A DNA stretch of 64,000 nucleotides from NCBI RefSeq assembly GCF_013391805.1, contig NZ_CP058364.1, positions 248,001 to 312,000 of the forward strand. The letters are read 5' to 3'. The notes beneath the pieces are model-generated. The model searched no databases. It worked only from the letters and a program-made list of their open reading frames with translations, and was not told the DNA's origin. This document shows positions 1 through 64,000 of the stretch, piece by piece. Both the position numbers and the translations under genes were made by a program. Source of the DNA: Galbibacter sp. BG1 (lineage in GTDB: Bacteria; Bacteroidota; Bacteroidia; Flavobacteriales; Flavobacteriaceae). Within the stretch, counting starts at the first letter, position 1. Each line of letters begins with the position of its first letter.

Positions 1-1369
1 CCCCGTCTGAAAATTGTTCCTTTTGCCTCCATGCTACGCTTTCCGGCAGGTAATCTTCAAACGCTTTACGAACTACCCATTTTTCCATACGCTCGCCGTT
101 GATCATTTTATCTTCTGGGTTGATGCTCATCGCCACATCCATAAACTCTTTGTCCAAAAACGGCACCCGTCCTTCTATGCCCCATGCGGCTAAAGATTTG
201 TTGGCCCGCAAGCAATCGTACATATGTAGTTTGCTTAACTTCCTTACTGTTTCTTCATGAAACTCTTTGGCATTTGGTGCCTTGTGGAAATACAAATAGC
301 CTCCAAATAGCTCATCGGCACCTTCGCCAGACAACACCATTTTAATTCCCATCGACTTAATGACCCTTGCCATTAAATACATAGGCGTGGAAGCTCGTAT
401 CGTAGTAATATCGTAAGTTTCTAAGTTGTAAACCACATCTTTTATGGCATCCAAGCCTTCTTGAATGGTAAATTTAATTTCGTGGTGTACAGTCCCGATA
501 TGGTCCGCTACTTTTTGAGCGGCCGCTAGATCTGGAGAACCCTCCAGCCCTACAGAGAAAGAGTGTAAGCGTGGCCACCAAGCTTCGGAAGTATCATCTG
601 ATTCAATTCTCTTTTCAGCATATTTTTTAGCAATGGCTGAAGTTACCGATGAATCCAATCCCCCAGAAAGTAAAACTCCGTAAGGAACATCGGACATTAA
701 TTGTCTATGTACTGCAGCTTCTAAAGCTTCCTTTATTTTTTGAATACTGGTTTTATTGTCTTTTACGGCATCGTACTCCGTCCAATCCCTAACATACCAT
801 TTTTTAAATTCACCATCAGAACTATGTAGGTAGTGCCCTGGAGGAAAAAGCTGTATTTTGGTACAAACGCCTTCCAGCGCTTTTAATTCTGAAGCCACAT
901 AGAACGTTCCATTTTTATCCCATCCTACGTAAAGAGGGATAATCCCCATATGGTCCCTAGCCACAAAATACTCATCCTTTTCAGCATCGTAAATAGCGAA
1001 ACCGAAAATTCCATTCATCTCATCTATAAATTCTACTCCTTTTTCTTTATACAGTGCTAAAATAACTTCGCAGTCCGATTCCGTTTTAAAATCATATTTA
1101 CCCTCAAACTGTTTGCGCAATTCCCTGTGGTTATAAATTTCACCATTTGCTGCCAAAATCAATTTTCCATCTTCGCTCAATAAAGGTTGTTTCCCAGAAG
1201 CTGGATCTACAATTGCCAAGCGTTCATGAGCTAAAATAGCCTTTTCATCGCTGTAAATACCGCTCCAGTCTGGCCCTCTATGACGAACCCTTTTAGACAT
1301 TTCCAATAACTGAGGTCTTAAGTCATCGGCCTTTTCTTTTAAATCGAATGCACAAACAATTCCACACAT
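1..1369 (-). CDS. asnB: asparagine synthase B (glutamine-hydrolysing), 3' end cut by window
   Basis: Converts aspartate to asparagine with ATP, using ammonia released from glutamine. The reading frame starts at the ATG complementary to 1367-1369 and begins MCGIVCAF, so Cys2 is the N-terminal nucleophile of a class II glutamine amidotransferase. The first half carries HRGPDWSG, NGEIYNH and ESDCEVI; the second half carries the ATP-pyrophosphatase loop LLSGGLDSS and the later motif LSGEGADELFGGY, which identify the AsnB type. About 456 residues are visible and the last roughly 100 lie outside the window. It stands alone on the minus strand, divergent from the DUF2911 gene across a 250-base AT-rich gap with no convincing promoter. 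Identity is clear. Confidence 0.97.
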   Translation of the reverse strand, partial: MCGIVCAFDLKEKADDLRPQLLEMSKRVRHRGPDWSGIYSDEKAILAHERLAIVDPASGKQPLLSEDGKLILAANGEIYNHRELRKQFEGKYDFKTESDCEVILALYKEKGVEFIDEMNGIFGFAIYDAEKDEYFVARDHMGIIPLYVGWDKNGTFYVASELKALEGVCTKIQLFPPGHYLHSSDGEFKKWYVRDWTEYDAVKDNKTSIQKIKEALEAAVHRQLMSDVPYGVLLSGGLDSSVTSAIAKKYAEKRIESDDTSEAWWPRLHSFSVGLEGSPDLAAAQKVADHIGTVHHEIKFTIQEGLDAIKDVVYNLETYDITTIRASTPMYLMARVIKSMGIKMVLSGEGADELFGGYLYFHKAPNAKEFHEETVRKLSKLHMYDCLRANKSLAAWGIEGRVPFLDKEFMDVAMSINPEDKMINGERMEKWVVRKAFEDYLPESVAWRQKEQFSDG

Positions 1370-1619
1370 AACTATATCTTGATTTTTTTTATTTCTAATT
1401 ATCTATAAGGCAAATATGCAATACAACTTTCTATTTAAAAACAAATAACCTTTAAAAGATTACAAATTAAAACAAAAATATGCAAAACACATTCAAATAG
1501 AAGTCTTAACTATAATTTAGGAAGTATTTCTTTTTAAAATTGTAAGTTCTCTTTATCTTTTTATACTCATAAAGAGTAATGACTAAATCATTATTTCACT
1601 AAACAATTAAAAAATCATT

Positions 1620-2165
1620 ATGAAGAAATCATTAATCGCTATGTTATTCATAGCCGCCTTTACATTTTCAACACAAGTAGAAGCCCAAAAATTTAGCGGA
1701 CTGGATAAAAGTCCTGCCGACATCGTTTATTTCAGACCAGAAAAAAACGCTGCTCCCTTGATGAAGGTTGTTTACGGACGACCTCAACTAAAAGGACGTG
1801 CCGTAGGAACCGATCTTGCTCCTTATGGAGATGTATGGAGAACTGGAGCTAATGAAGCGACGGAGATTAAGTTCTATCAAGACGTTTCTATAGGTGGAAA
1901 ACCAATTTCTGCGGGTACTTACAGTTTGTTCACTATTCCTGGAAAAGATGAATGGACAGTAATTATTAACAAAGATGTAGATGTTTGGGGAGCTTACTCC
2001 TACAAAGAAGGTAACGATGTTGCCCGTATTAAAGTTCCTGCTGGAAGTGATAGTAAATCGCTTGAAGCATTTTCCATTACTTTTGAGCCTATGGACGGTG
2101 GCGCCAAAATGATTATGGGTTGGGACAAGCTTAGAATTGAAGTACCTATTACCTACAATTACTAA
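1620..2165 (+). CDS. secreted DUF2911 family protein
   Basis: An exported protein of 181 residues with unknown function. Residues 1-22 form a signal peptide ending VEA, followed by a single domain with the pattern VVYGRPQLKGR, YGDVWRTGANEAT and SAGTYSLFTIP that I know from DUF2911 proteins, which are common as exported proteins in Bacteroidota. No catalytic motif is evident. The gene is monocistronic, with its own upstream region and an intrinsic terminator directly after the stop codon. The family assignment is from memory of the conserved motifs; the function is unknown. Confidence 0.9.
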   Translation: MKKSLIAMLFIAAFTFSTQVEAQKFSGLDKSPADIVYFRPEKNAAPLMKVVYGRPQLKGRAVGTDLAPYGDVWRTGANEATEIKFYQDVSIGGKPISAGTYSLFTIPGKDEWTVIINKDVDVWGAYSYKEGNDVARIKVPAGSDSKSLEAFSITFEPMDGGAKMIMGWDKLRIEVPITYNY

Positions 2166-2187
2166 GTTTTTATTTATAAAAATTTTA

Positions 2188-2223
2188 AAGGGAAGCTTTG
2201 ATACCATCAAAGGCTTCCCTTTT
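2188..2223 (+). terminator. intrinsic terminator after the DUF2911 gene
   Basis: Arms AAGGGAAGC-TTTGA (2188-2201) and TCAAA-GGCTTCCCTT (2207-2221) pair with one bulged G, a loop of about five bases, and a T-run follows. It lies between convergent genes and may also serve the opposite strand, because the left flank is A-rich. Confidence 0.8.
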
Positions 2224-2260
2224 CTATTTAAAATGAAAAATATCTAAAGTTTCGCAAATT

Positions 2261-4111
2261 TTAAGGTTTTGTCTTTTTATCTAGCCGAATACTGTTAATT
2301 ACTTCTTGGTTAACATCGCGTACTTTTTTAAAGTCCATTTTATCCACTTTTCTATCGTAGGTCATAAAACCGTTCACCTCTCCCTCTACATCGGTGGTTT
2401 GCGTATAGACCGCTGCGGAGAATCCGGTTTTTACCATATTCATTAACTGTCTGGCGTATTTTATATATTCTTCGGTAGTTTCTTTTGAGTTCTTGAACTT
2501 TATATATCCCCAGTTATTATCGCTTTTCCAAAGGTGCCCTTCAATAGGAAGGCCAATACCGCCATATTCCCCCAGAACGGTTATTCGCTGCGCATCGTAT
2601 AAATACATTTTAGGCCCTGGATAATTGTGAAGGTCTAAAATATCACCGGTTTGAAAATGGTTTCCACCACTAGCGGAATTTATAAGTCTCGAAGGATCGT
2701 AATTCTGGGTCCACTCTGTAATTTCAACGGTTTTAAATTGTCCCCAAGCTTCATTAAAAGGCACCCAGACTACAATACTTGGATAGGAATAAAGGTAATC
2801 GATAATTTCTTTCCATTCTTTACGGTAAATCTCTTCCGATTCTGCACTTCTTTTAAGCTCAGTTCCATCGAAATATTTTTTCCCTTGCCAAAGAGGCGCA
2901 CTATCGCCATTTGGCATGTCCTGCCAAACCAAAACCCCTAATCGATCGCAATGCGTATACCATCGAGCAGGCTCTACCTTAACGTGTTTACGAATCATAT
3001 TAAAACCTAACTCTTTTGTTTTAATAATATCGTATTTTAAAGCTTCATCTGTTGGCGCAGTATACAATCCATCTGGCCACCATCCTTGGTCCAAAGGGCC
3101 AAACTGAAAGTAGTCTTCATTATTAAGTTGCATTCTTACGATACCATTTTCATCCCTTTTCTTGGAAATTTTACGCATTGCAAAATAACTGTCCACTTCA
3201 TCAACAACCTTTCCTTTACTTATCAGTTTTACTGATAAATCATATAAAAACGGGGATTCTGGAGACCATAGTTTTTGATTCTCCACAAGGATCTCCAATG
3301 TTTCATTTGCACTGGCTTTTGAAACAGATAACACCTTACCATTATCTTTAACCGTAACCTCAACAATGTCTCCGTAAGATGCATTTGTTAAGTCTGTTAA
3401 GATCTTTACGGTATTGTTATCAATATTTGGAGTGATTTTTAAGTCGTGGATGCTTTTTTCTGAAACTGGTTCCAACCACACGGTTTGCCAAATACCGCTA
3501 ACCGGTGTATACCAAATTCCTTTAGGCTCTTTAACTTGTTTCCCTCTCGGTTGCGGACCGTCGCTAGTGGGGTCCCAAACCTTTACGATTAATTGCTGCT
3601 CCCCGGCTTCTAAAAAAGGAGTGATATCAAAAGAAAATGGAGCATATCCCCCAGTGTGCGAACCAATTTTTACGTCATTGAGCCACACTTCTGCCTTCCA
3701 ATCGACGGCTCCAAAATGTAGTAGAATATTCTTATCGCTCCACCCCTCTGGAATTGTAAAAATGGTTTTATACCAAAGTTCGTTATCGGCACCTAGTTCT
3801 TTCATAACCCCGGAGAGACTCGACTCCACAGCAAAAGGAACCAAAATTTTTTCTGCATACTCTTTAGGCACAGTTCCGCCTGCTTTTTGTATTTTGTAAT
3901 CCCACAATCCATTTAGGTTTTTCCATTCCGTACGCTTCATTATGGGCCGTGGATATTCCGACAACACATTATTGACATCGATTTTCCCTGCCCATTCTGT
4001 TTTAATTTTATCCCCTGCTGGTTTCCATTTTTGGGAAAATGCAGAAGCACTCATTAAAAAAATCATCAAAAGCAAAAACCATTGGTTCTTAAATTTAAAT
4101 TGGTTAATCAT
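2261..4111 (-). CDS. secreted glycoside hydrolase family 2 protein
   Basis: A periplasmic or exported retaining glycosidase of 616 residues. A signal peptide (1-26, ending SASAFS) is followed by a sugar-binding jelly-roll domain (about 60-215, with WYKTIFTIP and DWKAEVWLND), an immunoglobulin-like domain (about 220-310) and a TIM barrel. The barrel has VVWVPFNEAWGQ, where Glu454 after Asn453 fits the GH2 acid/base, and LGEYGG, where Glu515 fits the nucleophile. It is shorter than LacZ and resembles the short GH2 enzymes of Bacteroidota; the substrate (galactoside, glucuronide or mannoside) cannot be read from the sequence. It is divergent from the aldose epimerase gene across a gap with a palindrome, which suggests shared control of sugar use. 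Confidence 0.92.
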   Translation of the reverse strand: MINQFKFKNQWFLLLMIFLMSASAFSQKWKPAGDKIKTEWAGKIDVNNVLSEYPRPIMKRTEWKNLNGLWDYKIQKAGGTVPKEYAEKILVPFAVESSLSGVMKELGADNELWYKTIFTIPEGWSDKNILLHFGAVDWKAEVWLNDVKIGSHTGGYAPFSFDITPFLEAGEQQLIVKVWDPTSDGPQPRGKQVKEPKGIWYTPVSGIWQTVWLEPVSEKSIHDLKITPNIDNNTVKILTDLTNASYGDIVEVTVKDNGKVLSVSKASANETLEILVENQKLWSPESPFLYDLSVKLISKGKVVDEVDSYFAMRKISKKRDENGIVRMQLNNEDYFQFGPLDQGWWPDGLYTAPTDEALKYDIIKTKELGFNMIRKHVKVEPARWYTHCDRLGVLVWQDMPNGDSAPLWQGKKYFDGTELKRSAESEEIYRKEWKEIIDYLYSYPSIVVWVPFNEAWGQFKTVEITEWTQNYDPSRLINSASGGNHFQTGDILDLHNYPGPKMYLYDAQRITVLGEYGGIGLPIEGHLWKSDNNWGYIKFKNSKETTEEYIKYARQLMNMVKTGFSAAVYTQTTDVEGEVNGFMTYDRKVDKMDFKKVRDVNQEVINSIRLDKKTKP

Positions 4112-4166
4112 TATTATTGTTTTTGTTGGTTAAAAATTTATTTATAAAGGCCTATGACAGTTTCTA

Positions 4167-4186
4167 AACCCATTGATTAATGGGTT
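4167..4186. promoter_or_regulatory. perfect palindrome, candidate operator between GH2 and aldose epimerase genes
   Basis: AACCCATT (4167-4174) and AATGGGTT (4179-4186) are perfect inverted repeats around the spacer GATT, and the symmetry extends by one A/T pair on each side. A further half-site AACCCAT follows at 4194-4200. The site lies 56 bases upstream of the GH2 start and about 175 bases upstream of the epimerase ATG. A palindrome of this size in a divergent sugar-gene promoter looks like the site of a dimeric repressor; a stem-loop in the GH2 leader is the alternative. No regulator gene is adjacent. Confidence 0.5.
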
Positions 4187-4362
4187 ATTAAAAAACCCAT
4201 AAAATAGTTACGTTTTCTCAAAATAATAACTATTAATTCGCCGTAATTATAATTTTCAGCTCTTAAATATCAGAATTTTTAATAGTATTTTGTACTATTA
4301 CAAGTACAATTAACAAAATTTGTCTTATTATTATTTCTAATTAAATTTTGAATACATACACA

Positions 4363-5550
4363 ATGCATACGAATAATACTTTTCTTGCTGCTCTATTTTC
4401 AATTCTAATTATCAGTATTTCCTGTAAAAACGAAAAAAAGGAAAAAACCTCTGACGCTCAAGTTTCCAACAATTTAGAAACCGATTCTATAGAAACCTAT
4501 TTAAATGATAAAGAATTTGATACCGTTTTAAACAACAAAAATGTTGGTTTATACTGGATAAAAAATAAGAATATGTTAGCCGCTTTCACCAATTACGGGG
4601 GGCGCTTGGTGGGTTTATGGGTTCCCGATAAAAATGGAAATTACACAGATGTTGTTATCGGGATGCCCAGTATAAAAAGCTATATGGAATCTACTGAACC
4701 TTATTTTGGTGCTACCATTGGAAGAGTTGGGAACAGAATTGCCAATGGCACATTTACTTTGGAAGGCAAACAATACCAAATTCCTACTAATGATGGAGAG
4801 AACAGTTTGCACGGAGGGAAAAAAGGTTTTCAAGATGTGGTCTGGAAAACCGAAAAAACAAACGATCATACCTTGGTCTTTAGCTATACGTCTGTAGATA
4901 TGGAGGAAGGTTTCCCCGGAAACCTAGAAGTAAAAGTTACCTATACTATTACCCAAGAAAATGCTCTAAAAATAGACTATCAAGCCAACACCGATGCGCC
5001 TACCGTGGTAAATTTAACGAACCACGCCTTTTTTAATCTAAACGGGGAAGGCAGTGGAACTATTTTAAATCATAAACTAAAAATATATGCTAACGAATTT
5101 ACTCCGGTCGATTCGGGATTAATACCCACGGGACGAATCGAAGACGTAAAAGGAACCCCATTTGATTTTACAACTATTCATTCAATTGGTGAGCGCATTG
5201 ATACAAAAAACGAGCAATTAAAATTTGGAAAGGGCTACGACCATAATTTTGTGCTGAATGGTCCTAAAAAAGGCGGTATGATCCATGCAGCAACCATCAA
5301 AGGGGATAAAAGCGGTATTATAATGGACATCCTTACGGAAGAACCAGGCTTACAATTTTATAGTGGAAACTTTATGAAAAGTAAAAACACTTTAAAAACC
5401 GGGGCAAAAGATGATTATAGGACGGCTTTCGCCTTAGAAACACAACATTTTCCAGACTCACCAAATCAAGAAAACTTTCCATCGATAAGATTGAATCCGG
5501 ATGAGACTTACCATACGGTTTCGCTTTATAAATTTTCTGTGGAGCGGTAG
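4363..5550 (+). CDS. galM: aldose 1-epimerase, lipoprotein
   Basis: Interconverts the alpha and beta anomers of aldoses such as galactose and glucose. The frame is open from a TTG at 4348, but the ATG at 4363 gives a normal lipoprotein signal (lipobox ISIS-C, Cys21) and is chosen. After a low-complexity linker, the fold shows NYGGRLVGLWVPD, GRVGNRIANG, NLTNHAFFNLNG with the catalytic His, GYDHNFVLNG, and near the end FALETQHFPDSPNQ with the catalytic Glu. Family motifs are intact. The lipoprotein signal places the enzyme in the periplasm or at the outer membrane, where it can act with the divergently encoded GH2 glycosidase. Its 3' end converges on the AstE-like gene with 11 bases between. 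Confidence 0.94.
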   Translation: MHTNNTFLAALFSILIISISCKNEKKEKTSDAQVSNNLETDSIETYLNDKEFDTVLNNKNVGLYWIKNKNMLAAFTNYGGRLVGLWVPDKNGNYTDVVIGMPSIKSYMESTEPYFGATIGRVGNRIANGTFTLEGKQYQIPTNDGENSLHGGKKGFQDVVWKTEKTNDHTLVFSYTSVDMEEGFPGNLEVKVTYTITQENALKIDYQANTDAPTVVNLTNHAFFNLNGEGSGTILNHKLKIYANEFTPVDSGLIPTGRIEDVKGTPFDFTTIHSIGERIDTKNEQLKFGKGYDHNFVLNGPKKGGMIHAATIKGDKSGIIMDILTEEPGLQFYSGNFMKSKNTLKTGAKDDYRTAFALETQHFPDSPNQENFPSIRLNPDETYHTVSLYKFSVER

Positions 5551-5561
5551 AAACCAAATTT

Positions 5562-6464
5562 TTAGGATCCAGAAACTTCTTTAATTACAAAAAAACCATC
5601 GTTCCCTTGGGTTTGGTATAAGGGCATAAAGATATGGGCATCCCACTTGCTTATAACTTTGTGTCCATTTTCTTTTGCCAGCAATTGCCCCTTGGTAATT
5701 TTACTGAAATTCTCAAAACCTGATTCCATGGCGAAAGATACTTTTTCATCGAGTTCGTGGCGATAGAGAATTTCAAATGTCTTCTGGTCGGGAGCATTTT
5801 CTTCTGAAAATTTGGTGACACATTCTGGATAACAAGAAATTTCTTCCAAATTTAGGTCACACGCTTTTTCAAGAGCCAACCATATCATTCCTTCATGATT
5901 TTCTTGTGCTTCATCACTTGTGTGCTGCCCAGCTTCAAAAACAAAACCAGTGATACCAATCCTACTAAGGTAATGGTCGATATCCCCTGTGATAATATCA
6001 CTAAAGCCTCTAACGATATAGGTAGGGAACAGGTGCGCCCATACATCATTATCGTTCACCTCTTGCACCGAAATGAAAGGTAAACTTGCAGAAGAAGTCG
6101 TATGGCAGTCTAAAAAATATCTTTCGGTAAATGCTTCCCTGCTTTCGTCTTCCAGCACTTTCATGATCTCATACATTTCCTTATGTTCGTGGGATTTTTC
6201 AACACGGGAACTTATATTTTCTTTCGTCCAGGTGCGGTTTAAATCTTCATCGATATATCTTACACCTTCTTTTAGTGCTTTTTTATTCCCTGCAACACCT
6301 AAAACAGTCCCATTTATAATCGGCTTTGTTTTATTCAATTCTTTAAAAACCTTTTGTAAGGCTTTGACCCCGCTAGGTTCGTTTCCATGAATACCGGCCG
6401 TAATAAAAAGCAAAGGTCCTTTTTTATCGCTTGAATATTTTCCTATTATTCTATCTACCTCCAT
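5562..6464 (-). CDS. succinylglutamate desuccinylase/aspartoacylase family (M14) hydrolase
   Basis: A zinc-dependent amidohydrolase of 300 residues, last gene of a three-gene cassette. The zinc ligands of the AstE/AspA family are visible: HGNEPSG gives His26 and Glu29, and DCHTTSS gives His121. DEDLNRTW (72-79) fits the substrate-binding Asn-Arg, and FEAGQH gives Glu177 as the likely catalytic glutamate. Family members remove acyl groups from N-acyl amino acids or cleave terminal residues. The arginine succinyltransferase pathway is not nearby, so true succinylglutamate desuccinylase activity is doubtful. The gene starts 22 bases after the ATP-grasp gene ends, so the two are probably co-transcribed and act on a related substrate. 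Confidence 0.85.
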   Translation of the reverse strand: MEVDRIIGKYSSDKKGPLLFITAGIHGNEPSGVKALQKVFKELNKTKPIINGTVLGVAGNKKALKEGVRYIDEDLNRTWTKENISSRVEKSHEHKEMYEIMKVLEDESREAFTERYFLDCHTTSSASLPFISVQEVNDNDVWAHLFPTYIVRGFSDIITGDIDHYLSRIGITGFVFEAGQHTSDEAQENHEGMIWLALEKACDLNLEEISCYPECVTKFSEENAPDQKTFEILYRHELDEKVSFAMESGFENFSKITKGQLLAKENGHKVISKWDAHIFMPLYQTQGNDGFFVIKEVSGS

Positions 6465-6486
6465 AATTTAATATTCTATTTTTCTT

Positions 6487-7536
6487 TTAATACATAGTTG
6501 CCAACACTTTATTTGCTAGTTGTCCGCCGTATTTTTGCTTGTAGAATAGCTTCCGCTCTATGGATTCTATAATGGTATCTGTAAAATCGGGCAGGCCAAT
6601 ATCTGCGAACCTCTCCAAGCCACCCGGACTTAGTACATTGATTTCAATCAATTTATCTTTCACAATATCCAATCCCACTAAAAACAGACCATCTTTTATA
6701 AGCTTTGGAGCTGTTAAGTCAATTATTTGCTTCATCGCCGGCGTAAGCTCGCTGCTATCTGCCGTGGCCCCCAATTTAAAATTACTTCGGAATTCCCCTT
6801 CTCCACTAACTCTTCTAATAATGGCTTTTTCTCCTTTTTCTTCCAGCACTCTTCCATTTAATAAAAGAACACGCACATCACCATCTTTTACCGCTGGCAA
6901 ATATTCTTGGGCAATAACATACCCTTGATCGCTAATGGTTTTTATGATTTGATTGATATTTTTTTCGTGTTCATCAATTAGAAAAACATCGGCACCTCCA
7001 GATCCTTCGAGAGGTTTTAGCACCATTTTCTTATCGTGCGCTTCCCAAAAGGTTAAGATGTCTTCTTTATTCCTAGTGATTATGGAGGCCGGTTTTATTT
7101 CCTTCGGAAGTTCTTCAAAATAGAGTTTATCTATAAAAGCATGCGAAAGCGCGTAGGCGTCATTTAATACCAGCACACCCTGACTCTGGATCATTCTCCC
7201 AAAAGCGATTCCAGATTGTTCGGCCCAATGCCTTTCTGCCCCTTCTTCCGTAGGATTGTTACGGATGAAAAGAACATCCAAATCGGTAGAAACTACTTTT
7301 TTCTTTTTCGCTTTTGCCCCTTGTAAAATTTCTAAAAATTTCTTTGGCGACTTTGTTGTGGTAGATTTGGGAACTTTAGTGGTATTAAGTGTAATCGTAC
7401 CGCCATATTCAAAATTAAAATCGCCCACCCCCATAACAAAAACTTCATGCCCTCTTGCATGTGCTTTTGTCATTAGAGCCACAGAAGTTCCTGCCTTTTC
7501 TTTCTCAATTTTATTTAATACAAAACATATTTTCAT
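6487..7536 (-). CDS. GshB-like ATP-grasp ligase
   Basis: A 349-residue ATP-dependent carboxylate-amine ligase related to glutathione synthetase. Like E. coli GshB it begins with a short beta-alpha N-domain (MKICFVLNKIEKEKAG, then GHEVFVMGVGD), continues with VLFIRNNPT and NDAYALSHAFIDKLYF, and has the ATP-grasp signature VLKPLEGSGGADVF, YVIAQEYLPAVKDGDVRVL and the metal-binding EINVLSPGGLERF. It is longer than GshB (about 315) and there is no gshA here. It lies 50 bases after the DUF1704 gene and 22 bases before the M14 hydrolase gene. From this context I infer that it adds an amino acid or peptide unit to a substrate on which the two neighbouring hydrolases act; glutathione synthesis is possible but not indicated. 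Confidence 0.85.
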   Translation of the reverse strand: MKICFVLNKIEKEKAGTSVALMTKAHARGHEVFVMGVGDFNFEYGGTITLNTTKVPKSTTTKSPKKFLEILQGAKAKKKKVVSTDLDVLFIRNNPTEEGAERHWAEQSGIAFGRMIQSQGVLVLNDAYALSHAFIDKLYFEELPKEIKPASIITRNKEDILTFWEAHDKKMVLKPLEGSGGADVFLIDEHEKNINQIIKTISDQGYVIAQEYLPAVKDGDVRVLLLNGRVLEEKGEKAIIRRVSGEGEFRSNFKLGATADSSELTPAMKQIIDLTAPKLIKDGLFLVGLDIVKDKLIEINVLSPGGLERFADIGLPDFTDTIIESIERKLFYKQKYGGQLANKVLATMY

Positions 7537-7586
7537 TTTATCTTTTTTTAATTATTCCAGCCACCGCCCTTAATTATATTCTTTCG

Positions 7587-9467
7587 TTACTGGGATACAG
7601 ATTCCCGAAGTTCTTCCTGTTCGCTTACCATTTTATGTATGGGGAGTCCGTCTCTTATATCCTTCAATCGGTTTTCGTATAATTTCCCTCCCGCATAACT
7701 CGGTATTAACGCTGGTGGTTGCAGTACTTTACGGTCGGTTAATTCTTTTATAATGTTTACATGATGAAAAGCAAATTTCCCAGTAAACAAAAGTTCGTAT
7801 GAACCACCTTCTTTGAGGTAATTTCTTAGTTTAACCAGGCCTTTCAAATAAATTATATCTTTTAAGAAACCACCTCCCTGCATGATCCTTGAGGTAATAT
7901 TAAAAGCACGCTCTTTACTAAAGCCGTACTCTTTAAACAACAATTGAAAAATCCCCCTAAAATCATAATTATCTATCAAAGCCTTCCCTGCCACCACTCT
8001 TCCGGCGAGGATTCGCAACCGGTTTACTGTGAGTCCACCTGAAAGATACTCTGCCATTACAGCTACGCCTTCCTGCATGGTATCGTAATCTGCCAAACCT
8101 ATCGAGAGCTGTTCAAATGGTTGTTTGCTTCCATTAAAATAGGTAAGCACATGGGTTCCAACCTCGTGTTGAATAAGCGCTTTGGCTTCCATCCTGCCAG
8201 TTTTGTAATCCGCTGGAATATAAAGCTCCCCTTGATTGACCATCATAATGTTGACGTCCTTACGCAAATGTATTTTACTTTTAAACTGATCATCCTGATC
8301 GTGGAAATATTGAAATTCCTTTCTGGCAAAAGATGCAAACTCCCTGGCATCCATGGTAGGTCTATTTTCTTCTTCCATATCATTTGGTAAAAACCTCAAA
8401 ATCTCTTGAGCATTTTTCAATAGTTCGTCATCTACATTTCCATAGAGTTTTAAACCGTTGTAAAAGAAATTTGGACTCCCACGTTCGCTCAGCATGGAAA
8501 TTTGTTGATCTAATTCCTCCCTTTTTTCCCGAAAAAGATGAGACATCGCCGGATCGTCGACATCTTCGATCTTAAGATTGTAAAGTCTTCGCTTTATTAG
8601 ATCGGGGTCTACCGGAAGCAGACGATAATGGTAATCCAGTATTTTCTCGAATCCCGAATTGAAAAAAGTCTTTTTAATGTTGTGAATATTCGAGGGCGAT
8701 ACCAACCACAGAAACTTGTAGGATCGCTCCAATCTGGAAAGCTTTTTATCTATTTCATAAACCTTATCTTTTAAAGACTGCCTGCCCAAGGCTCTAACAC
8801 TTCTTACCCCACAAGACGTCTGTACGCGAATAAAATCGAATACGGCGAGATGAATAGCTTCTATGATCGAATCTTTAAAATCCCTAAAATATAAAGGATA
8901 AAATACCCCATCTTCATCATTAAATGCTGAAGGGATTTCTAAACCCACGACCAATGCCCCGCATTGTTTTGCTTTTGTAATAGTTAAAAGCTTGGCTTTT
9001 CCTTTTGGTTGTCGTTTGCGGGTGTTGGATATAGCAGCTTTAAAATACGCTCCCGACTTACTATCTGGAATATTTTGAAGCGCCTCCTGTAACGTATTTA
9101 AGGTAGAAGGCAAAATATCTTCTGGACCTTTTATACAAAATGAAGTCTTTTCTTTTTCAGCCAAAAAAAGTTCCAGCAGCATATACGATTTAAACCGTGT
9201 AGAGAGTAAATCGGAAATAGCGATTATTAACTTTTGGTATTTTTTAAAATCTTTGTTTCCTATTATAAGATAAGAAGCCTCATTGGCGGCAATTTTTTTA
9301 AGATGGTTGTTTTTTTTACTTCTTCGGTAAACCACCAAATAGGGAAACCCTGGTTCTATATGCAACAAACCTCCTCCTGGCAAAGAACAATTGAGTTCTT
9401 TATTTTCAGCAAGCTGATTTGTAATTTTCTTTATTTCCTTTTCTTCAAGATGGTTAATCTTCCACAT
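7587..9467 (-). CDS. DUF1704 / QEGLA-motif (MATCAP-like) putative zinc carboxypeptidase
   Basis: A 626-residue protein of the family often named 'flavohemoglobin expression-modulating QEGLA motif protein'. Residues 434-439 read HEVGTH, a zinc-metallopeptidase helix with Glu435 as candidate catalytic base, and residues 465-473 read QEGVAVMAE, the family's signature with the likely third ligand. The eukaryotic members of DUF1704 (MATCAP, KIAA0895L) remove the C-terminal tyrosine of tubulin. The N-terminal 200 residues are less conserved, with no signal peptide or membrane segment, so the protein should be cytoplasmic. It is the first gene of a cassette with an ATP-grasp ligase and an M14 hydrolase. 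The substrate is unknown; an amino-acid-trimming role on a protein or peptide is inferred from the family. Confidence 0.88.
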   Translation of the reverse strand: MWKINHLEEKEIKKITNQLAENKELNCSLPGGGLLHIEPGFPYLVVYRRSKKNNHLKKIAANEASYLIIGNKDFKKYQKLIIAISDLLSTRFKSYMLLELFLAEKEKTSFCIKGPEDILPSTLNTLQEALQNIPDSKSGAYFKAAISNTRKRQPKGKAKLLTITKAKQCGALVVGLEIPSAFNDEDGVFYPLYFRDFKDSIIEAIHLAVFDFIRVQTSCGVRSVRALGRQSLKDKVYEIDKKLSRLERSYKFLWLVSPSNIHNIKKTFFNSGFEKILDYHYRLLPVDPDLIKRRLYNLKIEDVDDPAMSHLFREKREELDQQISMLSERGSPNFFYNGLKLYGNVDDELLKNAQEILRFLPNDMEEENRPTMDAREFASFARKEFQYFHDQDDQFKSKIHLRKDVNIMMVNQGELYIPADYKTGRMEAKALIQHEVGTHVLTYFNGSKQPFEQLSIGLADYDTMQEGVAVMAEYLSGGLTVNRLRILAGRVVAGKALIDNYDFRGIFQLLFKEYGFSKERAFNITSRIMQGGGFLKDIIYLKGLVKLRNYLKEGGSYELLFTGKFAFHHVNIIKELTDRKVLQPPALIPSYAGGKLYENRLKDIRDGLPIHKMVSEQEELRESVSQ

Positions 9468-9611
9468 ATTTCAAACGTTCCTAAACTTTCTTATTATCTT
9501 AAAGTTATAGAAAATTGAGCCTTAACACCATCAAAATGAAGGATTTTACATAATTTTTATGCTAAAAATGGAATGATTGTTAAATCATGTTAGAGATTGT
9601 TGAAATAAAAG

Positions 9612-10817
9612 TTAGTCTATCGGTCTACGTACCAAAGGCATTTTAAAGGTAAAAGTGGTACGCATATCATCAGACTTCACATTTACTACTCCATTGTGTG
9701 CTTTTGCAATTTCAGAAACAATATATAGCCCAAGACCTAATCCAGATTCGTTTTTAGGTGTATGCTCTTTATAATAAGGCTTAAATAAATTATTGATTTT
9801 TGTGTCCGGTATTTTTTTGCCCCCATTGGTTACCGACATTATAAAGTTTCTATGCTCGATATACACATCTACTTGGAGCGGCTGTTTTCGGCTTCCGTGC
9901 TTTAAAGCATTCCCCAACAAATTAGATAGTAGTTGAGCGATGCGGTGCGGGTCGCATAAAACACTTTCGTTAAATTTGATATTGCTAATTACTTCCCGGG
10001 AAGGATCGAGCGCTCGCGCTTCTGCAATTACTTGCTTTATCTCTTTAAGAAGTTCTTTTCTGTCCCGTTCCAATTTTAATTTTATACCATCCCCTAAATG
10101 TCCTTTCGCAAAATCCAAAAGATTATCTATAAGCTCCTGCATACGGTAGGAAGAAGATTTTATAATATCTATCTGCCTTAACACAGGTTTTGGTAAATCT
10201 TGTTTTAATAAAATATCGGCCGACATCCGGGCTGTGCCAACAGGGTTACGCAAATCGTGCCCTAGTACGGCGATAAACGTTTCACGTAGTTCGGCTATTT
10301 TACGTTCCTCGCGCAGTTGGAGCTTTGTATTTTTGAGATCATCCGTCATTTCCAAATGCAGGGAGATTAATTCCGCATACATTTTGAACATTTCTAAAAT
10401 TTCTGGATTCTTTAACTTTACTGGCTTCGGGTCGAGCGCAAATAAAGTACCGAAGAATTCTTTATTTTTTCTATAAATTGGAACTGCTATATAGCTTTGA
10501 AAACCAAATAAGGGCGGACTCGGGTGTGATGAATAGTAGAGATCTTCGGTAGCATCTTCAATTATCACTTTTTGACCGTGTTCCCTTATTTCGCTACAAA
10601 TGGTATTGTTAACATCTAGTTGGTCGCCAGATTTCAGCTTAAAATTAATGTTATCCATCGAAGTACAGGTAACCCATTCTTTCTCCGTAACCCGTGAAAC
10701 GGCGGCAAAACCCATGCCCGTTGTTTTACAGATTACATTTAAGATGGATGGAACAATCTTAATGTCTTGGATTGATTCCACATCCATTTGTACATCGATG
10801 TCTAATTCTTGATACAT
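9612..10817 (-). CDS. cytoplasmic GAF-domain sensor histidine kinase
   Basis: A 401-residue soluble histidine kinase. A GAF domain spans about residues 25-155 (FAAVSRVTEKEW, CSEIREHGQKVIIED, QSYIAVPIYRKNKEFFGTLFALD), then a short coiled coil leads to the HisKA H-box VLGHDLRNP with His187. The catalytic domain has the N-box LLSNLLGNALKHG and the G-box ESGLGLGLYIVSEIA. There is no membrane segment, so the signal is internal. No response regulator is adjacent; the next gene on the same strand, 144 bases downstream, begins the DUF1704 cassette, and an AraC-family gene lies divergently upstream. The partner is therefore unknown. Confidence 0.93.
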   Translation of the reverse strand: MYQELDIDVQMDVESIQDIKIVPSILNVICKTTGMGFAAVSRVTEKEWVTCTSMDNINFKLKSGDQLDVNNTICSEIREHGQKVIIEDATEDLYYSSHPSPPLFGFQSYIAVPIYRKNKEFFGTLFALDPKPVKLKNPEILEMFKMYAELISLHLEMTDDLKNTKLQLREERKIAELRETFIAVLGHDLRNPVGTARMSADILLKQDLPKPVLRQIDIIKSSSYRMQELIDNLLDFAKGHLGDGIKLKLERDRKELLKEIKQVIAEARALDPSREVISNIKFNESVLCDPHRIAQLLSNLLGNALKHGSRKQPLQVDVYIEHRNFIMSVTNGGKKIPDTKINNLFKPYYKEHTPKNESGLGLGLYIVSEIAKAHNGVVNVKSDDMRTTFTFKMPLVRRPID

Positions 10818-11086
10818 AATCTCTTAGAAGGTTAGATTTTAAGTTGAAATGCCGTTAACAGCAATACGCTAAGATACCATATTAAACGCATAATCTACCA
10901 ACCAGGTAGGCATATATAATGGTTTGTGTTATTATTATTTTCGATTGCGTTAAAACGGGGTGTTTTCAAAAAAGAATTAAAGAGATAATCAGCTTAAACG
11001 TGCTTTTCCTATTGGTTAGTTTTTCCCTCAAATAAGAAAATAATTAGTAATTTAGCTTTATTCTTTCAACAACCTAAATTATATAA

Positions 11087-12130
11087 ATGAACAGCATTAA
11101 GGTACAGTCTTTACCTATAGATGAAGTTATTCAAGATATCGCCATTGCATTGAATACCGATTTCAAAGTAATTTGCGAAGAATACATCTTAGAAATCCCA
11201 GAAAAATATGGAGAAGGAACCATAAAAGGCATCAATTTTAGTAGAGGATTGGGATTAATACAGTACAATTGTTGTTTTAAAGAAGATTTGGAAATTCAGT
11301 TTGTCGTAGATGATGTTCACCCCATAAAATTTATTTTTTGTCAAGAAGGGGATTTCTATCACCGTTTCGAAAATTCCAATAAATTAAACCACATTTCTCA
11401 ATTTCAAAATGCGATAGTAGCTAGCCAAAATAGTTTTGGGCACGTATTTCAGCTAAAGGCCAATACCCAAGTATCTATTAATAGTGTGGAGGTTATCCGG
11501 GCTTTATTCGAGGAAAGGCTACGTTGCGACATGGACGATCTCGACAAAAGCTTACTCGATCTTTTTAAGGATAAAAAAGGCGCCAAACCATTTTATTATG
11601 AAGGTTTTTACAGTTTAATAATTGCCAATACCCTTAAAAATATAAATAACTATGCTGAAGAACGCTTTTTAAGAAATCTGTTTTTGGAGGGGAAAACCTA
11701 TGTGGTGTTGGCCCAACAAATACTTCAGTACAAAGATGATAAAGAAAACGGCGATGAGCGAAAGCTTTTAAGACAGCATGAGATAAAAATCATTGAAAAA
11801 GCCGCCAATCACATTCAACATAATTTAAATAACCTAGACACTATTTCTGAAATAGCTTCAGAAGTAGGTGTTAACCCCAACAAACTTCAATTGGGATTTC
11901 AAGAATTATACGGTCAAACTGTTAATGATTATATTAAAAACATACGGCTCAGCACGGCCACTACCCTATTAACAGAAACAGATTTTTCAATGTTGGAAAT
12001 TCAAGATCGAATTGGTATTTCCAGTAAGAGTTATTTCTCTAAAATTTTTAAAGATCATTACGGTATCTCCCCTTCAAAATTCCGGCAGGATAATAGAAAT
12101 GCTCTGTTGAAAAAAAGAAAAGAAGCTTAA
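11087..12130 (+). CDS. AraC-family transcriptional regulator
   Basis: A 347-residue DNA-binding regulator. The C-terminal hundred residues (about 240-340) contain two helix-turn-helix units: NLDTISEIASEVGVNPNKLQLGFQELYG and FSMLEIQDRIGISSKSYFSKIFKDHYGISPSKFR (shown here as the second unit, ending in the AraC signature). The N-terminal 230 residues resemble no ligand-binding domain that I can name. It is preceded by a 269-base gap shared with the divergent histidine kinase, with the near -7 element TAGCTTTA at 11053-11060. It converges on the lipoprotein gene with 15 bases between. Its targets are unknown. Confidence 0.9.
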   Translation: MNSIKVQSLPIDEVIQDIAIALNTDFKVICEEYILEIPEKYGEGTIKGINFSRGLGLIQYNCCFKEDLEIQFVVDDVHPIKFIFCQEGDFYHRFENSNKLNHISQFQNAIVASQNSFGHVFQLKANTQVSINSVEVIRALFEERLRCDMDDLDKSLLDLFKDKKGAKPFYYEGFYSLIIANTLKNINNYAEERFLRNLFLEGKTYVVLAQQILQYKDDKENGDERKLLRQHEIKIIEKAANHIQHNLNNLDTISEIASEVGVNPNKLQLGFQELYGQTVNDYIKNIRLSTATTLLTETDFSMLEIQDRIGISSKSYFSKIFKDHYGISPSKFRQDNRNALLKKRKEA

Positions 12131-12145
12131 TTCCACAATTCAATT

Positions 12146-12940
12146 TTAATGCCCAGAATGATCCATGGAACTGTGATTTCCGTGATGTCCGCCATGATCG
12201 TGCCCATACATTTGATTCCAAACATCGTTGGGGTTATCTAAGTAAACATACGCATGTGTCATCCAGCCGAAAACAACTGGCAGAAAAGTTCCATCAAATT
12301 TTTCACAGTCCGATTTTGAAGCAATACTGCTCGTAGGTCCATAAACGGGGGTTCCATCTGGAAAGGTTTTTTGCCATTCCTCTTTATCCCAAATAGGTTT
12401 TGGCACACATACCTTTTGGTGCAAATGCCATTGTGTTACCGACAGTGGCGCCAAATCGTTCAATTCCTCTTTGGAAGCATCCACTGGAGCGGTAATCATG
12501 GCGCCAATAAGTTTCCATCCATTCCCATCCCGCTCATAAAGAATAGATCCTGGTTTTTCTGAATTAAAACCTTTTTTCATTTCTTTTTCTGAATACTTCC
12601 TATGCACCAAATGAACAATATTCATATCTGCAGGTGGTTCGGGCGGAAAAAACTCGTACCCTTCTTCTTTTGCTACATCAATATCTTTAAACCTAATAAT
12701 ATTTTTTTCGATTACCTCTACCAAACTATCGGCCCTACGCTGGTCTCCATCCTGCTCCGGTAACTTCTTCGTCATTGCCATATGCGGATCGTTGGGCATT
12801 GGCATTAAAATATCGTACACCCTTATATCCGACAAAGGTGCTGAAATAGCATTGGTAACGATATTATCTACCGTGGAGGCACAGCTTAAAACCAAGCCGG
12901 CAAAGCAAAATATAAGGGCAAATCTCAGGGAATTCTTCAT
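12146..12940 (-). CDS. lipoprotein with His-rich C-terminal tail, function unknown
   Basis: A 264-residue lipoprotein: the signal sequence ends LVLS-Cys20. The body has several His/Cys positions that look like a metal site, notably NIVHLVHRKY, WHLHQKVCVPKP, KSDCEKFDG and GWMTHAYVYLDNP. The last 22 residues are a His/Gly tail (MYGHDHGGHHGNHSSMDHSGH) typical of proteins that bind Ni, Zn or Cu. I do not recognise a named family. It lies 68 bases downstream of kynureninase on the same strand and may be read through from it, but the functional link is not obvious. A periplasmic metal-binding role is inference from residue composition only. Confidence 0.8.
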   Translation of the reverse strand: MKNSLRFALIFCFAGLVLSCASTVDNIVTNAISAPLSDIRVYDILMPMPNDPHMAMTKKLPEQDGDQRRADSLVEVIEKNIIRFKDIDVAKEEGYEFFPPEPPADMNIVHLVHRKYSEKEMKKGFNSEKPGSILYERDGNGWKLIGAMITAPVDASKEELNDLAPLSVTQWHLHQKVCVPKPIWDKEEWQKTFPDGTPVYGPTSSIASKSDCEKFDGTFLPVVFGWMTHAYVYLDNPNDVWNQMYGHDHGGHHGNHSSMDHSGH

Positions 12941-13008
12941 ACTATTATTTTTAGTTTCTACTCATTAAAACACAAATAATGCCAAATTCTGACTCTAATT
13001 TAAAGTTT

Positions 13009-14286
13009 TTAATTGATTTGTTGAATTCCTCTTTTTAGAATTTGACCGAATTCATACATTTCTTCAAAAGAATTATAGAAAGGCGTTGGCGCCAAGCGAA
13101 TAACATTGGGTTCCCTCCAATCGGTTATCACTCCGTTTTCCATTAGATAATCGAACAACTCCTTTCCTTGTCCATGAAGAAAAACCGATAACTGGCAACC
13201 TCGCTCTTTAGGGGTTATTATTTCAAAAATAGTAGTGTCTCCCAATTCGGCATCGATAGTGTGCAAAACAAATTCTAGGTAAGCGGTTAAAACATTACGC
13301 TTTGCTATAAGCTCATCCATTGAGACTTCATCGAAAAGGGAAAGCGATGCCAAATAAGGTGCGATGGACAAAACTGGAGCATTGCTTACTTGCCAAGCTT
13401 CGGCATTGGACATAGGGTGGAATTCTGGTTCCATTAAAAAACGTGTTTCCTTTTTGGTGCCCCACCAACCTTCAAATCGAGGGATATCTTTTTTATCTAA
13501 GTATTTTTCATTTATATAAGCGCCAGAAGCGTTACCCGGCCCACTATTCATATATTTATAGCTGCACCAGGCTGCAAAATCCACTCCCCATTTATTTAAT
13601 TCCAATTTTACATTGCCAGCAGCATGCGCTAGATCCCAACCAACAAAAGCTCCATTTTTTTTACCCGCTTTGGTAATGGTTTCCATATCGAAAACTTGAC
13701 CGTTGTAATAATTTACACCTCCAATTAAAACCAGTGCCAATTCATCTCCAACCGCATCAATCTCTTTCACTACATCTTCTGTACGCCAAAAGTTTTCACC
13801 TTTGCGCTTTTTAACCTCAACAATAGCTTCCTTAGGATCGAAGCCATGAAACCTAACTTGACTGGCCAACATATACTGGTCTGAAGGAAAAGCTTTTTCC
13901 TCACAGATTATTTTAAATCTTTTTTTGGTGGGTCTATAAAAAGAAACCATTAATAGATGTAGGTTTACAGTAAGTGTATTCATAACAGTGACCTCTTCTG
14001 GCTTAGCCCCTACCACTTTTGAAAGAGGTTCCGAAAGGCGTTCATGATAATCCCACCAAGGCTTTTCCGCTTTAAAATGACCTTCAACAGCAAGTCCCCC
14101 CCAATCGTTCATGATATCATTTATATATTTCTGGCTACGTTTTGGTTGTAATCCCAGTGAATTCCCGGTAAAATAAATCACCTTTTTCCCATTGATTACC
14201 GGGAAAATAAATTCATCTTTATAAACCGCTAATTTATCTTGAGCATCTAATTTCTTTGCGAAATCACGTGTGTTTTCAAACTGCAT
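13009..14286 (-). CDS. kynU: kynureninase
   Basis: A pyridoxal-phosphate enzyme that cleaves kynurenine to anthranilate and alanine (or 3-hydroxykynurenine to 3-hydroxyanthranilate). Its 425 residues are the usual length. FTGNSLGLQP (39-48) is the family N-terminal motif, VGWDLAHAAGN supplies Asp218 and His221 near the cofactor, and CSYKYMNSGPG carries the Schiff-base lysine Lys244; RFEGWWGTKK follows. No tryptophan dioxygenase, kynurenine monooxygenase or hydroxyanthranilate dioxygenase gene is in the window, so the rest of the pathway, catabolic or for NAD synthesis, must be elsewhere. Confidence 0.95.
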   Translation of the reverse strand: MQFENTRDFAKKLDAQDKLAVYKDEFIFPVINGKKVIYFTGNSLGLQPKRSQKYINDIMNDWGGLAVEGHFKAEKPWWDYHERLSEPLSKVVGAKPEEVTVMNTLTVNLHLLMVSFYRPTKKRFKIICEEKAFPSDQYMLASQVRFHGFDPKEAIVEVKKRKGENFWRTEDVVKEIDAVGDELALVLIGGVNYYNGQVFDMETITKAGKKNGAFVGWDLAHAAGNVKLELNKWGVDFAAWCSYKYMNSGPGNASGAYINEKYLDKKDIPRFEGWWGTKKETRFLMEPEFHPMSNAEAWQVSNAPVLSIAPYLASLSLFDEVSMDELIAKRNVLTAYLEFVLHTIDAELGDTTIFEIITPKERGCQLSVFLHGQGKELFDYLMENGVITDWREPNVIRLAPTPFYNSFEEMYEFGQILKRGIQQIN

Positions 14287-14302
14287 GTGGCATTGTTTTT
14301 CA

Positions 14303-14310
14303 CAAAAATA
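14303..14310 (-). promoter_or_regulatory. candidate -7 element for kynU
   Basis: CAAAAATA on the plus strand reads TATTTTTG on the minus strand, a full match to the Bacteroidota -7 element TAnnTTTG, 17 bases upstream of the kynU ATG. No -33 TTG at normal spacing is seen, so this is tentative. Confidence 0.35.
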
Positions 14311-14434
14311 GGCACTTAAATTGGAAGTGGGAAGTTTTAGCCTTCATCCATTTCTTTCGATAAGGGAATTTCTAAAAATTTGAACCTGTCGATTCATCAG
14401 AAAGAATTACATTTATAATTAATTCTATCCTAAA

Positions 14435-15157
14435 ATGAAGCTATTGAAAATTTTTAAATCTGTTTGTCTACTTGTATTATTGATAACGGTTAAAACTACG
14501 TTTGCCCAACAGGAATATTCTGAAGAAATACTTATAGGAAAAGGAGACCCTGCATTGCATGGGGAAGGAATCGGACTTCAAGAAGAGGCTTACCAATCTT
14601 TTCTAAAAATGAAAGACGCTGCCAAACAAGAAGGCATCGATTTAAAAGTAGTTTCTGGTTATCGAAATTTCGACAGGCAAAAATCCATTTGGGAGCGAAA
14701 GTACACCAACTATACCGCTGGAGGTTTATCGCCCGAAGAAGCTATTAAAAAAATAGTGGAATATTCTACTATTCCCGGAACAAGCAGGCATCATTGGGGG
14801 ACTGATATAGATATTATCGATGGTTCTAAAAAGGTTGATGGAGATGTTCTGGATCCAGGTAAATTTCATGGCAACGGCCCTTTTTGCAAGCTTAAAGAAT
14901 GGCTCGATAAAAATGCGAATACTTATGGGTTTTATTTAGTTTATACCGACACCCCAAAAAGAAAAGGTTTTAAGTACGAACCGTGGCATTTTAGCTACCG
15001 CCCTATTTCTAAACCTATGCTGGAAGCTTACAAAAAACTGGATATCATTTCTATTTTAAAGCGCTATCAACTTATGGGAAGTGAGTATTTAACAGAAACG
15101 TTTATGAAAACTTATATTACCAACAACATCTCTGATATTAATCCGGAATTAAAATAA
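14435..15157 (+). CDS. secreted M15B (VanY-type) D-alanyl-D-alanine carboxypeptidase
   Basis: A peptidoglycan carboxypeptidase of 240 residues, exported by a signal peptide of about 24 residues (ending TTFAQ). The zinc site of the M15B family is complete: SRHHWGTDID provides His119 and Asp126, and EPWH provides Glu182 and His185; SGYRNFDRQKSIW is the conserved substrate-side motif. It should trim the terminal D-alanine of stem peptides or act as an LD/DL-carboxypeptidase in recycling. Housekeeping use is more likely than vancomycin resistance, because no vanRS or ligase gene is near. It stands alone between divergent kynU and a small membrane protein gene. Confidence 0.92.
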   Translation: MKLLKIFKSVCLLVLLITVKTTFAQQEYSEEILIGKGDPALHGEGIGLQEEAYQSFLKMKDAAKQEGIDLKVVSGYRNFDRQKSIWERKYTNYTAGGLSPEEAIKKIVEYSTIPGTSRHHWGTDIDIIDGSKKVDGDVLDPGKFHGNGPFCKLKEWLDKNANTYGFYLVYTDTPKRKGFKYEPWHFSYRPISKPMLEAYKKLDIISILKRYQLMGSEYLTETFMKTYITNNISDINPELK

Positions 15158-15366
15158 TATTCTCGGTTTTTGGGATAAAAAATTTATCGAAGCTACCATT
15201 TAACAAAAATAATGACTTCTTATCGTTTCAGTAGGGATCTCATTTTTAATGCTTTGAAAAATGTAGTAGTTTTAAAATAGCATTAAATGCATTCCCAAAA
15301 CTCTATACTTTGTAAATAATCTATTTAAAGCTAAAATTATTTATTAATTAGTTTTAAATATTTTGT

Positions 15367-15534
15367 ATGACAACACTTTTACTCCTTAAAGAGCTTTATT
15401 CCAGCTCCTTTTCAGAATTAAAGAACAATTATGTGGCAACGCTTTTAAAAGCTGTAATGTGGTTTACCATTGCATGTTTTTTAATAGCAGTGTATGCATT
15501 TTTTTACCGCCTTTTTACCGGGTTTCCTATTTAA
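15367..15534 (+). CDS. small single-pass membrane protein (55 aa)
   Basis: ATG at 15367 to TAA at 15534. The first 27 residues (MTTLLLLKELYSSSFSEL and on) form an amphipathic head and residues about 28-50 a hydrophobic helix (AVMWFTIACFLIAVYAFFY). The N-terminal pattern resembles a small uncharacterised flavobacterial family that I recall as DUF6747, but I am not certain of the name. It has its own gap upstream and a strong terminator 27 bases after its stop, which supports a real gene. Function unknown. Confidence 0.65.
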   Translation: MTTLLLLKELYSSSFSELKNNYVATLLKAVMWFTIACFLIAVYAFFYRLFTGFPI

Positions 15535-15561
15535 AAGAAGGCAAATCCCGAGAGCTAACAT

Positions 15562-15591
15562 AAAAAATCCCGCAGTTGCGGGATTTTTTTT
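15562..15591. terminator. strong intrinsic terminator, probably bidirectional
   Basis: AAAAATCCCGCA and TGCGGGATTTTT form a perfect 12-bp stem on a two-base loop, flanked by A-run and T-run. It separates the convergent 55-residue gene and the ankyrin gene and should work in both directions. Confidence 0.9.
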
Positions 15592-15625
15592 AGATCGCTA
15601 AATCAAATTAATTAAATTCTGAGAT

Positions 15626-16027
15626 TTAAGAATTCAATGCTTTCTCCAAAACAGCTTGTGCATCTTTGGCGTTAGATAATTTTGCATACTCCATAGCCGT
15701 ATATCCCTTACCGGAACATTTTGTTTTTAAATCGGCTTGGTGTAGAACCAATAGCTCCAAAATATCTGCACGATTGTACCTAGCAGCATACATGGCTGGT
15801 GTCATTCCATTGGACTTTTCGTTTACATCTGCTCCCAAACTGATTAATTTTTGTACCGTGGCTAAATCTCCCTTAACAATAGACATGCAAAAGGGCGAGA
15901 CTTTTGGTGAAGGCTTTACGACCAAAATGGTGGTAGCTGTTTTAAATTCTTTTTCGTTTTTTGATGTGTTTGCAAAAGTTATTCCGGCAGACAGGAATAA
16001 GGCGATTACAAGTGCTAACTTTCTCAT
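15626..16027 (-). CDS. secreted ankyrin-repeat protein
   Basis: A small exported protein of 133 residues. The signal peptide covers residues 1-19 (ending TFA). Two to three ankyrin repeats follow from about residue 45: FCMSIVKGDLATVQKLISLGADVNEK, then GMTPAMYAARYNRADILELLVLHQADLKTK, then GYTAMEYAKLSNAKDAQAVLEKAL (each given only by its pattern of DVN, TPAMYAA and TAMEYA motifs). Ankyrin repeats bind other proteins; no enzymatic domain is present. Monocistronic, ending at the shared terminator. The partner is unknown. Confidence 0.88.
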   Translation of the reverse strand: MRKLALVIALFLSAGITFANTSKNEKEFKTATTILVVKPSPKVSPFCMSIVKGDLATVQKLISLGADVNEKSNGMTPAMYAARYNRADILELLVLHQADLKTKCSGKGYTAMEYAKLSNAKDAQAVLEKALNS

Positions 16028-16244
16028 AATATTTAGTTTTACTGGTTATATTAAAAAGACGCCGCACCGCATAAATTGTTTCACTACTAATTTAGCTTTA
16101 ACGTATGTTTAACTTCTTTCTGTTAATTTTAACCTATTCTACATCAGAATGTTATAAAAACAACGCTTTAAGGTTATTATTTTACGGTATGAAACATCAC
16201 TGCAAATATTGGCTTGGCTGCTTTCCGCAAAAATTTTATAATAG

Positions 16245-16252
16245 TATCTTTG
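16245..16252 (+). promoter_or_regulatory. candidate -7 element for gpmI
   Basis: TATCTTTG matches TAnnTTTG exactly and lies 19 bases upstream of the gpmI ATG, giving a short leader. The nearest upstream TTG (16214-16216) is 28 bases away, longer than usual. Confidence 0.45.
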
Positions 16253-16271
16253 AAGTATAATTAATACTGAT

Positions 16272-17789
16272 ATGGACAAAAAAGTAATACTTATGATTTT
16301 GGATGGTTGGGGAAAATCCCCAGATCCAAAAATATCTGCAATCGATAATGCAAACACTCCTTTTATAGACTCTTTATATTCAAAATACTCAAATGCGAAT
16401 TTGTTGACCGATGGTATGAATGTTGGCCTTCCGGAAGGACAAATGGGAAATAGTGAGGTTGGACATATGAATTTGGGAGCGGGACGAATTGTATATCAAG
16501 ATCTTGCCAAAATAAATATGGCAGTTGAAAAAAATACACTTGCTGAAGAAAAAGAGCTTAAAAAAGCTTTTGAATACGCCAAAGAGAATCAGAAAAAAGT
16601 TCACTTTTTAGGACTTTTGAGTGATGGAGGGGTGCATTCCCATATCAAGCATTTAGAAGGACTTTTGGACGCTACCAATGCCTACGGATTAAAAGATGTT
16701 TATGTGCATGCGTTTACAGATGGCCGTGATGTGGATCCGCATAGCGGAAAAGGTTTCATAGAAGAAATACAAAAACATTGTGCCAAGACCAATGCAAGGT
16801 TAGCCTCTGTTATTGGTCGCTATTATGCCATGGACAGGGATAAACGTTGGGAGCGTGTAAAATTGGCTTACGACCTTATTGTAAACGGTCAGGGAGCTCC
16901 TTATAAAAATGCATTGGAAGCCATTCAGGAAAGCTACGACAATGATGTAACCGATGAATTTATAAAACCAATTGTATTACAAGATGCCGACAACAATGCT
17001 ATAGCAAAAGTGGAAGAAGGAGATGTAGTCATTTTCTTCAATTTTAGAACCGACAGGGGAAGGCAATTAACACAAGCCTTGTCTCAAGAGGATTTCCATG
17101 AGCAAAATATGCACAAATTGGATCTGTATTTTGTGACCATGACCAATTACGACGAAACTTTTAAAAATATCCATGTAGTGTACAGCAAAGATAATATTGT
17201 TGACACACTAGGTGAAACCATTTCCAAAGCAGGGAAAAATCAAATTAGAATAGCAGAGACCGAAAAATATCCACATGTTACTTTTTTCTTTAACGGTGGA
17301 AGGGAAGAACCTTTTGCCAATGAAAAAAGACTACTCTGCCCTTCACCAAAAGTAGCTACTTACGATCTAAAACCAGAAATGAGTGCCTACGAAATTCGCG
17401 ATAGCATTGTTCCTGAACTGAAAAAAGGAGATGTTGATTTTGTGTGCTTAAATTTTGCCAATCCCGATATGGTTGGGCATACAGGAGTTATGGAAGCAGC
17501 TATAAAAGCTTGTGAAGCTGTAGACGAATGTGCCAAGGATGTAATAACAACCGCTTTAGAAAATGGTTATTCCACCATCGTTATTGCCGATCATGGAAAT
17601 TGCGATACCATGGTAAATCCAGATGGTACACCAAATACAGCACACACGACAAATCCAGTGCCGCTAATCCTTGTCGATGAAGACATCAAGAAAATAAATG
17701 ATGGAGTGCTGGGAGATATTGCCCCAACCATTTTAAAAATGATGGGGATAAAACAACCCGAAGCTATGACCAGACATTCTTTGGTATAA
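16272..17789 (+). CDS. gpmI: 2,3-bisphosphoglycerate-independent phosphoglycerate mutase
   Basis: Interconverts 3- and 2-phosphoglycerate in glycolysis and gluconeogenesis with two Mn ions. It has 505 residues, the family length, and belongs to the alkaline phosphatase superfamily. LMILDGWG places metal-ligand Asp11, and GQMGNSEVGHMNLGAGR has the phosphorylated Ser61. HAFTDGRDVDP, GRYYAMDRDKRWER, FNFRTDRGRQ, FANPDMVGHTG and IADHGNCDTM are the remaining substrate and metal motifs; all are present. It is transcribed alone, between a -7 element and an intrinsic terminator. Confidence 0.97.
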   Translation: MDKKVILMILDGWGKSPDPKISAIDNANTPFIDSLYSKYSNANLLTDGMNVGLPEGQMGNSEVGHMNLGAGRIVYQDLAKINMAVEKNTLAEEKELKKAFEYAKENQKKVHFLGLLSDGGVHSHIKHLEGLLDATNAYGLKDVYVHAFTDGRDVDPHSGKGFIEEIQKHCAKTNARLASVIGRYYAMDRDKRWERVKLAYDLIVNGQGAPYKNALEAIQESYDNDVTDEFIKPIVLQDADNNAIAKVEEGDVVIFFNFRTDRGRQLTQALSQEDFHEQNMHKLDLYFVTMTNYDETFKNIHVVYSKDNIVDTLGETISKAGKNQIRIAETEKYPHVTFFFNGGREEPFANEKRLLCPSPKVATYDLKPEMSAYEIRDSIVPELKKGDVDFVCLNFANPDMVGHTGVMEAAIKACEAVDECAKDVITTALENGYSTIVIADHGNCDTMVNPDGTPNTAHTTNPVPLILVDEDIKKINDGVLGDIAPTILKMMGIKQPEAMTRHSLV

Positions 17790-17806
17790 GCATTTATAAA
17801 AAATTT

Positions 17807-17842
17807 AAAAGTAACCTTTGATGTAATTTAAAGGTTACTTTT
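17807..17842 (+). terminator. intrinsic terminator after gpmI
   Basis: AAAAGTAACCTTT (17807-17819) pairs with AAAGGTTACTTTT (17830-17842) around a ten-base loop, 17 bases after the gpmI stop. Confidence 0.8.
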
Positions 17843-17862
17843 ATAGTTTAAAATTAAAAATC

Positions 17863-18447
17863 ATGAAAAAATATATTTTACTTAGCTTTTCCATAATTAC
17901 CCTTCTTTCCTGCAAGACCAAAGCTCAAAAGGAAACGGCTGTGAGTGCTGCAGATACGAAAGAAATAGAAGAAGTTTCAGCTACTTCCGAAGAACAAGAA
18001 GTACAAGAGGAAATCCTGGTAGGAAAACACACTCGGGAAGATCTCACTGTAAAGCCTTATAACGAATGGTTTGAGAGCGGTTATAAGGAATATGAACCCA
18101 AAGAAACTGTCGTAAAAGACATAAAATCTTTAGCTGAAGGGGTTAAGGTGAAAATTTTTATGGGAACTTGGTGCAGCGACAGTCAACGGGAAGTGCCACA
18201 TTTTCTCAAAATTATGGATGAAGCAAACTACAGTTATGAAGACTTCGAACTCATAATGATGACAAGGGATAAAACAACCCCGGAAAACCTAGAAAAAGGA
18301 TTAAATATAACCAATGTCCCTACTATCATTTTTTACAAGAATGGCGAGGAAATAAATCGAATTGTGGAATATTCCATAGAAACTTTAGAAGAAGACATCC
18401 TTGCTATTTTAAAGGGCGAAGATTATAAAAATGCGTATGCCGATTAA
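17863..18447 (+). CDS. thioredoxin-fold lipoprotein with a monothiol CSDS active-site loop
   Basis: A 194-residue lipoprotein (lipobox LLS-Cys17) with an acidic linker (about 25-55) and a thioredoxin-like domain (about 85-185). The position of the CxxC motif reads GTWCSDSQREVP: only Cys104 is present and the second cysteine is Ser107. The cis-proline motif NVPTIIFYKNG is conserved. Members of this flavobacterial group usually have this WCSDS loop, so it is not a decay product. A monothiol could act as an isomerase, a peroxidase-like thiol or a redox-silent binding protein in the periplasm. No partner gene is adjacent. Confidence 0.85.
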   Translation: MKKYILLSFSIITLLSCKTKAQKETAVSAADTKEIEEVSATSEEQEVQEEILVGKHTREDLTVKPYNEWFESGYKEYEPKETVVKDIKSLAEGVKVKIFMGTWCSDSQREVPHFLKIMDEANYSYEDFELIMMTRDKTTPENLEKGLNITNVPTIIFYKNGEEINRIVEYSIETLEEDILAILKGEDYKNAYAD

Positions 18448-18601
18448 TTAATGGATGTTGCTTTTATTGAGTAGATAAAAAAGCTTGTAACTGGCATTGC
18501 TGAAAAAGATTTTACTCAGTTTTTTGTAGCATCATTTTTTAAAATTGGAAAATGTTTTTGGCTTAGCGTTAAATGTTTTCTTTTTTGGATATAAACTTCG
18601 T

Positions 18602-18609
18602 TATATTTG
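18602..18609 (+). promoter_or_regulatory. candidate -7 element for the tatA operon
   Basis: TATATTTG matches TAnnTTTG exactly, 37 bases upstream of the tatA ATG. A TTG at 18585-18587 is a possible -33 element at a short spacing of 14 bases. Confidence 0.5.
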
Positions 18610-18646
18610 TATTGACTTTAGGGTCAAATAAAAAGGAAGAAAAAAT

Positions 18647-18919
18647 ATGTTTTTATTTATAAGTGGAGCAGAAATTGTATTCGTTCTATTTCTGGTAGTG
18701 ATGATTTTTGGAGCCGATAAGCTTCCTGAGATTGCTCGTGGATTGGGAAAAGGTATGCGTCAACTTAAAGATGCTACTAATGAAGTAAAGTCTGAAATCC
18801 AGAAAAGTGCCGATAAAAATGGTATCAATACCGATTTCACAAAAGATATTAAAAAAGAAATAGGCGAAGTAAGGGACGACATTGAAGAATTCTCCGGATC
18901 TGTTAAACGTAAACTTTAA
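18647..18919 (+). CDS. tatA: twin-arginine translocase subunit TatA
   Basis: The pore-forming subunit of the Tat system for folded proteins, 90 residues. A transmembrane helix at 6-20 is followed by the hinge FGADKLPEIARGLGKGMRQLK, the TatA/MttA signature of a helix, FG dipeptide and amphipathic helix (key residues F21-G22 and P26), then a charged tail. It ends in the stop that overlaps the next ATG by one base (TAATG), so translation is coupled to the PAP2 phosphatase gene. tatC lies 13 kb away in a separate operon. Confidence 0.93.
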   Translation: MFLFISGAEIVFVLFLVVMIFGADKLPEIARGLGKGMRQLKDATNEVKSEIQKSADKNGINTDFTKDIKKEIGEVRDDIEEFSGSVKRKL

Positions 18920-19506
18920 TGTTGAAAAAACTCATCGATTACGATCGAGATCTCCTCATTTTTTTAAACAATTTAGGTGTAGAAAACTACGATAAGTTCT
19001 GGGGAACTATCACCCAGCCTATAACTTGGATTCCACTTTACATTTTAGCCATTTATTTAATTTATCGAGCCTATAGAAGTAAAGGTTTCCTAAAGGTTTT
19101 ATTACTCGCAATAAGCACTTTATTAGTTACTAGCGGATTTACGCACCTTGTTAAAGTTTGGGTGGGTAGAATACGCCCTAGTGGAAACGAAGATTATATT
19201 GATCTTTTACGGGTTTTGCTGGAACCTACTTCTTTTAGTTTTTTCTCGGGACATGCCGCCACTTCTTTTGCAATGACCACATTTTTCGTCCTTGTTTTAA
19301 GGCACAAATACAAATGGATTACCATTTTTTACGTTTGGCCCCTTCTATTTTCCTTTAGTAGAATTTATGTTGGCGTGCATTATCCATCAGATATTTTAAT
19401 AGGTTCCTTGGTTGGAACGCTCATGGCCTATGCCTTTTACCAAATCCATAAGAGGTGGGTGCTAAATTACCCTGCTCATCGTGAGACCATCCCGAATAGG
19501 CAATAA
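18919..19506 (+). CDS. PAP2-family membrane phosphatase
   Basis: An integral membrane acid phosphatase of 195 residues with about five or six helices. The three PAP2 motifs are clear: KVWVGRIRP (motif 1), FSGHAA (motif 2) and SRIYVGVHYPSDI (motif 3, catalytic His and Asp). Substrates in this family are undecaprenyl diphosphate, phosphatidylglycerol phosphate or lipid A phosphate; sequence alone does not decide. It is translationally coupled to tatA (one-base overlap). Its last 45 bases overlap the 3' end of the O-methyltransferase gene on the other strand. Confidence 0.92.
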   Translation: MLKKLIDYDRDLLIFLNNLGVENYDKFWGTITQPITWIPLYILAIYLIYRAYRSKGFLKVLLLAISTLLVTSGFTHLVKVWVGRIRPSGNEDYIDLLRVLLEPTSFSFFSGHAATSFAMTTFFVLVLRHKYKWITIFYVWPLLFSFSRIYVGVHYPSDILIGSLVGTLMAYAFYQIHKRWVLNYPAHRETIPNRQ

Positions 19507-20103
19507 AACTGTTTCTACCCTGGGATCTTCTTTTAGCTTTTTATTATAGTCCAACAACGCTTCGGTATTTTTGTCTTTGTCATCCAAAGGCTCCACTACT
19601 TTTCCACTCCAGAGAACATTATCAGATAATATGAGTCCGCCGCTATTCATTTTCCCAATAATTAAATCGAAATAAGCACTGTAGTTAGGTTTATCGGCAT
19701 CTATAAAAACCAGATCGAAGTTGGTTTCCAATATAGGAATTATATCCAGCGCATCCCCCGTATATTGCTTTATCTGGTTTGAGTAGCCACTTTTCTCAAA
19801 ATATTTTTTCTGAAAATCTTGCAGCTCTTCATTAATATCGATGGTATGAAGCAGTCCATCCTTTTTAAGTCCTTCAGCTAAGCAAATTGCGGAATAGCCG
19901 GTATACGTTCCTATTTCCAAAATTGTTTTTGGTGAAGTTAATTTGGATAAAATACTCAAAACCCTTCCCTGAAAATGCCCGCTCAACATTCTTGGGCGTA
20001 ACACCTTTAAATTGGTCTCCCGATCCAGTTCTTTTAGCAATTCCGGTTCCTTTTCAGTATGTTCGGTTACATATTTCTCTAAAGCGTCTGATAAAAAATG
20101 CAT
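19462..20103 (-). CDS. class I SAM-dependent O-methyltransferase (COMT-like)
   Basis: A soluble methyltransferase of 213 residues in the family of bacterial catechol-O-methyltransferase-like enzymes. ILEIGTYTGYSAICLAEGL is the SAM-binding motif I, HTIDINEE is the acidic motif binding the ribose, and LVFIDADKPNY with LILSDNVLWSGKV carries the metal ligands (Asp, Asp, Asn). The N-terminal RPRMLSGHFQGRVL is also conserved. The acceptor is unknown. It overlaps the convergent PAP2 gene by 45 bases, so its stop codon is inside the other gene's coding sequence. Confidence 0.93.
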   Translation of the reverse strand: MHFLSDALEKYVTEHTEKEPELLKELDRETNLKVLRPRMLSGHFQGRVLSILSKLTSPKTILEIGTYTGYSAICLAEGLKKDGLLHTIDINEELQDFQKKYFEKSGYSNQIKQYTGDALDIIPILETNFDLVFIDADKPNYSAYFDLIIGKMNSGGLILSDNVLWSGKVVEPLDDKDKNTEALLDYNKKLKEDPRVETVLLPIRDGLTMSRVI

Positions 20104-20233
20104 TTTTCTCTTTTCTGTAAAATTAGTGATTTTACAATGTTTAAAAATAATCTGAAATAACTAATTAATTCATGTTAAAATTTAAGTAAGTTTTCTATAT
20201 TTAGAAATACTAAACTTACTCTTTATACCAATA

Positions 20234-23200
20234 ATGAACCGACTACTTTTACTACTATTCTTTTTTCTTCTTCATTCAAAAACAATATATTCTCAAGTTT
20301 CAACAACAGAAAAAGCTGCCTTGCAAATACTTTTTAATTCATTGGGGGGACCAAATTGGAATAGTGAGACTGATGCCGACCCAACCAATGATTGGGATTT
20401 TAGCGGCCCCGTTACCAATAATTGGTTTGGGATTACCGTAGTGGGCGGACATGTGGTGGAAATTGACTTGAATGCTGATAATAATGACCCCTTTACCAAA
20501 CATAATCTATCTGGTACTATTCCGATAGAAATACAAGATTTGCAATATCTCAACCTTATTGATTTATCAGATGGTAAAATTGCAGGCGAAATTCCAAAGG
20601 AAATAACCAAACTCAAAAACTTAAAATATTTGAACCTTTCGAACAATATTTTAGGGGGCAGTATTCCTATTGAAATTACCAATATGATTTCGTTGGAAAC
20701 ACTTATTCTAGGATCTAACAGTTACAATAGCACCACTATTTATCCAGAATATGTTAATCTAACAAACCTCCATACTTTAGATTTGAGGGGCACCAATTCA
20801 ATTGGTAGCATTCCAACATCTTTTGGTTCCTTTCCCAAAATAGAAATTTTAAGGTTGGGTTCTAATGAACTCTCTGGGACTATCCCTTTAGAATTAAGTA
20901 ATCTATCCACATTGATGGAATTGCATTTAAATTACAACCAACTTAGTGGCAACATACCCCCAGAACTCGCTAAAATACCCAATTTAAACAGGCTGTTTTT
21001 ACTATCAAATAACTTAAGTGGTACCATCCCGCCAGAACTTGGACAAATTACAACGCTCAACATGTTGTGGTTAGGTGAAAATAATCTAAGTGGAACGATT
21101 CCTAATTCACTAGGTAATTTAACTTTTTTGTTTTCGTTGATGTTAAATCATAATCAATTAATTGGTGAAATTCCTTCAAGTTTCAAAAGTTTAAATAACC
21201 TGAATAGTATTTGGTTAAATAATAATTCTTTATCGGGCGGGATGCAGGAATTCCTTCATTTATCTTCTGCGCTACAATTCTGTGATATATCTAATAATGA
21301 GTTCGAGGGTAAACTTCCAGATCATACTAAAAACACACACTTAAATTTTCTGAACTTCTCTGAAAATCAATTCCAATTCGGCGATTTTGAAGACCAATTT
21401 ACATATCTACAAAATAATGTATCTACTTTTATAGATAACCCCCAAGCAAAAGTAAACGATTCCAAAACCCTTACTCCATGCGCAAATACCAATGTTACAC
21501 TAAGCACGGTTGTAAGTGGAAAAGCTAATAAGTATCAATGGTTTAAAGATGGGGTTGAAATAAGTGGGGCAAATAGTGCCGATTTTACCATTTCCAATGT
21601 GCAATCTTCCGATAATGGGGAATATTCATGTAAGATTAGCAGTACCATAGTTACAGATTTAGTCTTGGAAAGAAACCCAATTACTATAAACGTAAATAAT
21701 AATGTACCAGCAGCTAGCATTATTGGTGATTTTTACGAATGTGATATTGACAATGATGGTTTTGCTACATTTTCTATCGACGTGAACGCGTTGGAAAATC
21801 AACTAACACAAGGCCAGAGCGGATTATCCATTTCGTACTTTGACACATCTGGAAACCCAATCAATCTAATTTCTTCTTATACAAATAACACTGCAGATAA
21901 AGAAATAATTACAGCTAGGGTTACCAATGCATCTGGATGTTTTGATGAGACACAGTTTTCATTCATTGCTATCCCATCCCCAGTAGCAGACAGCCCAAGC
22001 AATGTAGAGGTATGCAATTCTTATGTGCTTCCTAAACTAAATTCGGGAAACTATTTTACGGAGCCAAATGGAAGTGGAAATATGCTTGTTGATGGCGACA
22101 GCATAAGTAGTACCCAAACTCTCTATGTGTATGCTGAAAACGTAAATGCTTCTTTTAAATGCTCTGATGAAAACCAATTTACCATAACAATCCTCAACGC
22201 TTTGGAAGACATCCCTTTAGACGTTGAAGCATGTGATAGTTATGTGTTGCCGCCATTAAATTCTGGAAACTATTTTACGGGTTCTGGAGGAACGGGAACA
22301 CCTTTGTTTACCGGAGACGAAATTACAAGTTCACAAATTATCTATGTTTATAAGGAAAAGAAAACCGCCACCACTATTTGTACCAATGAAAATTCGTTTT
22401 CTATTATCATAAGTACAACCCCCACCGCGAATCCAATAACAGATATTTCAATTTGTGATGATGATTTGGATGGAACGACTCGTTTTAATCTAAGCCTACA
22501 AGATATGGAGAAGCAACTTTTGGGAGGGCAATCTAACATGATTGTAAGTTTTTATCATCAAAATGGAGATGAAATAACCAATTTTTCATCGGTTACCAAT
22601 CAGATTCCTTTTAAAGAAACGATTACTGCCAGAGTTTCCAATAATTTTGGCTGTTACAAGGAAACGAGCTTTAACTTAATTGTAAATACACCTGCCCCAA
22701 ATAACTTGTCAACAAATTTAGCCATTTGCGCTTCAAACGGAGAGCAAATTTCTATAAACACACAACTCTCAAGTACCGATTACACTTTTAAATGGTTACC
22801 GACAGGAGAAACTACTCCTTCAATTCAAGTAGATCAGTCAGGAATATATTCTGTTGAAATTCAAAATAAATTAACATCTTGCTCCATCACTTATACTACT
22901 GAGGTAAAAGAATCCCTTTCTCCAGTAATTACAGGTGTGATGGTAAATGGAAATACGGTGGAAGTAATTGCTGAGGGTAACTTAGACGATCTTCTTTATC
23001 AATTAAATTCGGATGAGCCGCAAAGAAGCAACATTTTCCCAAATGTTCCGGGAGGATCTCATATAGTAAGAGTAATTAGCCAGGTTTGTGGGAGCGATAG
23101 CAGAAAAATAAATGTAATTGACTTCCCAAAATTCTTCACTCCAAATGGAGATGGTTATAACGATTATTGGCAAATACTAGGATTGAACCCTAACACACAA

Positions 23201-23380
23201 GCACTTTCAGAGATTTATATTTATGATCGGTACGGAAAACTAATTTCTAAAATAAATCCTTTAAGTAACGGGTGGGATGGAACTTTTAACGGTTTTCCTC
23301 TACCTGCATCAGACTATTGGTTTAGTGTACAGCTTGAAGACGGAGAGAATTTCATAGGCCATTTTAGCTTAAAAAGATGA
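20234..23380 (+). CDS. secreted leucine-rich-repeat / Ig-like protein with T9SS C-terminal domain
   Basis: A very large exported protein of 1048 residues. A signal peptide (1-20) is followed by plant-type LRRs of about 24 residues (about 30-390; motif LxxLxLxxNxLSGxIPxxL, roughly twelve repeats), an immunoglobulin-like domain (about 405-485, KYQWFKDGVEISG and DNGEYSCKI), then internally repeated segments, two of which begin VEVCNSYVLPKLNSGNYFT and VEACDSYVLPPLNSGNYFT. The C-terminal 85 residues (FFTPNGDGYNDYW, YIYDRYGKLI, GWDGTFNG) form the gliding-motility-associated domain (CHU_C, type B sorting signal of type IX secretion). It probably sits at or beyond the cell surface in adhesion or polymer binding. 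Monocistronic. Confidence 0.92.
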   Translation: MNRLLLLLFFFLLHSKTIYSQVSTTEKAALQILFNSLGGPNWNSETDADPTNDWDFSGPVTNNWFGITVVGGHVVEIDLNADNNDPFTKHNLSGTIPIEIQDLQYLNLIDLSDGKIAGEIPKEITKLKNLKYLNLSNNILGGSIPIEITNMISLETLILGSNSYNSTTIYPEYVNLTNLHTLDLRGTNSIGSIPTSFGSFPKIEILRLGSNELSGTIPLELSNLSTLMELHLNYNQLSGNIPPELAKIPNLNRLFLLSNNLSGTIPPELGQITTLNMLWLGENNLSGTIPNSLGNLTFLFSLMLNHNQLIGEIPSSFKSLNNLNSIWLNNNSLSGGMQEFLHLSSALQFCDISNNEFEGKLPDHTKNTHLNFLNFSENQFQFGDFEDQFTYLQNNVSTFIDNPQAKVNDSKTLTPCANTNVTLSTVVSGKANKYQWFKDGVEISGANSADFTISNVQSSDNGEYSCKISSTIVTDLVLERNPITINVNNNVPAASIIGDFYECDIDNDGFATFSIDVNALENQLTQGQSGLSISYFDTSGNPINLISSYTNNTADKEIITARVTNASGCFDETQFSFIAIPSPVADSPSNVEVCNSYVLPKLNSGNYFTEPNGSGNMLVDGDSISSTQTLYVYAENVNASFKCSDENQFTITILNALEDIPLDVEACDSYVLPPLNSGNYFTGSGGTGTPLFTGDEITSSQIIYVYKEKKTATTICTNENSFSIIISTTPTANPITDISICDDDLDGTTRFNLSLQDMEKQLLGGQSNMIVSFYHQNGDEITNFSSVTNQIPFKETITARVSNNFGCYKETSFNLIVNTPAPNNLSTNLAICASNGEQISINTQLSSTDYTFKWLPTGETTPSIQVDQSGIYSVEIQNKLTSCSITYTTEVKESLSPVITGVMVNGNTVEVIAEGNLDDLLYQLNSDEPQRSNIFPNVPGGSHIVRVISQVCGSDSRKINVIDFPKFFTPNGDGYNDYWQILGLNPNTQALSEIYIYDRYGKLISKINPLSNGWDGTFNGFPLPASDYWFSVQLEDGENFIGHFSLKR

Positions 23381-23417
23381 TCCCTAAATATAGTTTCGCT
23401 TTCTGAACTCATTAAAC

Positions 23418-24173
23418 CTAGCTCAACCAATCTTTAAAATCTTTTACCCGCTCACGGCTTACAATGATTTCTTGTTCATTAAAATTCAAAAGTTTTAATT
23501 GCAATCGAGCGTTGGTATAGCTTATAATGTCTTTTACCGCATCAATATTAATACAGAACTTTCGGTTCACCCTAAAAAATTTCTCTGGGTTTAATTCTTC
23601 CTGGACAGTCTCTAAACTGCCATCCAACAAATAACTCCGGTTTTCCATGGTATGCAAATACGTTCCCTTGTTTTCACTGTAAAAACAAACAACCTCGTCC
23701 AATGGAATAAGTTTTATATGCTGTCCTACTTTTACCGTAAAGCGCTTTCTGTATTCGCGTTCCAGCGGATTTACTAAAAGCTTTTTAATATCCTCGAAGT
23801 TTAGTTGCACTTCCCTGTTGATCGGTTTGAAGTCTTGATATTTTTTCACTGCTAGTTCCAATTCTTCATCATCAATTGGTTTTAAAAGGTAATCAATGCT
23901 GTTCAGCTTAAAAGCCTGCAAAGCATACTCATCATAAGCCGTAGTAAAAATAATAGCACTTTTTACGGTGATTACATCAAAAATTTCAAATGAGAGTCCA
24001 TCTGATAATTGAATATCCAAAAATATAAGGTCCGGATGGGTGTTGTTGGAGAACCAAGCGATGGATTCTTCTACGGAATGCAGCACTTGGGAAACTTGCA
24101 CATTAAGACTTTCCAACATTCGCTGCAGTCTTCTGGCTGAGGGAGCTTCATCTTCTATAATTATTACATTCAT
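23418..24173 (-). CDS. LytTR-family response regulator
   Basis: A 251-residue response regulator. The receiver domain (1-120) has the acidic pair IIEDE, the phospho-acceptor Asp in LIFLDIQL (about residue 55), TTAYDEY and LLKPID. The C-terminal LytTR DNA-binding domain (about 145-245) has RFTVKVGQHIKLIPLDEVVCFYSENKGTYLHT and FFRVNRKFCINIDAVKDI as its recognisable patterns. It is the last gene of a four-gene operon whose first gene is a LytS-like kinase, so the two form a two-component pair. Likely targets include its own operon. Confidence 0.95.
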   Translation of the reverse strand: MNVIIIEDEAPSARRLQRMLESLNVQVSQVLHSVEESIAWFSNNTHPDLIFLDIQLSDGLSFEIFDVITVKSAIIFTTAYDEYALQAFKLNSIDYLLKPIDDEELELAVKKYQDFKPINREVQLNFEDIKKLLVNPLEREYRKRFTVKVGQHIKLIPLDEVVCFYSENKGTYLHTMENRSYLLDGSLETVQEELNPEKFFRVNRKFCINIDAVKDIISYTNARLQLKLLNFNEQEIIVSRERVKDFKDWLS

Positions 24174-24193
24174 AATTTTTACATCTTACCAAT

Positions 24194-24514
24194 TTATCCC
24201 AAGGACTGTTCATGCTGTTTCTCTTCTTCCATGTATTTATCAATTTGCTGCTGCTCCCATTCTTTAGAGAAAAAAATGTTTCTTCCAAAGGTATGCAACG
24301 CATGAAAGATTAATCCAATACCCCAAAAAGCCATCGTTAAAAAATTAGTCCATTGCCAAAAACTTTCTCCGGTTTTTAGGGTAGAAATAAAGAAGTGTAC
24401 CATTATAAAGCCGTTTATAATTAGAAAAACCGCCAAATGCGAATAAAAACTTTTAAGTTCTTTCACCCTTCTTTTCGCCTTTTGTAATTTAAGGTTATAA
24501 TTTTGATTTGTCAT
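24194..24514 (-). CDS. 2TM-domain membrane protein
   Basis: A 106-residue protein made only of a 2TM domain: basic amphipathic start (KRRVKELKSFYSHLA), two transmembrane helices (about 27-47 and 60-80), and the end WEQQQIDKYMEEEK. The same pattern appears in the next gene and at the C-terminus of the kinase, so the three are paralogues. The end after the conserved EYM-like motif is acidic and slightly longer. It lies 20 bases before the response regulator. Role unknown; it may form a membrane complex with the kinase. Confidence 0.88.
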   Translation of the reverse strand: MTNQNYNLKLQKAKRRVKELKSFYSHLAVFLIINGFIMVHFFISTLKTGESFWQWTNFLTMAFWGIGLIFHALHTFGRNIFFSKEWEQQQIDKYMEEEKQHEQSLG

Positions 24515-24524
24515 AATGCACGCT

Positions 24525-24836
24525 TTATTCCCAACGGGAGGATTTATAATTATCGTTATCCTTTTCCATATACTCTTTTATTTTACGTTCTTCCCAGTTT
24601 TTGGAAAATGCGGGGTTCCAACCATATATTTTAGCGGCATGAAACAAGAGTCCGATTCCCCACGGTCCGGCTGCCCACAAAAACCAAGGATACCTCCATT
24701 GGTCTATATAATAATTTATAGCTGCCAAGACACTTATAACTAACACGTAGGAAGTTAAACTGTTGTAGAACTTTTTTAATTCTTCCACCCGTTCTTTAGC
24801 CTTTAAATATTTGTTTTGTTTGTCTAGATTTTCCAT
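24525..24836 (-). CDS. 2TM-domain membrane protein
   Basis: A 103-residue paralogue of the neighbouring 2TM proteins. It has AKERVEELKKFYNSL, two membrane helices separated by the short turn DQWRYPWF, the glycine-rich GPWGIGLLFHAAKIYGWNP and the terminal KNWEERKIKEYMEKD. These blocks match the C-terminal domain of the kinase almost position by position. Ten bases separate it from the following 2TM gene and eleven from the kinase, so all are co-translated from one mRNA. Function unknown. Confidence 0.88.
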   Translation of the reverse strand: MENLDKQNKYLKAKERVEELKKFYNSLTSYVLVISVLAAINYYIDQWRYPWFLWAAGPWGIGLLFHAAKIYGWNPAFSKNWEERKIKEYMEKDNDNYKSSRWE

Positions 24837-24847
24837 AGTATTATTTT

Positions 24848-26176
24848 TTAAAAATCTTTTTCCATATACTCACGTATCTTTCGCTCTTCCCATCGTTTGC
24901 CCCACAGAGGGTTGTACCCAAAGGCTTGCATTCCATGGGTAAGCAAACCGATTCCCCAACCTAAGGTTGGAAAAATAATCCAAGGGAAACTGGTGGTTTG
25001 GTAATTTAGCCATGCCAAGAATGGTATCACGATTAAGTAGGCCGTTAAGTTTCCATAAAACCCTTTTATGGCATCAACGCGTTCTTTGGCCCTTTTGTAA
25101 CGCTTGTCTTGAATGTATGTTTCTTGTGTTGTCATTGTTGCAATTTGTTTTGTTAACATTGGTATTTTTACTTGAAAGGATTTTTTATCCTTTTCTATAA
25201 TCACATCCCTATCTGTTAGGAGATGGTAACGCTGCTGAATATTTACAAGTCCTACCCCACTACTTTTTTTAAGTACAGATTTTGGCTGAAGGTTGTTTGT
25301 AACTATTAAATAATTATCACTTTCTGTGATGGTAATTTTCAAGGGGTTTGTTGGATTTACCTGATTGTGCTTTACTGAATTCTCCAAAAGCAATTGTAGT
25401 GATAGTGGCACTACTTTAGCTTCTTTGTGCGATAAACTATCGGATACATTAAAAAGGATGCTGTCTTCAAATCGCATTCTTAGCAAACTTATATAAGTAT
25501 GGGCAAAACTTAACTCCTCCTCTACAGTAACCAGTTCCTTATTTTTTTGTTCCAACACGTAGCGGTACACTTTAGATAACGAAGTGGTGAATTTTTGTGC
25601 GGCTTGCGGATTCTCGTCTATCAAGCTGGTCAAGACATTTAAACTATTGAACAGAAAGTGCGGATCTAATTGGTTTTTAAGCGATTCGAATTGCGCTGTT
25701 GCCCTTCCAGCAATGACCTTTTGCTCCTTAAACTTCGATTCTTGCTTTGTTTTATAATAATAAAAGGCTAAAAAGGAAAAGGAAATAATTACCGTTATTA
25801 CAAGTGTTGGTACAAAATCTGCAATCCGTTGATTTCCCAAAGCATTTTGAAAATCGGTTCCATATCTTACCATCAATCCAAACGCATTCAAGAAAAAAGT
25901 CAAAATACTGGTAATCACTAAAGAAATTACCAAAAAAATGGACATTACAGGGATGGTAAAAATCTTTCTTCCATACCTCCCAATTAAATACCTGATAAAA
26001 GTGCTATGCGCGAAATAAAGGGTTATGGTAAAAACTTGATTAATTAAAAACTTGGTTATTAAACTTTGATCGAAAGAGGGAATATGTCCATTCACAAAAT
26101 TGATAAGGTTAATAATTAGGAAAATTATCACTCCTATAAAAAATGCCCTTCCAAGTTCTTTAATTATATTGATCAT
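24848..26176 (-). CDS. LytS-type sensor histidine kinase with C-terminal 2TM domain
   Basis: A 442-residue membrane kinase. Four hydrophobic helices occupy residues 1-150, followed by a short coiled coil and the His_kinase domain with NQLDPHFLFNSLN (phospho-acceptor His near residue 173), LLLENSVKHN (N-box) and SSGVGLVNI (G-box). After the catalytic domain, from about residue 355, comes a full 2TM domain (RAKERVDAIKGFYGN, GWGIGLLTHGMQAFG, RWEERKIREYMEKD) like those of the next two proteins. A kinase that ends in an extra two-helix membrane module is unusual. It heads the operon kinase, 2TM, 2TM, LytTR regulator. Confidence 0.92.
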   Translation of the reverse strand: MINIIKELGRAFFIGVIIFLIINLINFVNGHIPSFDQSLITKFLINQVFTITLYFAHSTFIRYLIGRYGRKIFTIPVMSIFLVISLVITSILTFFLNAFGLMVRYGTDFQNALGNQRIADFVPTLVITVIISFSFLAFYYYKTKQESKFKEQKVIAGRATAQFESLKNQLDPHFLFNSLNVLTSLIDENPQAAQKFTTSLSKVYRYVLEQKNKELVTVEEELSFAHTYISLLRMRFEDSILFNVSDSLSHKEAKVVPLSLQLLLENSVKHNQVNPTNPLKITITESDNYLIVTNNLQPKSVLKKSSGVGLVNIQQRYHLLTDRDVIIEKDKKSFQVKIPMLTKQIATMTTQETYIQDKRYKRAKERVDAIKGFYGNLTAYLIVIPFLAWLNYQTTSFPWIIFPTLGWGIGLLTHGMQAFGYNPLWGKRWEERKIREYMEKDF

Positions 26177-26242
26177 CTTACAGTTGGGTTACGTATACTA
26201 CCGCTTAAAGTTAATGAAATATACCACAGTTAATGCTTCAAA

Positions 26243-26410
26243 TTAAAATTGAAAAGCGGGTAATTCTTCGTGTGCATCAAGAAAAAAAGTGCTGTTTGCC
26301 CTATGTCCTGCTAAAGAATACAAGTTTGAATAGCTCCATTTTTCGGTTGTTTCCTCGCTCTCTATAAAACTGAAAAGAAAAAGGATGAAATAATAAATAA
26401 GTCGTATCAT
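26243..26410 (-). CDS. possible small hydrophobic-headed ORF (55 aa)
   Basis: ATG complementary to 26408-26410, stop at 26243. The predicted product starts with a hydrophobic stretch (MIRLIYYFILFLFSF) followed by an acidic/polar tail, like a short secreted or membrane peptide. It lies in the 368-base gap between the kinase and the LD-carboxypeptidase genes. No family is recognised and no promoter or RBS supports it, so this may be chance. Confidence 0.3.
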   Translation of the reverse strand: MIRLIYYFILFLFSFIESEETTEKWSYSNLYSLAGHRANSTFFLDAHEELPAFQF

Positions 26411-26539
26411 AATGGTTGTTGGTTTTGTTATACAGTATCAAAATTGTGGATTTTAATGCGTTTTCAAAAAACATACTTACCGAGTTGTTGAATTTGAAGG
26501 ATGAATTGCAGTAATCCCTACCGAAATAAAAAATTTAAG

Positions 26540-26547
26540 TAGCTTTG
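26540..26547 (+). promoter_or_regulatory. candidate -7 element that fixes the LD-carboxypeptidase start
   Basis: TAGCTTTG matches TAnnTTTG exactly. It overlaps the upstream in-frame TTG at 26545, so a transcript starting a few bases downstream could not use that TTG; the ATG at 26572 would be the start, with a leader of about 18 bases. No clear -33 TTG is at the usual distance. Confidence 0.45.
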
Positions 26548-26571
26548 AAGATCTCAAAAGTTATTTTTTTT

Positions 26572-27630
26572 ATGAATCGAAGAAAATTTATCACCCGTAC
26601 CGCACAGGTTTCCGCCCTTTCTGCAGTTCCCATATATCATACTTTCGCCCAAGCTCCCAATCTTTCAAAGAGTATAAATGAGAATGTACTTCCGAAGAAA
26701 TTAAAAAAAGGGGACACTGTAGGCCTTATTGCGCCAGGCTACGCACTATCCCAAAAAGCCTTGGAAAACGCAATTACAAACGTAAAGGCAATAGGATTTG
26801 TACCTTACCATACCCCAAGAATCGTAGGGAATTTTGGATACTTCAGTAACACCGATAAAGCACGAGTGGAAGATATACATGAAATGTTCCTTAATCCAGA
26901 TATCGATGCCATTTTTTGTGCCAGGGGCGGTTATGGCTGTACCCGTATCTTAAAAGACATTAACTTCGATTACATTCAGCAAAATCCTAAAATATTGCTA
27001 GGTTTTAGCGATATCACAGCTTTGGTGAACAGTATTTACCAAAAAACGGGCATTGTAACTTTTCATGGGCCAGTGGGCACTACATTAAACAACGATTATA
27101 ACCGGGAGCAGTTAGAAAAAATAGTTTGCCATGCCAATAACAGCATTCCATTGGCCACGGAAACTTTTACCGCAAGCCAGACTATTGCCGATTCTACTTT
27201 CGAGCAATATGTAATCAACCCAGGTATCGCCAAAGGTAAGCTTGCCGGTGGAAACCTCTCCTTACTATCGGCTATGACGGGAACCGATTTTGAAGTAGAT
27301 TATACCGATAAAATTGTTTTTATTGAAGAAATTGATGAAGATCCTTATCGCGTAGATAGAATGCTTACCCAATTATTGGATTCTAAAACCTTTAAAAATG
27401 CCAAAGGAATTGTACTCGGTGTCTTTAAAGGCTGCGACGACCCTGATAGAAGCAATTCTTTTAGTCTGAAGGAAGTGATCCTAGATCGAATTAAACCGAT
27501 GAATATTCCGGCCATTTATGGTTTTTCAATTGGTCATATCGATAATAATTTAACGCTTCCCGTAGGAATCAATGCGCAACTCAACACCAATAACTTTAGC
27601 TTAGAATTACTAGAAAATAGTGTTTCTTAA
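26572..27630 (+). CDS. S66-family LD-carboxypeptidase, exported
   Basis: Cleaves the L,D bond before the terminal D-alanine of tetrapeptides during murein recycling (MccF-like members cleave other acyl groups). The start is the ATG at 26572; an upstream TTG overlaps a promoter element. The N-terminus reads NRRKFITRTAQVSALSAVP, a twin-arginine-like signal (RRKF), so export by Tat is possible. Family motifs follow: LKKGDTVGLIAPG, FCARGGYGCTRIL, LLGFSDITALVNSI with the nucleophilic Ser, GGNLSLLSAMTGT, FIEEIDEDPYRVDRML with the catalytic Glu, and FSIGHIDNNLTLPVG with the His. All three catalytic positions are present. Confidence 0.92.
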   Translation: MNRRKFITRTAQVSALSAVPIYHTFAQAPNLSKSINENVLPKKLKKGDTVGLIAPGYALSQKALENAITNVKAIGFVPYHTPRIVGNFGYFSNTDKARVEDIHEMFLNPDIDAIFCARGGYGCTRILKDINFDYIQQNPKILLGFSDITALVNSIYQKTGIVTFHGPVGTTLNNDYNREQLEKIVCHANNSIPLATETFTASQTIADSTFEQYVINPGIAKGKLAGGNLSLLSAMTGTDFEVDYTDKIVFIEEIDEDPYRVDRMLTQLLDSKTFKNAKGIVLGVFKGCDDPDRSNSFSLKEVILDRIKPMNIPAIYGFSIGHIDNNLTLPVGINAQLNTNNFSLELLENSVS

Positions 27631-27668
27631 AGATTTTACGGCTTAGGTTTTTGTTATACCTTTACAGT

Positions 27669-28169
27669 ATGATATTCCAAACCAAGAGATTAACCGTAAG
27701 AAAGCTAAGCATGGCCGACCTCGATCTGTTCCATAAAATGCAGAACGACCAGGCTGTTATGCGATACATTGGCGGAAAAACATACTCACTGGAAGAAAAT
27801 AAAACCGACCTTAAAAATATCTTGAAATTCTACAAAAACCCGAAAAACGATTTTTGGGTATGGGCCATTACCTTTACAGAAACCAAGGAATTTTTAGGCA
27901 CTATTGCGCTGGTAAAAAATGAAAAAGAAGAATATGAAATCGGTTACCGACTTTTAAAGGATTATTGGAAAAGAGGGCTTGGAAAAGAGGTAACAAACGG
28001 ACTCATAAAATATGCTTTTGAAGTAAAAAAGATTAAAGAAATAGTGGCTTATGTAGATAAAAACAATGTTACTTCGGTACGTATTTTAGACTCCACATTT
28101 AATTTTATCAAAGAATTTTATAACGAGCAGGACAATTGTATTGATCGTTATTACAAACTCTCCAATTAA
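27669..28169 (+). CDS. GNAT family N-acetyltransferase (RimJ/RimL-like)
   Basis: A 166-residue acetyltransferase. The ATG at 27669 is preferred to the in-frame TTG at 27651, because it gives the usual MIFQTKRLTVRKL start. MRYIGGKTYSLEE, FLGTIALVKNEKEEYEIGYRLLKDYWKRGLGKEVTN (only the last part, WKRGLGKE, is the acetyl-CoA loop) and AYVDKNNVTSVRIL are typical of the RimJ/RimL group that acetylates protein N-termini or small amines. Its substrate is unknown. It is four bases upstream of the next gene, so the two are probably co-transcribed. Confidence 0.88.
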   Translation: MIFQTKRLTVRKLSMADLDLFHKMQNDQAVMRYIGGKTYSLEENKTDLKNILKFYKNPKNDFWVWAITFTETKEFLGTIALVKNEKEEYEIGYRLLKDYWKRGLGKEVTNGLIKYAFEVKKIKEIVAYVDKNNVTSVRILDSTFNFIKEFYNEQDNCIDRYYKLSN

Positions 28170-28173
28170 AACC

Positions 28174-28569
28174 ATGCATGTTTTTGTTTATGGAACCCTT
28201 CGCAAAGAGTTTCAAAACCCTGTTGCTAAATTTTTAAGAAAGCACAGTAAGTTTATAGGAAAAGGAACTGCCCCAGGTCATCTATACGATCTCGGAAGTT
28301 TTCCCGGAGCTGTTTTTAATGCACATACTTCGGAAGTTATTCACGGTGAAATCTATTTTATTCAAAAGAATACTGAAGCTGTTCTAGCTGCACTAGATCG
28401 GTATGAAGGGATAGATGACCCAAATTTCGATTACTATGAAAAAACAGAGGCCCTGATTAAAGTGAATAACACTTCCATTAAAGCCTCTGTATATAATTTT
28501 AAAAAGTCTACCGTTTCTTTTAAAAAAATAGAAAGCGGCGATTATTCCAGTTATCTAGGCAACCCTTAA
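28174..28569 (+). CDS. gamma-glutamylcyclotransferase-like (AIG2/GGCT) family protein
   Basis: A 131-residue protein of the GGCT fold. The start chosen is the ATG at 28174 (MHVFVYGTLR); an upstream in-frame TTG at 28141 would overlap the preceding gene. VYGTLRKEF is the substrate-binding loop, GHLYDLGSFPGAVF follows, and LAALDRYEGIDD contains the Glu that acts as general acid/base in GGCTs. Members cleave gamma-glutamyl amino acids to pyroglutamate or have related activities. It is short and complete. It converges on recQ with 20 bases between. Confidence 0.88.
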   Translation: MHVFVYGTLRKEFQNPVAKFLRKHSKFIGKGTAPGHLYDLGSFPGAVFNAHTSEVIHGEIYFIQKNTEAVLAALDRYEGIDDPNFDYYEKTEALIKVNNTSIKASVYNFKKSTVSFKKIESGDYSSYLGNP

Positions 28570-28589
28570 ATAAAAGACAATTTTGTTCT

Positions 28590-30791
28590 TTAATTAGCGA
28601 CATCGCTTATAAATTTTATTCGGTACAAGCGAATTTCATCATCTTCATAATCTCCATCAAACTCTTCCATGGCATGGGATATCTTATCGTCTTCCGCCTC
28701 TATAAAATAATCGTGCAGTTCTTCCTGTTGATCTTCATCCAGCATTTCGTCCAACCAATAATCCAAATTCAGTTTTGTTCCCATATAAACAATCTGCTCC
28801 ATTTCCTTAATAAGGTCATCCATAGACAGTCCCTTGGCTGCAGCGATATCGTCCAGTGGTAACTTTCGGTCAATATTTTGTATCACGTATAACTTTAAGG
28901 CAGAATTGGCTCCGGTGGATTTTACCACCATATCATCTGGTCTTACAATATCATTTTCTTCAACATATTTCTTTATAAAAGCGATGAAAGGCTTACCAAA
29001 CTTTTTGGCTTTTCCATCCCCTACTCCGTGAATATTGGACATTTCTTCCAATGTTAATGGATATTTAAGCGCCATATCTTCCAAAGAAGGGTCTTGAAAA
29101 ATAACAAAAGGCGGAACTTCCAGTTTTTTGGCCTGTTGCTTCCTTAAATCCTTGAGCATTTTAAGCAATTGCTCATCGGCGACAGCACCTCCAGTTTTTC
29201 CAGCCGTTACAATGGTATCGTCATTAGCATCTTCATATGTATGATCTTCGGTCATTAAAAATGAAGTAGGATTTTTTAAATACTCCTTTCCCTTGTCCGT
29301 TAAATGCAATACTCCATACTGTTCAATTTCTTTATGCATCATTCCGGTAACCAAAACTTGACGGATCAAGGCCATCCAATAAGCCGCGTCATGGTCTGTC
29401 CCCGTTCCAAAGAACGGGCGTTCATCGGTTTTATGGGACTTTATAAGGGCATTGACCTTTCCTACCAAGGTATTTACAATCTCTTTCGCTTTATATTTTT
29501 CTTTGGTGTCCTTTATGATTTTTAAAAGCTTAACAACATCCTCTTTTGCTTCATGCTTTTTCTTAGGGTGCCGAATGTTATCATCCATGGCTGCCCCTTC
29601 CCCGTTTACCTCATCAAACTCTTCTCCAAAATAATGAAGGATATATTTTCTTCGAGACATAGAAGTTTCCGCATAAGCCACCATATCTTGCAATAAGGCG
29701 TGGCCAATTTCTTGTTCTGCCACTGGCTTACCGCTCATAAACTTCTCTAATTTTTCAATGTCCTTGTAAGAATAAAAGGCCAAGCAATGTCCCTCTCCTC
29801 CATCTCTTCCAGCGCGACCTGTTTCTTGATAATAACTCTCAATACTCTTAGGGATATCATGATGTATAACAAAGCGAACATCGGGCTTATCGATACCCAT
29901 ACCAAAAGCTATAGTGGCCACAACCACATCTACATCTTCCATCAAGAACATATCTTGGTGTTTGGCTCTTGTTTTAGCATCTAAACCTGCATGATAAGGA
30001 ACAGCTTTCACTCCATTTACCTGTAGTGTTTGCGCCAATTCTTCCACCCGTTTCCTGCTCAAACAATAAATAATACCAGATTTACCCTCGTTCTGCTTTA
30101 CAAAACGAATAATATCGGCATCCACATTTTTTGTTTTAGGCCGTACTTCATAGTATAAGTTGGGCCTATTAAAAGACGCTTTAAAAACTTCTGCACTGCT
30201 AACACCTAAGTTTTTTAGAATATCTTCCTGAACTTTTGGAGTAGCCGTAGCGGTTAAGGCGATAATTGGAATATCGTCGCCCAGTCGTTGAATAATGGTA
30301 CGTATATTTCGATATTCGGGTCTAAAATCGTGCCCCCATTCCGAAATACAATGCGCCTCATCCACGGCGACAAAAGATATTTTTACAGTTCTAAAAAATT
30401 CTACATATTCTTCCTTCGTCAACGACTCTGGAGCTACGTATAACAATTTAGTAACACCGTTTGTAATATCGTCTTTTACCTGTCGAACTTCCGTCTTATT
30501 GAGCGAAGAATTTAATACATGGGCGATGCCTTTATTGGAAGAAATTCCGCGGATGGCATCCACCTGATTTTTCATTAAAGCTATTAAGGGGGAAATTACG
30601 ATGGCTGTACCGTCTTTTACCAATGCTGGTAATTGATAGCAGAGGGATTTACCGCCACCGGTAGGCATTATCACAAACGTATCACGATCATTCACGATAT
30701 TTTCTATGACCTGCTCTTGCAAACCTTTAAACTGACTAAAACCAAAATATTGTTTAAGCGCTCCTTGCAAGTCAATTTCAGCTGAACTCAT
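28590..30791 (-). CDS. recQ: ATP-dependent DNA helicase RecQ lacking the zinc cysteines
   Basis: A 3'-5' DNA helicase for recombination and replication-fork repair, 733 residues. Helicase motifs are complete: Walker [12 protein letters not shown] (43-53), [16 protein letters not shown] (143-158, DEAH box), TATATP, and [11 protein letters not shown] (322-332). The RecQ C-terminal region begins [19 protein letters not shown] (375-392), aligning with the E. coli zinc-binding segment, but the four zinc cysteines are absent; the CGNCDIC equivalent reads as an acidic [10 protein letters not shown]. An HRDC domain follows (about 545-625), and the C-terminal extension is acidic. The loss appears clean rather than a frameshift, so the fold must be stabilised in another way. 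Confidence 0.94.
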
Positions 30792-30823
30792 CCTTTCGTT
30801 TTACTATTTTATATACATTTGCA

Positions 30824-30831
30824 CTACTAAA
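30824..30831 (+). promoter_or_regulatory. candidate -7 element for the kdsD operon
   Basis: TACATTTG matches TAnnTTTG exactly and lies 45 bases upstream of the kdsD TTG start, in the 85-base gap between divergent recQ and kdsD. No -33 TTG is evident. Confidence 0.45.
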
Positions 30832-30876
30832 GATACTATTAATCTTTAGTTATAACAAATTCTAAAATCTTAAAAT

Positions 30877-31842
30877 TTGAATACTAAAAATGCCATAATA
30901 GCCAATGCTATCAAGGCAATTGATAATGAAAGTAATGCAATCAAAAACCTTGCCTCTTTTATAGATGACGAATTTGCAGCTGCAGTTTCTTTCATTTATA
31001 AATCCAAAGGAAGGGTTATAGTAACCGGGGTTGGAAAAAGTGCCATTATTGCCAATAAAATAGTAGCTACATTAAATTCTACCGGCACACCTGCCGTTTT
31101 TATGCATGCTGCAGATGCCATTCACGGCGACCTTGGAACCATATTGAAGGACGATGTTGTTATTTGTATTTCTAAAAGTGGCAATACCGCCGAGATTAAA
31201 GTATTGGTTCCCTTTATAAAAGAAGGACCTAATAAACTTATTGCCATTACTGCCAACAAAAATTCATTTTTAGCACAGCAATCAGATTTTGTTATCAACG
31301 CTCATGTGGAAAAAGAGGCCTGCCCGCACAATCTCGCCCCTACCACCAGCACCACTGCGCAATTGGTAATGGGCGATGCCTTAGCCATTTGTTTGTTGGA
31401 GCTTAGAGGATTTAGCAGTCAAGATTTTGCCAAATATCATCCTGGAGGTGCCCTCGGAAAAAAACTTTACCTTCGGGTAAAAGATATTGCCATGGTAAAC
31501 CTAAAACCTCAAGTTTCCGTAGATACAGATGTGCGCGATGTTATTGTTGAAATCTCCGAAAAATTAATGGGAGTAACTGCAGTAGTAGAAAACGAAAAAA
31601 TTATAGGGATTGTTACCGATGGGGATATACGTAGAATGTTAAGCAAATATGATAACATAGGAAAATTAACAGCGCAAGACATAATGTCAGAAAATCCAAA
31701 AACTGTCGGTTGTGACGTATTGGCCGTAGATGCCTTGGATATCATGGAAAAATACGGTATTTCGCAATTGTTGGTTGAAAAAGAAAATAAGTATTTTGGA
31801 GTAATACATCTTCATGATTTAATTAAAGAAGGAATTATATAA
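30877..31842 (+). CDS. kdsD: D-arabinose-5-phosphate isomerase (KpsF/GutQ family), TTG start
   Basis: Converts ribulose-5-phosphate to arabinose-5-phosphate, the precursor of Kdo in lipopolysaccharide. Its 321 residues hold a SIS domain (about 30-190, with TGVGKSAIIANKIVATLNSTG in its first part, ISKSGNTAEIK, and CPHNLAPTTSTTAQLVMGDALA at the end) and two CBS domains (about 205-320, GIVTDGDIRRML). A stop codon at 30871-30873 precedes the gene and no in-frame ATG occurs before residue 70, so the TTG at 30877 must be the start. Its stop overlaps the tatC ATG by one base. The neighbours (tatC, CMD, lptB) mark an envelope-biogenesis operon. Confidence 0.93.
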   Translation: MNTKNAIIANAIKAIDNESNAIKNLASFIDDEFAAAVSFIYKSKGRVIVTGVGKSAIIANKIVATLNSTGTPAVFMHAADAIHGDLGTILKDDVVICISKSGNTAEIKVLVPFIKEGPNKLIAITANKNSFLAQQSDFVINAHVEKEACPHNLAPTTSTTAQLVMGDALAICLLELRGFSSQDFAKYHPGGALGKKLYLRVKDIAMVNLKPQVSVDTDVRDVIVEISEKLMGVTAVVENEKIIGIVTDGDIRRMLSKYDNIGKLTAQDIMSENPKTVGCDVLAVDALDIMEKYGISQLLVEKENKYFGVIHLHDLIKEGII

Positions 31843-32687
31843 TGACAAAACAAATTGGTACAGGTGAAGAACAAGAGATGTCTTTTCTAGATCACCTTGA
31901 AGAATTAAGATGGCACTTAATTCGTGCTACGCTAGGAGTAATTATTATCGGGATTGTAGCATTTATTGCCAAGGATTTTATATTCGACACCATACTTTTT
32001 GGCCCCAAAAAAGCAGACTTCCCTACTTACAAGTTCTTTTGTAATATTTCCAGGAGCTTGGGAATGGACGAGTCTTTTTGCGAAGGACCCCAGTTTAGAA
32101 TACAGAGTAGGCAAATGGCCGGACAGTTTTCGGCACATATTTGGACGTCTATTTGGGCTGGTTTTATTATTGGATTTCCCTACGTTTTATGGGAATTATG
32201 GCGGTTTATAAGTCCAGGATTACATGACAATGAACGTAATAATTCGCGTGGTTTTATTGTAATCGCCTCCTTTTTATTTTTTACTGGTGTGCTTTTTGGA
32301 TACTACGTTATTTCCCCACTTTCCATTAATTTCTTGGCCAATTATCACGTGAGTGAAGAGGTTTTCAACGATATCGACCTGTCTTCTTACATTTCAACCA
32401 TAAGAGCTTCCGTTATTTCCTGTGGCCTTATTTTTGAACTTCCTATTTTAATGTATTTCCTTACCAAAATAGGATTGGTAACTCCAGAAATTTTAAGAAA
32501 ATATCGAAAAATTGCCATTGTGGTGGTTTTAATTCTTTCCGCAGTTATTACCCCACCAGATGTAGCGAGTCAAATTGTGGTGGCTATCCCTATTGTTATT
32601 CTATATGAAATAAGTATTTATATTTCTAAAGTAGTACTTAAAAGAGAAGCGCGTAAACTAAAAAAACAAAAAGCAAAAAATGGCTGA
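31842..32687 (+). CDS. tatC: twin-arginine translocase subunit TatC
   Basis: The signal-peptide-binding core of the Tat system, 281 residues with six membrane helices. MSFLDHLEELRWHLIRA is the cytosolic N-terminal motif (FLDHLEELR), followed by a periplasmic loop of Bacteroidota type that is longer than in E. coli, then WAGFIIGFPYVLWELWRFISPGL, the conserved FP and E in its centre, and FELPILMYFLTKIG near the fifth helix. It starts inside the kdsD stop codon and its last 8 bases overlap the CMD gene, so all three are coupled. It works with tatA at 18.6 kb and serves possible RR-signal substrates such as the LD-carboxypeptidase. Confidence 0.96.
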   Translation: MTKQIGTGEEQEMSFLDHLEELRWHLIRATLGVIIIGIVAFIAKDFIFDTILFGPKKADFPTYKFFCNISRSLGMDESFCEGPQFRIQSRQMAGQFSAHIWTSIWAGFIIGFPYVLWELWRFISPGLHDNERNNSRGFIVIASFLFFTGVLFGYYVISPLSINFLANYHVSEEVFNDIDLSSYISTIRASVISCGLIFELPILMYFLTKIGLVTPEILRKYRKIAIVVVLILSAVITPPDVASQIVVAIPIVILYEISIYISKVVLKREARKLKKQKAKNG

Positions 32688-33030
32688 TATAGTAGATGAT
32701 TTTAATGCCTATCGTTCTAAAATGAACGATCGTATCTTAGAGGATAACAATAAACTTATAAAACGTATTTTTAATCTAGACACCAACGCTTATATGCCTG
32801 GTGCCCTCGATGTTAAAACAAAGGAACTTCTTGGCTTGGTTGCTTCGGCTGTGTTAAGGTGCGATGATTGCGTACGGTATCATTTAGAGACTTGCCACAA
32901 AGAAGGGTTGACCAAAGAAGAAGTTGTGGAAACTTTAGGTATTGCCACACTTATTGGGGGTACTATTGTAATTCCCCACCTAAGAAAAGCATACGAATTT
33001 TGGGACGCTTTGGAAGCCAAAGAATCTTAA
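32680..33030 (+). CDS. carboxymuconolactone decarboxylase / AhpD-like protein
   Basis: A small all-helical protein of 116 residues. It has the AhpD-type redox motif RCDDCVRYHLETC: Cys61, Cys64 and His68, a CxxCxxxH arrangement seen in alkylhydroperoxidase-related CMD proteins, which exchange electrons with lipoylated or peroxiredoxin partners. TKELLGLVASAV and EEVVETLGIATLIGG are the other family blocks. The gene overlaps tatC by 8 bases, which suggests coupling, and precedes lptB by 99 bases. Why an oxidoreductase sits between Tat and LPS genes is not evident; a role in peroxide defence is plausible. Confidence 0.9.
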   Translation: MADIVDDFNAYRSKMNDRILEDNNKLIKRIFNLDTNAYMPGALDVKTKELLGLVASAVLRCDDCVRYHLETCHKEGLTKEEVVETLGIATLIGGTIVIPHLRKAYEFWDALEAKES

Positions 33031-33049
33031 ATCGATACTAAATAATACG

Positions 33050-33077
33050 TTGGTTCATTTCAAAACCTATATTTTTG
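33050..33077 (+). promoter_or_regulatory. candidate promoter for lptB
   Basis: TTG at 33050-33052 and TATTTTTG at 33070-33077 are separated by 17 bases, a good fit to the Bacteroidota -33/-7 arrangement. It lies about 53 bases upstream of the lptB ATG, so lptB can be transcribed independently of kdsD-tatC. Confidence 0.55.
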
Positions 33078-33129
33078 AAAGAAGTAAGAGCCAAACTGTT
33101 TATCAAAAAAATAAACATAGTCATTTTAT

Positions 33130-33876
33130 ATGAAGTTAAGAGCTGAAAACATCATGAAGTCCTACAAAGGACGAAAAGTAGTTAAAGGTATTTCCCTCGA
33201 GGTGAACAAAGGGGAAATCGTTGGACTTTTAGGGCCCAATGGAGCAGGAAAAACAACTTCTTTTTACATGATTGTTGGTTTGATTAAGCCAAACGGCGGT
33301 AAAATCTTTCTCGATAGCCAAGAAATCACCAATTACCCTATGTACAAAAGGGCTCAAAATGGTATTGGCTATTTGGCACAGGAAGCTTCGGTTTTTAGAA
33401 AATTAAGCATTGAAGATAATATTATGAGCGTGCTTCAGCTTACAAAACTTTCTAGAAAAGAACAGCAGATGAAGATGGAAGCGCTCATAGATGAATTTAG
33501 TTTAGGCCATATTCGTAAGAACCGCGGAGACCTTCTTTCCGGTGGGGAACGGCGTAGAACAGAAATTGCACGGGCTTTGGCAACCGACCCAAGTTTTATT
33601 CTTTTAGATGAGCCCTTTGCAGGGGTAGACCCGGTAGCGGTAGAAGATATTCAACGAATTGTAGCTCAACTTAAAGATAAAAATATTGGAATCTTAATAA
33701 CCGACCACAACGTGCAAGAAACACTGGCCATTACAGAACGTTCTTATTTAATGTTTGAAGGAAGCATTTTAAAAGCTGGTGTACCTGAAGAACTGGCTGC
33801 CGATGAGATGGTTAGAAAAGTATACTTAGGTCAGAACTTTGAGCTGAGGAAGAAAAAACTGGATTTTAATTCTTAA
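33130..33876 (+). CDS. lptB: LPS export ABC transporter ATP-binding protein LptB
   Basis: The ATPase that powers extraction of LPS from the inner membrane with LptFG. Its 248 residues have Walker A GPNGAGKTTSFYMIVGL (GxxGxGKTT), the Q-loop YLAQEASVFRKL, signature LSGGERRRTEIARALA, Walker B FILLDEPFAGVDP and H-loop ITDHNVQE. The strong LptB pattern MKLRAENIMKSYKGRKVVKGISLEVNKGEIVGLLG at the start and GSILKAGVPEELAADEMVRKVYLG (LptB-type end, of which EMVRKVYLG is key) separate it from other ABC ATPases. It precedes a lipoprotein gene by 11 bases. Confidence 0.95.
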   Translation: MKLRAENIMKSYKGRKVVKGISLEVNKGEIVGLLGPNGAGKTTSFYMIVGLIKPNGGKIFLDSQEITNYPMYKRAQNGIGYLAQEASVFRKLSIEDNIMSVLQLTKLSRKEQQMKMEALIDEFSLGHIRKNRGDLLSGGERRRTEIARALATDPSFILLDEPFAGVDPVAVEDIQRIVAQLKDKNIGILITDHNVQETLAITERSYLMFEGSILKAGVPEELAADEMVRKVYLGQNFELRKKKLDFNS

Positions 33877-33887
33877 ATTTAAAAAAC

Positions 33888-34700
33888 ATGAAAAAGGTAA
33901 ATATCAAATTATTTATTACCCTAGCTGTTGCCCTTGTAGCAATGAGCTGTAATGAAAAAGCAAAGAAACAAACCGATGAGGCGACTACACTTACTGAAGA
34001 AAAAGTAGTGGTAGACGATCATAACAGTGAAAATTCTTTGGATTGGAACGGAGTCTATAAAGGTACCCTGCCATGTGCAGACTGCGAAGGCATTGAAACA
34101 TCTTTAACTCTAAACGCTGATAAAACCTACTCTTCTAACAGTGTTTATTTAGGAAAGGAAGGCGATCCTATAGAAAAGACAGGAACGTTTGAATGGAATA
34201 ACGAAGGAAGCCATATTACCCTAGATGGTGATGCGCAGCAGCAGTATATGGTGGGAGAAAACACACTTATTAAGCTCGACAACGAAGGAAATAAGATTGA
34301 AGGAGCGTTGGCTGATAAATACATTTTAAATAAGAGTGTGGCAATGACAGACGAAAATCTTACAGATAAAAAGTGGGAATTGGTAAGTTTAATGGGGAAA
34401 TCAATTTCAGAAATTGAAGAAACACCAACCACACCTTTTATTCAATTTACTTCGGAAGAAAATCGCGTAAGCGGAAATGCGGGCTGTAATAACTTCACTG
34501 GAACCTTTACCCTAAAAGAAGGCAATAGATTTGAAACTTCAAAAATTGCAAGTACTATGAAGGCGTGTAGAAATATGAAAATTGAAGGTGAGCTTCTAAA
34601 AATATTGGAAAAAGCAGACACCTATACAATTAAAGATGGTAAGCTTTCCATTACCAAGGCTAGAATGGCTCCATTGGCCGTTTTTGAAGAAGCTAAATAA
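33888..34700 (+). CDS. lipoprotein with NlpE-like and META domains
   Basis: A 270-residue lipoprotein (lipobox AMS-Cys21). After a linker of about 30 residues, residues about 52-130 form an NlpE N-terminal-like barrel starting DWNGVYKGTLPCADCEGIET, with the paired cysteines CADC. Residues about 140-265 form a META (HslJ-like) domain: LTDKKWELVSLMGK, FIQFTSEENRVSGNAGCNNFTGTF and KIASTMKACRNM. The combination links copper/envelope-stress NlpE with a heat-shock-associated HslJ-type fold. It is 11 bases downstream of lptB and probably in its transcript, which fits a role at the outer membrane. The exact function is unknown. Confidence 0.9.
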   Translation: MKKVNIKLFITLAVALVAMSCNEKAKKQTDEATTLTEEKVVVDDHNSENSLDWNGVYKGTLPCADCEGIETSLTLNADKTYSSNSVYLGKEGDPIEKTGTFEWNNEGSHITLDGDAQQQYMVGENTLIKLDNEGNKIEGALADKYILNKSVAMTDENLTDKKWELVSLMGKSISEIEETPTTPFIQFTSEENRVSGNAGCNNFTGTFTLKEGNRFETSKIASTMKACRNMKIEGELLKILEKADTYTIKDGKLSITKARMAPLAVFEEAK

Positions 34701-34725
34701 ACATAATATACAAATAACACTGTTG

Positions 34726-34767
34726 TCAGCCTGAGCCTGTCGAAGGCCTTCGACAAGCTCAGGCTGA
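34726..34767. repeat. palindromic REP-like element, probably also a terminator
   Basis: Two 21-base arms (34726-34746 and 34747-34767) meet without a loop; they begin TCAGCCTGAGC and end GCTCAGGCTGA and pair with one mismatch. The core GTCGAAGGCCTTCGAC is perfect. It lies between the convergent META lipoprotein and pssA genes. I recognise this CCTGAGC..TCGAAGG type of palindrome as a dispersed intergenic repeat in many Flavobacteriia genomes. Confidence 0.8.
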
Positions 34768-34798
34768 TATATTTTTATTCTTCCAGTGAACTATTAAA

Positions 34799-35563
34799 CT
34801 AAACTGCTGGTTTGCTTTTCTTTTGATAGCTTACAACAATAGAAAAAAGCACATACAAAAAGATAATAACTGGTATGGAAGCATATTGCAGTAAAGCAAT
34901 TAGAAGGGCTGAAATCACCAAGAAGACATACCGAATACTATTCTCTTTAAAACCCCATGTTTTAAATTTTAAGGCAAACAATTCGATCCTTGCATTCATC
35001 ATATAAGTACTGACTACAGTTACAATTATCAAAAACCATTTATTGAGGATTAGACCGCTTAAAAAAGCACTTTCCTGAAACTCCAGAATTAATGGAAACG
35101 ATAAAATCAATAAGGCATTTGCTGGCGTAGGTAAGCCAATAAATGAGTCGGTTTGATTTTCATCTATGTTGAATTTTGCCAAACGGTAGGCAGAACCTAA
35201 GGTAATTAAGAGTCCGAATAAAGATAGAAATTCGATATTCAATGTGCCATTCCCAAAAATACTTTCAGAAGATTCAGGATGTCCCCAAGTGTATACCCCA
35301 GAACTCATATTAAATAATTGGTACATAACAATTCCAGGTACTACACCAGAGGTAACCACATCGGCTAGGGAGTCCAATTGCAGGCCTAATTCGCTTTGCA
35401 CCTTTAAAAGCCTCGCTGCGAGTCCGTCAAAAAAGTCAAAAAATATTCCAGCGAACACAAAATAAGCGGCAAAAATGAGCTCTCCCTGAACCGCTAAAAT
35501 AATGGCGATTACACCACAAAATAGATTTAAAAGGGTTAAGGCATTCGGTATAAACTTCTTCAT
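34799..35563 (-). CDS. pssA: CDP-diacylglycerol-serine O-phosphatidyltransferase
   Basis: Makes phosphatidylserine, the precursor of phosphatidylethanolamine, in the inner membrane. It has 254 residues and about eight hydrophobic helices. The CDP-alcohol phosphotransferase motif is complete at residues about 45-68: DGLAARLL..G..LDSLAD, with the aspartates of D-G-x2-A-R-x8-G-x3-D-x3-D. TLLNLFCG at the N-terminus is also typical of PssA. No psd decarboxylase gene is adjacent. It is transcribed alone on the minus strand; a divergent small gene starts 100 bases upstream. Confidence 0.94.
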   Translation of the reverse strand: MKKFIPNALTLLNLFCGVIAIILAVQGELIFAAYFVFAGIFFDFFDGLAARLLKVQSELGLQLDSLADVVTSGVVPGIVMYQLFNMSSGVYTWGHPESSESIFGNGTLNIEFLSLFGLLITLGSAYRLAKFNIDENQTDSFIGLPTPANALLILSFPLILEFQESAFLSGLILNKWFLIIVTVVSTYMMNARIELFALKFKTWGFKENSIRYVFLVISALLIALLQYASIPVIIFLYVLFSIVVSYQKKSKPAV

Positions 35564-35618
35564 AGATTGTAAAATTTCGTCCTGTAAAATTACTATTTTT
35601 AGGTTACTTTAAACACCA

Positions 35619-35647
35619 TTGGAATTGATTAGATTTTTTTAACTTTA
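35619..35647 (+). promoter_or_regulatory. candidate promoter of a small ORF
   Basis: TTG at 35619-35621 and TAACTTTA at 35640-35647 (seven of eight matches to TAnnTTTG) are 18 bases apart, with a leader of about 16 bases to the ATG at 35664. This supports the small gene. Confidence 0.45.
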
Positions 35648-35663
35648 CAAGAAAACCAAACCT

Positions 35664-35816
35664 ATGAAGAAAAAGTTTTTTAAGCTCTTAGCCAAAATCA
35701 ACAAAGCAATATTGCCATCTTACTCCAAAAAAGATTTGGATCTGGCCAAAGCAAGCAAATTCCAAATGGCAATTATTGGTTGGCGAACTTACGTAACCAA
35801 ACGTGCGCTCGACTAG
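35664..35816 (+). CDS. conserved-looking small basic protein (50 aa)
   Basis: ATG at 35664 to TAG at 35816, product of 50 residues: MKKKFFKLLAKINKAILPSY, then KKDLDLAKASKFQMAIIGWR and ending YVTKRALD. It is rich in lysine and hydrophobic residues and lacks a signal peptide. I recall similar 50-residue proteins with the ending GWR-Y-VT in flavobacteria, but cannot name the family. A promoter-like element lies directly upstream. Its stop overlaps the convergent apt stop by four bases. The function is unknown; binding to RNA or membrane is possible from composition. Confidence 0.7.
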   Translation: MKKKFFKLLAKINKAILPSYSKKDLDLAKASKFQMAIIGWRTYVTKRALD

Positions 35817-36325
35817 TAGCTTAAAACTGATTTCGCTTGGTACCCTTTTAATTTCCTACGCCCTTCTAAAAAGGTTAGTTCTATTAAAAAATTACACTGA
35901 ACCACTTCTCCACCTAGTTTTTCAACCAATTTACAAACAGCCTCTGCTGTTCCACCTGTTGCCAATACATCATCGTGAATTAATATTCGGTCTCCCATTT
36001 TTATAGCGTTGGTATGAATTTCTAAAATATCCTCTCCGTACTCCAACTTATAAGATTGGGAGGTCGTTGCCGCTGGTAACTTGTTAGGTTTTCTTACCGG
36101 TATAAACCCACAATTTAACCTTTGCGCTATTAAAGTCCCAAAAAAAAACCCTCTACTCTCTATCCCTACAACAGCGTCAATAGGTTGATTACCATTTAAA
36201 TTAAGCAAAGCCTCCACTGCACTTTTAGTAGCTTCAGCATTCGCTAACAAGGGTGTAATATCCTTAAAAACGATACCAGGTTTTGGAAAGTCTTGAATAT
36301 CTCGAATGTAGTCCGATAATTGCAT
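35813..36325 (-). CDS. apt: adenine phosphoribosyltransferase
   Basis: Salvages adenine to AMP with PRPP. The 170 residues match the family length. IRDIQDFPKPGIVFKDITPLL opens the protein (FPKPGI-F-DITPLL is the signature), AVVGIESRGFFFG carries the flexible loop arginine, and ILIHDDVLATGGTAEA is the PRPP-binding motif, with a His in place of the more common Val/Leu before the acidic pair. The gene is transcribed alone on the minus strand and converges on the 50-residue gene with a 4-base overlap. Confidence 0.96.
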   Translation of the reverse strand: MQLSDYIRDIQDFPKPGIVFKDITPLLANAEATKSAVEALLNLNGNQPIDAVVGIESRGFFFGTLIAQRLNCGFIPVRKPNKLPAATTSQSYKLEYGEDILEIHTNAIKMGDRILIHDDVLATGGTAEAVCKLVEKLGGEVVQCNFLIELTFLEGRRKLKGYQAKSVLSY

Positions 36326-36505
36326 AACTATATAATATTTTAAACTGGAAAATTACAAATAATTAGTTCCCTTACCCTTTATGAGGTTACTTTTTTAATA
36401 TTTGTAATGAAAAAAAGACTAACTTTAATTGGTTTTTCCGACTGGAAAAATTCTTTTCCTCCGCCATTCCTGCAATAAATATCAACCAACTTAAAACTTT
36501 ATTGT

Positions 36506-37189
36506 ATGAAAAAATTAATTGCAGAATTTATCGGGACTCTTTGGCTTGTTCTCGGCGGATGTGGAAGCGCAGTTTTAGCCGCAGGATATCCAGATTTAGG
36601 AATTGGCTTTGCTGGCGTGGCATTGGCATTTGGTCTTACCGTTCTAACCATGGTATATGCTATTGGGCATATCTCAGGATGCCACTTAAACCCTGCAGTT
36701 TCTGTGGGAATGTGGATAGGTGGAAGATTTTTGGGAAAAGACGTTATCCCATACATCATTGCACAAGTTTTGGGAGGTATTGTAGGTGCTGGCATTTTAT
36801 ATTTAATTGCAACGGGAAAAGAAGGAGCTACCATAGGGAGTTTTGCAGCCAATGGCTTTGGCGAACATTCCCCAGATGGCTATAATATGACTGCCGCATT
36901 GGTAACCGAAATTGTTATGACGTTTATGTTTTTAATAATTATCCTAGGTTCTACCCATGGCAATTCGCCTGTAGGTTTTGCGGGAGTTTCCATTGGTTTG
37001 GGTTTAACCCTTATTCACTTAATAAGCATACCGGTAACAAATACCTCTGTAAACCCTGCTAGAAGTACTAGTCAGGCTCTTTTTGTTGGAGATTGGGCAA
37101 TAGGGCAATTATGGCTTTTTTGGCTTGCCCCAATTGTGGGTGCTGCATTGGCCGGCCTGGCCTACAAAGCTTTGGCTCCCTATAAATAA
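36506..37189 (+). CDS. aqpZ: aquaporin Z
   Basis: A water channel of 227 residues with six membrane helices. The two NPA boxes are at 62-64 (HLNPAVSVG) and 183-185 (SVNPARST). The selectivity-filter residues of AqpZ are all present at the expected spacing (Phe42, His171, Thr180, Arg186), so it should pass water rather than glycerol. [13 protein letters not shown] near the N-terminus is also AqpZ-like. It is monocistronic and ends before a clear intrinsic terminator. Confidence 0.95.
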
Positions 37190-37193
37190 AAAG

Positions 37194-37227
37194 AAAGCCA
37201 TCTGTAATGAACAGATGGCTTTTATTT
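37194..37227 (+). terminator. intrinsic terminator after aqpZ
   Basis: AAAGCCATCTGT (37194-37205) pairs perfectly with ACAGATGGCTTT (37211-37222) around a five-base loop, followed by TATTTT. It lies between the convergent aqpZ and carB genes. Confidence 0.9.
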
Positions 37228-37296
37228 TACTTACTAACAAGTAAGGAATTTTACAAAGGGCTTTCGAAAGTATCCACAACCCTTTGGCATATTTAC

Positions 37297-40149
<2,853 letters not shown>

Positions 40150-40192
40150 TTTCTAAAAACTATTTAAATAAATATATGGTGTTACAGGGTAT

Positions 40193-40225
40193 AAAAAAAG
40201 GCGTTACTAATAAAAGTAACACCTT
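40193..40225 (-). terminator. intrinsic terminator after rpmH
   Basis: Read on the minus strand, AAGGTGTTACT pairs with AGTAACGCCTT (one G-U pair) around TTTATT and is followed by TTTTTTT. It lies 25 bases after the rpmH stop, upstream of carB. Confidence 0.85.
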
Positions 40226-40249
40226 ATATTTTAATAATCAAATCGATCA

Positions 40250-40411
40250 TTATTTCTTATGTCTAGGTTCAGAAGAAACTGATAACTTTTTTCTACCTTT
40301 TGCTCTTCTGCTAGCAAGCACCTTTCTCCCGTTCACAGAGGCCATTCTTTCTCTGAAACCGTGCTTATTTCTTCTTTTTCTCTTCGAGGGTTGAAATGTT
40401 CTTTTACTCAT
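40250..40411 (-). CDS. rpmH: 50S ribosomal protein L34 (bL34)
   Basis: A 53-residue ribosomal protein. The minus-strand frame starts at the ATG complementary to 40409-40411 and reads [20 protein letters not shown], then the invariant [23 protein letters not shown] core (RTFQPS, HGFR and [14 protein letters not shown] are the bL34 signatures), and ends [10 protein letters not shown]. The tail after RAKGRKKL is slightly longer than in E. coli. It is not beside dnaA or rnpA here: dnaA is 18 kb away. A rho-independent terminator follows directly. Confidence 0.97.
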
Positions 40412-40519
40412 TATTAATATCTTTATCTCTTTGGTAATTCAATCTTTAACGGCTTGCAATATACTTCACAAAAGCGCGGCGCAAATATACAAAGAGTTTT
40501 TACTTTAACAAACACCTTT

Positions 40520-40553
40520 TTGAAAATATTTTTATTTGTTTTTATTACCTTTG
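40520..40553 (+). promoter_or_regulatory. candidate promoter for the TPR-like gene
   Basis: TACCTTTG (40546-40553) matches the -7 element exactly, and the TTG at 40520-40522 is 23 bases upstream of it. The promoter lies downstream of the longest possible frame start (40454) and 24 bases before ATG 40577, so it fixes that ATG as the start. Confidence 0.55.
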
Positions 40554-40576
40554 CCCTTCAATTGAAAACACCTTAT

Positions 40577-41092
40577 ATGTTCAACAAAAATATAAAATTA
40601 GTAATTGCTGCATTAATCATTGCTTACGCCATTTATCAATTCGTTGAAGGCAATATTGGCAATGGGATTTTTTTAATTCTCTTATCACTTATTTTTATTT
40701 TCCTCTATTTTAGAAATGAAATGATTTTGCTTGCATTTTTAAGAATGCGGAAACAAGATATGGAAGGCACAGAAAAATGGTTGAACAAAATTAAAGATCC
40801 TGAAAGTGCCCTTATTACCAAACAACAAGGATATTATAATTATTTAAAAGGTATTATTTCTTCTCAGACCAATCTTACTCAAGCTGAAAAATACTTTAAA
40901 AAAGCCTTAAAACTTGGCTTAACAATGGATTACGATTTGGCCATGGCAAAATTAAGCCTTGCCGGCATAGCCATGCAAAAACGAAGAAAAAGGGAGGCCA
41001 CTATGCTTTTAAACGAAGCCAAAAAACTCGACAAACAAAATATGCTGAAAGATCAAATTAAAATGATGCAGCAGCAAATGAAGAAAATCTAA
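40577..41092 (+). CDS. membrane-anchored TPR-like protein (171 aa)
   Basis: The frame is open from 40454, but the ATG at 40577 lies just after a promoter and starts a protein with two clean N-terminal membrane helices (about 7-22 and 28-45). The rest is soluble and helical, with TPR-like pairs: LITKQQGYYNYLKGIISSQTNLTQAEKYFKKALKLG (core YLKG..ISSQ..L..AEKYFKKAL) and LAGIAMQKRRKREATMLLNEAKKLD. It ends in a Gln/Met-rich tail (QIKMMQQQMKKI). I do not recognise a named family. It is transcribed alone and ends at a strong terminator. It may act as a scaffold at the inner membrane. Confidence 0.8.
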   Translation: MFNKNIKLVIAALIIAYAIYQFVEGNIGNGIFLILLSLIFIFLYFRNEMILLAFLRMRKQDMEGTEKWLNKIKDPESALITKQQGYYNYLKGIISSQTNLTQAEKYFKKALKLGLTMDYDLAMAKLSLAGIAMQKRRKREATMLLNEAKKLDKQNMLKDQIKMMQQQMKKI

Positions 41093-41115
41093 AAACTTTC
41101 TTTTTATAAAAAGTA

Positions 41116-41151
41116 CACCCCAAAGATTTAAAAACCTTTGGGGTGTTTTTA
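41116..41151 (+). terminator. intrinsic terminator between TPR-like gene and M28 peptidase gene
   Basis: CACCCCAAAG (41116-41125) pairs perfectly with CTTTGGGGTG (41136-41145) and a T-run follows. The upstream flank is also A-rich, so it may work for both convergent genes. Confidence 0.88.
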
Positions 41152-41189
41152 TTTAAACCTTATGGAGCGCTTTTACGTATAGGCTAACC

Positions 41190-42590
41190 TTATCCTTTTA
41201 TTTTACGCTCTTGAACTGTTCCGTACTTATCCATCAAATAAATTAAAGAGGTCATAGTGGCGGCACCAAGTTCCAATTCCCTCTTATTTACAGCATCAAA
41301 GGTATCATTCTCGGCATGGTGATGGTCGAAATACCGCTGGGAATCTGGTCTTAATCCTGCCAATACCGTTCCATTTCCTTTAAGCGGACCGACATCGGCA
41401 CCACTACCACCCTGCTCGAAATAGTGAATGAGATACGGTTTAAAAAGTGGTTTCCAAGAAAGTACTTGCTCAAAATTGGCTTCGTCACAATCAAAGGAGA
41501 ACCCCCTCGGCGTAAATCCGCCTGCATCACTTTCCAATGCAAATACATGCTGCTCACCTTTTTCTTTGGCTACCTCTGCATATTTTTTAGCCCCCCTTAA
41601 GCCATTCTCTTCATTCATAAAAAGCACTACGCGAATGGTTCGCTTTGGGGTATATCCCGTTTTCTTGAGCAAACGAAGCACTTCCATGCTCTGCACACAT
41701 CCAGCACCGTCGTCATGCGAGCCATCGCCAAGGTCCCAAGAATCCAAATGGCCGCCAACAGTAATAATTTCATTTGGAAATTTACTTCCCTTTATTTCAC
41801 CTATTACATTGTAAGATTGAGCGTCTGGAAAAACTTTGCAGGTTTGCCTGAAGTAAAATTTTAAGTCGTTATCTAAAGCAAGCATAGAACTTAAAAGTTC
41901 TGCATCGTTGGTGCTAATTGCGGCAGCAGGAATTCGTTTGTTCGCTGGCAAATCGCCATAACTCATACTTCCGGTATGCGGAAGGTCGTCCAATCGTAAA
42001 TTCATAGACCTAACTATAACCCCAGCCGCTCCGTATTTAGCAGCTTCTTCCGCTCCAGAGTAACGCTGATCTACACAACCGCCATAAGCTTCGAAAGTTT
42101 GAATTAAATCGGGTTGCATTGGGCGATTGTAGAATACAATCTTTCCTTCAATTTTATCTTTTCCAAGCTTTTCCAATTCTTCTATCCCCTGTACTTCAAC
42201 AACCTCCGCTTTAAGGCCTCCAGAAGGAGTAGCGACAGAACCACCCAATGCACAAATATTTACGTTTTTGGTATCTCCCGGGGCATATTCCAGATAAGCA
42301 AACTCTTTAATGCCGCGTGTCCATTTGGGCACCATAACGGGTTGCAACCATACTTTATCGAGCCCCAATGAATCTAATTGTTCTTTGGTATATTTTACAG
42401 CTAACTCGGCATTAAATGAACCCGAAAGACGACCGCCAATTTGGTTGGAAAGGTGATCCAGCCATGCATAGCTTTTGCCTTTTGTTAAGGAAGCTGTATA
42501 TATGGCCCTTAGTTGTTTTTCGTCTTCGGTTTGGGAAACCCCAATTAAAGGAAGTATAAAAAGGAGGAACAAAATGCTTTTTTTAATCAT
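41190..42590 (-). CDS. secreted M28 family zinc aminopeptidase with PA domain
   Basis: An exported exopeptidase of 466 residues; the signal peptide ends near GVS-Q (residue 19). Residues about 125-250 form a protease-associated insert (VEVQGIEELEKLGKDKIEGKIVFYN begins it, key pattern I.GKIVFYN). The M28 metal site is complete: GGHLDSWD (first His and Asp), SHDDGAG (bridging Asp), FMNEENGLRG (catalytic Glu pair), ESDAGG (Asp) and DHHHAENDTFD (last His). It should release N-terminal amino acids from peptides in the periplasm or outside. It is followed on the same strand by no gene; PPK2 lies 5 bases upstream, so the two share a transcript. Confidence 0.93.
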   Translation of the reverse strand: MIKKSILFLLFILPLIGVSQTEDEKQLRAIYTASLTKGKSYAWLDHLSNQIGGRLSGSFNAELAVKYTKEQLDSLGLDKVWLQPVMVPKWTRGIKEFAYLEYAPGDTKNVNICALGGSVATPSGGLKAEVVEVQGIEELEKLGKDKIEGKIVFYNRPMQPDLIQTFEAYGGCVDQRYSGAEEAAKYGAAGVIVRSMNLRLDDLPHTGSMSYGDLPANKRIPAAAISTNDAELLSSMLALDNDLKFYFRQTCKVFPDAQSYNVIGEIKGSKFPNEIITVGGHLDSWDLGDGSHDDGAGCVQSMEVLRLLKKTGYTPKRTIRVVLFMNEENGLRGAKKYAEVAKEKGEQHVFALESDAGGFTPRGFSFDCDEANFEQVLSWKPLFKPYLIHYFEQGGSGADVGPLKGNGTVLAGLRPDSQRYFDHHHAENDTFDAVNKRELELGAATMTSLIYLMDKYGTVQERKIKG

Positions 42591-42595
42591 AGGTA

Positions 42596-43474
42596 TTATT
42601 CTTTATTTAATTGCTCTTTGTAATTATCTAAATGTTTTTTAATTTTTGGATCGAGTGTGGGATATTCTATGTCTTTATAATCCCTGAGCTCATCGTATAA
42701 AATATCTGCCACAATTACCCTGGCTGCCTTTTTATTATCCGCAGGAACAATGTACCACGGTGCTTTTTCCGTTGAAGTAACATTAATGGCCTCTTCGTAA
42801 TATTTTTGGTATTCATCCCAAAGGACTCGTTCCTTGAGATCATCAGGAGAAAATTTCCAGTTCTTTTCCGGTAAATTAAGCCTTCTCAACAAACGGTTTT
42901 TTTGTTCCGACTTGGACAAATGAAGGAAAAATTTAAAAATTATAGTTCCATTCTCCGCTAAATGTTTCTCAAAATTTTTGATCTGCTCAAAACGTTCGTG
43001 CCAAAAAGCTTCAGTAATATCCTCAACGGAATTAATTCCTGGAATATTCTCCCCTAAAATATATTCGGGGTGCACGCGTGTAACCAATACATTCTCGTAA
43101 TGTGTTCTATTAAATACCCCAAATTTACCCCTTGCTGGCAATGCGATGTAATGTCGCCACAGATAATCGTGTTTCCGCTCTAGATCGGTTGGGGTTTTAA
43201 AGCTATGCACTACTACCCCACGAGAATTAAAGTCTTTAAAAACCTCCCGTATTAAGCTGTCTTTTCCAGCGGTATCGATTCCCTGAAAACAAATAAGCAC
43301 GCTGTATTTACCATGTGCATAAATGATATCCTGAAAATACCCAAGTTTTTTTCTAATGTGCTTTAGACGATCTTTCAATTCATCTTCCGAAGTACCCAAA
43401 TCATTTCTCGTAGGCACCTCTTTTAACCTTATGTTGGTATCTACCCGATAAGCAGAGGTTTTAATTTTGTCCAT
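42596..43474 (-). CDS. polyphosphate kinase 2 family protein
   Basis: Transfers phosphate between polyphosphate and nucleotides. The start is the ATG complementary to 43472-43474; an upstream TTG exists but gives an AT-rich leader. Its 292 residues have Walker A FQGIDTAGKDSLIREVF, the lid-side GVVVHSFKTPTDLERKHDYLWRHY (core SFK-PT--E--HD-LWR), the motif ALPARGKFGVFNRTHYENVLVTRVHP (Walker B region GKFGVFNRTHYE) and FFLHLSKSEQKNRLLRR. All are diagnostic of PPK2. Class I, II or III, hence whether it makes NDP or NTP, cannot be decided here. It precedes the M28 peptidase by 5 bases. Confidence 0.93.
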   Translation of the reverse strand: MDKIKTSAYRVDTNIRLKEVPTRNDLGTSEDELKDRLKHIRKKLGYFQDIIYAHGKYSVLICFQGIDTAGKDSLIREVFKDFNSRGVVVHSFKTPTDLERKHDYLWRHYIALPARGKFGVFNRTHYENVLVTRVHPEYILGENIPGINSVEDITEAFWHERFEQIKNFEKHLAENGTIIFKFFLHLSKSEQKNRLLRRLNLPEKNWKFSPDDLKERVLWDEYQKYYEEAINVTSTEKAPWYIVPADNKKAARVIVADILYDELRDYKDIEYPTLDPKIKKHLDNYKEQLNKE

Positions 43475-43660
43475 ATAAAAAATTTTAAAATCCAAAAATG
43501 ATCTAGAAATACAAAATCATACAATTACGATCCTGTTTTAAGAACAAACCTGAATGATCTTGACCACAATTGGAAATAAGTTTACCACAAAGTTTTTTAA
43601 AAGTACAATTAATATTGTAATATTGCTTTGCCCAAATTAATGAACTTAAGATTATATGTT

Positions 43661-44503
43661 ATGAAGAACATTACGCTTTTTCTATTATTCCTTCTATGTG
43701 TTAAAATCTCAACCGCGCAATGCAGTTCTGCCTACTCACAGGCAAGTTATGCTTTGGCACACACCAAGAAATCACTTAGTTCTGATAATTTCGATCATCA
43801 AAAATATTATGCTGGTCGTGCCATAGATGCTTTGGAAAAGGCCAAAACCTTAGTAGAAAGCTGTGGTTGCAACGACGCTGTGAGTCCGATTATAGACGGA
43901 CTTGATAACCTTAAACAAGCCGAAGACCCTATCGACTGGGAAGCCGGACGTTTCTACGCAAAACACGGTTATGAGTTTCTTCAAACGTTAATGACCAAAT
44001 TGGATGTGTGCACCACCAACGCCTCTTCTGTAAGTTATGAAACCGAAACATCCACCGCTGATGTGGCTTCTACGGAACCTGCCATAGCTACTGCACCAGT
44101 AGAAGCACAAGCATCCAGCAATAGTTTACTTACCCAACAACAACAATTGGAAGCCGAAAAACAACGATTGATGGAACAGCAAAGGCTTTTGGATGAAAAA
44201 ATTGCCAAGCAACAGCAATTGGCAGAGCAGGCACGTATTAACCGACAATTGGAATTGGAGAAGCAACTTCGACTGAAACACCTGGCGGAACAGGCTTTGT
44301 TCGATTTAGAAAACAACTACAAAGAATTAGCACAAGCTTTGGGTTGCCAAGAAGCTTTAAATGTTTTAAAAGGTGGCTATGCTAGGGAAGACAATGTGCT
44401 GAATAACGAAACCTTGGCACAGACGAAAGCATATTACCTAAACCTAACTACACAAACAGAGCAAAAAATATTAGGTGCTTTGAATAAATGTGCCGGAAAG
44501 TAG
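43661..44503 (+). CDS. secreted protein with Gln/Glu-rich coiled coil, function unknown
   Basis: A 280-residue exported protein. The frame is open from a TTG at 43628 and also has an ATG at 43640, but the ATG at 43661 gives a clean signal peptide ending STA-Q and is used. The first half has four cysteines (CSSAYSQASYALAHTKKSL, LVESCGCNDAV, KLDVC) and a helical repeat-like pattern; a Thr/Ala/Ser-rich linker (about 130-160) leads into a Gln/Leu/Lys-rich coiled coil (about 160-225, LEAEKQRLMEQQRLLDEKI) and a final helical region ending in a Cys. I do not recognise the family. It stands alone. Confidence 0.8.
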   Translation: MKNITLFLLFLLCVKISTAQCSSAYSQASYALAHTKKSLSSDNFDHQKYYAGRAIDALEKAKTLVESCGCNDAVSPIIDGLDNLKQAEDPIDWEAGRFYAKHGYEFLQTLMTKLDVCTTNASSVSYETETSTADVASTEPAIATAPVEAQASSNSLLTQQQQLEAEKQRLMEQQRLLDEKIAKQQQLAEQARINRQLELEKQLRLKHLAEQALFDLENNYKELAQALGCQEALNVLKGGYAREDNVLNNETLAQTKAYYLNLTTQTEQKILGALNKCAGK

Positions 44504-44903
44504 TTTATGAGTTAGTTAATTGATGAATTCGGCAAGTATTTAAGCTTTCAGAAGGTAATAATCCATTGGTAATCTTCAGTGTTCAGTAAGCAGATTTTCG
44601 ACGTCATATCGACCGAAGTGAGATATCAAATAAAGTTACTAATCCTCGTTTGATTTCTCTGCCTTCTCTTACTGTCGGTATCTAAATAAACTTGAAACTT
44701 TTAGCAAAAAACCCTTCAAACAGCCAACTTCAAGAATCGAGCATAATTCTAAATTAGATTTCACTACATTATAAACTGAGTTCGATACTAAAAATTTTAA
44801 AATCTCAATATTTTAAAATTTAATTTACATTTTGTTTACATTGGAAAAACTAATATGGAATATTGTTTGTGACTGTTTTCGCTAAACAATAAAACCATAT
44901 ATA
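44504..44903. other. 400-base intergenic region between secreted-protein gene and outer-membrane barrel gene
   Basis: No frame of convincing length occurs on either strand. It contains one dispersed-repeat-like segment (44603-44627), and its last 120 bases are very AT-rich and presumably hold the promoter of the barrel gene; a near -7 element, TATTGTTTG, lies around 44863. No RNA gene is recognised. Confidence 0.6.
44603..44627. repeat. dispersed flavobacterial repeat-like segment
   Basis: GTCATATCGACCGAAGTGAG followed by ATATC resembles the GTCATTTCGACCGAAGTGAG-AAATC intergenic repeat seen in many Flavobacteriia genomes. ATATC and GATAT form short inverted ends. Only one clear copy is in this window, so the assignment rests on memory. 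Confidence 0.5.
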
Positions 44904-45620
44904 ATGAAAAACATTTTTGCTACTCTACTTCTGTCCATTGTCGTTTTTACGGCACAATCTCAAATTAAAGAATCCAACGGAAAAGTCTATATCCCAAAAG
45001 GCACTTGGTTTACCGGTGGAAGCATTTCGATAAATTTTATAAACAGTGATGCCCATTATGGAAATAATGGTATTCCAGAAAATGGAGAATCAGAACGTAT
45101 CGAGTTTAGCGTATCACCTAGATTGGGCTATGCTATTGCCAAAAATTGGACTTTAGGCATGGAACTTGGCTACAGTTATGGTCGAACTAAAAGTAAGAAC
45201 TTCGAAAATGAAGTTTTGGTACGTGAAAGTCGATTTACAGGAAATAGTTTTGGGGTTAATCCTTTTGTTAGGCGGTATATTGGACTTGGTAAAAAATTGA
45301 TGTTTTTCTTTCAGACCGATCTCGCTTACAGCTACGGAGAAAGTAAAGCCGAAGAGCTATTTGATGAAGACTCAATAGACAATCCTACTTTTTTAAATTC
45401 ATATGATTATAGAAATGTATTTTTTGTAGGTATTAAGCCCGGTTTAAACTACTTTTTAAATGAGCATTGGGCATTGGAAAGTACTGTTGGAAGGGCAGGA
45501 TATGAATATAGAAAGTCAAGCAACGATAATTCTCCAAGAAATATTGATTCAGAGTCGAATCGTTTTTTTATTGATCTAAGCCTTTCCAATGTTTATTTCG
45601 GGGTTTCTTATTTCTTCTAA
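44904..45620 (+). CDS. outer-membrane beta-barrel protein
   Basis: A 238-residue protein with a signal peptide (1-20, ending TAQSQ) and alternating amphipathic strands: WFTGGSISINF, IEFSVSPRLGYAIAKNWTLGMELGYSYG (strand pattern ending in ELGYSYG), SFGVNPFVRRYIGLG, LMFFFQTDLAYSYGES and, at the end, FFIDLSLSNVYFGVSYFF with the C-terminal aromatic residue of outer-membrane barrels. It fits the OmpX/OmpW-like eight-stranded barrels (outer membrane protein beta-barrel domain, PF13505-like). The substrate or partner is unknown. Monocistronic with its own terminator. Confidence 0.88.
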   Translation: MKNIFATLLLSIVVFTAQSQIKESNGKVYIPKGTWFTGGSISINFINSDAHYGNNGIPENGESERIEFSVSPRLGYAIAKNWTLGMELGYSYGRTKSKNFENEVLVRESRFTGNSFGVNPFVRRYIGLGKKLMFFFQTDLAYSYGESKAEELFDEDSIDNPTFLNSYDYRNVFFVGIKPGLNYFLNEHWALESTVGRAGYEYRKSSNDNSPRNIDSESNRFFIDLSLSNVYFGVSYFF

Positions 45621-45642
45621 AACACCTTAAAATCTATAATAG

Positions 45643-45670
45643 AGGCCGTCCTAATCGATGGCCTTTTTTT
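45643..45670 (+). terminator. intrinsic terminator after outer-membrane barrel gene
   Basis: AGGCCGTC (45643-45650) pairs with GATGGCCT (45657-45664) with one G-U pair, and seven T follow, 22 bases after the stop. Confidence 0.8.
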
Positions 45671-45834
45671 CATTTTGCGAGTATGTTAAATCGGTTAATT
45701 GAGGAGTTGTTAAGTAGCAGAATGACTAAGTATCAAAGCTGCAAAGTGTTATCGTTGTAAAACTTTCTTTTTAAATTGTTCGAACTCACGGGAGACCTCA
45801 AACTAAAAAACTTTCAAAATTGTCATAATACCCC

Positions 45835-46293
45835 CTATTTCACTCCATGATACGTAGCCATAGTCATTATCATAACCATTACACACGATATAAAAATACC
45901 AATGGTATTTGCTAAAAACGCTTGTTGATAGGGCATTCTAAAAAGGTAAGCTGCAATACTACCAGCATAGACCCCTGTACCAGGAATGGGCAACATTACA
46001 AAAAACAAAACACCCCAAAAACCAAATCTACTGATTCCAGATCCAGCGCCTGTTTTTACTCGGCGTGCTACCTTAATGGCACTTTTTTTATAGAATTTCC
46101 ACTTAAGTAAATGCGCATTTAAGGAATCTAAAAAGAACATCATCACGGGGAAAACAAAAACGTTGGCCACAAAACAAGCTGCAAAAGCCAAATACATATT
46201 TACTTCATTAAAAATAGCATACGGTATCCCCACTTTTGCTTCCCCAAAAGGTGATATACTCCACAACATCGCTACAAAAATATCTGTAATCAC
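45835..46293 (-). CDS. small multi-drug export protein family (COG2426) membrane protein
   Basis: An integral membrane protein of 152 residues with about four helices. The N-terminal SPFGEAKVGIPYAI and the later GFWGVLFFVMLPIPGTGVYAGSIAAYLFRM are the family hallmarks (E-x-KVGIPYA and PIPGTG--AGS). Some members are annotated as small multidrug exporters, but experimental support for export is weak; the fold relates to DedA-like proteins with the PIPG reentrant loop. It is transcribed on the minus strand, followed by a 200-base gap with no gene. Confidence 0.88.
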   Translation of the reverse strand: MITDIFVAMLWSISPFGEAKVGIPYAIFNEVNMYLAFAACFVANVFVFPVMMFFLDSLNAHLLKWKFYKKSAIKVARRVKTGAGSGISRFGFWGVLFFVMLPIPGTGVYAGSIAAYLFRMPYQQAFLANTIGIFISCVMVMIMTMATYHGVK

Positions 46294-46346
46294 GCTCCTA
46301 TTCTTTTCTTAGATGATTGTTACCTCGAAAACAAGGTTTTTGGAAA

Positions 46347-46829
46347 TTAATTCCCCAATGCCGCCATTTTAATCGCTGCAATAGCAGCTTCTGTACCTTT
46401 ATTGCCATGTTTACCTCCACTCCTATCAATTGCCTGTTGCAGGGTATTATCGGTAAGCACACAAAAAATAACGGCTGTGTCGTAAAGCACGTTTAAATCT
46501 TTAATTCCTTCAGCAGTAGCATTGCAAACAAAATCGAAATGTTTGGTTTCTCCTTGAATAACACTCCCTATGGCTATAATGGCGTGCGGTTCGTGCTTTT
46601 TAATCATTTTTTTGGCACCATGGGTAAGTTCAAAACTTCCTGGCACATCCCAACGTATAATATTTTCCACCACTGCCCCGCAATCTAAAAGGGCATCCAT
46701 TGCGCCTTTGCAAAGTGCTTCTGTTATTTCGGAATTCCATTCTGAAACAACAATCCCAAACCGAAAGTCTTTCGCATTTGGGATTGTAGCTTTATCATAA
46801 ACTGATAAATTTTTATTTTCTGTAGCCAT
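46347..46829 (-). CDS. ribH: 6,7-dimethyl-8-ribityllumazine synthase
   Basis: Condenses the ribitylamino-uracil with a four-carbon phosphate, the penultimate step to riboflavin; it usually forms a 60-mer shell. Its 160 residues contain RFGIVVSEWNSEIT (substrate loop with the Trp), VPGSFELTHGAKKM, AIIAIGSVIQGETKHFDFVCNATAEG (GSVIQGET-H phosphate loop) and the final VLTDNTLQQAIDRSGGKHGNKG (L-D--QA--R-GG--GNKG). Complete and typical. It follows the YfgM-like gene by 58 bases on the same strand; ribD is at 55 kb, separately. Confidence 0.96.
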   Translation of the reverse strand: MATENKNLSVYDKATIPNAKDFRFGIVVSEWNSEITEALCKGAMDALLDCGAVVENIIRWDVPGSFELTHGAKKMIKKHEPHAIIAIGSVIQGETKHFDFVCNATAEGIKDLNVLYDTAVIFCVLTDNTLQQAIDRSGGKHGNKGTEAAIAAIKMAALGN

Positions 46830-46887
46830 AATTTTATTGTAATATCAGTAAAAAAATTATTCCAACTGATACAAAGTTAGCTATTGC

Positions 46888-47652
46888 TTATTTAAGCGTT
46901 TCAGCTTTACCGATATAAATATCGATCGTTCTTCCCTCTTCAGAGTCGGAATATTCATTCTTTATTCTGTTGAAGTATTTTAAAGCTTTTTCAGCTTTAC
47001 CGTCTTGCAAAGAAAGTACACCCGCTTTAAATAAGAACTTCGGGGTTGTAAAATCGTTGTCGGAATGCGAAATAGCTTTCTCGTAATACCCCAATGCATC
47101 TTCTTCTTGCCCCAATTGTACAAAGGCATCTCCAATACCACCTTTTGCCAAGGCCCCTAGAATAGGATCATCGGATTTAAAATCTTCTAAATACTTTATC
47201 GCTTGGTCGTACTTTTGGGTATTCAAATAAGCCATTCCCGCACTGTAATGCGCCAGGTTAGCTGCTTTGGTTCCGCCGTAATTATCTATTATATCTATTA
47301 AACCGTATTTTCCTTCTGCACCGTTTAGCGCCAACCCATAAAGGGAATCTTTGGCAGTATTATTTACAGCCTCATCGAAATATTGCTGTGCGAAAAACAT
47401 TTCGTTGGACGCTTCTGCCTCTTTTGGTTTTAAAACAAATTGTTGGTATCCTAAAAAACCGAGCACCACAAGCACTACAATCCCTATTCCCCCTAAAATG
47501 TATTTTTGATTCCTAGCTACCCATTCCTCTGTCTTACTAGCACTTTCATCTAACGTACTGAATACCTCCTCGGTAGTACTATGTTCATCATGAACGTTAT
47601 GATCTTCTTTCTGATGCGGTTTTTTATAGCCTCTTTTCTTATACGTTGCCAT
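46888..47652 (-). CDS. YfgM-like TPR membrane protein
   Basis: A 254-residue inner-membrane protein. The start is the ATG complementary to 47650-47652; an upstream TTG at 47697 lies before the -7 element. A basic/acidic cytoplasmic N-terminus (MATYKKRGYKKPHQKED) leads to one membrane helix (about 50-72, YILGGIGIVVLVVLGFLGYQQ), then a periplasmic domain of tetratricopeptide repeats: YSAGMAYLNTQKYDQAIKYLEDF, GGIGDAFVQLGQEEDALGYYEKAI and KAGVLSLQDGKAEKALKYFNRI (each given by its A-x-Y and AL-YY pattern). This is the topology of YfgM, which associates with SecYEG and periplasmic chaperones in E. coli. It is divergent from recF. Confidence 0.85.
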   Translation of the reverse strand: MATYKKRGYKKPHQKEDHNVHDEHSTTEEVFSTLDESASKTEEWVARNQKYILGGIGIVVLVVLGFLGYQQFVLKPKEAEASNEMFFAQQYFDEAVNNTAKDSLYGLALNGAEGKYGLIDIIDNYGGTKAANLAHYSAGMAYLNTQKYDQAIKYLEDFKSDDPILGALAKGGIGDAFVQLGQEEDALGYYEKAISHSDNDFTTPKFLFKAGVLSLQDGKAEKALKYFNRIKNEYSDSEEGRTIDIYIGKAETLK

Positions 47653-47675
47653 GTCTACATTTTTATTAAGCCTCG

Positions 47676-47683
47676 CAAAAATA
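47676..47683 (-). promoter_or_regulatory. candidate -7 element for the YfgM-like/ribH transcript
   Basis: CAAAAATA reads TATTTTTG on the minus strand, a full TAnnTTTG match, 24 bases upstream of the ATG. It lies inside the longer alternative frame, supporting the shorter start. Confidence 0.4.
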
Positions 47684-47858
47684 AAATTTTTATTCAAATA
47701 GGAAAGGGAATTTATTTGATTATTTCAATCGCTGCATTTTTTATTTTGTTAATTTCGTCCACAGGAGTTTTTTAAATGCAACAGCAGGTATTTTAAAATA
47801 CCTATTTACTCCATAAAAATCTAGTAAAAACCTATTTCTTAAAAGAAGCATTGGGTAG

Positions 47859-48941
47859 ATGCAATTAGAAAGACTATCACTTATAAATTTTAAAAATTTC
47901 GACTCTAAAGACTTTGAGTTCGATGCGAAAATAAATTGTTTTGTGGGGCGAAATGGTATTGGAAAAACCAATGCCCTCGATGCCATTTACGTACTTTCCT
48001 TTGGCAAAAGTTATTTTAACCCCATTGCGTCTCAGAATATAAAGCATGGGGAAAGCTTTTTTGTGATCACTGGAGAGTACCTTCGTGATGAGAAAGAGGA
48101 AAAAATTACCTGTAGCCTAAAAAAGGGGCAGAAAAAAATAATAAAGCGCAACGGCAAACTCTACGACAAACTCTCTGAGCACATCGGCTTTCTACCTCTG
48201 GTGATTATCTCCCCAGCAGATAGGGACTTAATTATTGAAGGTAGCGAAACCAGGCGTAAGTTTATGGACAGTGTAATCTCCCAAAGCAATAAGCCTTATT
48301 TGCAGCAGCTTATTAATTACAATAAAATTCTGGCACAACGCAACTCCCTTCTTAAATACTTTGCGCTTAACAACACCTTTAATGCCGATACCCTGGCGGT
48401 CTATAATGAGCAAATGCAGGAATACGGACATAAAATTCATGAGGCGCGTAAACGTTTTCTGGAAACTTTTATCCCTATTTTTAAAAAGCGGTATGCTTCT
48501 ATTTCCGGCGGTAAGGAAGAAATTAATCTAACCTATCAAAGTCAGCTGCTAGACAAAGATCTCCAGACCCTTTTTAAAGAACATTTAAATAAAGACAAGG
48601 CGCTCCAATATACTTCGGTGGGAACACATAAAGATGATTTAAGTTTTGAAATTGGCGACTACCCCATAAAGAAGTTTGGTAGCCAGGGACAACAAAAATC
48701 CTTTTTAATAGCACTCAAGCTGGCGCAATTCGATTTTATAAAAGCACAGGCCGGCCACACCCCTATTCTACTGCTGGATGATATTTTTGACAAGCTGGAT
48801 GAAAACCGGGTGAGTCAGATTATAGCATTGGTAGATCAAGACGAATTCGGACAGATATTTATAAGCGACACCCATCCCGAACGCACTGAGAACGTAGTAA
48901 AAAAGACCCATCAATCGTATAAAATGATTGAGTTGGGCTAA
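47859..48941 (+). CDS. recF: DNA replication and repair protein RecF
   Basis: Loads RecA at single-strand gaps. A 360-residue SMC-like ATPase: [19 protein letters not shown] at the start (L..INF-N), Walker [27 protein letters not shown] (GxNGxGKTN), the RecF signature region [32 protein letters not shown], signature [15 protein letters not shown] and [20 protein letters not shown], and Walker [17 protein letters not shown]. All are present. It starts about 200 bases from the divergent YfgM-like gene. dnaA, often near recF, is 10 kb away here, and the usual DUF721/DciA-like gene does not follow it. Confidence 0.96.
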
Positions 48942-48999
48942 ATTGTTAGTATTCATTTTCCAGGTACAACTACCTTTCACAAGAAAAAACAAAATTCCC

Positions 49000-49326
49000 T
49001 TATTTACTGCTTAGCGGAAATGTTAACCCAAATTCAACCGCACCGGCAAACTGCTGTACCGAAGGTTGGAAAAAATAAGCGATTCCCAGATCCACATTAT
49101 GATTGGGTCCCAATTCTAGTCCGAATGCAAAAGGGATGTGATAAATAAAACCTTTTTTCTCGATATTATCAAAATCTGTAAAAGTTTTAAACTTTTCTAC
49201 AGAAGCTCCTAAACCGATTTCTGAATAAGACGCAACCCATGGAATCGGAGCCCTCAATCTAGCTTTACCCCCTAATAAAAAAGCTTTGGTTTCTGCTATA
49301 TCATCGATGGTCTTCGTGATAGACAA
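49000..49326 (-). pseudogene. truncated outer-membrane barrel gene remnant
   Basis: The frame encodes about 108 residues that look like the C-terminal half of an outer-membrane barrel: LRAPIPWVASYSEIGLGASVEKF, FIYHIPFAFGLELGPNHNVDLGIAYFF and GAVEFGLTFPL (alternating strand pattern ending with an L-T-F strand). It has no signal peptide and no ATG: a stop codon lies five codons before the only possible start (TTG). The first half of the gene appears to be missing. It converges on recF. A short standalone protein is the alternative, but the absence of a start and of a signal peptide argues against it. Confidence 0.6.
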
Positions 49327-49376
49327 GCATCTAATTTTCTGCTAAATAAAAACTTGAGTCCTCTCCATTTTTAAGG

Positions 49377-49584
49377 CTATTGAACAAATTCATAAGCTTT
49401 CAAATTAACTCTATATTGGACTTCTAAAGTAGAAATATCCTTTACCGCTATATCTTCAATTTGTTCTTTGTTACTCGGATGTTCTGTGTTAGAATCAATT
49501 GGGTTATTTCTTATTGATTTTTGCAGGAATAGAAATAGGTATAAAAACAAGAAAAGAAAGGATCGTCAATTTAGTTTTAGTCAT
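49377..49584 (-). pseudogene. small secreted or membrane protein gene with an apparent frameshift
   Basis: The ATG complementary to 49582-49584 starts MTKTKLTILSFLVFIPIS, a good hydrophobic signal, but the frame stops after about 26 residues. A second frame continues directly, without a stop, through FLQKSIRNNPIDSNTEHPSN and NKEQIEDIAVKDISTLEVQY to a stop at 49377. Joined by a single frameshift in the T-rich signal region, the two give a plausible protein of about 69 residues. Either a real mutation or a sequencing error in the T-runs would explain it. No family recognised. Confidence 0.3.
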
Positions 49585-49613
49585 TTTTTAAGCGGTTTTA
49601 GCCACTAATTTTA

Positions 49614-51101
49614 TTAGTCAAAGACATGTTCTTTATAGTCTTTCCACCATTTTTCAATATCGACTTTCGGTTTTCTACATATATAGAGTGGAATTCCGTT
49701 TTCTTCACCAATCACATATTTGTGAGTAATAATCTTAACTAAATGGACTTCCTCAAAAACGTGTTCAACAGACGGTTTTTCATTGCCTAAACTAATGTAA
49801 ACACTCGCATTTTTATTTCCGTAGCCCCAAGTCCAAAAACTCCCATGCCTGCTTATCGGATTTGGTAAATTATATTTTTTTTCTAAAATTTTAAGTACTC
49901 CAGCTTCTCCATAATTTTCAGCCCACAGAACACAGTTTATTTTTTCGCTGGGGTTCAATGATTGATATACGCTATCCACTAACTTTACTTGTTCTTCCCA
50001 GCCAAACATATCTGCATAATCCCCTGTTAACTCTACCCGTTCATTTTCTTCCTTGAGATTTTTATAATCGACATATTTTTCAATTGGCAGTAATGGTGTG
50101 GCTTCCGGAATAAAATATACAAAAGGAACCAAAGTGACAACAGCAATTGCATAAACCCAAACTGACTTTTTAGAAAATAAACGCTCAATCTTTACCGCTC
50201 CACTTGCAAAAAGAACGGGATAGATTGCAAACACATAATAGGCTTTAGAATGGAGAAGCCACATTACAGAAAAAATCACGATCGAAGCAACTCCAATAGT
50301 TTTGTATTTTTTCAAATATCTATCTGTAAACAATGAAATGAGACCAATAAGACTTATAATTAGTGTAAACGGAAAGTTTAATTGTTCAAGCACAAATTCT
50401 AAGCGAGTAATTTTATTTAGCTGATTTGCATTCAAGGCTTGCAAGTGCTCTAGAAGCGGAAATTCATTTTGAATTTGCCAGATTAGGTTAGGCAAGAAAA
50501 TTAATAATGAAATCAAAACCGATAGGTATAGCCATTTGTTTTTAAAAAGCACCCCTTTTTTATAGAAAAACAATCCAATAAAAACTCCGAATGCCCAGAC
50601 TATTATGGTGTACTTGTTCAGTAGCCCCAACCCGAAGGTAATACCCAAAAGGATAAGGAATTTTTTATTTTTTGAATTTATAAATTTAACAATGAAGAAG
50701 AATCCGAGCGTCCAAAACAGTTGATCAAAAGCTACCGGTTGAAACAGGGTATGATTTCTATAAAAAGGAAGAAATGCCAGCACGCAAATTCCAGCAAGCA
50801 AGATAGCTTTCGACTTGCCGCCAAGTTCCTTTGCAATTAAACAACATAATACGAGAATAGCGACACCCGCTAAGGTAGGAAATAGCCTTACTCCCAAAAG
50901 GGAATAATCAAAAAGCCAGTACGATAATTTCCCTATTGCACCTATAAAAGGCGGGAATTCCATAAATCCCCAATCTAAATGCTCACTTACGGATAAATGA
51001 AGTAGCTCATCACGATGAAAACCATAGTTTCTATTCGCTAACCATTGTATGATAAATTTTAGTATCGATAAGGTTAGAATTATGGGTACATATTTTTTCA
51101 T
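49614..51101 (-). CDS. ArnT/PMT-like glycosyltransferase (GT39 family)
   Basis: An integral membrane transferase of 495 residues with about eleven helices that should use a lipid-linked sugar. The N-terminal loop NYGFHRDELLHLSVSEHLDWGFMEFPP has the DE pair (HRDELLHL) in the position of the catalytic Asp of the GT39/ArnT fold. LFQPVAFDQLFWTLGFFFIVKFIN is another family pattern. The last 100 residues form a soluble domain (YVDYKNLKEENERVELTGDYADMFGWEEQVKLVD, of which WEEQ is central). Acceptor and sugar are unknown; lipid or protein glycosylation is possible. The gene stands alone. Confidence 0.85.
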   Translation of the reverse strand: MKKYVPIILTLSILKFIIQWLANRNYGFHRDELLHLSVSEHLDWGFMEFPPFIGAIGKLSYWLFDYSLLGVRLFPTLAGVAILVLCCLIAKELGGKSKAILLAGICVLAFLPFYRNHTLFQPVAFDQLFWTLGFFFIVKFINSKNKKFLILLGITFGLGLLNKYTIIVWAFGVFIGLFFYKKGVLFKNKWLYLSVLISLLIFLPNLIWQIQNEFPLLEHLQALNANQLNKITRLEFVLEQLNFPFTLIISLIGLISLFTDRYLKKYKTIGVASIVIFSVMWLLHSKAYYVFAIYPVLFASGAVKIERLFSKKSVWVYAIAVVTLVPFVYFIPEATPLLPIEKYVDYKNLKEENERVELTGDYADMFGWEEQVKLVDSVYQSLNPSEKINCVLWAENYGEAGVLKILEKKYNLPNPISRHGSFWTWGYGNKNASVYISLGNEKPSVEHVFEEVHLVKIITHKYVIGEENGIPLYICRKPKVDIEKWWKDYKEHVFD

Positions 51102-51282
51102 CGTTGAGTTTCGCTTCTAGCTAACGTGCTTCTGAATGATTTGAGACTTGTTGAAGTGCCTAATTTCGAAAATGCAAACCAAATGGAACATCCGCACTTT
51201 CTTTAGTTTTATGAACAAACCAATTTATACGCCTTTAATAAACATCAAATGTTATTCATCTTAATTCAATAACAATTACTTC

Positions 51283-51774
51283 CTATTTTAATTTCTCGAA
51301 ATCAAAATTAATTTGCATTTCGCCTCCGGAAACCGTGGCCTTTAAATGCGAAGCTTCCAAGTCATATTTTATAGAATTTGGAAACTCAATATCTTTATTT
51401 TCGCATTCGAAGCTGTTTTCCCTAATTGCTGTTACCTTAAAAATGGTAAAAGAAGCTTCATCCGGACTCTTAACCTTAAAATTCCAGTTCTTTTCATCTT
51501 TTTCCAATTTTATTTGTTCCTGCCAAATGGTATCGCCGGATTGCATAGTGAATCCCAATCCTACATATTTTGAGGGATTCAATTTTTCCCAAACCTCAAA
51601 GGTTTCCTTTCCTTCCTCCTCATTTAATCGTTTCCACTTCCCAAGCAGCCAATTAAAAGAAACTACTTCCGAATCGGTTATAACAGGTATTGCTTCTTCC
51701 TTTTTATTTTGCTTTTTATCGGGTTGACAAGCAAATAGCAAGAGAAGTGCGAGCAAGAGGCAGGTAGTCTTCAT
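51283..51774 (-). CDS. DUF6265-like lipoprotein
   Basis: A 163-residue lipoprotein: the signal sequence ends LLFA-Cys16. After a Lys-rich linker a single small domain follows: FNWLLGKWKRLNEEEGKETFEVWEKLNPSKYVGLGFTM (core LLGKWKR...EVWE--N...G-GF), then WNFKVKSPDEASFTIFKVT and FECENKDIEFPNSIKYDLE. It has the look of a small lipocalin/START-like barrel that I associate with DUF6265 proteins, from memory. The function is unknown. It is 12 bases upstream of the next gene (51787) on the opposite reading order: that gene precedes it on the minus strand, so they form one transcript. Confidence 0.78.
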   Translation of the reverse strand: MKTTCLLLALLLLFACQPDKKQNKKEEAIPVITDSEVVSFNWLLGKWKRLNEEEGKETFEVWEKLNPSKYVGLGFTMQSGDTIWQEQIKLEKDEKNWNFKVKSPDEASFTIFKVTAIRENSFECENKDIEFPNSIKYDLEASHLKATVSGGEMQINFDFEKLK

Positions 51775-51786
51775 ATTTCAAATGAA

Positions 51787-52155
51787 TTAACTTGTAGGCA
51801 ACGGATCTCCAACTTTAATATCGCATCGGTGCCCCGGTTGCCCATGTGCTGGATTAAGCATTACTTGATCGTTGAACATGGTATTATTGGTTGGTGCATT
51901 AAGAGGCGCCCCAACGGCAATATCACATCTATGGCCGGGCTGCCCATGAGCAGGGTTTACACCACTAACGCTTGTAGGCTGTGGCTTTGCTTCTATATTT
52001 TTAAAAGATTCTACCGGTGTTTCTTTGGCTGCCGCCTCGCTATCATACCCTTTTAAGGTTTCTGTTTGGGACCAATTATGATCTTTGCCCGTGAAAAAAT
52101 ATATCAAGGTGGCTATTCCCAAAATCCCTAGAACCGTAAAAACTATCTTTTTCAT
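51787..52155 (-). CDS. membrane-anchored protein with duplicated NPAHGQPGHRCDI motif
   Basis: A 122-residue protein with an N-terminal hydrophobic anchor (3-20). A polar linker carries two near-identical C-terminal motifs: residues 67-85 (NPAHGQPGHRCDIAVGAPL) and 101-119 (NPAHGQPGHRCDIKVGDPL). Each has two His and one Cys in fixed spacing. I recall this motif in other flavobacterial proteins but no named domain. Because the arrangement is H-x4-H-x-C, metal or haem binding is plausible, but this is inference. The gene precedes the DUF6265-like lipoprotein by 12 bases, and the two are probably exported together. Confidence 0.85.
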   Translation of the reverse strand: MKKIVFTVLGILGIATLIYFFTGKDHNWSQTETLKGYDSEAAAKETPVESFKNIEAKPQPTSVSGVNPAHGQPGHRCDIAVGAPLNAPTNNTMFNDQVMLNPAHGQPGHRCDIKVGDPLPTS

Positions 52156-52280
52156 TTTGCGCTATTATTGAACTCCTAAAAATAATAAAACAATTCAATT
52201 TTCCCACCAAACACTCCATCCAATTGCCGTAAAAATATCCGTTTAAATGCCTTTTATGCCTATATACACTATAAATTCGC

Positions 52281-52288
52281 TATATTTG
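52281..52288 (+). promoter_or_regulatory. candidate -7 element for the PAS gene
   Basis: TATATTTG matches TAnnTTTG exactly. A leader of about 70 bases would separate it from the ATG at 52364. No -33 TTG is visible at normal spacing. Confidence 0.4.
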
Positions 52289-52363
52289 ATAGGTAATGAG
52301 TTACGGAAAACCCGTAATACGATCAATATTCAAAAACAAACAAATCCTTTAGTCTAAGTTGCT

Positions 52364-52921
52364 ATGAAAAATGATTTAAAGAACATGTTGAGTTTAGACC
52401 TTTTCTTTTCTGGTCTTAATGATGGAAAAAATCAATTTGCTTTTTCAGAAGAAAAAAATAGTTCCATGCCTCTTTTGAGCTGGGATTTTTTCAGTTTAAT
52501 TAATTCTGAAAGACTAGAAAACCTTAAGCTTAGCAAAGATATCGAAACGGTTAAAGCCATAGCGAAAAAACATCGCTGGGAAAACGACATCAATACTATT
52601 TTTAAGGAAAATGATTTTGAAGCACTTGTAATTACAGATATAGACCAGAAAATAGTTTGGGTAAACGATGGTTTTTCTAAAATGACAGGTTATCCCAAAA
52701 GATTTGCCATGAATAAGAACCCAAAATTTCTTCAAGGGAAACAAACTTCAGAAGCGAGTAAAAACGAAATTAAGCGGAATCTAAAACGCAGTCAACCTTT
52801 TCGAAAGGTGATTACCAATTACAAAAAAGACGGTACTGAATATAAGTGCGAGCTAAAGGTTTTTCCTCTTTACACTGATAAAACAACTCATTTTATCGCC
52901 TTGGAAAAGCAGGTAGTTTAA
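52364..52921 (+). CDS. PAS (LOV-like) domain protein lacking the photoactive cysteine
   Basis: A soluble 185-residue protein. Residues 1-75 are a polar helical N-terminal region (RLENLKLSKDIETVKAIAKKH). Residues 80-180 are a single PAS domain very similar to LOV domains: ALVITDIDQKIVWVNDGFSKMTGYPKRF, then MNKNPKFLQGKQTSEA at 116-131 and FRKVITNYKKDGTEYKCELKVFPL (NYKKDG-EY is the LOV F-beta pattern). In LOV domains the loop reads N-C-R-F-L-Q; here it is N119-P120-K121-F122-L123-Q124, so the flavin-binding Cys is a proline. No output domain follows, so it may act as a dimerising or flavin-binding sensor that signals by contact. Confidence 0.88.
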   Translation: MKNDLKNMLSLDLFFSGLNDGKNQFAFSEEKNSSMPLLSWDFFSLINSERLENLKLSKDIETVKAIAKKHRWENDINTIFKENDFEALVITDIDQKIVWVNDGFSKMTGYPKRFAMNKNPKFLQGKQTSEASKNEIKRNLKRSQPFRKVITNYKKDGTEYKCELKVFPLYTDKTTHFIALEKQVV

Positions 52922-53089
52922 ACCAGCCAAGGATTTATAATAACTTTCTCAACATCTTTTACTGGGGCCATTGCGAATTATTAGAATTTTCGTTTACGCA
53001 ATTCCGACCGTATATCAACTTTCTTATAGTATAAAATTCTTGCTGGGTTTTAGGATTTTGGTCTGTATTTCTTATCATAGGTCAATTTT

Positions 53090-53115
53090 TTGGTGAGGCT
53101 CATTCTTTACTTTTG
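53090..53115 (+). promoter_or_regulatory. candidate promoter for the DJ-1/PfpI gene
   Basis: TACTTTTG (53108-53115) matches the -7 element exactly, and TTG at 53090-53092 is 15 bases upstream, slightly closer than normal. The start is 44 bases downstream. Confidence 0.45.
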
Positions 53116-53159
53116 AAGTGTTATTTTGAAAAAAAGTTGAACTATAAAAATAGAAAAAG

Positions 53160-53840
53160 ATGAAAAAAATATTGTTTGTATTAACCAGTCATGAAGATTT
53201 AGGGGATACAGGAGAAAAAACCGGATTTTGGATTGAAGAATTTGCGGCACCATATTACTTTCTTAAGGATAAAGGAATGGACATTACACTTGCTTCCCCA
53301 AAAGGAGGACAACCACCAATCGATCCAAAAAGTGATACACCCGATGCACAGACACCTGCTACAAAACGGTTTAAAAATGATAAAGAAACCCAAGAACTTC
53401 TTTCGAAAACCACAAAATTAGAATTTATTGAAGAAGGTCATTATGATGCGATATTTTTCCCTGGAGGGCATGGTCCACTTTGGGATTTAGCAGAAGATAA
53501 AGATTCCATTAGCTTGATAGAAAATTTTTACAAAAACGGAAAGCCTGTAAGTGCTGTTTGCCACGCTCCTGCAGTTTTTAAGAATACTAAAAATAGAGAT
53601 GGTGAACCCTTGGTAAAAGGTAAAAAAGTTACTGGTTTTACGAATTCTGAAGAAGCTGCAGTAGAATTAACCGATGTGGTTCCATTTTTAGTAGAAGATA
53701 TGCTTAAGAAAAATGGAGGCGAGTATTCTAAAGGAGACGATTGGGCAGAGTACGCTGTGGAAGATGGTCTTTTAATTACAGGACAGAATCCTGCATCATC
53801 GGAACTGGTAGCTAAAAAATTATTGGCTAAACTTAAATAG
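53160..53840 (+). CDS. DJ-1/PfpI family protein (Hsp31/YDR533C-like)
   Basis: A 226-residue protein of the Hsp31-like glyoxalase III/deglycase group. GFWIEEFAAPYYFLKDKGMDI is the Hsp31-type N-terminus (key G-W-EE-A-PY), IFFPGGHGPLWDL (99-110) is the glycine-rich loop, and SAVCHAPAVF contains the nucleophilic Cys134 with His135. The inserted stretch DPKSDTPDAQTPATKRF is typical of Hsp31. The family protects against methylglyoxal and acts as a holdase chaperone. It has its own promoter and is followed by a long hairpin. Confidence 0.92.
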   Translation: MKKILFVLTSHEDLGDTGEKTGFWIEEFAAPYYFLKDKGMDITLASPKGGQPPIDPKSDTPDAQTPATKRFKNDKETQELLSKTTKLEFIEEGHYDAIFFPGGHGPLWDLAEDKDSISLIENFYKNGKPVSAVCHAPAVFKNTKNRDGEPLVKGKKVTGFTNSEEAAVELTDVVPFLVEDMLKKNGGEYSKGDDWAEYAVEDGLLITGQNPASSELVAKKLLAKLK

Positions 53841-53868
53841 TTAACCTATAGTTTTTTAAGTTTTAAGA

Positions 53869-53941
53869 CGTTTGAAAAGTCTAGCTTTCTATACAACCCT
53901 AAGTATTTCGAAGGGTTCTTTTGAGCTACTTTTCAAACGTT
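53869..53941 (+). terminator. long compound hairpin followed by a T-run
   Basis: ACGTTTGAAAAG (53869-53880) pairs with CTTTTCAAACGT (53930-53941); AGCT pairs inside both arms, and AACCC (53895-53899) pairs with GGGTT further in, giving a stem of about 70 bases with bulges. Nine T follow, so the whole looks like an extended terminator between the convergent DJ-1 and prmC genes. Confidence 0.65.
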
Positions 53942-53947
53942 TTTTTT

Positions 53948-54811
53948 TTACTTTTCTGCTTTTATCATTCGGTCGTTTTGAAATAAATCTTTCTTTAAAA
54001 CTACAGTTTCAAAACCATGTGCTTTTACCAGCGATACGGTTGCTTCCCCTAGATATTGGTTGATTTCAAAAAACAATCTACCTCCCTTCCGTAAATGGTT
54101 AACCGCCAACTTTGCAATGGCTTCATAAAAAACCAATGCATTGTTGTCTTCAACAAACAATGCTGTTTCCGGCTCATATTTTAAAACGTTATTCTTTATT
54201 TCGGCTTTCTCCAAATTACGCACATAAGGCGGATTGGAAATGATAATATCGAAATTTTCAATATGCGGAAATAAGTTTTCAAGGGTTGAAACCTTCAAAA
54301 TATCTACCTGCGAAAATACGACCTCTGCATTTAAGGATTTAGCATTCTTTTTAGCAATTTTCAAAGCTTCAGTAGAAATATCCACTGCTGAAATTCGGGC
54401 CTTAGGTAGTTTTTTTGCCAAAGAAATAGGGATACATCCAGTTCCTGTACCGATATCCAAAATATTTAATGATTGTGAAGCATCTACTTCTTGAAGGATC
54501 CAGCTTACCAATTCTTCGGTCTCTGGTCGGGGAATTAAGGTATGCTCGTTAACATAGAAATCGTATCCATTAAAATATGCTTTCCCTAAAATATGTTGAA
54601 TAGGTTTTTCCTTTTTGAGCAACCCTAAAGCCTCCATGAACTTATTTTGTTGATGCTGCTCAACAGAAGACGATATATTTTGCACCACTTCAAAAGATTT
54701 ATATCCCAAATAAGCTTCGCTTAGCCAATTGAAAAAAGTGTTTATTTCCTGAATGGGATAAACATCTTTTAATTCTTTTCTATAAATCTCACGGAGCTCC
54801 CCTAACTTCAT
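53948..54811 (-). CDS. prmC: peptide chain release factor N5-glutamine methyltransferase
   Basis: Methylates the Gln of the GGQ loop of release factors RF1/RF2. Its 287 residues have a helical N-domain (1-75) and a class I SAM fold: ILDIGTGTGCIPISLAKKLP (motif I), AVDISTEAL, and the active-site NPPY at 193-196 (IISNPPYVRNLEKAEI), followed by the conserved EPETALF. PRPETEELV at 95-103 is also typical. It is 21 bases downstream of a GNAT gene on the same strand and probably shares its transcript. The neighbourhood with ribD is conserved in flavobacteria. Confidence 0.96.
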   Translation of the reverse strand: MKLGELREIYRKELKDVYPIQEINTFFNWLSEAYLGYKSFEVVQNISSSVEQHQQNKFMEALGLLKKEKPIQHILGKAYFNGYDFYVNEHTLIPRPETEELVSWILQEVDASQSLNILDIGTGTGCIPISLAKKLPKARISAVDISTEALKIAKKNAKSLNAEVVFSQVDILKVSTLENLFPHIENFDIIISNPPYVRNLEKAEIKNNVLKYEPETALFVEDNNALVFYEAIAKLAVNHLRKGGRLFFEINQYLGEATVSLVKAHGFETVVLKKDLFQNDRMIKAEK

Positions 54812-54832
54812 TTAACTAACCTAATTATAATT

Positions 54833-55309
54833 TTACAAATCTTTCAGCATCCAAACTGGGCAAGAATAATGCCCCGTGTTGCCCATGGGCGCATCAATGT
54901 AATAAAACCCAGCTTTTTTATAGAGCTTTTGGGCATCGGTCATATACGGCATGGTTTCGATATAACACTGCTCAAAACCAAATTGCTTGGCGGTTTCCAA
55001 ACAGGTGTCCATCATTTGCATTCCAAACCCCTTGCCTCTGGCTTTGCTGGAAAAGTACATTTTTTGAAGTTCGCAAACGGTCTCTTTTTCATTCGTTAAA
55101 TGAGCAATTCCAGCCCCGCCCACTACTTTGCCATCCAATTCCAACACAAAATAAGCGGCTTTTTCTTTACTGTAGGCTTCAAATAAATTTTCTAGAGCTG
55201 CATCTTCGTAGGCCGTTCCCACTTTTGGCGCACCCATTTCTAAAATTACCTCCCGAACGATTTCGGTCATCCTAACATTATCTTTTGGCTGAATTTCTCG
55301 AATATTCAT
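54833..55309 (-). CDS. GNAT family N-acetyltransferase
   Basis: A 158-residue acetyltransferase. MNIREIQPKDNVRMTEIVREV is the start of a typical GNAT fold, VGGAGIAHL is strand 4, and YFSSKARGKGFGMQMMDTCLE carries the acetyl-CoA loop (ARGKGFG: the Q/R-x-x-G-x-G/A pattern). The later ETMPYMTDAQKLYKKAGF is the conserved block of strand 5 and alpha 4. It resembles the small-amine acetyltransferases; the substrate is unknown. It starts 21 bases before prmC on the same strand and is divergent from ribD, 49 bases away. Confidence 0.88.
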   Translation of the reverse strand: MNIREIQPKDNVRMTEIVREVILEMGAPKVGTAYEDAALENLFEAYSKEKAAYFVLELDGKVVGGAGIAHLTNEKETVCELQKMYFSSKARGKGFGMQMMDTCLETAKQFGFEQCYIETMPYMTDAQKLYKKAGFYYIDAPMGNTGHYSCPVWMLKDL

Positions 55310-55332
55310 GAATTATTACAATGTTTTAATAG

Positions 55333-55340
55333 TATTTTTG
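55333..55340 (+). promoter_or_regulatory. candidate -7 element for ribD
   Basis: TATTTTTG matches TAnnTTTG exactly, 18 bases upstream of the ribD ATG in the 48-base divergent gap. The space leaves no room for a riboswitch. Confidence 0.45.
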
Positions 55341-55357
55341 CCATTACAAATTTCGGG

Positions 55358-56419
55358 ATGAAGATACATGAAATCTACATAAAAAGATGCATCGAGCTCG
55401 CTAAAAATGGGCTTGGAAACACGTATCCCAATCCTATGGTAGGAAGTGTTATTGTAGCCAATAACAGAATTATTGGGGAAGGTTACACCAGTCCCGCCGG
55501 CCAGAATCATGCTGAAGTAAATGCCATAAATTCGGTTAAAGACACCTCTCTTTTAAAAAAAGCGACCATTTATGTAACGCTGGAGCCATGCTCCCATTTT
55601 GGAAAGACGCCTCCCTGTGCCGACTTGATTATAAAAAATAAAATACCCAATGTGGTAATTGGTACATTGGATTCTCATGAAAAAGTATGTGGTCGAGGAG
55701 TACAAAAACTCATGGAAGCTGGTTGCAACGTGACCATTGGCGTTCTAGAGGATGAATGCAAAGCTTCCAACAAACGATTTTTCACATTTCATGAGCAAAA
55801 ACGCCCCTACATTATTTTAAAATGGGCTCAATCTAACGACGGATATTTGAGTCCGCTACCCAACCCTGAACAAGAGCGCAAACCGATATGGATTACCAAC
55901 CAACTTTCGCGGCAAGTGGTTCATAAATGGCGTACGGAAGAACATGCGATCCTCGTAGGCACATCGACCGTTATAATGGACAATCCTAAACTAAACAGCA
56001 GAGATTGGAAAGGCAATTCGCCAATTCGGTTTGTACTGGATAAAACCTTAAAAACCCCAAACACCTCCCATGTGTGGAATGATAGCATTACTACTGTTTT
56101 TCTTATGGACGAAAAGACGAACGCACCAAAGACATCTTTTAAGAATATTACGTTCGAAGCCATAAATTACGATATGGAAATTGCCGGGCAAATTGCAACA
56201 GTACTTTATGAAAACAACATACAAAGTATAATTATAGAAGGGGGCGCACGTACCTTGCAAACCTTTATCGACGCCAACCTATGGGACGAAGCTAGAATTT
56301 TTAAAGGGCAGATAGATTTTAATGATGGCACTTTGGCTCCCCGATTGCAGAACAGGGCACTAGAAGAAAAACACCATCTAGGTGATGATACCTTAGAAAT
56401 ATTTAAAAACAATTGTTAG
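55358..56419 (+). CDS. ribD: bifunctional riboflavin-specific deaminase/reductase RibD
   Basis: Performs two steps of riboflavin synthesis. The N-terminal deaminase (about 1-145) shows NTYPNPMVGSVIV, HAEVNAI with His51 and Glu53, and LEPCSHFGKTPPC with the zinc cysteines Cys78 and Cys87. The C-terminal reductase domain (about 150-353) shows RPYIILKWAQSNDGYL, ITNQLSRQVVHKWRTEEHAILVGTSTVI (VGT-T motif), and IIIEGGARTLQTFI. The 353-residue length fits a fused enzyme. ribH is elsewhere (46.3 kb). It overlaps the upstream end of the HAD frame only if a TTG start is assumed; the ATG used for that gene starts 9 bases after this stop. Confidence 0.95.
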   Translation: MKIHEIYIKRCIELAKNGLGNTYPNPMVGSVIVANNRIIGEGYTSPAGQNHAEVNAINSVKDTSLLKKATIYVTLEPCSHFGKTPPCADLIIKNKIPNVVIGTLDSHEKVCGRGVQKLMEAGCNVTIGVLEDECKASNKRFFTFHEQKRPYIILKWAQSNDGYLSPLPNPEQERKPIWITNQLSRQVVHKWRTEEHAILVGTSTVIMDNPKLNSRDWKGNSPIRFVLDKTLKTPNTSHVWNDSITTVFLMDEKTNAPKTSFKNITFEAINYDMEIAGQIATVLYENNIQSIIIEGGARTLQTFIDANLWDEARIFKGQIDFNDGTLAPRLQNRALEEKHHLGDDTLEIFKNNC

Positions 56420-56427
56420 CACAACAT

Positions 56428-57045
56428 ATGCAGGATATTAAGAATATTATTTTCGATTTCGGAGATGTTTTTATAGACCTCGACAAACCAGCCTCCTTAA
56501 AACTAATTTTAAAAAAATATCCCGATTTTAAAGTAACCCGAGAAATCGAAATTTTAAACAATAATTACGAAAAGGGCCTTATCTCTACTAACGATTTTTC
56601 AAAGGGATATCAAGAATTTCTTCCGAAGGAAACCAAGGAGAGCATTGCAGAAATTTGGAATAGCATTATTTTAACAATCCCGTCGCATCGTTTGGATTTT
56701 ATTGAAGAATTGGCCGAAAGCAATAATTACAGACTGTTTCTTCTAAGCAACACCAACGCGTTGCATATTGAAAAAGTAAAGGAAAATATTGGAATGGAGT
56801 GTTACATCCGCTTCCAAAAGTGCTTTGAGAAGTTTTATCTGTCCCACGAAATAAACTATCGAAAACCAAATGCCGATATATTTGAATTTGTATTGAATGA
56901 AAATAAACTTTTGCCAGAAGACACGCTTTTTGTAGATGACACTAAAGAACATATTGAAACAGCGCAAAAACTAGGGCTTCGAACTTGGCATCTTACCCCT
57001 GTAAAAGAGGATGTGACAGAGTTAATGAATAAAAAATTTGATTAA
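56428..57045 (+). CDS. HAD-superfamily hydrolase (haloacid dehalogenase-like phosphatase)
   Basis: A 205-residue phosphatase. The start is the ATG at 56428; an upstream in-frame TTG overlaps ribD. IIFDFGDVFIDLD contains the nucleophilic Asp (motif I DFGDVF, with Asp+3 acid/base position), LFLLSNTN is motif II, HEINYRKPNADIFEF motif III with the Lys, and TLFVDDTKEHIETAQKLGL motif IV with the Asp pair. The helical cap between motifs I and II is of type C1. It is probably co-transcribed with ribD and may supply the phosphatase step missing from the four classical rib enzymes; that is inference from the neighbourhood. Confidence 0.88.
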   Translation: MQDIKNIIFDFGDVFIDLDKPASLKLILKKYPDFKVTREIEILNNNYEKGLISTNDFSKGYQEFLPKETKESIAEIWNSIILTIPSHRLDFIEELAESNNYRLFLLSNTNALHIEKVKENIGMECYIRFQKCFEKFYLSHEINYRKPNADIFEFVLNENKLLPEDTLFVDDTKEHIETAQKLGLRTWHLTPVKEDVTELMNKKFD

Positions 57046-57113
57046 GCTCATCGAAATGTTAGTAACTCACAATAGAAATTATTAACATTTTAGAATTAAA
57101 AAAATATTTTAAA

Positions 57114-57722
57114 GTGGAAGACTTGTTCAAGACCATAGCCAGCCCTGCTCCAGAGGTATTATTTAAAGACAAAGGCAGTAAATTCTTTGGCTATGCTTTT
57201 CCCATTAGTAATGAAGAAGACATAAAACTGTGTTTGGAAGAAGTAAAAAACAAACATAGCAGTGCACGCCACCATTGTTATGCTTGGCAACTGGGCTTCG
57301 AAAAAGACAAACTACAATTTAGGGCCAATGATGATGGAGAACCCTCCAATTCTGCTGGGATGCCAATTTACGGTCAGATTCAATCTTTCGATATTACCGA
57401 TGTGTTAATAGTTGTAGTGCGATATTTTGGAGGTGTAAAGCTAGGGTTTGGCGGACTTATAAATGCCTACAAAACCACGGCACAAATGAGTTTGGAAACC
57501 GCAGAGATCATAGAAAAAACTGTAGACACCCATTTCTTGATCGCTTTCGAATACAAACACATGAATAATGTAATGCGCGTTATTAAAGAGAAAAATTTAG
57601 ACTTAGTGGATCAAAAGATGAACCTTTCCTGTGAAATTACGGTGAGCATAAGAAAAAGTTTGTCCCATCAGGTAAAGGAAGCCTTCAAACCATTTTACGA
57701 AATTGAAGTAAAAGAATGTTAA
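57114..57722 (+). CDS. YigZ/IMPACT family protein, GTG start
   Basis: A 202-residue protein of the UPF0029/IMPACT family (YigZ). It starts at a GTG at 57114 (MEDLFKTIASPAPEVL) with no ATG near, after a 68-base gap from the HAD gene. KFFGYAFPISNEEDIK, the core HSSARHHCYAWQLG and the loop DDGEPSNSAGMPIYGQIQ (DDGEPS-TAG-P motif) are unmistakable, followed by VVVRYFGGVKLGFGGLINAY (RYFGG-KLG-GGL). The C-terminal third is a small ferredoxin-like domain. The biochemical role is unclear; it acts in translation or nucleotide sensing in related proteins. It converges on the thioesterase gene with 3 bases between. Confidence 0.94.
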   Translation: MEDLFKTIASPAPEVLFKDKGSKFFGYAFPISNEEDIKLCLEEVKNKHSSARHHCYAWQLGFEKDKLQFRANDDGEPSNSAGMPIYGQIQSFDITDVLIVVVRYFGGVKLGFGGLINAYKTTAQMSLETAEIIEKTVDTHFLIAFEYKHMNNVMRVIKEKNLDLVDQKMNLSCEITVSIRKSLSHQVKEAFKPFYEIEVKEC

Positions 57723-57725
57723 ATT

Positions 57726-58121
57726 TCACAATTTGTTGAGAATATATTCTGGGCACCGAATCGGTCGAAAAGTTTTACTGTCGATAAATGCCAAAACGGT
57801 GTTCGCTTCAGCTAGAATATCTCCATTTTCATCGAAAATATAGTAGTCGAATTCTATCTTTACACTAGGTGTTTTTTTGAGGGTTGCCTGCACAGTTAAA
57901 ACATCGTCGTAGCGTGCGGATTTCTTGTAGTTTATCTGCAACGAAACCACCGGCAACATCACTCCATTGTCTTCCATCCAACGGTAAGAGACTCCCAACT
58001 CCCTTAACCATTCAACTCTCGCCATTTCAAGGTATTGCGCGTAATTTCCATGATACACCACTCCCATTTTATCCGTTTCGCTGTACCGAACTCTTATGTT
58101 AATTTTATTTGTTTTTTCCAT
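57726..58121 (-). CDS. YbgC-like acyl-CoA thioesterase (4HBT family)
   Basis: A hot-dog-fold thioesterase of 131 residues. The start is the ATG complementary to 58119-58121 (MEKTNKINIRVRYSETDKMGVVYHGNYAQYLEMARVEWLRELG, of which RYSETDKMGVVYHGNY is the signature). The Asp of the family (ETDKMG) is present. Longer translations up to 58172 would add an unlikely N-terminus. It probably hydrolyses short- or medium-chain acyl-CoA; in many bacteria it is next to tol-pal, but not here. It lies alone between convergent YigZ and divergent dnaA. Confidence 0.93.
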   Translation of the reverse strand: MEKTNKINIRVRYSETDKMGVVYHGNYAQYLEMARVEWLRELGVSYRWMEDNGVMLPVVSLQINYKKSARYDDVLTVQATLKKTPSVKIEFDYYIFDENGDILAEANTVLAFIDSKTFRPIRCPEYILNKL

Positions 58122-58322
58122 TAAAAAATGTATTTTACAAGTGTTAAGAAAGTATGAACAAAAAGTTAACAATCATGCGAAAAAAAAAGTATAAATTCAA
58201 CCTCCTTTCATTTTTTTTTTCAGTTTTTTGTTCACATATTTGTTTAATCTAAATCGGTAGTTGATTTCTATAATTCTATTCACTACCAAACCTGACTAAC
58301 TATTTAAAAATAATTTCAAAGA

Positions 58323-59750
58323 ATGAACGTAACTGCGGAATCTGTATGGGAAAATTGTCTACATTTCATAAAAGACAACATACAACCTCAAGCATACAAA
58401 ACTTGGTTTGAACCCATAAAATCTGTAAAGTTAACAGATAATGCTTTGAGTATACAAGTTCCGAGTAAATTTTTCTACGAATGGTTGGAAGAACATTACG
58501 TAAAACTTTTAAAAGTTGCTTTAACGAAGGAGTTAGGTGAAAATGCCAAGTTGGTTTATGTTATTCGAATGGAAAACACCTACGGCAACAAACAACCATT
58601 TACCGAAAGTATTCCCAGTTCCAACAGAGCCAACATGCAGCCGCAGGAGTTAGACGTTCCCGTAAAGCATAAAAACCCAGAACTAAAGAACCCATTTGTA
58701 ATTCCTGGAATTCGAAATATTAAAATCGAATCCCAACTAAACCCCAATTACAGTTTCGATAACTTTCTGGAAGGAGACTCCAACCGATTGGCACGTTCTG
58801 CGGGATTAGCAGTAGCCAATAAACCGGGAGGAACTTCTTTTAATCCGTTACTTATTTTTGGTGGTGTAGGTTTAGGTAAAACCCATTTGGCCCATGCCAT
58901 CGGTGTAGAAATAAAAGATAAATATCCTGAAAAAACAGTTTTATATATTTCTGCTGAAAAATTCACGCAACAATATATAGAATCGGTTAAGAAAAATACC
59001 CGAAACGATTTTATACATTTCTATCAACTTATCGATGTATTGATTATCGACGATGTTCAGTTTTTCTCTGGAAAATCTGGAACTCAAGATGTTTTCTTCC
59101 ATATTTTCAACCATTTGCATCAAAATGGGAAGCAAGTTATTTTAACTTCTGATAAAGCCCCTGTAGATATGCAGGATATCGAGCAACGTTTATTGTCCCG
59201 TTTTAAATGGGGACTTTCCGCCGAATTACAAAACCCGGATTTCGAAACCCGGATTTCAATTTTGAAAAATAGGCTGTACCGGGATGGAGTGGAAATGCCA
59301 GAAGAAATTGTGGAGTGCGTGGCCAGGAATATCAAAACAAATGTTCGTGAACTGGAGGGTGCCATTATTTCATTGATTGCGCAATCTTCTTTCAATAAAA
59401 AAGAAGTAACCATTGAGCTTGCCAACCAGATTGTGGAAAAATTCGTGAAAAATACGAAACGAGAGGTTTCCATAGATTACATTCAAAAAGTTATTTCCGA
59501 TTATTTTCAAATGGATGTGGAAACACTTCAGTCCAAAACCAGAAAAAGACACATTGTACAGGCCAGGCAGTTGGCTATGTTTTTTGCAAAAAAATATACC
59601 AAGGCTTCCTTGGCAAGTATCGGCTCCCAAATAGGAAAAAGGGATCATGCCACCGTACTACACGCCTGCAAAACTGTTGATAACTTAGGGGAAACTGATA
59701 AACAATTCAGAAAATACATAGACGACCTCAGCAAAAAATTCGCTCAATAA
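58323..59750 (+). CDS. dnaA: chromosomal replication initiator protein DnaA
   Basis: Binds DnaA boxes and opens the origin. Its 475 residues follow the four-domain plan: domain I (1-85, SVWENCLHFIKDNIQPQAYKTWF in its first part), a linker, the AAA+ domain with Walker A FGGVGLGKTHLAHAI, Walker B VLIIDDVQFFSGK and LLSRFKWGLSAEL (sensor), and domain IV with RKRHIVQARQLAMFFAKK (HTH) and the signature GKRDHATVLHACKTV. It is complete. The stop codon overlaps the next ATG by one base (TAATG). No rpmH-rnpA cluster lies upstream and I see no row of DnaA boxes there, so an adjacent oriC cannot be claimed. Confidence 0.98.
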   Translation: MNVTAESVWENCLHFIKDNIQPQAYKTWFEPIKSVKLTDNALSIQVPSKFFYEWLEEHYVKLLKVALTKELGENAKLVYVIRMENTYGNKQPFTESIPSSNRANMQPQELDVPVKHKNPELKNPFVIPGIRNIKIESQLNPNYSFDNFLEGDSNRLARSAGLAVANKPGGTSFNPLLIFGGVGLGKTHLAHAIGVEIKDKYPEKTVLYISAEKFTQQYIESVKKNTRNDFIHFYQLIDVLIIDDVQFFSGKSGTQDVFFHIFNHLHQNGKQVILTSDKAPVDMQDIEQRLLSRFKWGLSAELQNPDFETRISILKNRLYRDGVEMPEEIVECVARNIKTNVRELEGAIISLIAQSSFNKKEVTIELANQIVEKFVKNTKREVSIDYIQKVISDYFQMDVETLQSKTRKRHIVQARQLAMFFAKKYTKASLASIGSQIGKRDHATVLHACKTVDNLGETDKQFRKYIDDLSKKFAQ

Positions 59751-60211
59751 TGCAAGTAAAGGTTCTCATGGTTTGCCTTGGAAACATATGCAGATCGCCA
59801 TTGGCGGAAGGCATTTTGAAATCTAAAGTTAACCCTGAAAACGTATTTGTGGATTCTGCTGGAACTTCCAATTACCATATCGGTTCTAAACCAGACCCAA
59901 GGTCTATTGAAATAGCAGCCAAATACAATATTGATATTACCGACCAACGCGGGAGACAATTCACTCAAAAAGATTTTGATGATTTCGATCTTATTTTTGC
60001 AATGGATAACAGCAACTACTTCAACATTATCCAGCAAGCCAGAAGCGAAGCAGACAGAGCTAAAGTACACCTCATCCTAAACAAAATAGCGCCAGATGAA
60101 AACATGGACGTCCCAGACCCCTATTATGGTGGCGCCACAGGTTTTGAAAATGTTTATAAAATGCTGGATAAAGCAACTGATGTCATTGTGAGAGATATTT
60201 CAAAGTTGTAG
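59750..60211 (+). CDS. low-molecular-weight protein-tyrosine phosphatase
   Basis: A 153-residue phosphatase. KVLMVCLGNICRSPLAEGIL carries the CX5R loop (Cys9 to Arg15), and DVPDPYYGG contains the catalytic Asp region DPYY. ADQRGRQFTQKDFDDFDLIFAMDNSN-like pattern (DFDLIFAMD) is also typical. It could reverse tyrosine phosphorylation, or act on arsenate or sugar phosphates, as in the Wzb/ArsC relatives. No tyrosine kinase gene is near. It is translationally coupled to dnaA by a one-base overlap. A link to replication control is suggested only by the neighbourhood. Confidence 0.93.
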   Translation: MQVKVLMVCLGNICRSPLAEGILKSKVNPENVFVDSAGTSNYHIGSKPDPRSIEIAAKYNIDITDQRGRQFTQKDFDDFDLIFAMDNSNYFNIIQQARSEADRAKVHLILNKIAPDENMDVPDPYYGGATGFENVYKMLDKATDVIVRDISKL

Positions 60212-60244
60212 TTTCTTTGTATCTTAGAGCGCTAAATACTACCC

Positions 60245-60967
60245 ATGGCCTTAGATAATAAATACGGTAAACTTTATTTAATCCCTACTACGTTGGGAGA
60301 TGTAGAACCCTTGGAAGTATTGCCACTTTCGATTAAGCGAATTATAGAAAACCTCGACTTTTATATCGTTGAAAACGAGAAAACGTCCCGAAGGTTTATA
60401 AAAAGAATATCTCCAAAAAAATCCCAGCCGGGTTTAAAAATTCAAACATTAAACAAGTACACCCAACCGGAAGAAATCCCCACATTTATAACCCCTTGTT
60501 TAAATGGATATGATGTAGGAATCATTTCTGAAGCTGGATGTCCTGGAGTCGCAGATCCTGGTGCCGATGTAGCGGCCGTGGCACACGATAAAGGAATTGA
60601 AGTCGTACCGCTCATAGGCCCCTCTTCCATTCTTTTAGCCTTAATGGCCAGCGGAATGAACGGACAAAGTTTCGCTTTTAACGGGTACCTGCCTATTGAT
60701 AAGACAGAAAAGAAAAAGGCCTTAAAAGCTCTGGAAAAAAGATCGAAAGACCTTAATCAGTCACAAATATTCATGGAAACTCCCTATAGAAACGACAAGC
60801 TGTTGGCAGATATCACCTCCATTTTAGCAGGTAACACCAAACTTTGTGTGGCAAGCGACATTACCTTGCCGTCGCAATTTATAAAAACACAGGCCATAAG
60901 CCAGTGGAAGGGTGCGAAAGTGGACTTACATAAAAGGCCCACCATTTTTATTTTACATGCCCAATAA
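60245..60967 (+). CDS. SAM-dependent methyltransferase of the RsmI/tetrapyrrole methylase family
   Basis: A 240-residue member of the tetrapyrrole-methylase superfamily, close to RsmI, the 2'-O-methyltransferase of C1402 in 16S rRNA. KLYLIPTTLGDVEPLEVLPLSI (start; LIPT-LG), LDFYIVENEKTSRRFIKRI, VGIISEAGCPGVADPGADVAAVAHDKGIEVVPLIGPSSILLALMASG (core SEAG-PGVADPG and PLIGPSS) and FMETPYRNDKLL show it. It is shorter than E. coli RsmI (286 residues) and has no C-terminal extension, so it may be a paralogue with a different target. It is 33 bases downstream of the phosphatase gene and followed by a terminator. Confidence 0.88.
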   Translation: MALDNKYGKLYLIPTTLGDVEPLEVLPLSIKRIIENLDFYIVENEKTSRRFIKRISPKKSQPGLKIQTLNKYTQPEEIPTFITPCLNGYDVGIISEAGCPGVADPGADVAAVAHDKGIEVVPLIGPSSILLALMASGMNGQSFAFNGYLPIDKTEKKKALKALEKRSKDLNQSQIFMETPYRNDKLLADITSILAGNTKLCVASDITLPSQFIKTQAISQWKGAKVDLHKRPTIFILHAQ

Positions 60968-60986
60968 ACATATATCTCTAGAAACA

Positions 60987-61022
60987 CAAAACCCCCAAAA
61001 CTTTCGCTATGAGGGTTTTTAT
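60987..61022 (+). terminator. terminator between rsmI-like and lytic transglycosylase genes
   Basis: AAAACCCCC (from 60988) pairs with GAGGGTTTT (to 61020), with one mismatch, over a loop of 14 bases and a final T-run. Both flanking genes converge on it. Confidence 0.65.
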
Positions 61023-61042
61023 AAGATCTACTTTAAAGTCTG

Positions 61043-61687
61043 CTAGATTCTAGCCACTTTATTAGCCTTTACATGGGACACATCGTATCCCGAGAATTTG
61101 CGCATATAATAACGAATAGAAGCACCGTTTGCATCTGCAAAACCACTCGCTCCATGTGTTCGTAAATATCTCTTAACGTTTCCAGGACCTGCCAAATGAG
61201 CGGCAGCTAAAATCCCTGATTCCGTTACTTTAACACCATTAAAGACCCTTCCTACATACCATTCGATATCTTTCCTTAAAACCCATTTGTTTCTCTCAAG
61301 ATTTGCGATAAACGCGCGTTCTTGCAGTTCTGGATCGTTTAGAAAATCGGCTTTGGAATGTATTCCGATAGTCTTTAGTGTAGAAGCCCCGAATTGATAT
61401 TTCCCCATATACCCTAAAGGATTTACGGTAAAATAATCTCCCCTCGATTCTTTAAAGGCCAAGGCCTCTTTAAAACCATTAAAAGATTTCCCAAGAAAAG
61501 GAGTTCGGATAACTTCTTCGTCTGTTTCTTCATCTAAAGAAACCGAATACGCCAAAGGCTTTGTTACTTTATTAATGTTATGAACGTTTACTGTGGTTTC
61601 TTTTTTGGAAGTGAAACCTAAACTTACTACAATTACTAAAATTAAAACAGCTACTAAAACATTGAATTTTAATATTGTTTTCTTCAT
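61043..61687 (-). CDS. membrane-anchored lysozyme-like transglycosylase domain protein
   Basis: A 214-residue protein with one N-terminal membrane helix (about 7-25). From residue 70 a lysozyme-like (SLT-type) domain follows: GFKEALAFKESRGDYFTVNPLGYMGKYQFGASTLKTIGI, where the Glu of FKESRG is the likely catalytic acid, and GYMGKYQFG is the substrate groove. AAAHLAGPGNVKRYLRTHGASGFADANGASIRYYMRKF is the later part of the fold (AHLAGPGNV-RYL). It should cleave the glycan strand of peptidoglycan in the periplasm. It is transcribed upstream of a terminator, downstream of mltG on the same strand but with a 120-base gap. Exact family membership is not certain. Confidence 0.83.
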   Translation of the reverse strand: MKKTILKFNVLVAVLILVIVVSLGFTSKKETTVNVHNINKVTKPLAYSVSLDEETDEEVIRTPFLGKSFNGFKEALAFKESRGDYFTVNPLGYMGKYQFGASTLKTIGIHSKADFLNDPELQERAFIANLERNKWVLRKDIEWYVGRVFNGVKVTESGILAAAHLAGPGNVKRYLRTHGASGFADANGASIRYYMRKFSGYDVSHVKANKVARI

Positions 61688-61807
61688 AATTTACCATTTC
61701 TTTAAGCCTTACATCAATTAGATTGATTGCTTAAAATTGAGCGGGCAAATATACAACTTTTTTAATAATCAGAAAATCAATAAGTTAAAGTAATCTTAAA
61801 GTTTAAA

Positions 61808-62851
61808 TTAGCGGTTTATAGCCTGGGAATTCAACCATTTTACATACTCCTGCTTGTTAACATTATGCTGGGAAAGGGTTTTTGCGAATTTGTGGTACCC
61901 GAAGTTCTTAACATCTGCCACAAAATAGTAATAATCATTTTTTTCATAATTTAACACTGCATCAATAGCCGAAATGTCTGGCATGGCTATGGGACCTATA
62001 GGTAAACCCGCATATTTATAAGTGTTATATGGGGAATCGAGTTCTAAATCTTTATAAAGGACTCTTTTTATAATTTTGTCCCAATCTCCAGACTCTTTTC
62101 TAATTGCAAAAATTACCGTGGGATCAGCTTGTAGAAGCATATTTTTCTTTAGCCGGTTCATATACACACCCGCCACACGTGGACGTTCGTCTACCATAGC
62201 TGTTTCCTTATGTACAATTGAAGCCAAAATAATTACTTCTATTGGCTTTAACCCAATGGCTTCTGCCCTCTTTAAACGTGTTTCATTCCAAAATCTACTG
62301 TACTCCTTCAGCATTCGATCCCGAAAACCGTCCGCAGAGGTATTCCAGAAAAATTCATAACTATTGGGAATATACATAGCCAAGGCCGTTTCCTTGTTAA
62401 ACTTGCTGTTTTTCAAAAAAGCTTCATCCGTAAAACTGTTAAGAAGGGAAGAACTATCGGCCTCAATTTGTGCGGCGATCCTTCCTGCCAATTTAGAAAG
62501 CGTTTCTTGATTGTTAAATGAAATATCGATTGGTAGGTTTCTGCTTCTTAGGGAATTTATAATTTCATTATTGTTCATCCCTTTTTTTATAGCATACCTT
62601 CCCGCTTTTATATTGTTTACATACCCTTTTCGTTCTGCCACTTTGGCGAATGTAGCCTTATCGTCCAGCAAAGGATTGAGCTGTTCGCTCACTTCTTTAA
62701 AAGAAGCATCGGTTGGTATAAACACGTATGCTTCCTCATTTTGAAAGGCAGTATTGGGTGCAAATACCGCATTGTAAACATAATACACAAAAATAAAACC
62801 CAGCACAGCACCTATGAGCGCTATGGCTACTAAAATTTTTCTTATATACAT
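61808..62851 (-). CDS. mltG: endolytic murein transglycosylase
   Basis: Cleaves nascent glycan chains and sets glycan length. A 347-residue inner-membrane protein: one N-terminal helix (7-25), a LysM-like linker region (about 40-100), and the catalytic YceG domain with ILASIVHKETAMVDERPRVAGVYMNRLKKNMLLQADPTVIFAI (the motif ASIV-KE--...ER--VA-V-MNRL, with the catalytic Glu of HKE), and NTYKYAGLPIGPIAMPDISAIDAVLNY (YAGLP-GPI--P). Its start codon overlaps the stop of the GNAT gene by one base, and dapF is the next gene upstream, so the three are one unit. Confidence 0.95.
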   Translation of the reverse strand: MYIRKILVAIALIGAVLGFIFVYYVYNAVFAPNTAFQNEEAYVFIPTDASFKEVSEQLNPLLDDKATFAKVAERKGYVNNIKAGRYAIKKGMNNNEIINSLRSRNLPIDISFNNQETLSKLAGRIAAQIEADSSSLLNSFTDEAFLKNSKFNKETALAMYIPNSYEFFWNTSADGFRDRMLKEYSRFWNETRLKRAEAIGLKPIEVIILASIVHKETAMVDERPRVAGVYMNRLKKNMLLQADPTVIFAIRKESGDWDKIIKRVLYKDLELDSPYNTYKYAGLPIGPIAMPDISAIDAVLNYEKNDYYYFVADVKNFGYHKFAKTLSQHNVNKQEYVKWLNSQAINR

Positions 62852-63375
62852 TATTTATGAATCTTTTGATAAAGAATTTCGTTGTGAAATTTTCCCGAAG
62901 TATAATTCCAATCTTTTTTAATTCCAACTCTTTCGAAGCCTAAATTAGAAAAAAGATGAATACTGGGCTTGTTGTTTTCTGAAATATTGGCGTATAATTG
63001 ATGAAGGTCTAAATGTTTAAAAGCATAGTCCATAAGCAGGGACAAAGCTTCCTTACCGACACCTTTATTTCTATTACCTTCCTCCAATACTATGATGCCA
63101 ACACCGGCACGCTTGTTTTTCGGATTAAAATCAAATAGATCTATAAATCCCAATAAATTATTTTGATAATCGGAAATTGCCAAACGCAGTTGTTTTGCCT
63201 CATAAATATCTAGGTGACTATTGGCCAGATACTGTTTTAGCACAAATTTTGAATAAGGAGCCAATGTTTCGCTAATTTCCCAAACCCCAGTGTCGTTTTC
63301 CAAGGTATATAGAAAATCCAGGTCTTCTGCCTCTAGCGCTCTTAGATAAATGGTATTTCCAGAGAGTACAATCAT
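62851..63375 (-). CDS. GNAT family N-acetyltransferase (RimJ/RimL-like)
   Basis: A 174-residue acetyltransferase. GNTIYLRALEAEDLDFLYTLEND is the RimL-type N-terminus (LRALE-EDLDFLY), FIDLFDFNPKNKRAGVGIIVLEEGNRNKGVGKEALSLLMDYAF has the acetyl-CoA loop NRNKGVGKEA, and QLYANISENNKPSIHLFSNLGFERVGIKKDW is the end block (N--SI-LF-NLGF). It is similar in architecture to SpeG. The gene sits between dapF (1 base upstream) and mltG (1-base overlap), so it is co-translated with cell-wall genes; the substrate is unknown. Confidence 0.9.
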   Translation of the reverse strand: MIVLSGNTIYLRALEAEDLDFLYTLENDTGVWEISETLAPYSKFVLKQYLANSHLDIYEAKQLRLAISDYQNNLLGFIDLFDFNPKNKRAGVGIIVLEEGNRNKGVGKEALSLLMDYAFKHLDLHQLYANISENNKPSIHLFSNLGFERVGIKKDWNYTSGKFHNEILYQKIHK

Positions 63376-64000
63376 TTAAACTGTTATTGCTCCTGAATAA
63401 ACCTGCGTAGCGGGTCCCACTAACTGAATATTGGTATATCCCTGTCCATTTTTTTCAAAAGAAACTTTTAAAGCTCCTCCCGGGGTTTTAAGGGTAACCT
63501 CCTTGCTTTTGGTTTTCGAGGTTTCATACATCGCCAATGCCACTGCTGTAACCCCTGTCCCACAAGAAAGCGTTTCGTCTTCCACACCGCGTTCGTATGT
63601 TCTTACCGAAAAGACATCGGCAGTTTCCTGCTCCACAAAGTTTATATTGCTTCCCGCATTTCCGTATTTTCCATACCTTAGCTTTTCTCCGTTACTCTTT
63701 ACATCGAGTTCATTGAGATTTTTTACCAATTGCACGTGATGCGGAGAACCAGTGTTTAAAAAGGAATATGCCTCGAACGTATCGATCGCTGGTACATTTT
63801 GCATTGCTAAACTCACGATCCCTTCAGAAATGGAAGCATGATGCAACCCATCTACAGCCATAAAAGAGCAGTTGTTACCAACAACACCCAAAAAATTTGC
63901 AAATGCCACTAAACACCTGCCACCATTACCGCACATAGAACTTTCGTTTCCATCAGCATTGTAGTAAACCATTTTAAAATCGGCTGTTTCGCAGTTCTCT
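63376..64000 (-). CDS. dapF: diaminopimelate epimerase, 5' end cut by window
   Basis: Converts LL- to meso-diaminopimelate for lysine and peptidoglycan. The visible 207 residues start at ENCETADFKMVYYNADGNESSMCGNGGRC, so the first part of the protein is outside the window. SSMCGNGGRCLVAFA carries the first catalytic Cys, and VEDETLSCGTGVTAVALAMYE carries the second, which together act as the base pair of the racemase-like mechanism. The N-terminal roughly 50 residues are missing. It is the first gene of the dapF, GNAT, mltG unit on the minus strand. Confidence 0.95.
   Translation of the reverse strand, partial: ENCETADFKMVYYNADGNESSMCGNGGRCLVAFANFLGVVGNNCSFMAVDGLHHASISEGIVSLAMQNVPAIDTFEAYSFLNTGSPHHVQLVKNLNELDVKSNGEKLRYGKYGNAGSNINFVEQETADVFSVRTYERGVEDETLSCGTGVTAVALAMYETSKTKSKEVTLKTPGGALKVSFEKNGQGYTNIQLVGPATQVYSGAITV

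Follow-up and report, generated by a model that had tools for sequence, protein, structure and literature searches.

A recurrent bacterial operon pairing a MATCAP-fold metallopeptidase with a GshB-like ATP-grasp ligase points to a possible make-and-trim pathway for an acidic peptide

MATCAP/TMCP peptidases are portrayed, in the accessible part of PMC10499314, as tubulin-tail enzymes, and the survey section of that paper covers eukaryotes only. The locus described here raises the question of what such a peptidase does in a bacterium, next to an ATP-grasp ligase. In the window, i.e. the whole stretch of 64,000 nucleotides of Galbibacter sp. BG1 that was analysed (contig NZ_CP058364.1, positions 248,001 to 312,000), three minus-strand ORFs between 5562 and 9467 encode a DUF1704/MATCAP peptidase, a GshB-like ligase and an AstE/aspartoacylase-like amidohydrolase, all with intact active-site motifs (Table 1). 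The ORF coordinates bear out the original prediction of a three-gene set on one strand, with intergenic gaps of 50 bases (peptidase to ligase) and 22 bases (ligase to amidohydrolase). A histidine kinase at 9612-10817 was considered as a further member and excluded, since the upstream genes vary among relatives.

Table 1. Features of the three-gene set, in window coordinates; residue numbers are those of the encoded protein
Feature	Position	Strand	Basis
DUF1704/MATCAP-like metallopeptidase, long form, 626 aa	7587..9467	-	PF08014 279.5 bits
HEVGTH metal-binding motif, residues 434-439	8151..8168	-	sequence
QEGVA, residues 465-469, Glu466 presumed third ligand	8061..8075	-	sequence
N-terminal 240 residues of peptidase, degenerate N-formylglutamate amidohydrolase (FGase) domain, catalytic motifs lost	8748..9467	-	hhalign
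GshB-like ATP-grasp ligase (PRK12458 type), 349 aa	6487..7536	-	GSH-S_ATP 163.1 bits, GSH-S_N 40.6 bits
AstE/aspartoacylase-like zinc amidohydrolase, 300 aa	5562..6464	-	AstE_AspA_cat PF24827 73.7 bits

The peptidase resembles human MATCAP both in sequence and in fold. Its PF08014 score exceeds the curated cut-off of 27 bits, and a profile of 13 homologs matches human MATCAP1 (KIAA0895L, 7z5g; 9e-16), with QEGVA aligned to the EEG of the human protein. In a Foldseek search against the PDB, the AlphaFold model (pLDDT 93.4) finds its closest fold in human MATCAP 7z5g (E 6.5e-9, TM 0.71 by target), and ranks 1-4 are all human MATCAP, with TM values of 0.70-0.71 by target. H434, E435, H439 and E466 are invariant in 46/46 aligned long-form proteins, and the strict HExxxH plus QEG(L/V/I)A pattern is found in 73 of 79 sequences. 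Both motifs lie where they had been predicted, and the residues of the metal site, on which the prediction had been made to depend, are invariant and fall in confidently modelled blocks, leaving the geometry of the model aside. On the other name of this family, “flavohemoglobin expression-modulating QEGLA” (TIGR02421), we share the earlier view that it is uninformative on mechanism and even consider it misleading; the window protein misses the TIGR02421 cut-off (309.2 vs. 338.65 bits).

The long form of the peptidase carries a second domain. The profile of the N-terminal domains matches that of the operon FGases by hhalign (probability 94.6, E 7e-8, 157 columns), while five other pairings reached a probability of at most 1.52. 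A DLNR-like motif is present in 0/79 N-domains, and a DxH(S/T/A)-like motif, counted at any place, in 4/79. When the complete model is compared by Foldseek, FGase 2q7s, YndL and a carboxypeptidase A appear among the weak matches, at E 0.002-0.02. Moreover, FGase-DUF1704 fusions exist in Photobacterium, Vibrio and locus L018, suggesting that the two activities act jointly.

As had been claimed, the ATP and metal motifs of the ligase are intact. The window protein keeps the KPLxGSGG loop, which a slightly wider pattern finds in 80/81 sequences, and among 24 sequences D290 and N300 never vary, with E298 at least 90% conserved; by analogy with GshB, these three residues would be the metal ligands. 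The ligase passes the NF009110 (PRK12458) cut-off (423.5 vs. 408 bits). Yet two of its sequence blocks are altered relative to GshB, so its substrate is not readable from homology.

The third enzyme passes the PF24827 cut-off (25 bits) and misses the AstE and aspartoacylase equivalog cut-offs (58.6 vs. 305.65 and 62.4 vs. 180 bits); its PDB sequence matches are succinylglutamate desuccinylases (1yw6 best) and aspartoacylases. His26, Glu29 and His121, correctly placed in the original prediction, are invariant in 13/13 homologs together with N76, R77 and E177, and HGNE, DLNR, D(C/L)HTT and ExGQH occur together in 36/37 operon AstE-like homologs; the HxxE, NR, H and Glu motifs presumably have zinc and substrate roles. 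Among the best 80 of at least 550 candidate loci, FGase fills the third slot in 33, an AstE-like protein in 37, both in none and neither in 10, in some of these because the contig stops there. FGase is the third enzyme in most sampled lineages outside one Bacteroidota clade, inside which the AstE-like protein takes its place. As hhalign finds no match between the FGase and AstE-like profiles (probability 1.52), we treat the swap as one protein taking the place of the other within a single slot. It happened once: a single change is needed on the DUF1704 tree across 68 rows carrying either label, where the branch of the 38 AstE rows has support 24 alone and 97 with two “none” rows included (quick tree with midpoint root, 79/80 loci plus the window, the cut-short L059 omitted).

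The pairing of peptidase and ligase is a conserved module and no accident of one genome. A six-frame HMM search, with profiles built from 11 DUF1704, 13 ligase, 8 FGase and 2 AstE-like sequences, placed the ligase near DUF1704 in 79 of the 80 loci (best 80 of at least 550, from a query alignment of 13 rows, 8 of which are long forms or fusions). Of 149 genomes sampled from the window's family, 78 carry DUF1704 and 74 carry the ligase, the latter always together with DUF1704, and 85/86 ligase genes lie within 5 kb of a DUF1704 gene; the ligase threshold of 374 bits was chosen post hoc from the gap to the next match (101.6 bits; 396.5 vs. 214.8). All 25 long-form DUF1704 copies have a ligase within 5 kb, as do 58/66 of the remaining copies. 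The association far exceeds chance (Fisher p = 3e-38 in the 149 family genomes and 3e-17 in 198 genomes of the phylum, shared ancestry being ignored in both). In fact, peptidase and ligase distances correlate (Mantel r 0.92, with 0 of 2000 permutations as high) over 75 rows, i.e. 74 loci plus the window, each with a full-length peptidase and a full-length ligase on the same strand, yet the two proteins share their closest relative in just 42/75. Since DUF1704 occurs without the ligase in 4/78 family genomes, and without a ligase within 5 kb in 8/91 gene copies, the peptidase can work alone. Hence the families do associate outside the Galbibacter genome; of the proposed three-gene operon, the recurrent peptidase/ligase pairing stood, whereas the third enzyme proved to be an interchangeable slot that is AstE-like in one clade.

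This recurrent operon points to a make-and-trim pathway for an acidic peptide, and away from glutathione synthesis. We tentatively favour, with a probability of roughly 0.4, a dedicated module for a small acidic peptide, combining ligation, C-terminal trimming and amide cleavage. The GshB-like enzyme would use ATP to attach an amino acid at the carboxyl terminus of an acidic acceptor, which would be an amino acid or peptide of glutamate or aspartate type and possibly N-acylated. The DUF1704 domain, acting as a MATCAP-fold zinc carboxypeptidase, would take the C-terminal residue off again, and the FGase or AstE-like amidohydrolase may cleave the remaining N-acyl or terminal amide, freeing the acidic amino acid. 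We infer the direction and order of these reactions and the metal, as well as the acidic nature and small size of the substrate. The enzyme families point to Glu/Asp or acidic tails, because of FGase and AstE by name, the GshB and RimK folds and the activity of human MATCAP/TMCP, which according to the accessible part of PMC10499314 strips C-terminal glutamates and shortens polyglutamate. An SDF-family symporter gene of glutamate/dicarboxylate type (below equivalog cut-offs), linked to either the ligase or the DUF1704 gene in 6/12 loci, speaks for this reading too, as do the occurrence of the ligase only with DUF1704 in the 149 family genomes, the correlated distances and the FGase fusions.

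The failure to find a conserved partner gene encoding about 100 aa or more favours a small molecule. The search took in same-strand ORFs that reached about 100 aa and lay no more than 150 bases from the core genes, three per side at most; it gave 50 ORFs at the 80 loci (best of at least 550), is blind to shorter precursors, and may have some genes masked by antisense ORFs. Setting aside an FGase and two extra DUF1704 copies (L097, L104), every recurring cluster stays within a single taxonomic family, such as c10 with 5 and c19 with 4 loci of Flavobacteriaceae. A linked substrate protein or RiPP-like precursor of that size was thus rejected, with none recurrent at these loci. This weighs on the alternative that some cellular protein has a C-terminal residue attached by the ligase and taken off by DUF1704, in the manner of TTL and MATCAP on tubulin or of RimK and RimB on ribosomal protein S6. 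Human MATCAP is indeed a protein C-terminal carboxypeptidase (PMC10499314 and PMC13269789, both in part), RimK and its protease RimB form a proven bacterial pair acting on an acidic tail (excerpts of PMC11957791), and RimK comes next after GshB among the fold matches of the ligase. Yet the ligase has a GshB-type N-terminal domain and falls far below the RimK equivalog cut-off (NF007764, 37.8 vs. 331 bits), TTL is absent from the best 50 of its 685 fold matches, and FGase and AstE use free amino-acid derivatives. Protein-tail tagging is therefore unlikely, and its fuller version, a reversible tagging of a bacterial protein in which the ligase adds the tag, the MATCAP domain removes it and the degenerate FGase domain reads it, is doubtful at best. 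The tubulin-like cycle of the original prediction, which had spoken of a protein or peptide, is thus unsupported for a protein, with no TTL among those 50 fold matches and no linked substrate gene of that size, while the peptidase/ligase pairing that underlay it is conserved.

It is rather improbable that the ligase makes glutathione itself, as a genuine synthetase, or a thiol related to it, with the hydrolases recycling the product. Its family is named glutathione synthetase, and GshB is the closest PDB entry both by sequence and by fold (1gsa; model pLDDT 89.5). Two ligases of the short type, from other genomes, score above one of the GshB equivalog cut-offs (NF003573, 281.6 and 279.4 vs. 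272 bits) and miss the second (TIGR01380, 237.4 and 235.1 vs. 299.05), whereas the window ligase misses both (198.9 and 183.8 bits, respectively). In L019 and L022 a rhodanese-domain gene separates the ligase from FGase; its best match, mercaptopyruvate sulfurtransferase, scores below cut-off. GCS2 is found in 12/21 other module genomes. Against this, the window's genome has no match to GCS2 (PF04107) or Glu_cys_ligase (PF04262); two further glutamate-cysteine ligase (GCL) families (PF08886, PF03074) also gave no match, their positive controls being silent as well. Across the 149 family genomes, GCS2 occurs independently of the module (17/74 with it vs. 12/75 without, p 0.31), and in two Bacteroidota genomes the GshB lying within 1.5 kb of GCS2 is a different, lower-scoring protein (193.9 and 214.8 bits). 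We therefore reject glutathione synthesis with a distant gshA, the outcome against which the original prediction had been set, as the main reading. The short-type ligases may still make glutathione. Because the ligase does not follow GCL, “glutathione synthetase” and “flavohemoglobin modulating” are misleading names.

Finally, the operon might be a scavenging or detoxifying set, in which the two hydrolases degrade an acidic peptide or N-acyl amino acid taken from outside and a product is capped or repaired by the ligase. This would fit the patchy distribution (12/198 Bacteroidota genomes), the DUF1704 homologs on 126 plasmid records and the SDF-family symporter gene of 6/12 loci. It is hardly probable, since the ligase always comes with DUF1704 in the 149 genomes, as would suit a central more than an optional role, and since the 80 loci (best of at least 550), where neighbours were clustered and mostly unannotated, share no gene for uptake or secretion across families.

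The small-peptide module that we favour would follow the logic of the animal N-acetylaspartylglutamate cycle with other folds. That cycle employs the RIMKL ligase, glutamate carboxypeptidase II and aspartoacylase, hence the same three activities (amide ligase, carboxypeptidase, hydrolase of N-acyl acidic amino acids), although the carboxypeptidase here is of a different family. With the MATCAP/TMCP (KIAA0895L, KIAA0895)-TTL cycle the module shares the peptidase family and fold, HExxxH, the third Glu and an ATP-grasp partner, but the ligase is GshB-like, an FGase or AstE-like enzyme is added and the long form carries the degenerate FGase domain. GshB itself shares the ATP-grasp core; unlike it, the module ligase is found only with DUF1704 in the 149 genomes. 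Iyer et al. 2009 reportedly surveyed ATP-grasp and other amidoligases. In RimABK, the S6 glutamylation system, a bacterial ATP-grasp ligase of similar fold is likewise paired with a protease from the rim operon; that protease, RimB, is of the retropepsin-like aspartic type, in contrast to the metallopeptidase motif found here (PMC11957791, in part). The Anbu operon is also a conserved bacterial operon of unconfirmed function with a glutathione synthetase-like ATP-grasp protein and a putative peptidase (PMC6376114, in part), yet its alpha-E, transglutaminase-like and Anbu families are not those of the module. In the accessible portions of the DUF1704/QEGLA literature, including PMC10308900, PMC3245289, PMC11957791, PMC6376114, PMC8939145 and PMC4431377, we found no description of this module.

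The DUF1704 gene is carried by 77/148 sampled genera of the window's family, and by record titles the module extends to ten phyla, several of them represented by single metagenome-assembled contigs only. While the name of the DUF1704 gene says nothing on mechanism, the ligase beside it goes under the label of glutathione synthetase. As a hint of how the module may be regulated, in Photobacterium damselae at low salt “GshB” was 38-fold and the adjacent QEGLA gene 27.5-fold up (excerpts of PMC10308900); the glutathione synthetase label probably misled that transcriptome paper on a strongly salt-regulated gene, which we equate with the module ligase by position only. If the tagging reading were true, the tubulin tail code would have a forerunner among prokaryotes in this operon. 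Through a conserved bacterial operon, the MATCAP fold gains a testable role without tubulin, and identifying the compound would explain a pathway that spans those ten phyla.

Association between the DUF1704 (MATCAP-like) peptidase and the PRK12458-type, GshB-like ATP-grasp ligase was followed in three samples: 198 Bacteroidota genomes, 149 genomes of the window's family (148 genera) and 80 loci from named genomes. In the first, DUF1704 occurs in 12 genomes and a full-length-type ligase (at least 396 bits, the next match scoring 215) in 11, all of which fall within the 12; the sole DUF1704 genome lacking the ligase (G186) encodes a divergent protein with 24% identity to that of the window. Among the family genomes, DUF1704 was detected in 78 and the ligase in 74, both being present in 74, DUF1704 alone in 4 and the ligase alone in none. 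At the gene level, a ligase lies within 5 kb and on the same strand for all 25 long-form DUF1704 genes, whose products carry an extra N-terminal 240 residues, and for 58 of the 66 others (one a fragment), while 85 of the 86 ligase genes have a DUF1704 gene within 5 kb. The co-occurrence anticipated in the original prediction is thus confirmed outside the Galbibacter genome, with DUF1704 accompanying the ligase in 74/74 family genomes and a ligase within 2.5 kb of DUF1704 in 79/80 loci, their profile matches being separated by a median of 14 bases; the remaining locus, L059, stops at a contig edge. According to their record titles, the 80 loci include Bacteroidota, Calditrichota, Acidobacteriota, Verrucomicrobiota, Planctomycetota, Gemmatimonadota, Poribacteria, Pseudomonadota, Myxococcota and Campylobacterota. 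Peptidase and ligase distances are correlated (0.92), although nearest neighbours are concordant in only 42/75 rows.

On re-examination of the window sequence, the three open reading frames first described, with their strands, gaps and motifs, all match. By score, the products are members of PF08014, PRK12458 and PF24827, and they belong to none of the functional equivalogs tested. The DUF1704 protein, modelled by AlphaFold with a pLDDT of 93.4, has human MATCAP as its top match; the metal site of the model was assessed from sequence and model confidence. For the ligase model (pLDDT 89.5), GshB ranks first among the best 50 of 685 matches, followed by RimK and then by LysX/ArgX and graspetide ligases. 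When module ligases were compared with E. coli GshB and two Bacteroidota GshB proteins adjoining genes of the glutamate-cysteine ligase family (GCS2, the GshA role), the ATP-grasp core was found to be retained and two GshB blocks, KDPPFDxEyIxATYILExAEE and SPTxIxEI, to be replaced, the latter mostly by SPGG(L/I/M). These two blocks presumably line the acceptor site. The Galbibacter sp. BG1 genome (3.71 Mb, one contig) carries a second, short DUF1704 gene, adjoined by a symporter gene and with no ligase close by (see table). Among the best 80 of 550 candidate loci, the closest relatives of the window DUF1704 protein are from Flavobacteriaceae, e.g. Salegentibacter, Gillisia and Zobellia, at no more than 59% identity.

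The third slot of the module is filled in the 80 loci by an N-formylglutamate-amidohydrolase homolog (FGase) in 33, by an AstE-like protein in 37 and by neither in 10; the two were never found together, and no FGase match was obtained in the window's genome. FGase mostly lies upstream of DUF1704, the AstE-like gene beside the ligase, and one change suffices to place the two labels on the DUF1704 tree. Catalytic motifs are kept in 32/32 extracted FGase proteins and in 36/37 AstE-like proteins. FGase is fused to short-type DUF1704 in L018, Photobacterium and Vibrio. The N-terminal domain of the long form, to which the window protein belongs, was itself recognized by profile comparison as a degenerate FGase (probability 94.6, E 7e-8), with a DLNR-like motif in 0/79 and a DxH(S/T/A)-like motif in 4/79 domains; when the profiles are aligned, E-x-F in the window protein and E-x-W in the domain consensus stand where FGase has D-x-H. 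Since this domain matches the FGase profile yet has lost the catalytic motifs, the long protein appears, from its sequence, to be a dead FGase fused to a live MATCAP domain. Two ligases per operon in L019, L020, L035, L036, L103 and L104 suggest more than one ligation step.

On plasmid or phage records, a ligase accompanies DUF1704 in 6 of 9 loci examined, 3 of these 6 being from Sinorhizobium meliloti; the counter-examples are the loci of Vibrio sp. HDW18, of a Pseudoalteromonas plasmid and of a Pseudomonas phage record flagged as unverified, whose DUF1704 sequence could be host-derived. DUF1704 matches were found in 79 Sinorhizobium plasmid records.

Locations of additional DUF1704-related and glutathione-related features (L, fetched loci; G, genomes, G000 being Galbibacter sp. 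BG1)
Feature	Location	Remarks
Second, short DUF1704 gene	G000:C1:3249771-3250796	
Second DUF1704 and SDF-family (glutamate/dicarboxylate-type) symporter genes	L017 7763-8923, 8920-10359 (G000:C1 about 3249760-3252360)	4-base overlap
Rhodanese-domain gene	L019 10816-11637	between short-type ligase and FGase; best match mercaptopyruvate sulfurtransferase, score under cut-off
Rhodanese-domain gene	L022 5770-6609	between short-type ligase and FGase
Whole FGase, DUF1704, ligase module	L141 8039-11840	pSymB of Sinorhizobium meliloti 1021
DUF1704 homolog	L144 5512-7017	record labelled Pseudomonas phage Y1 (UNVERIFIED); no ligase within about 6 kb
Short divergent DUF1704 gene	L143 8692-9972	Pseudoalteromonas; no ligase; choline-betaine and arginine catabolism genes near
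DUF413 gene immediately before module	L139 7930-8289	Vibrio; locus without ligase
DUF413 gene immediately before module	L140 6835-7239	Photobacterium
GCS2 and ATP-grasp pair	G030:C1:4270444-4272091; G124:C1:3436506-3438100; G022:C172:13528-15227	others too

Could the module simply serve glutathione synthesis? A GCS2 protein was found in 12/21 genomes of fetched loci, and two ligases of the short type score above one of the GshB equivalog cut-offs, so this reading is kept as a rival. As a general function it is rejected, because GCS2 occurs in 17/74 family genomes with the module versus 12/75 without (Fisher p 0.31) and the window ligase falls under both GshB cut-offs. GCS2 is also absent from 9 of the 11 module genomes of the Bacteroidota sample, and PF04262 from all 198 genomes. 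Separately from the module, a GCS2 protein of roughly 420 residues recurs in Bacteroidota paired with an ATP-grasp protein of roughly 500 residues.

Of the co-occurring enzymes, one is predicted to form amide bonds and two to break them, and their active-site residues are conserved. We infer that these enzymes share one small, acidic compound, an acyl-acid that would be ligated, then trimmed and finally deacylated. The acidic preference is proposed because of family resemblances to FGase, AstE/aspartoacylase, RimK and MATCAP/TMCP, the last of which remove C-terminal glutamates and shorten polyglutamate, as described in PMC10499314. Like TTL-MATCAP and RimK-RimB, the module pairs a ligase with a peptidase; the three-enzyme cycle of N-acetylaspartylglutamate offers an alternative comparison. 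No description of the module was found in the literature searched, though Iyer et al. 2009 may list the operon.

The only expression data found come from Photobacterium damselae, where PMC10308900 reports, at 1% NaCl, 38-fold induction of "GshB" (A0J47_RS17020), 27.5-fold induction of a QEGLA gene (A0J47_RS17025) and 52-fold induction of RimK. The first two bear neighbouring locus tags on chromosome II and the same pair is present in Photobacterium sp. DA100, so A0J47_RS17020 is probably the module ligase. The paper reads it as a glutathione synthetase, and low salt strongly induces it together with the QEGLA gene.
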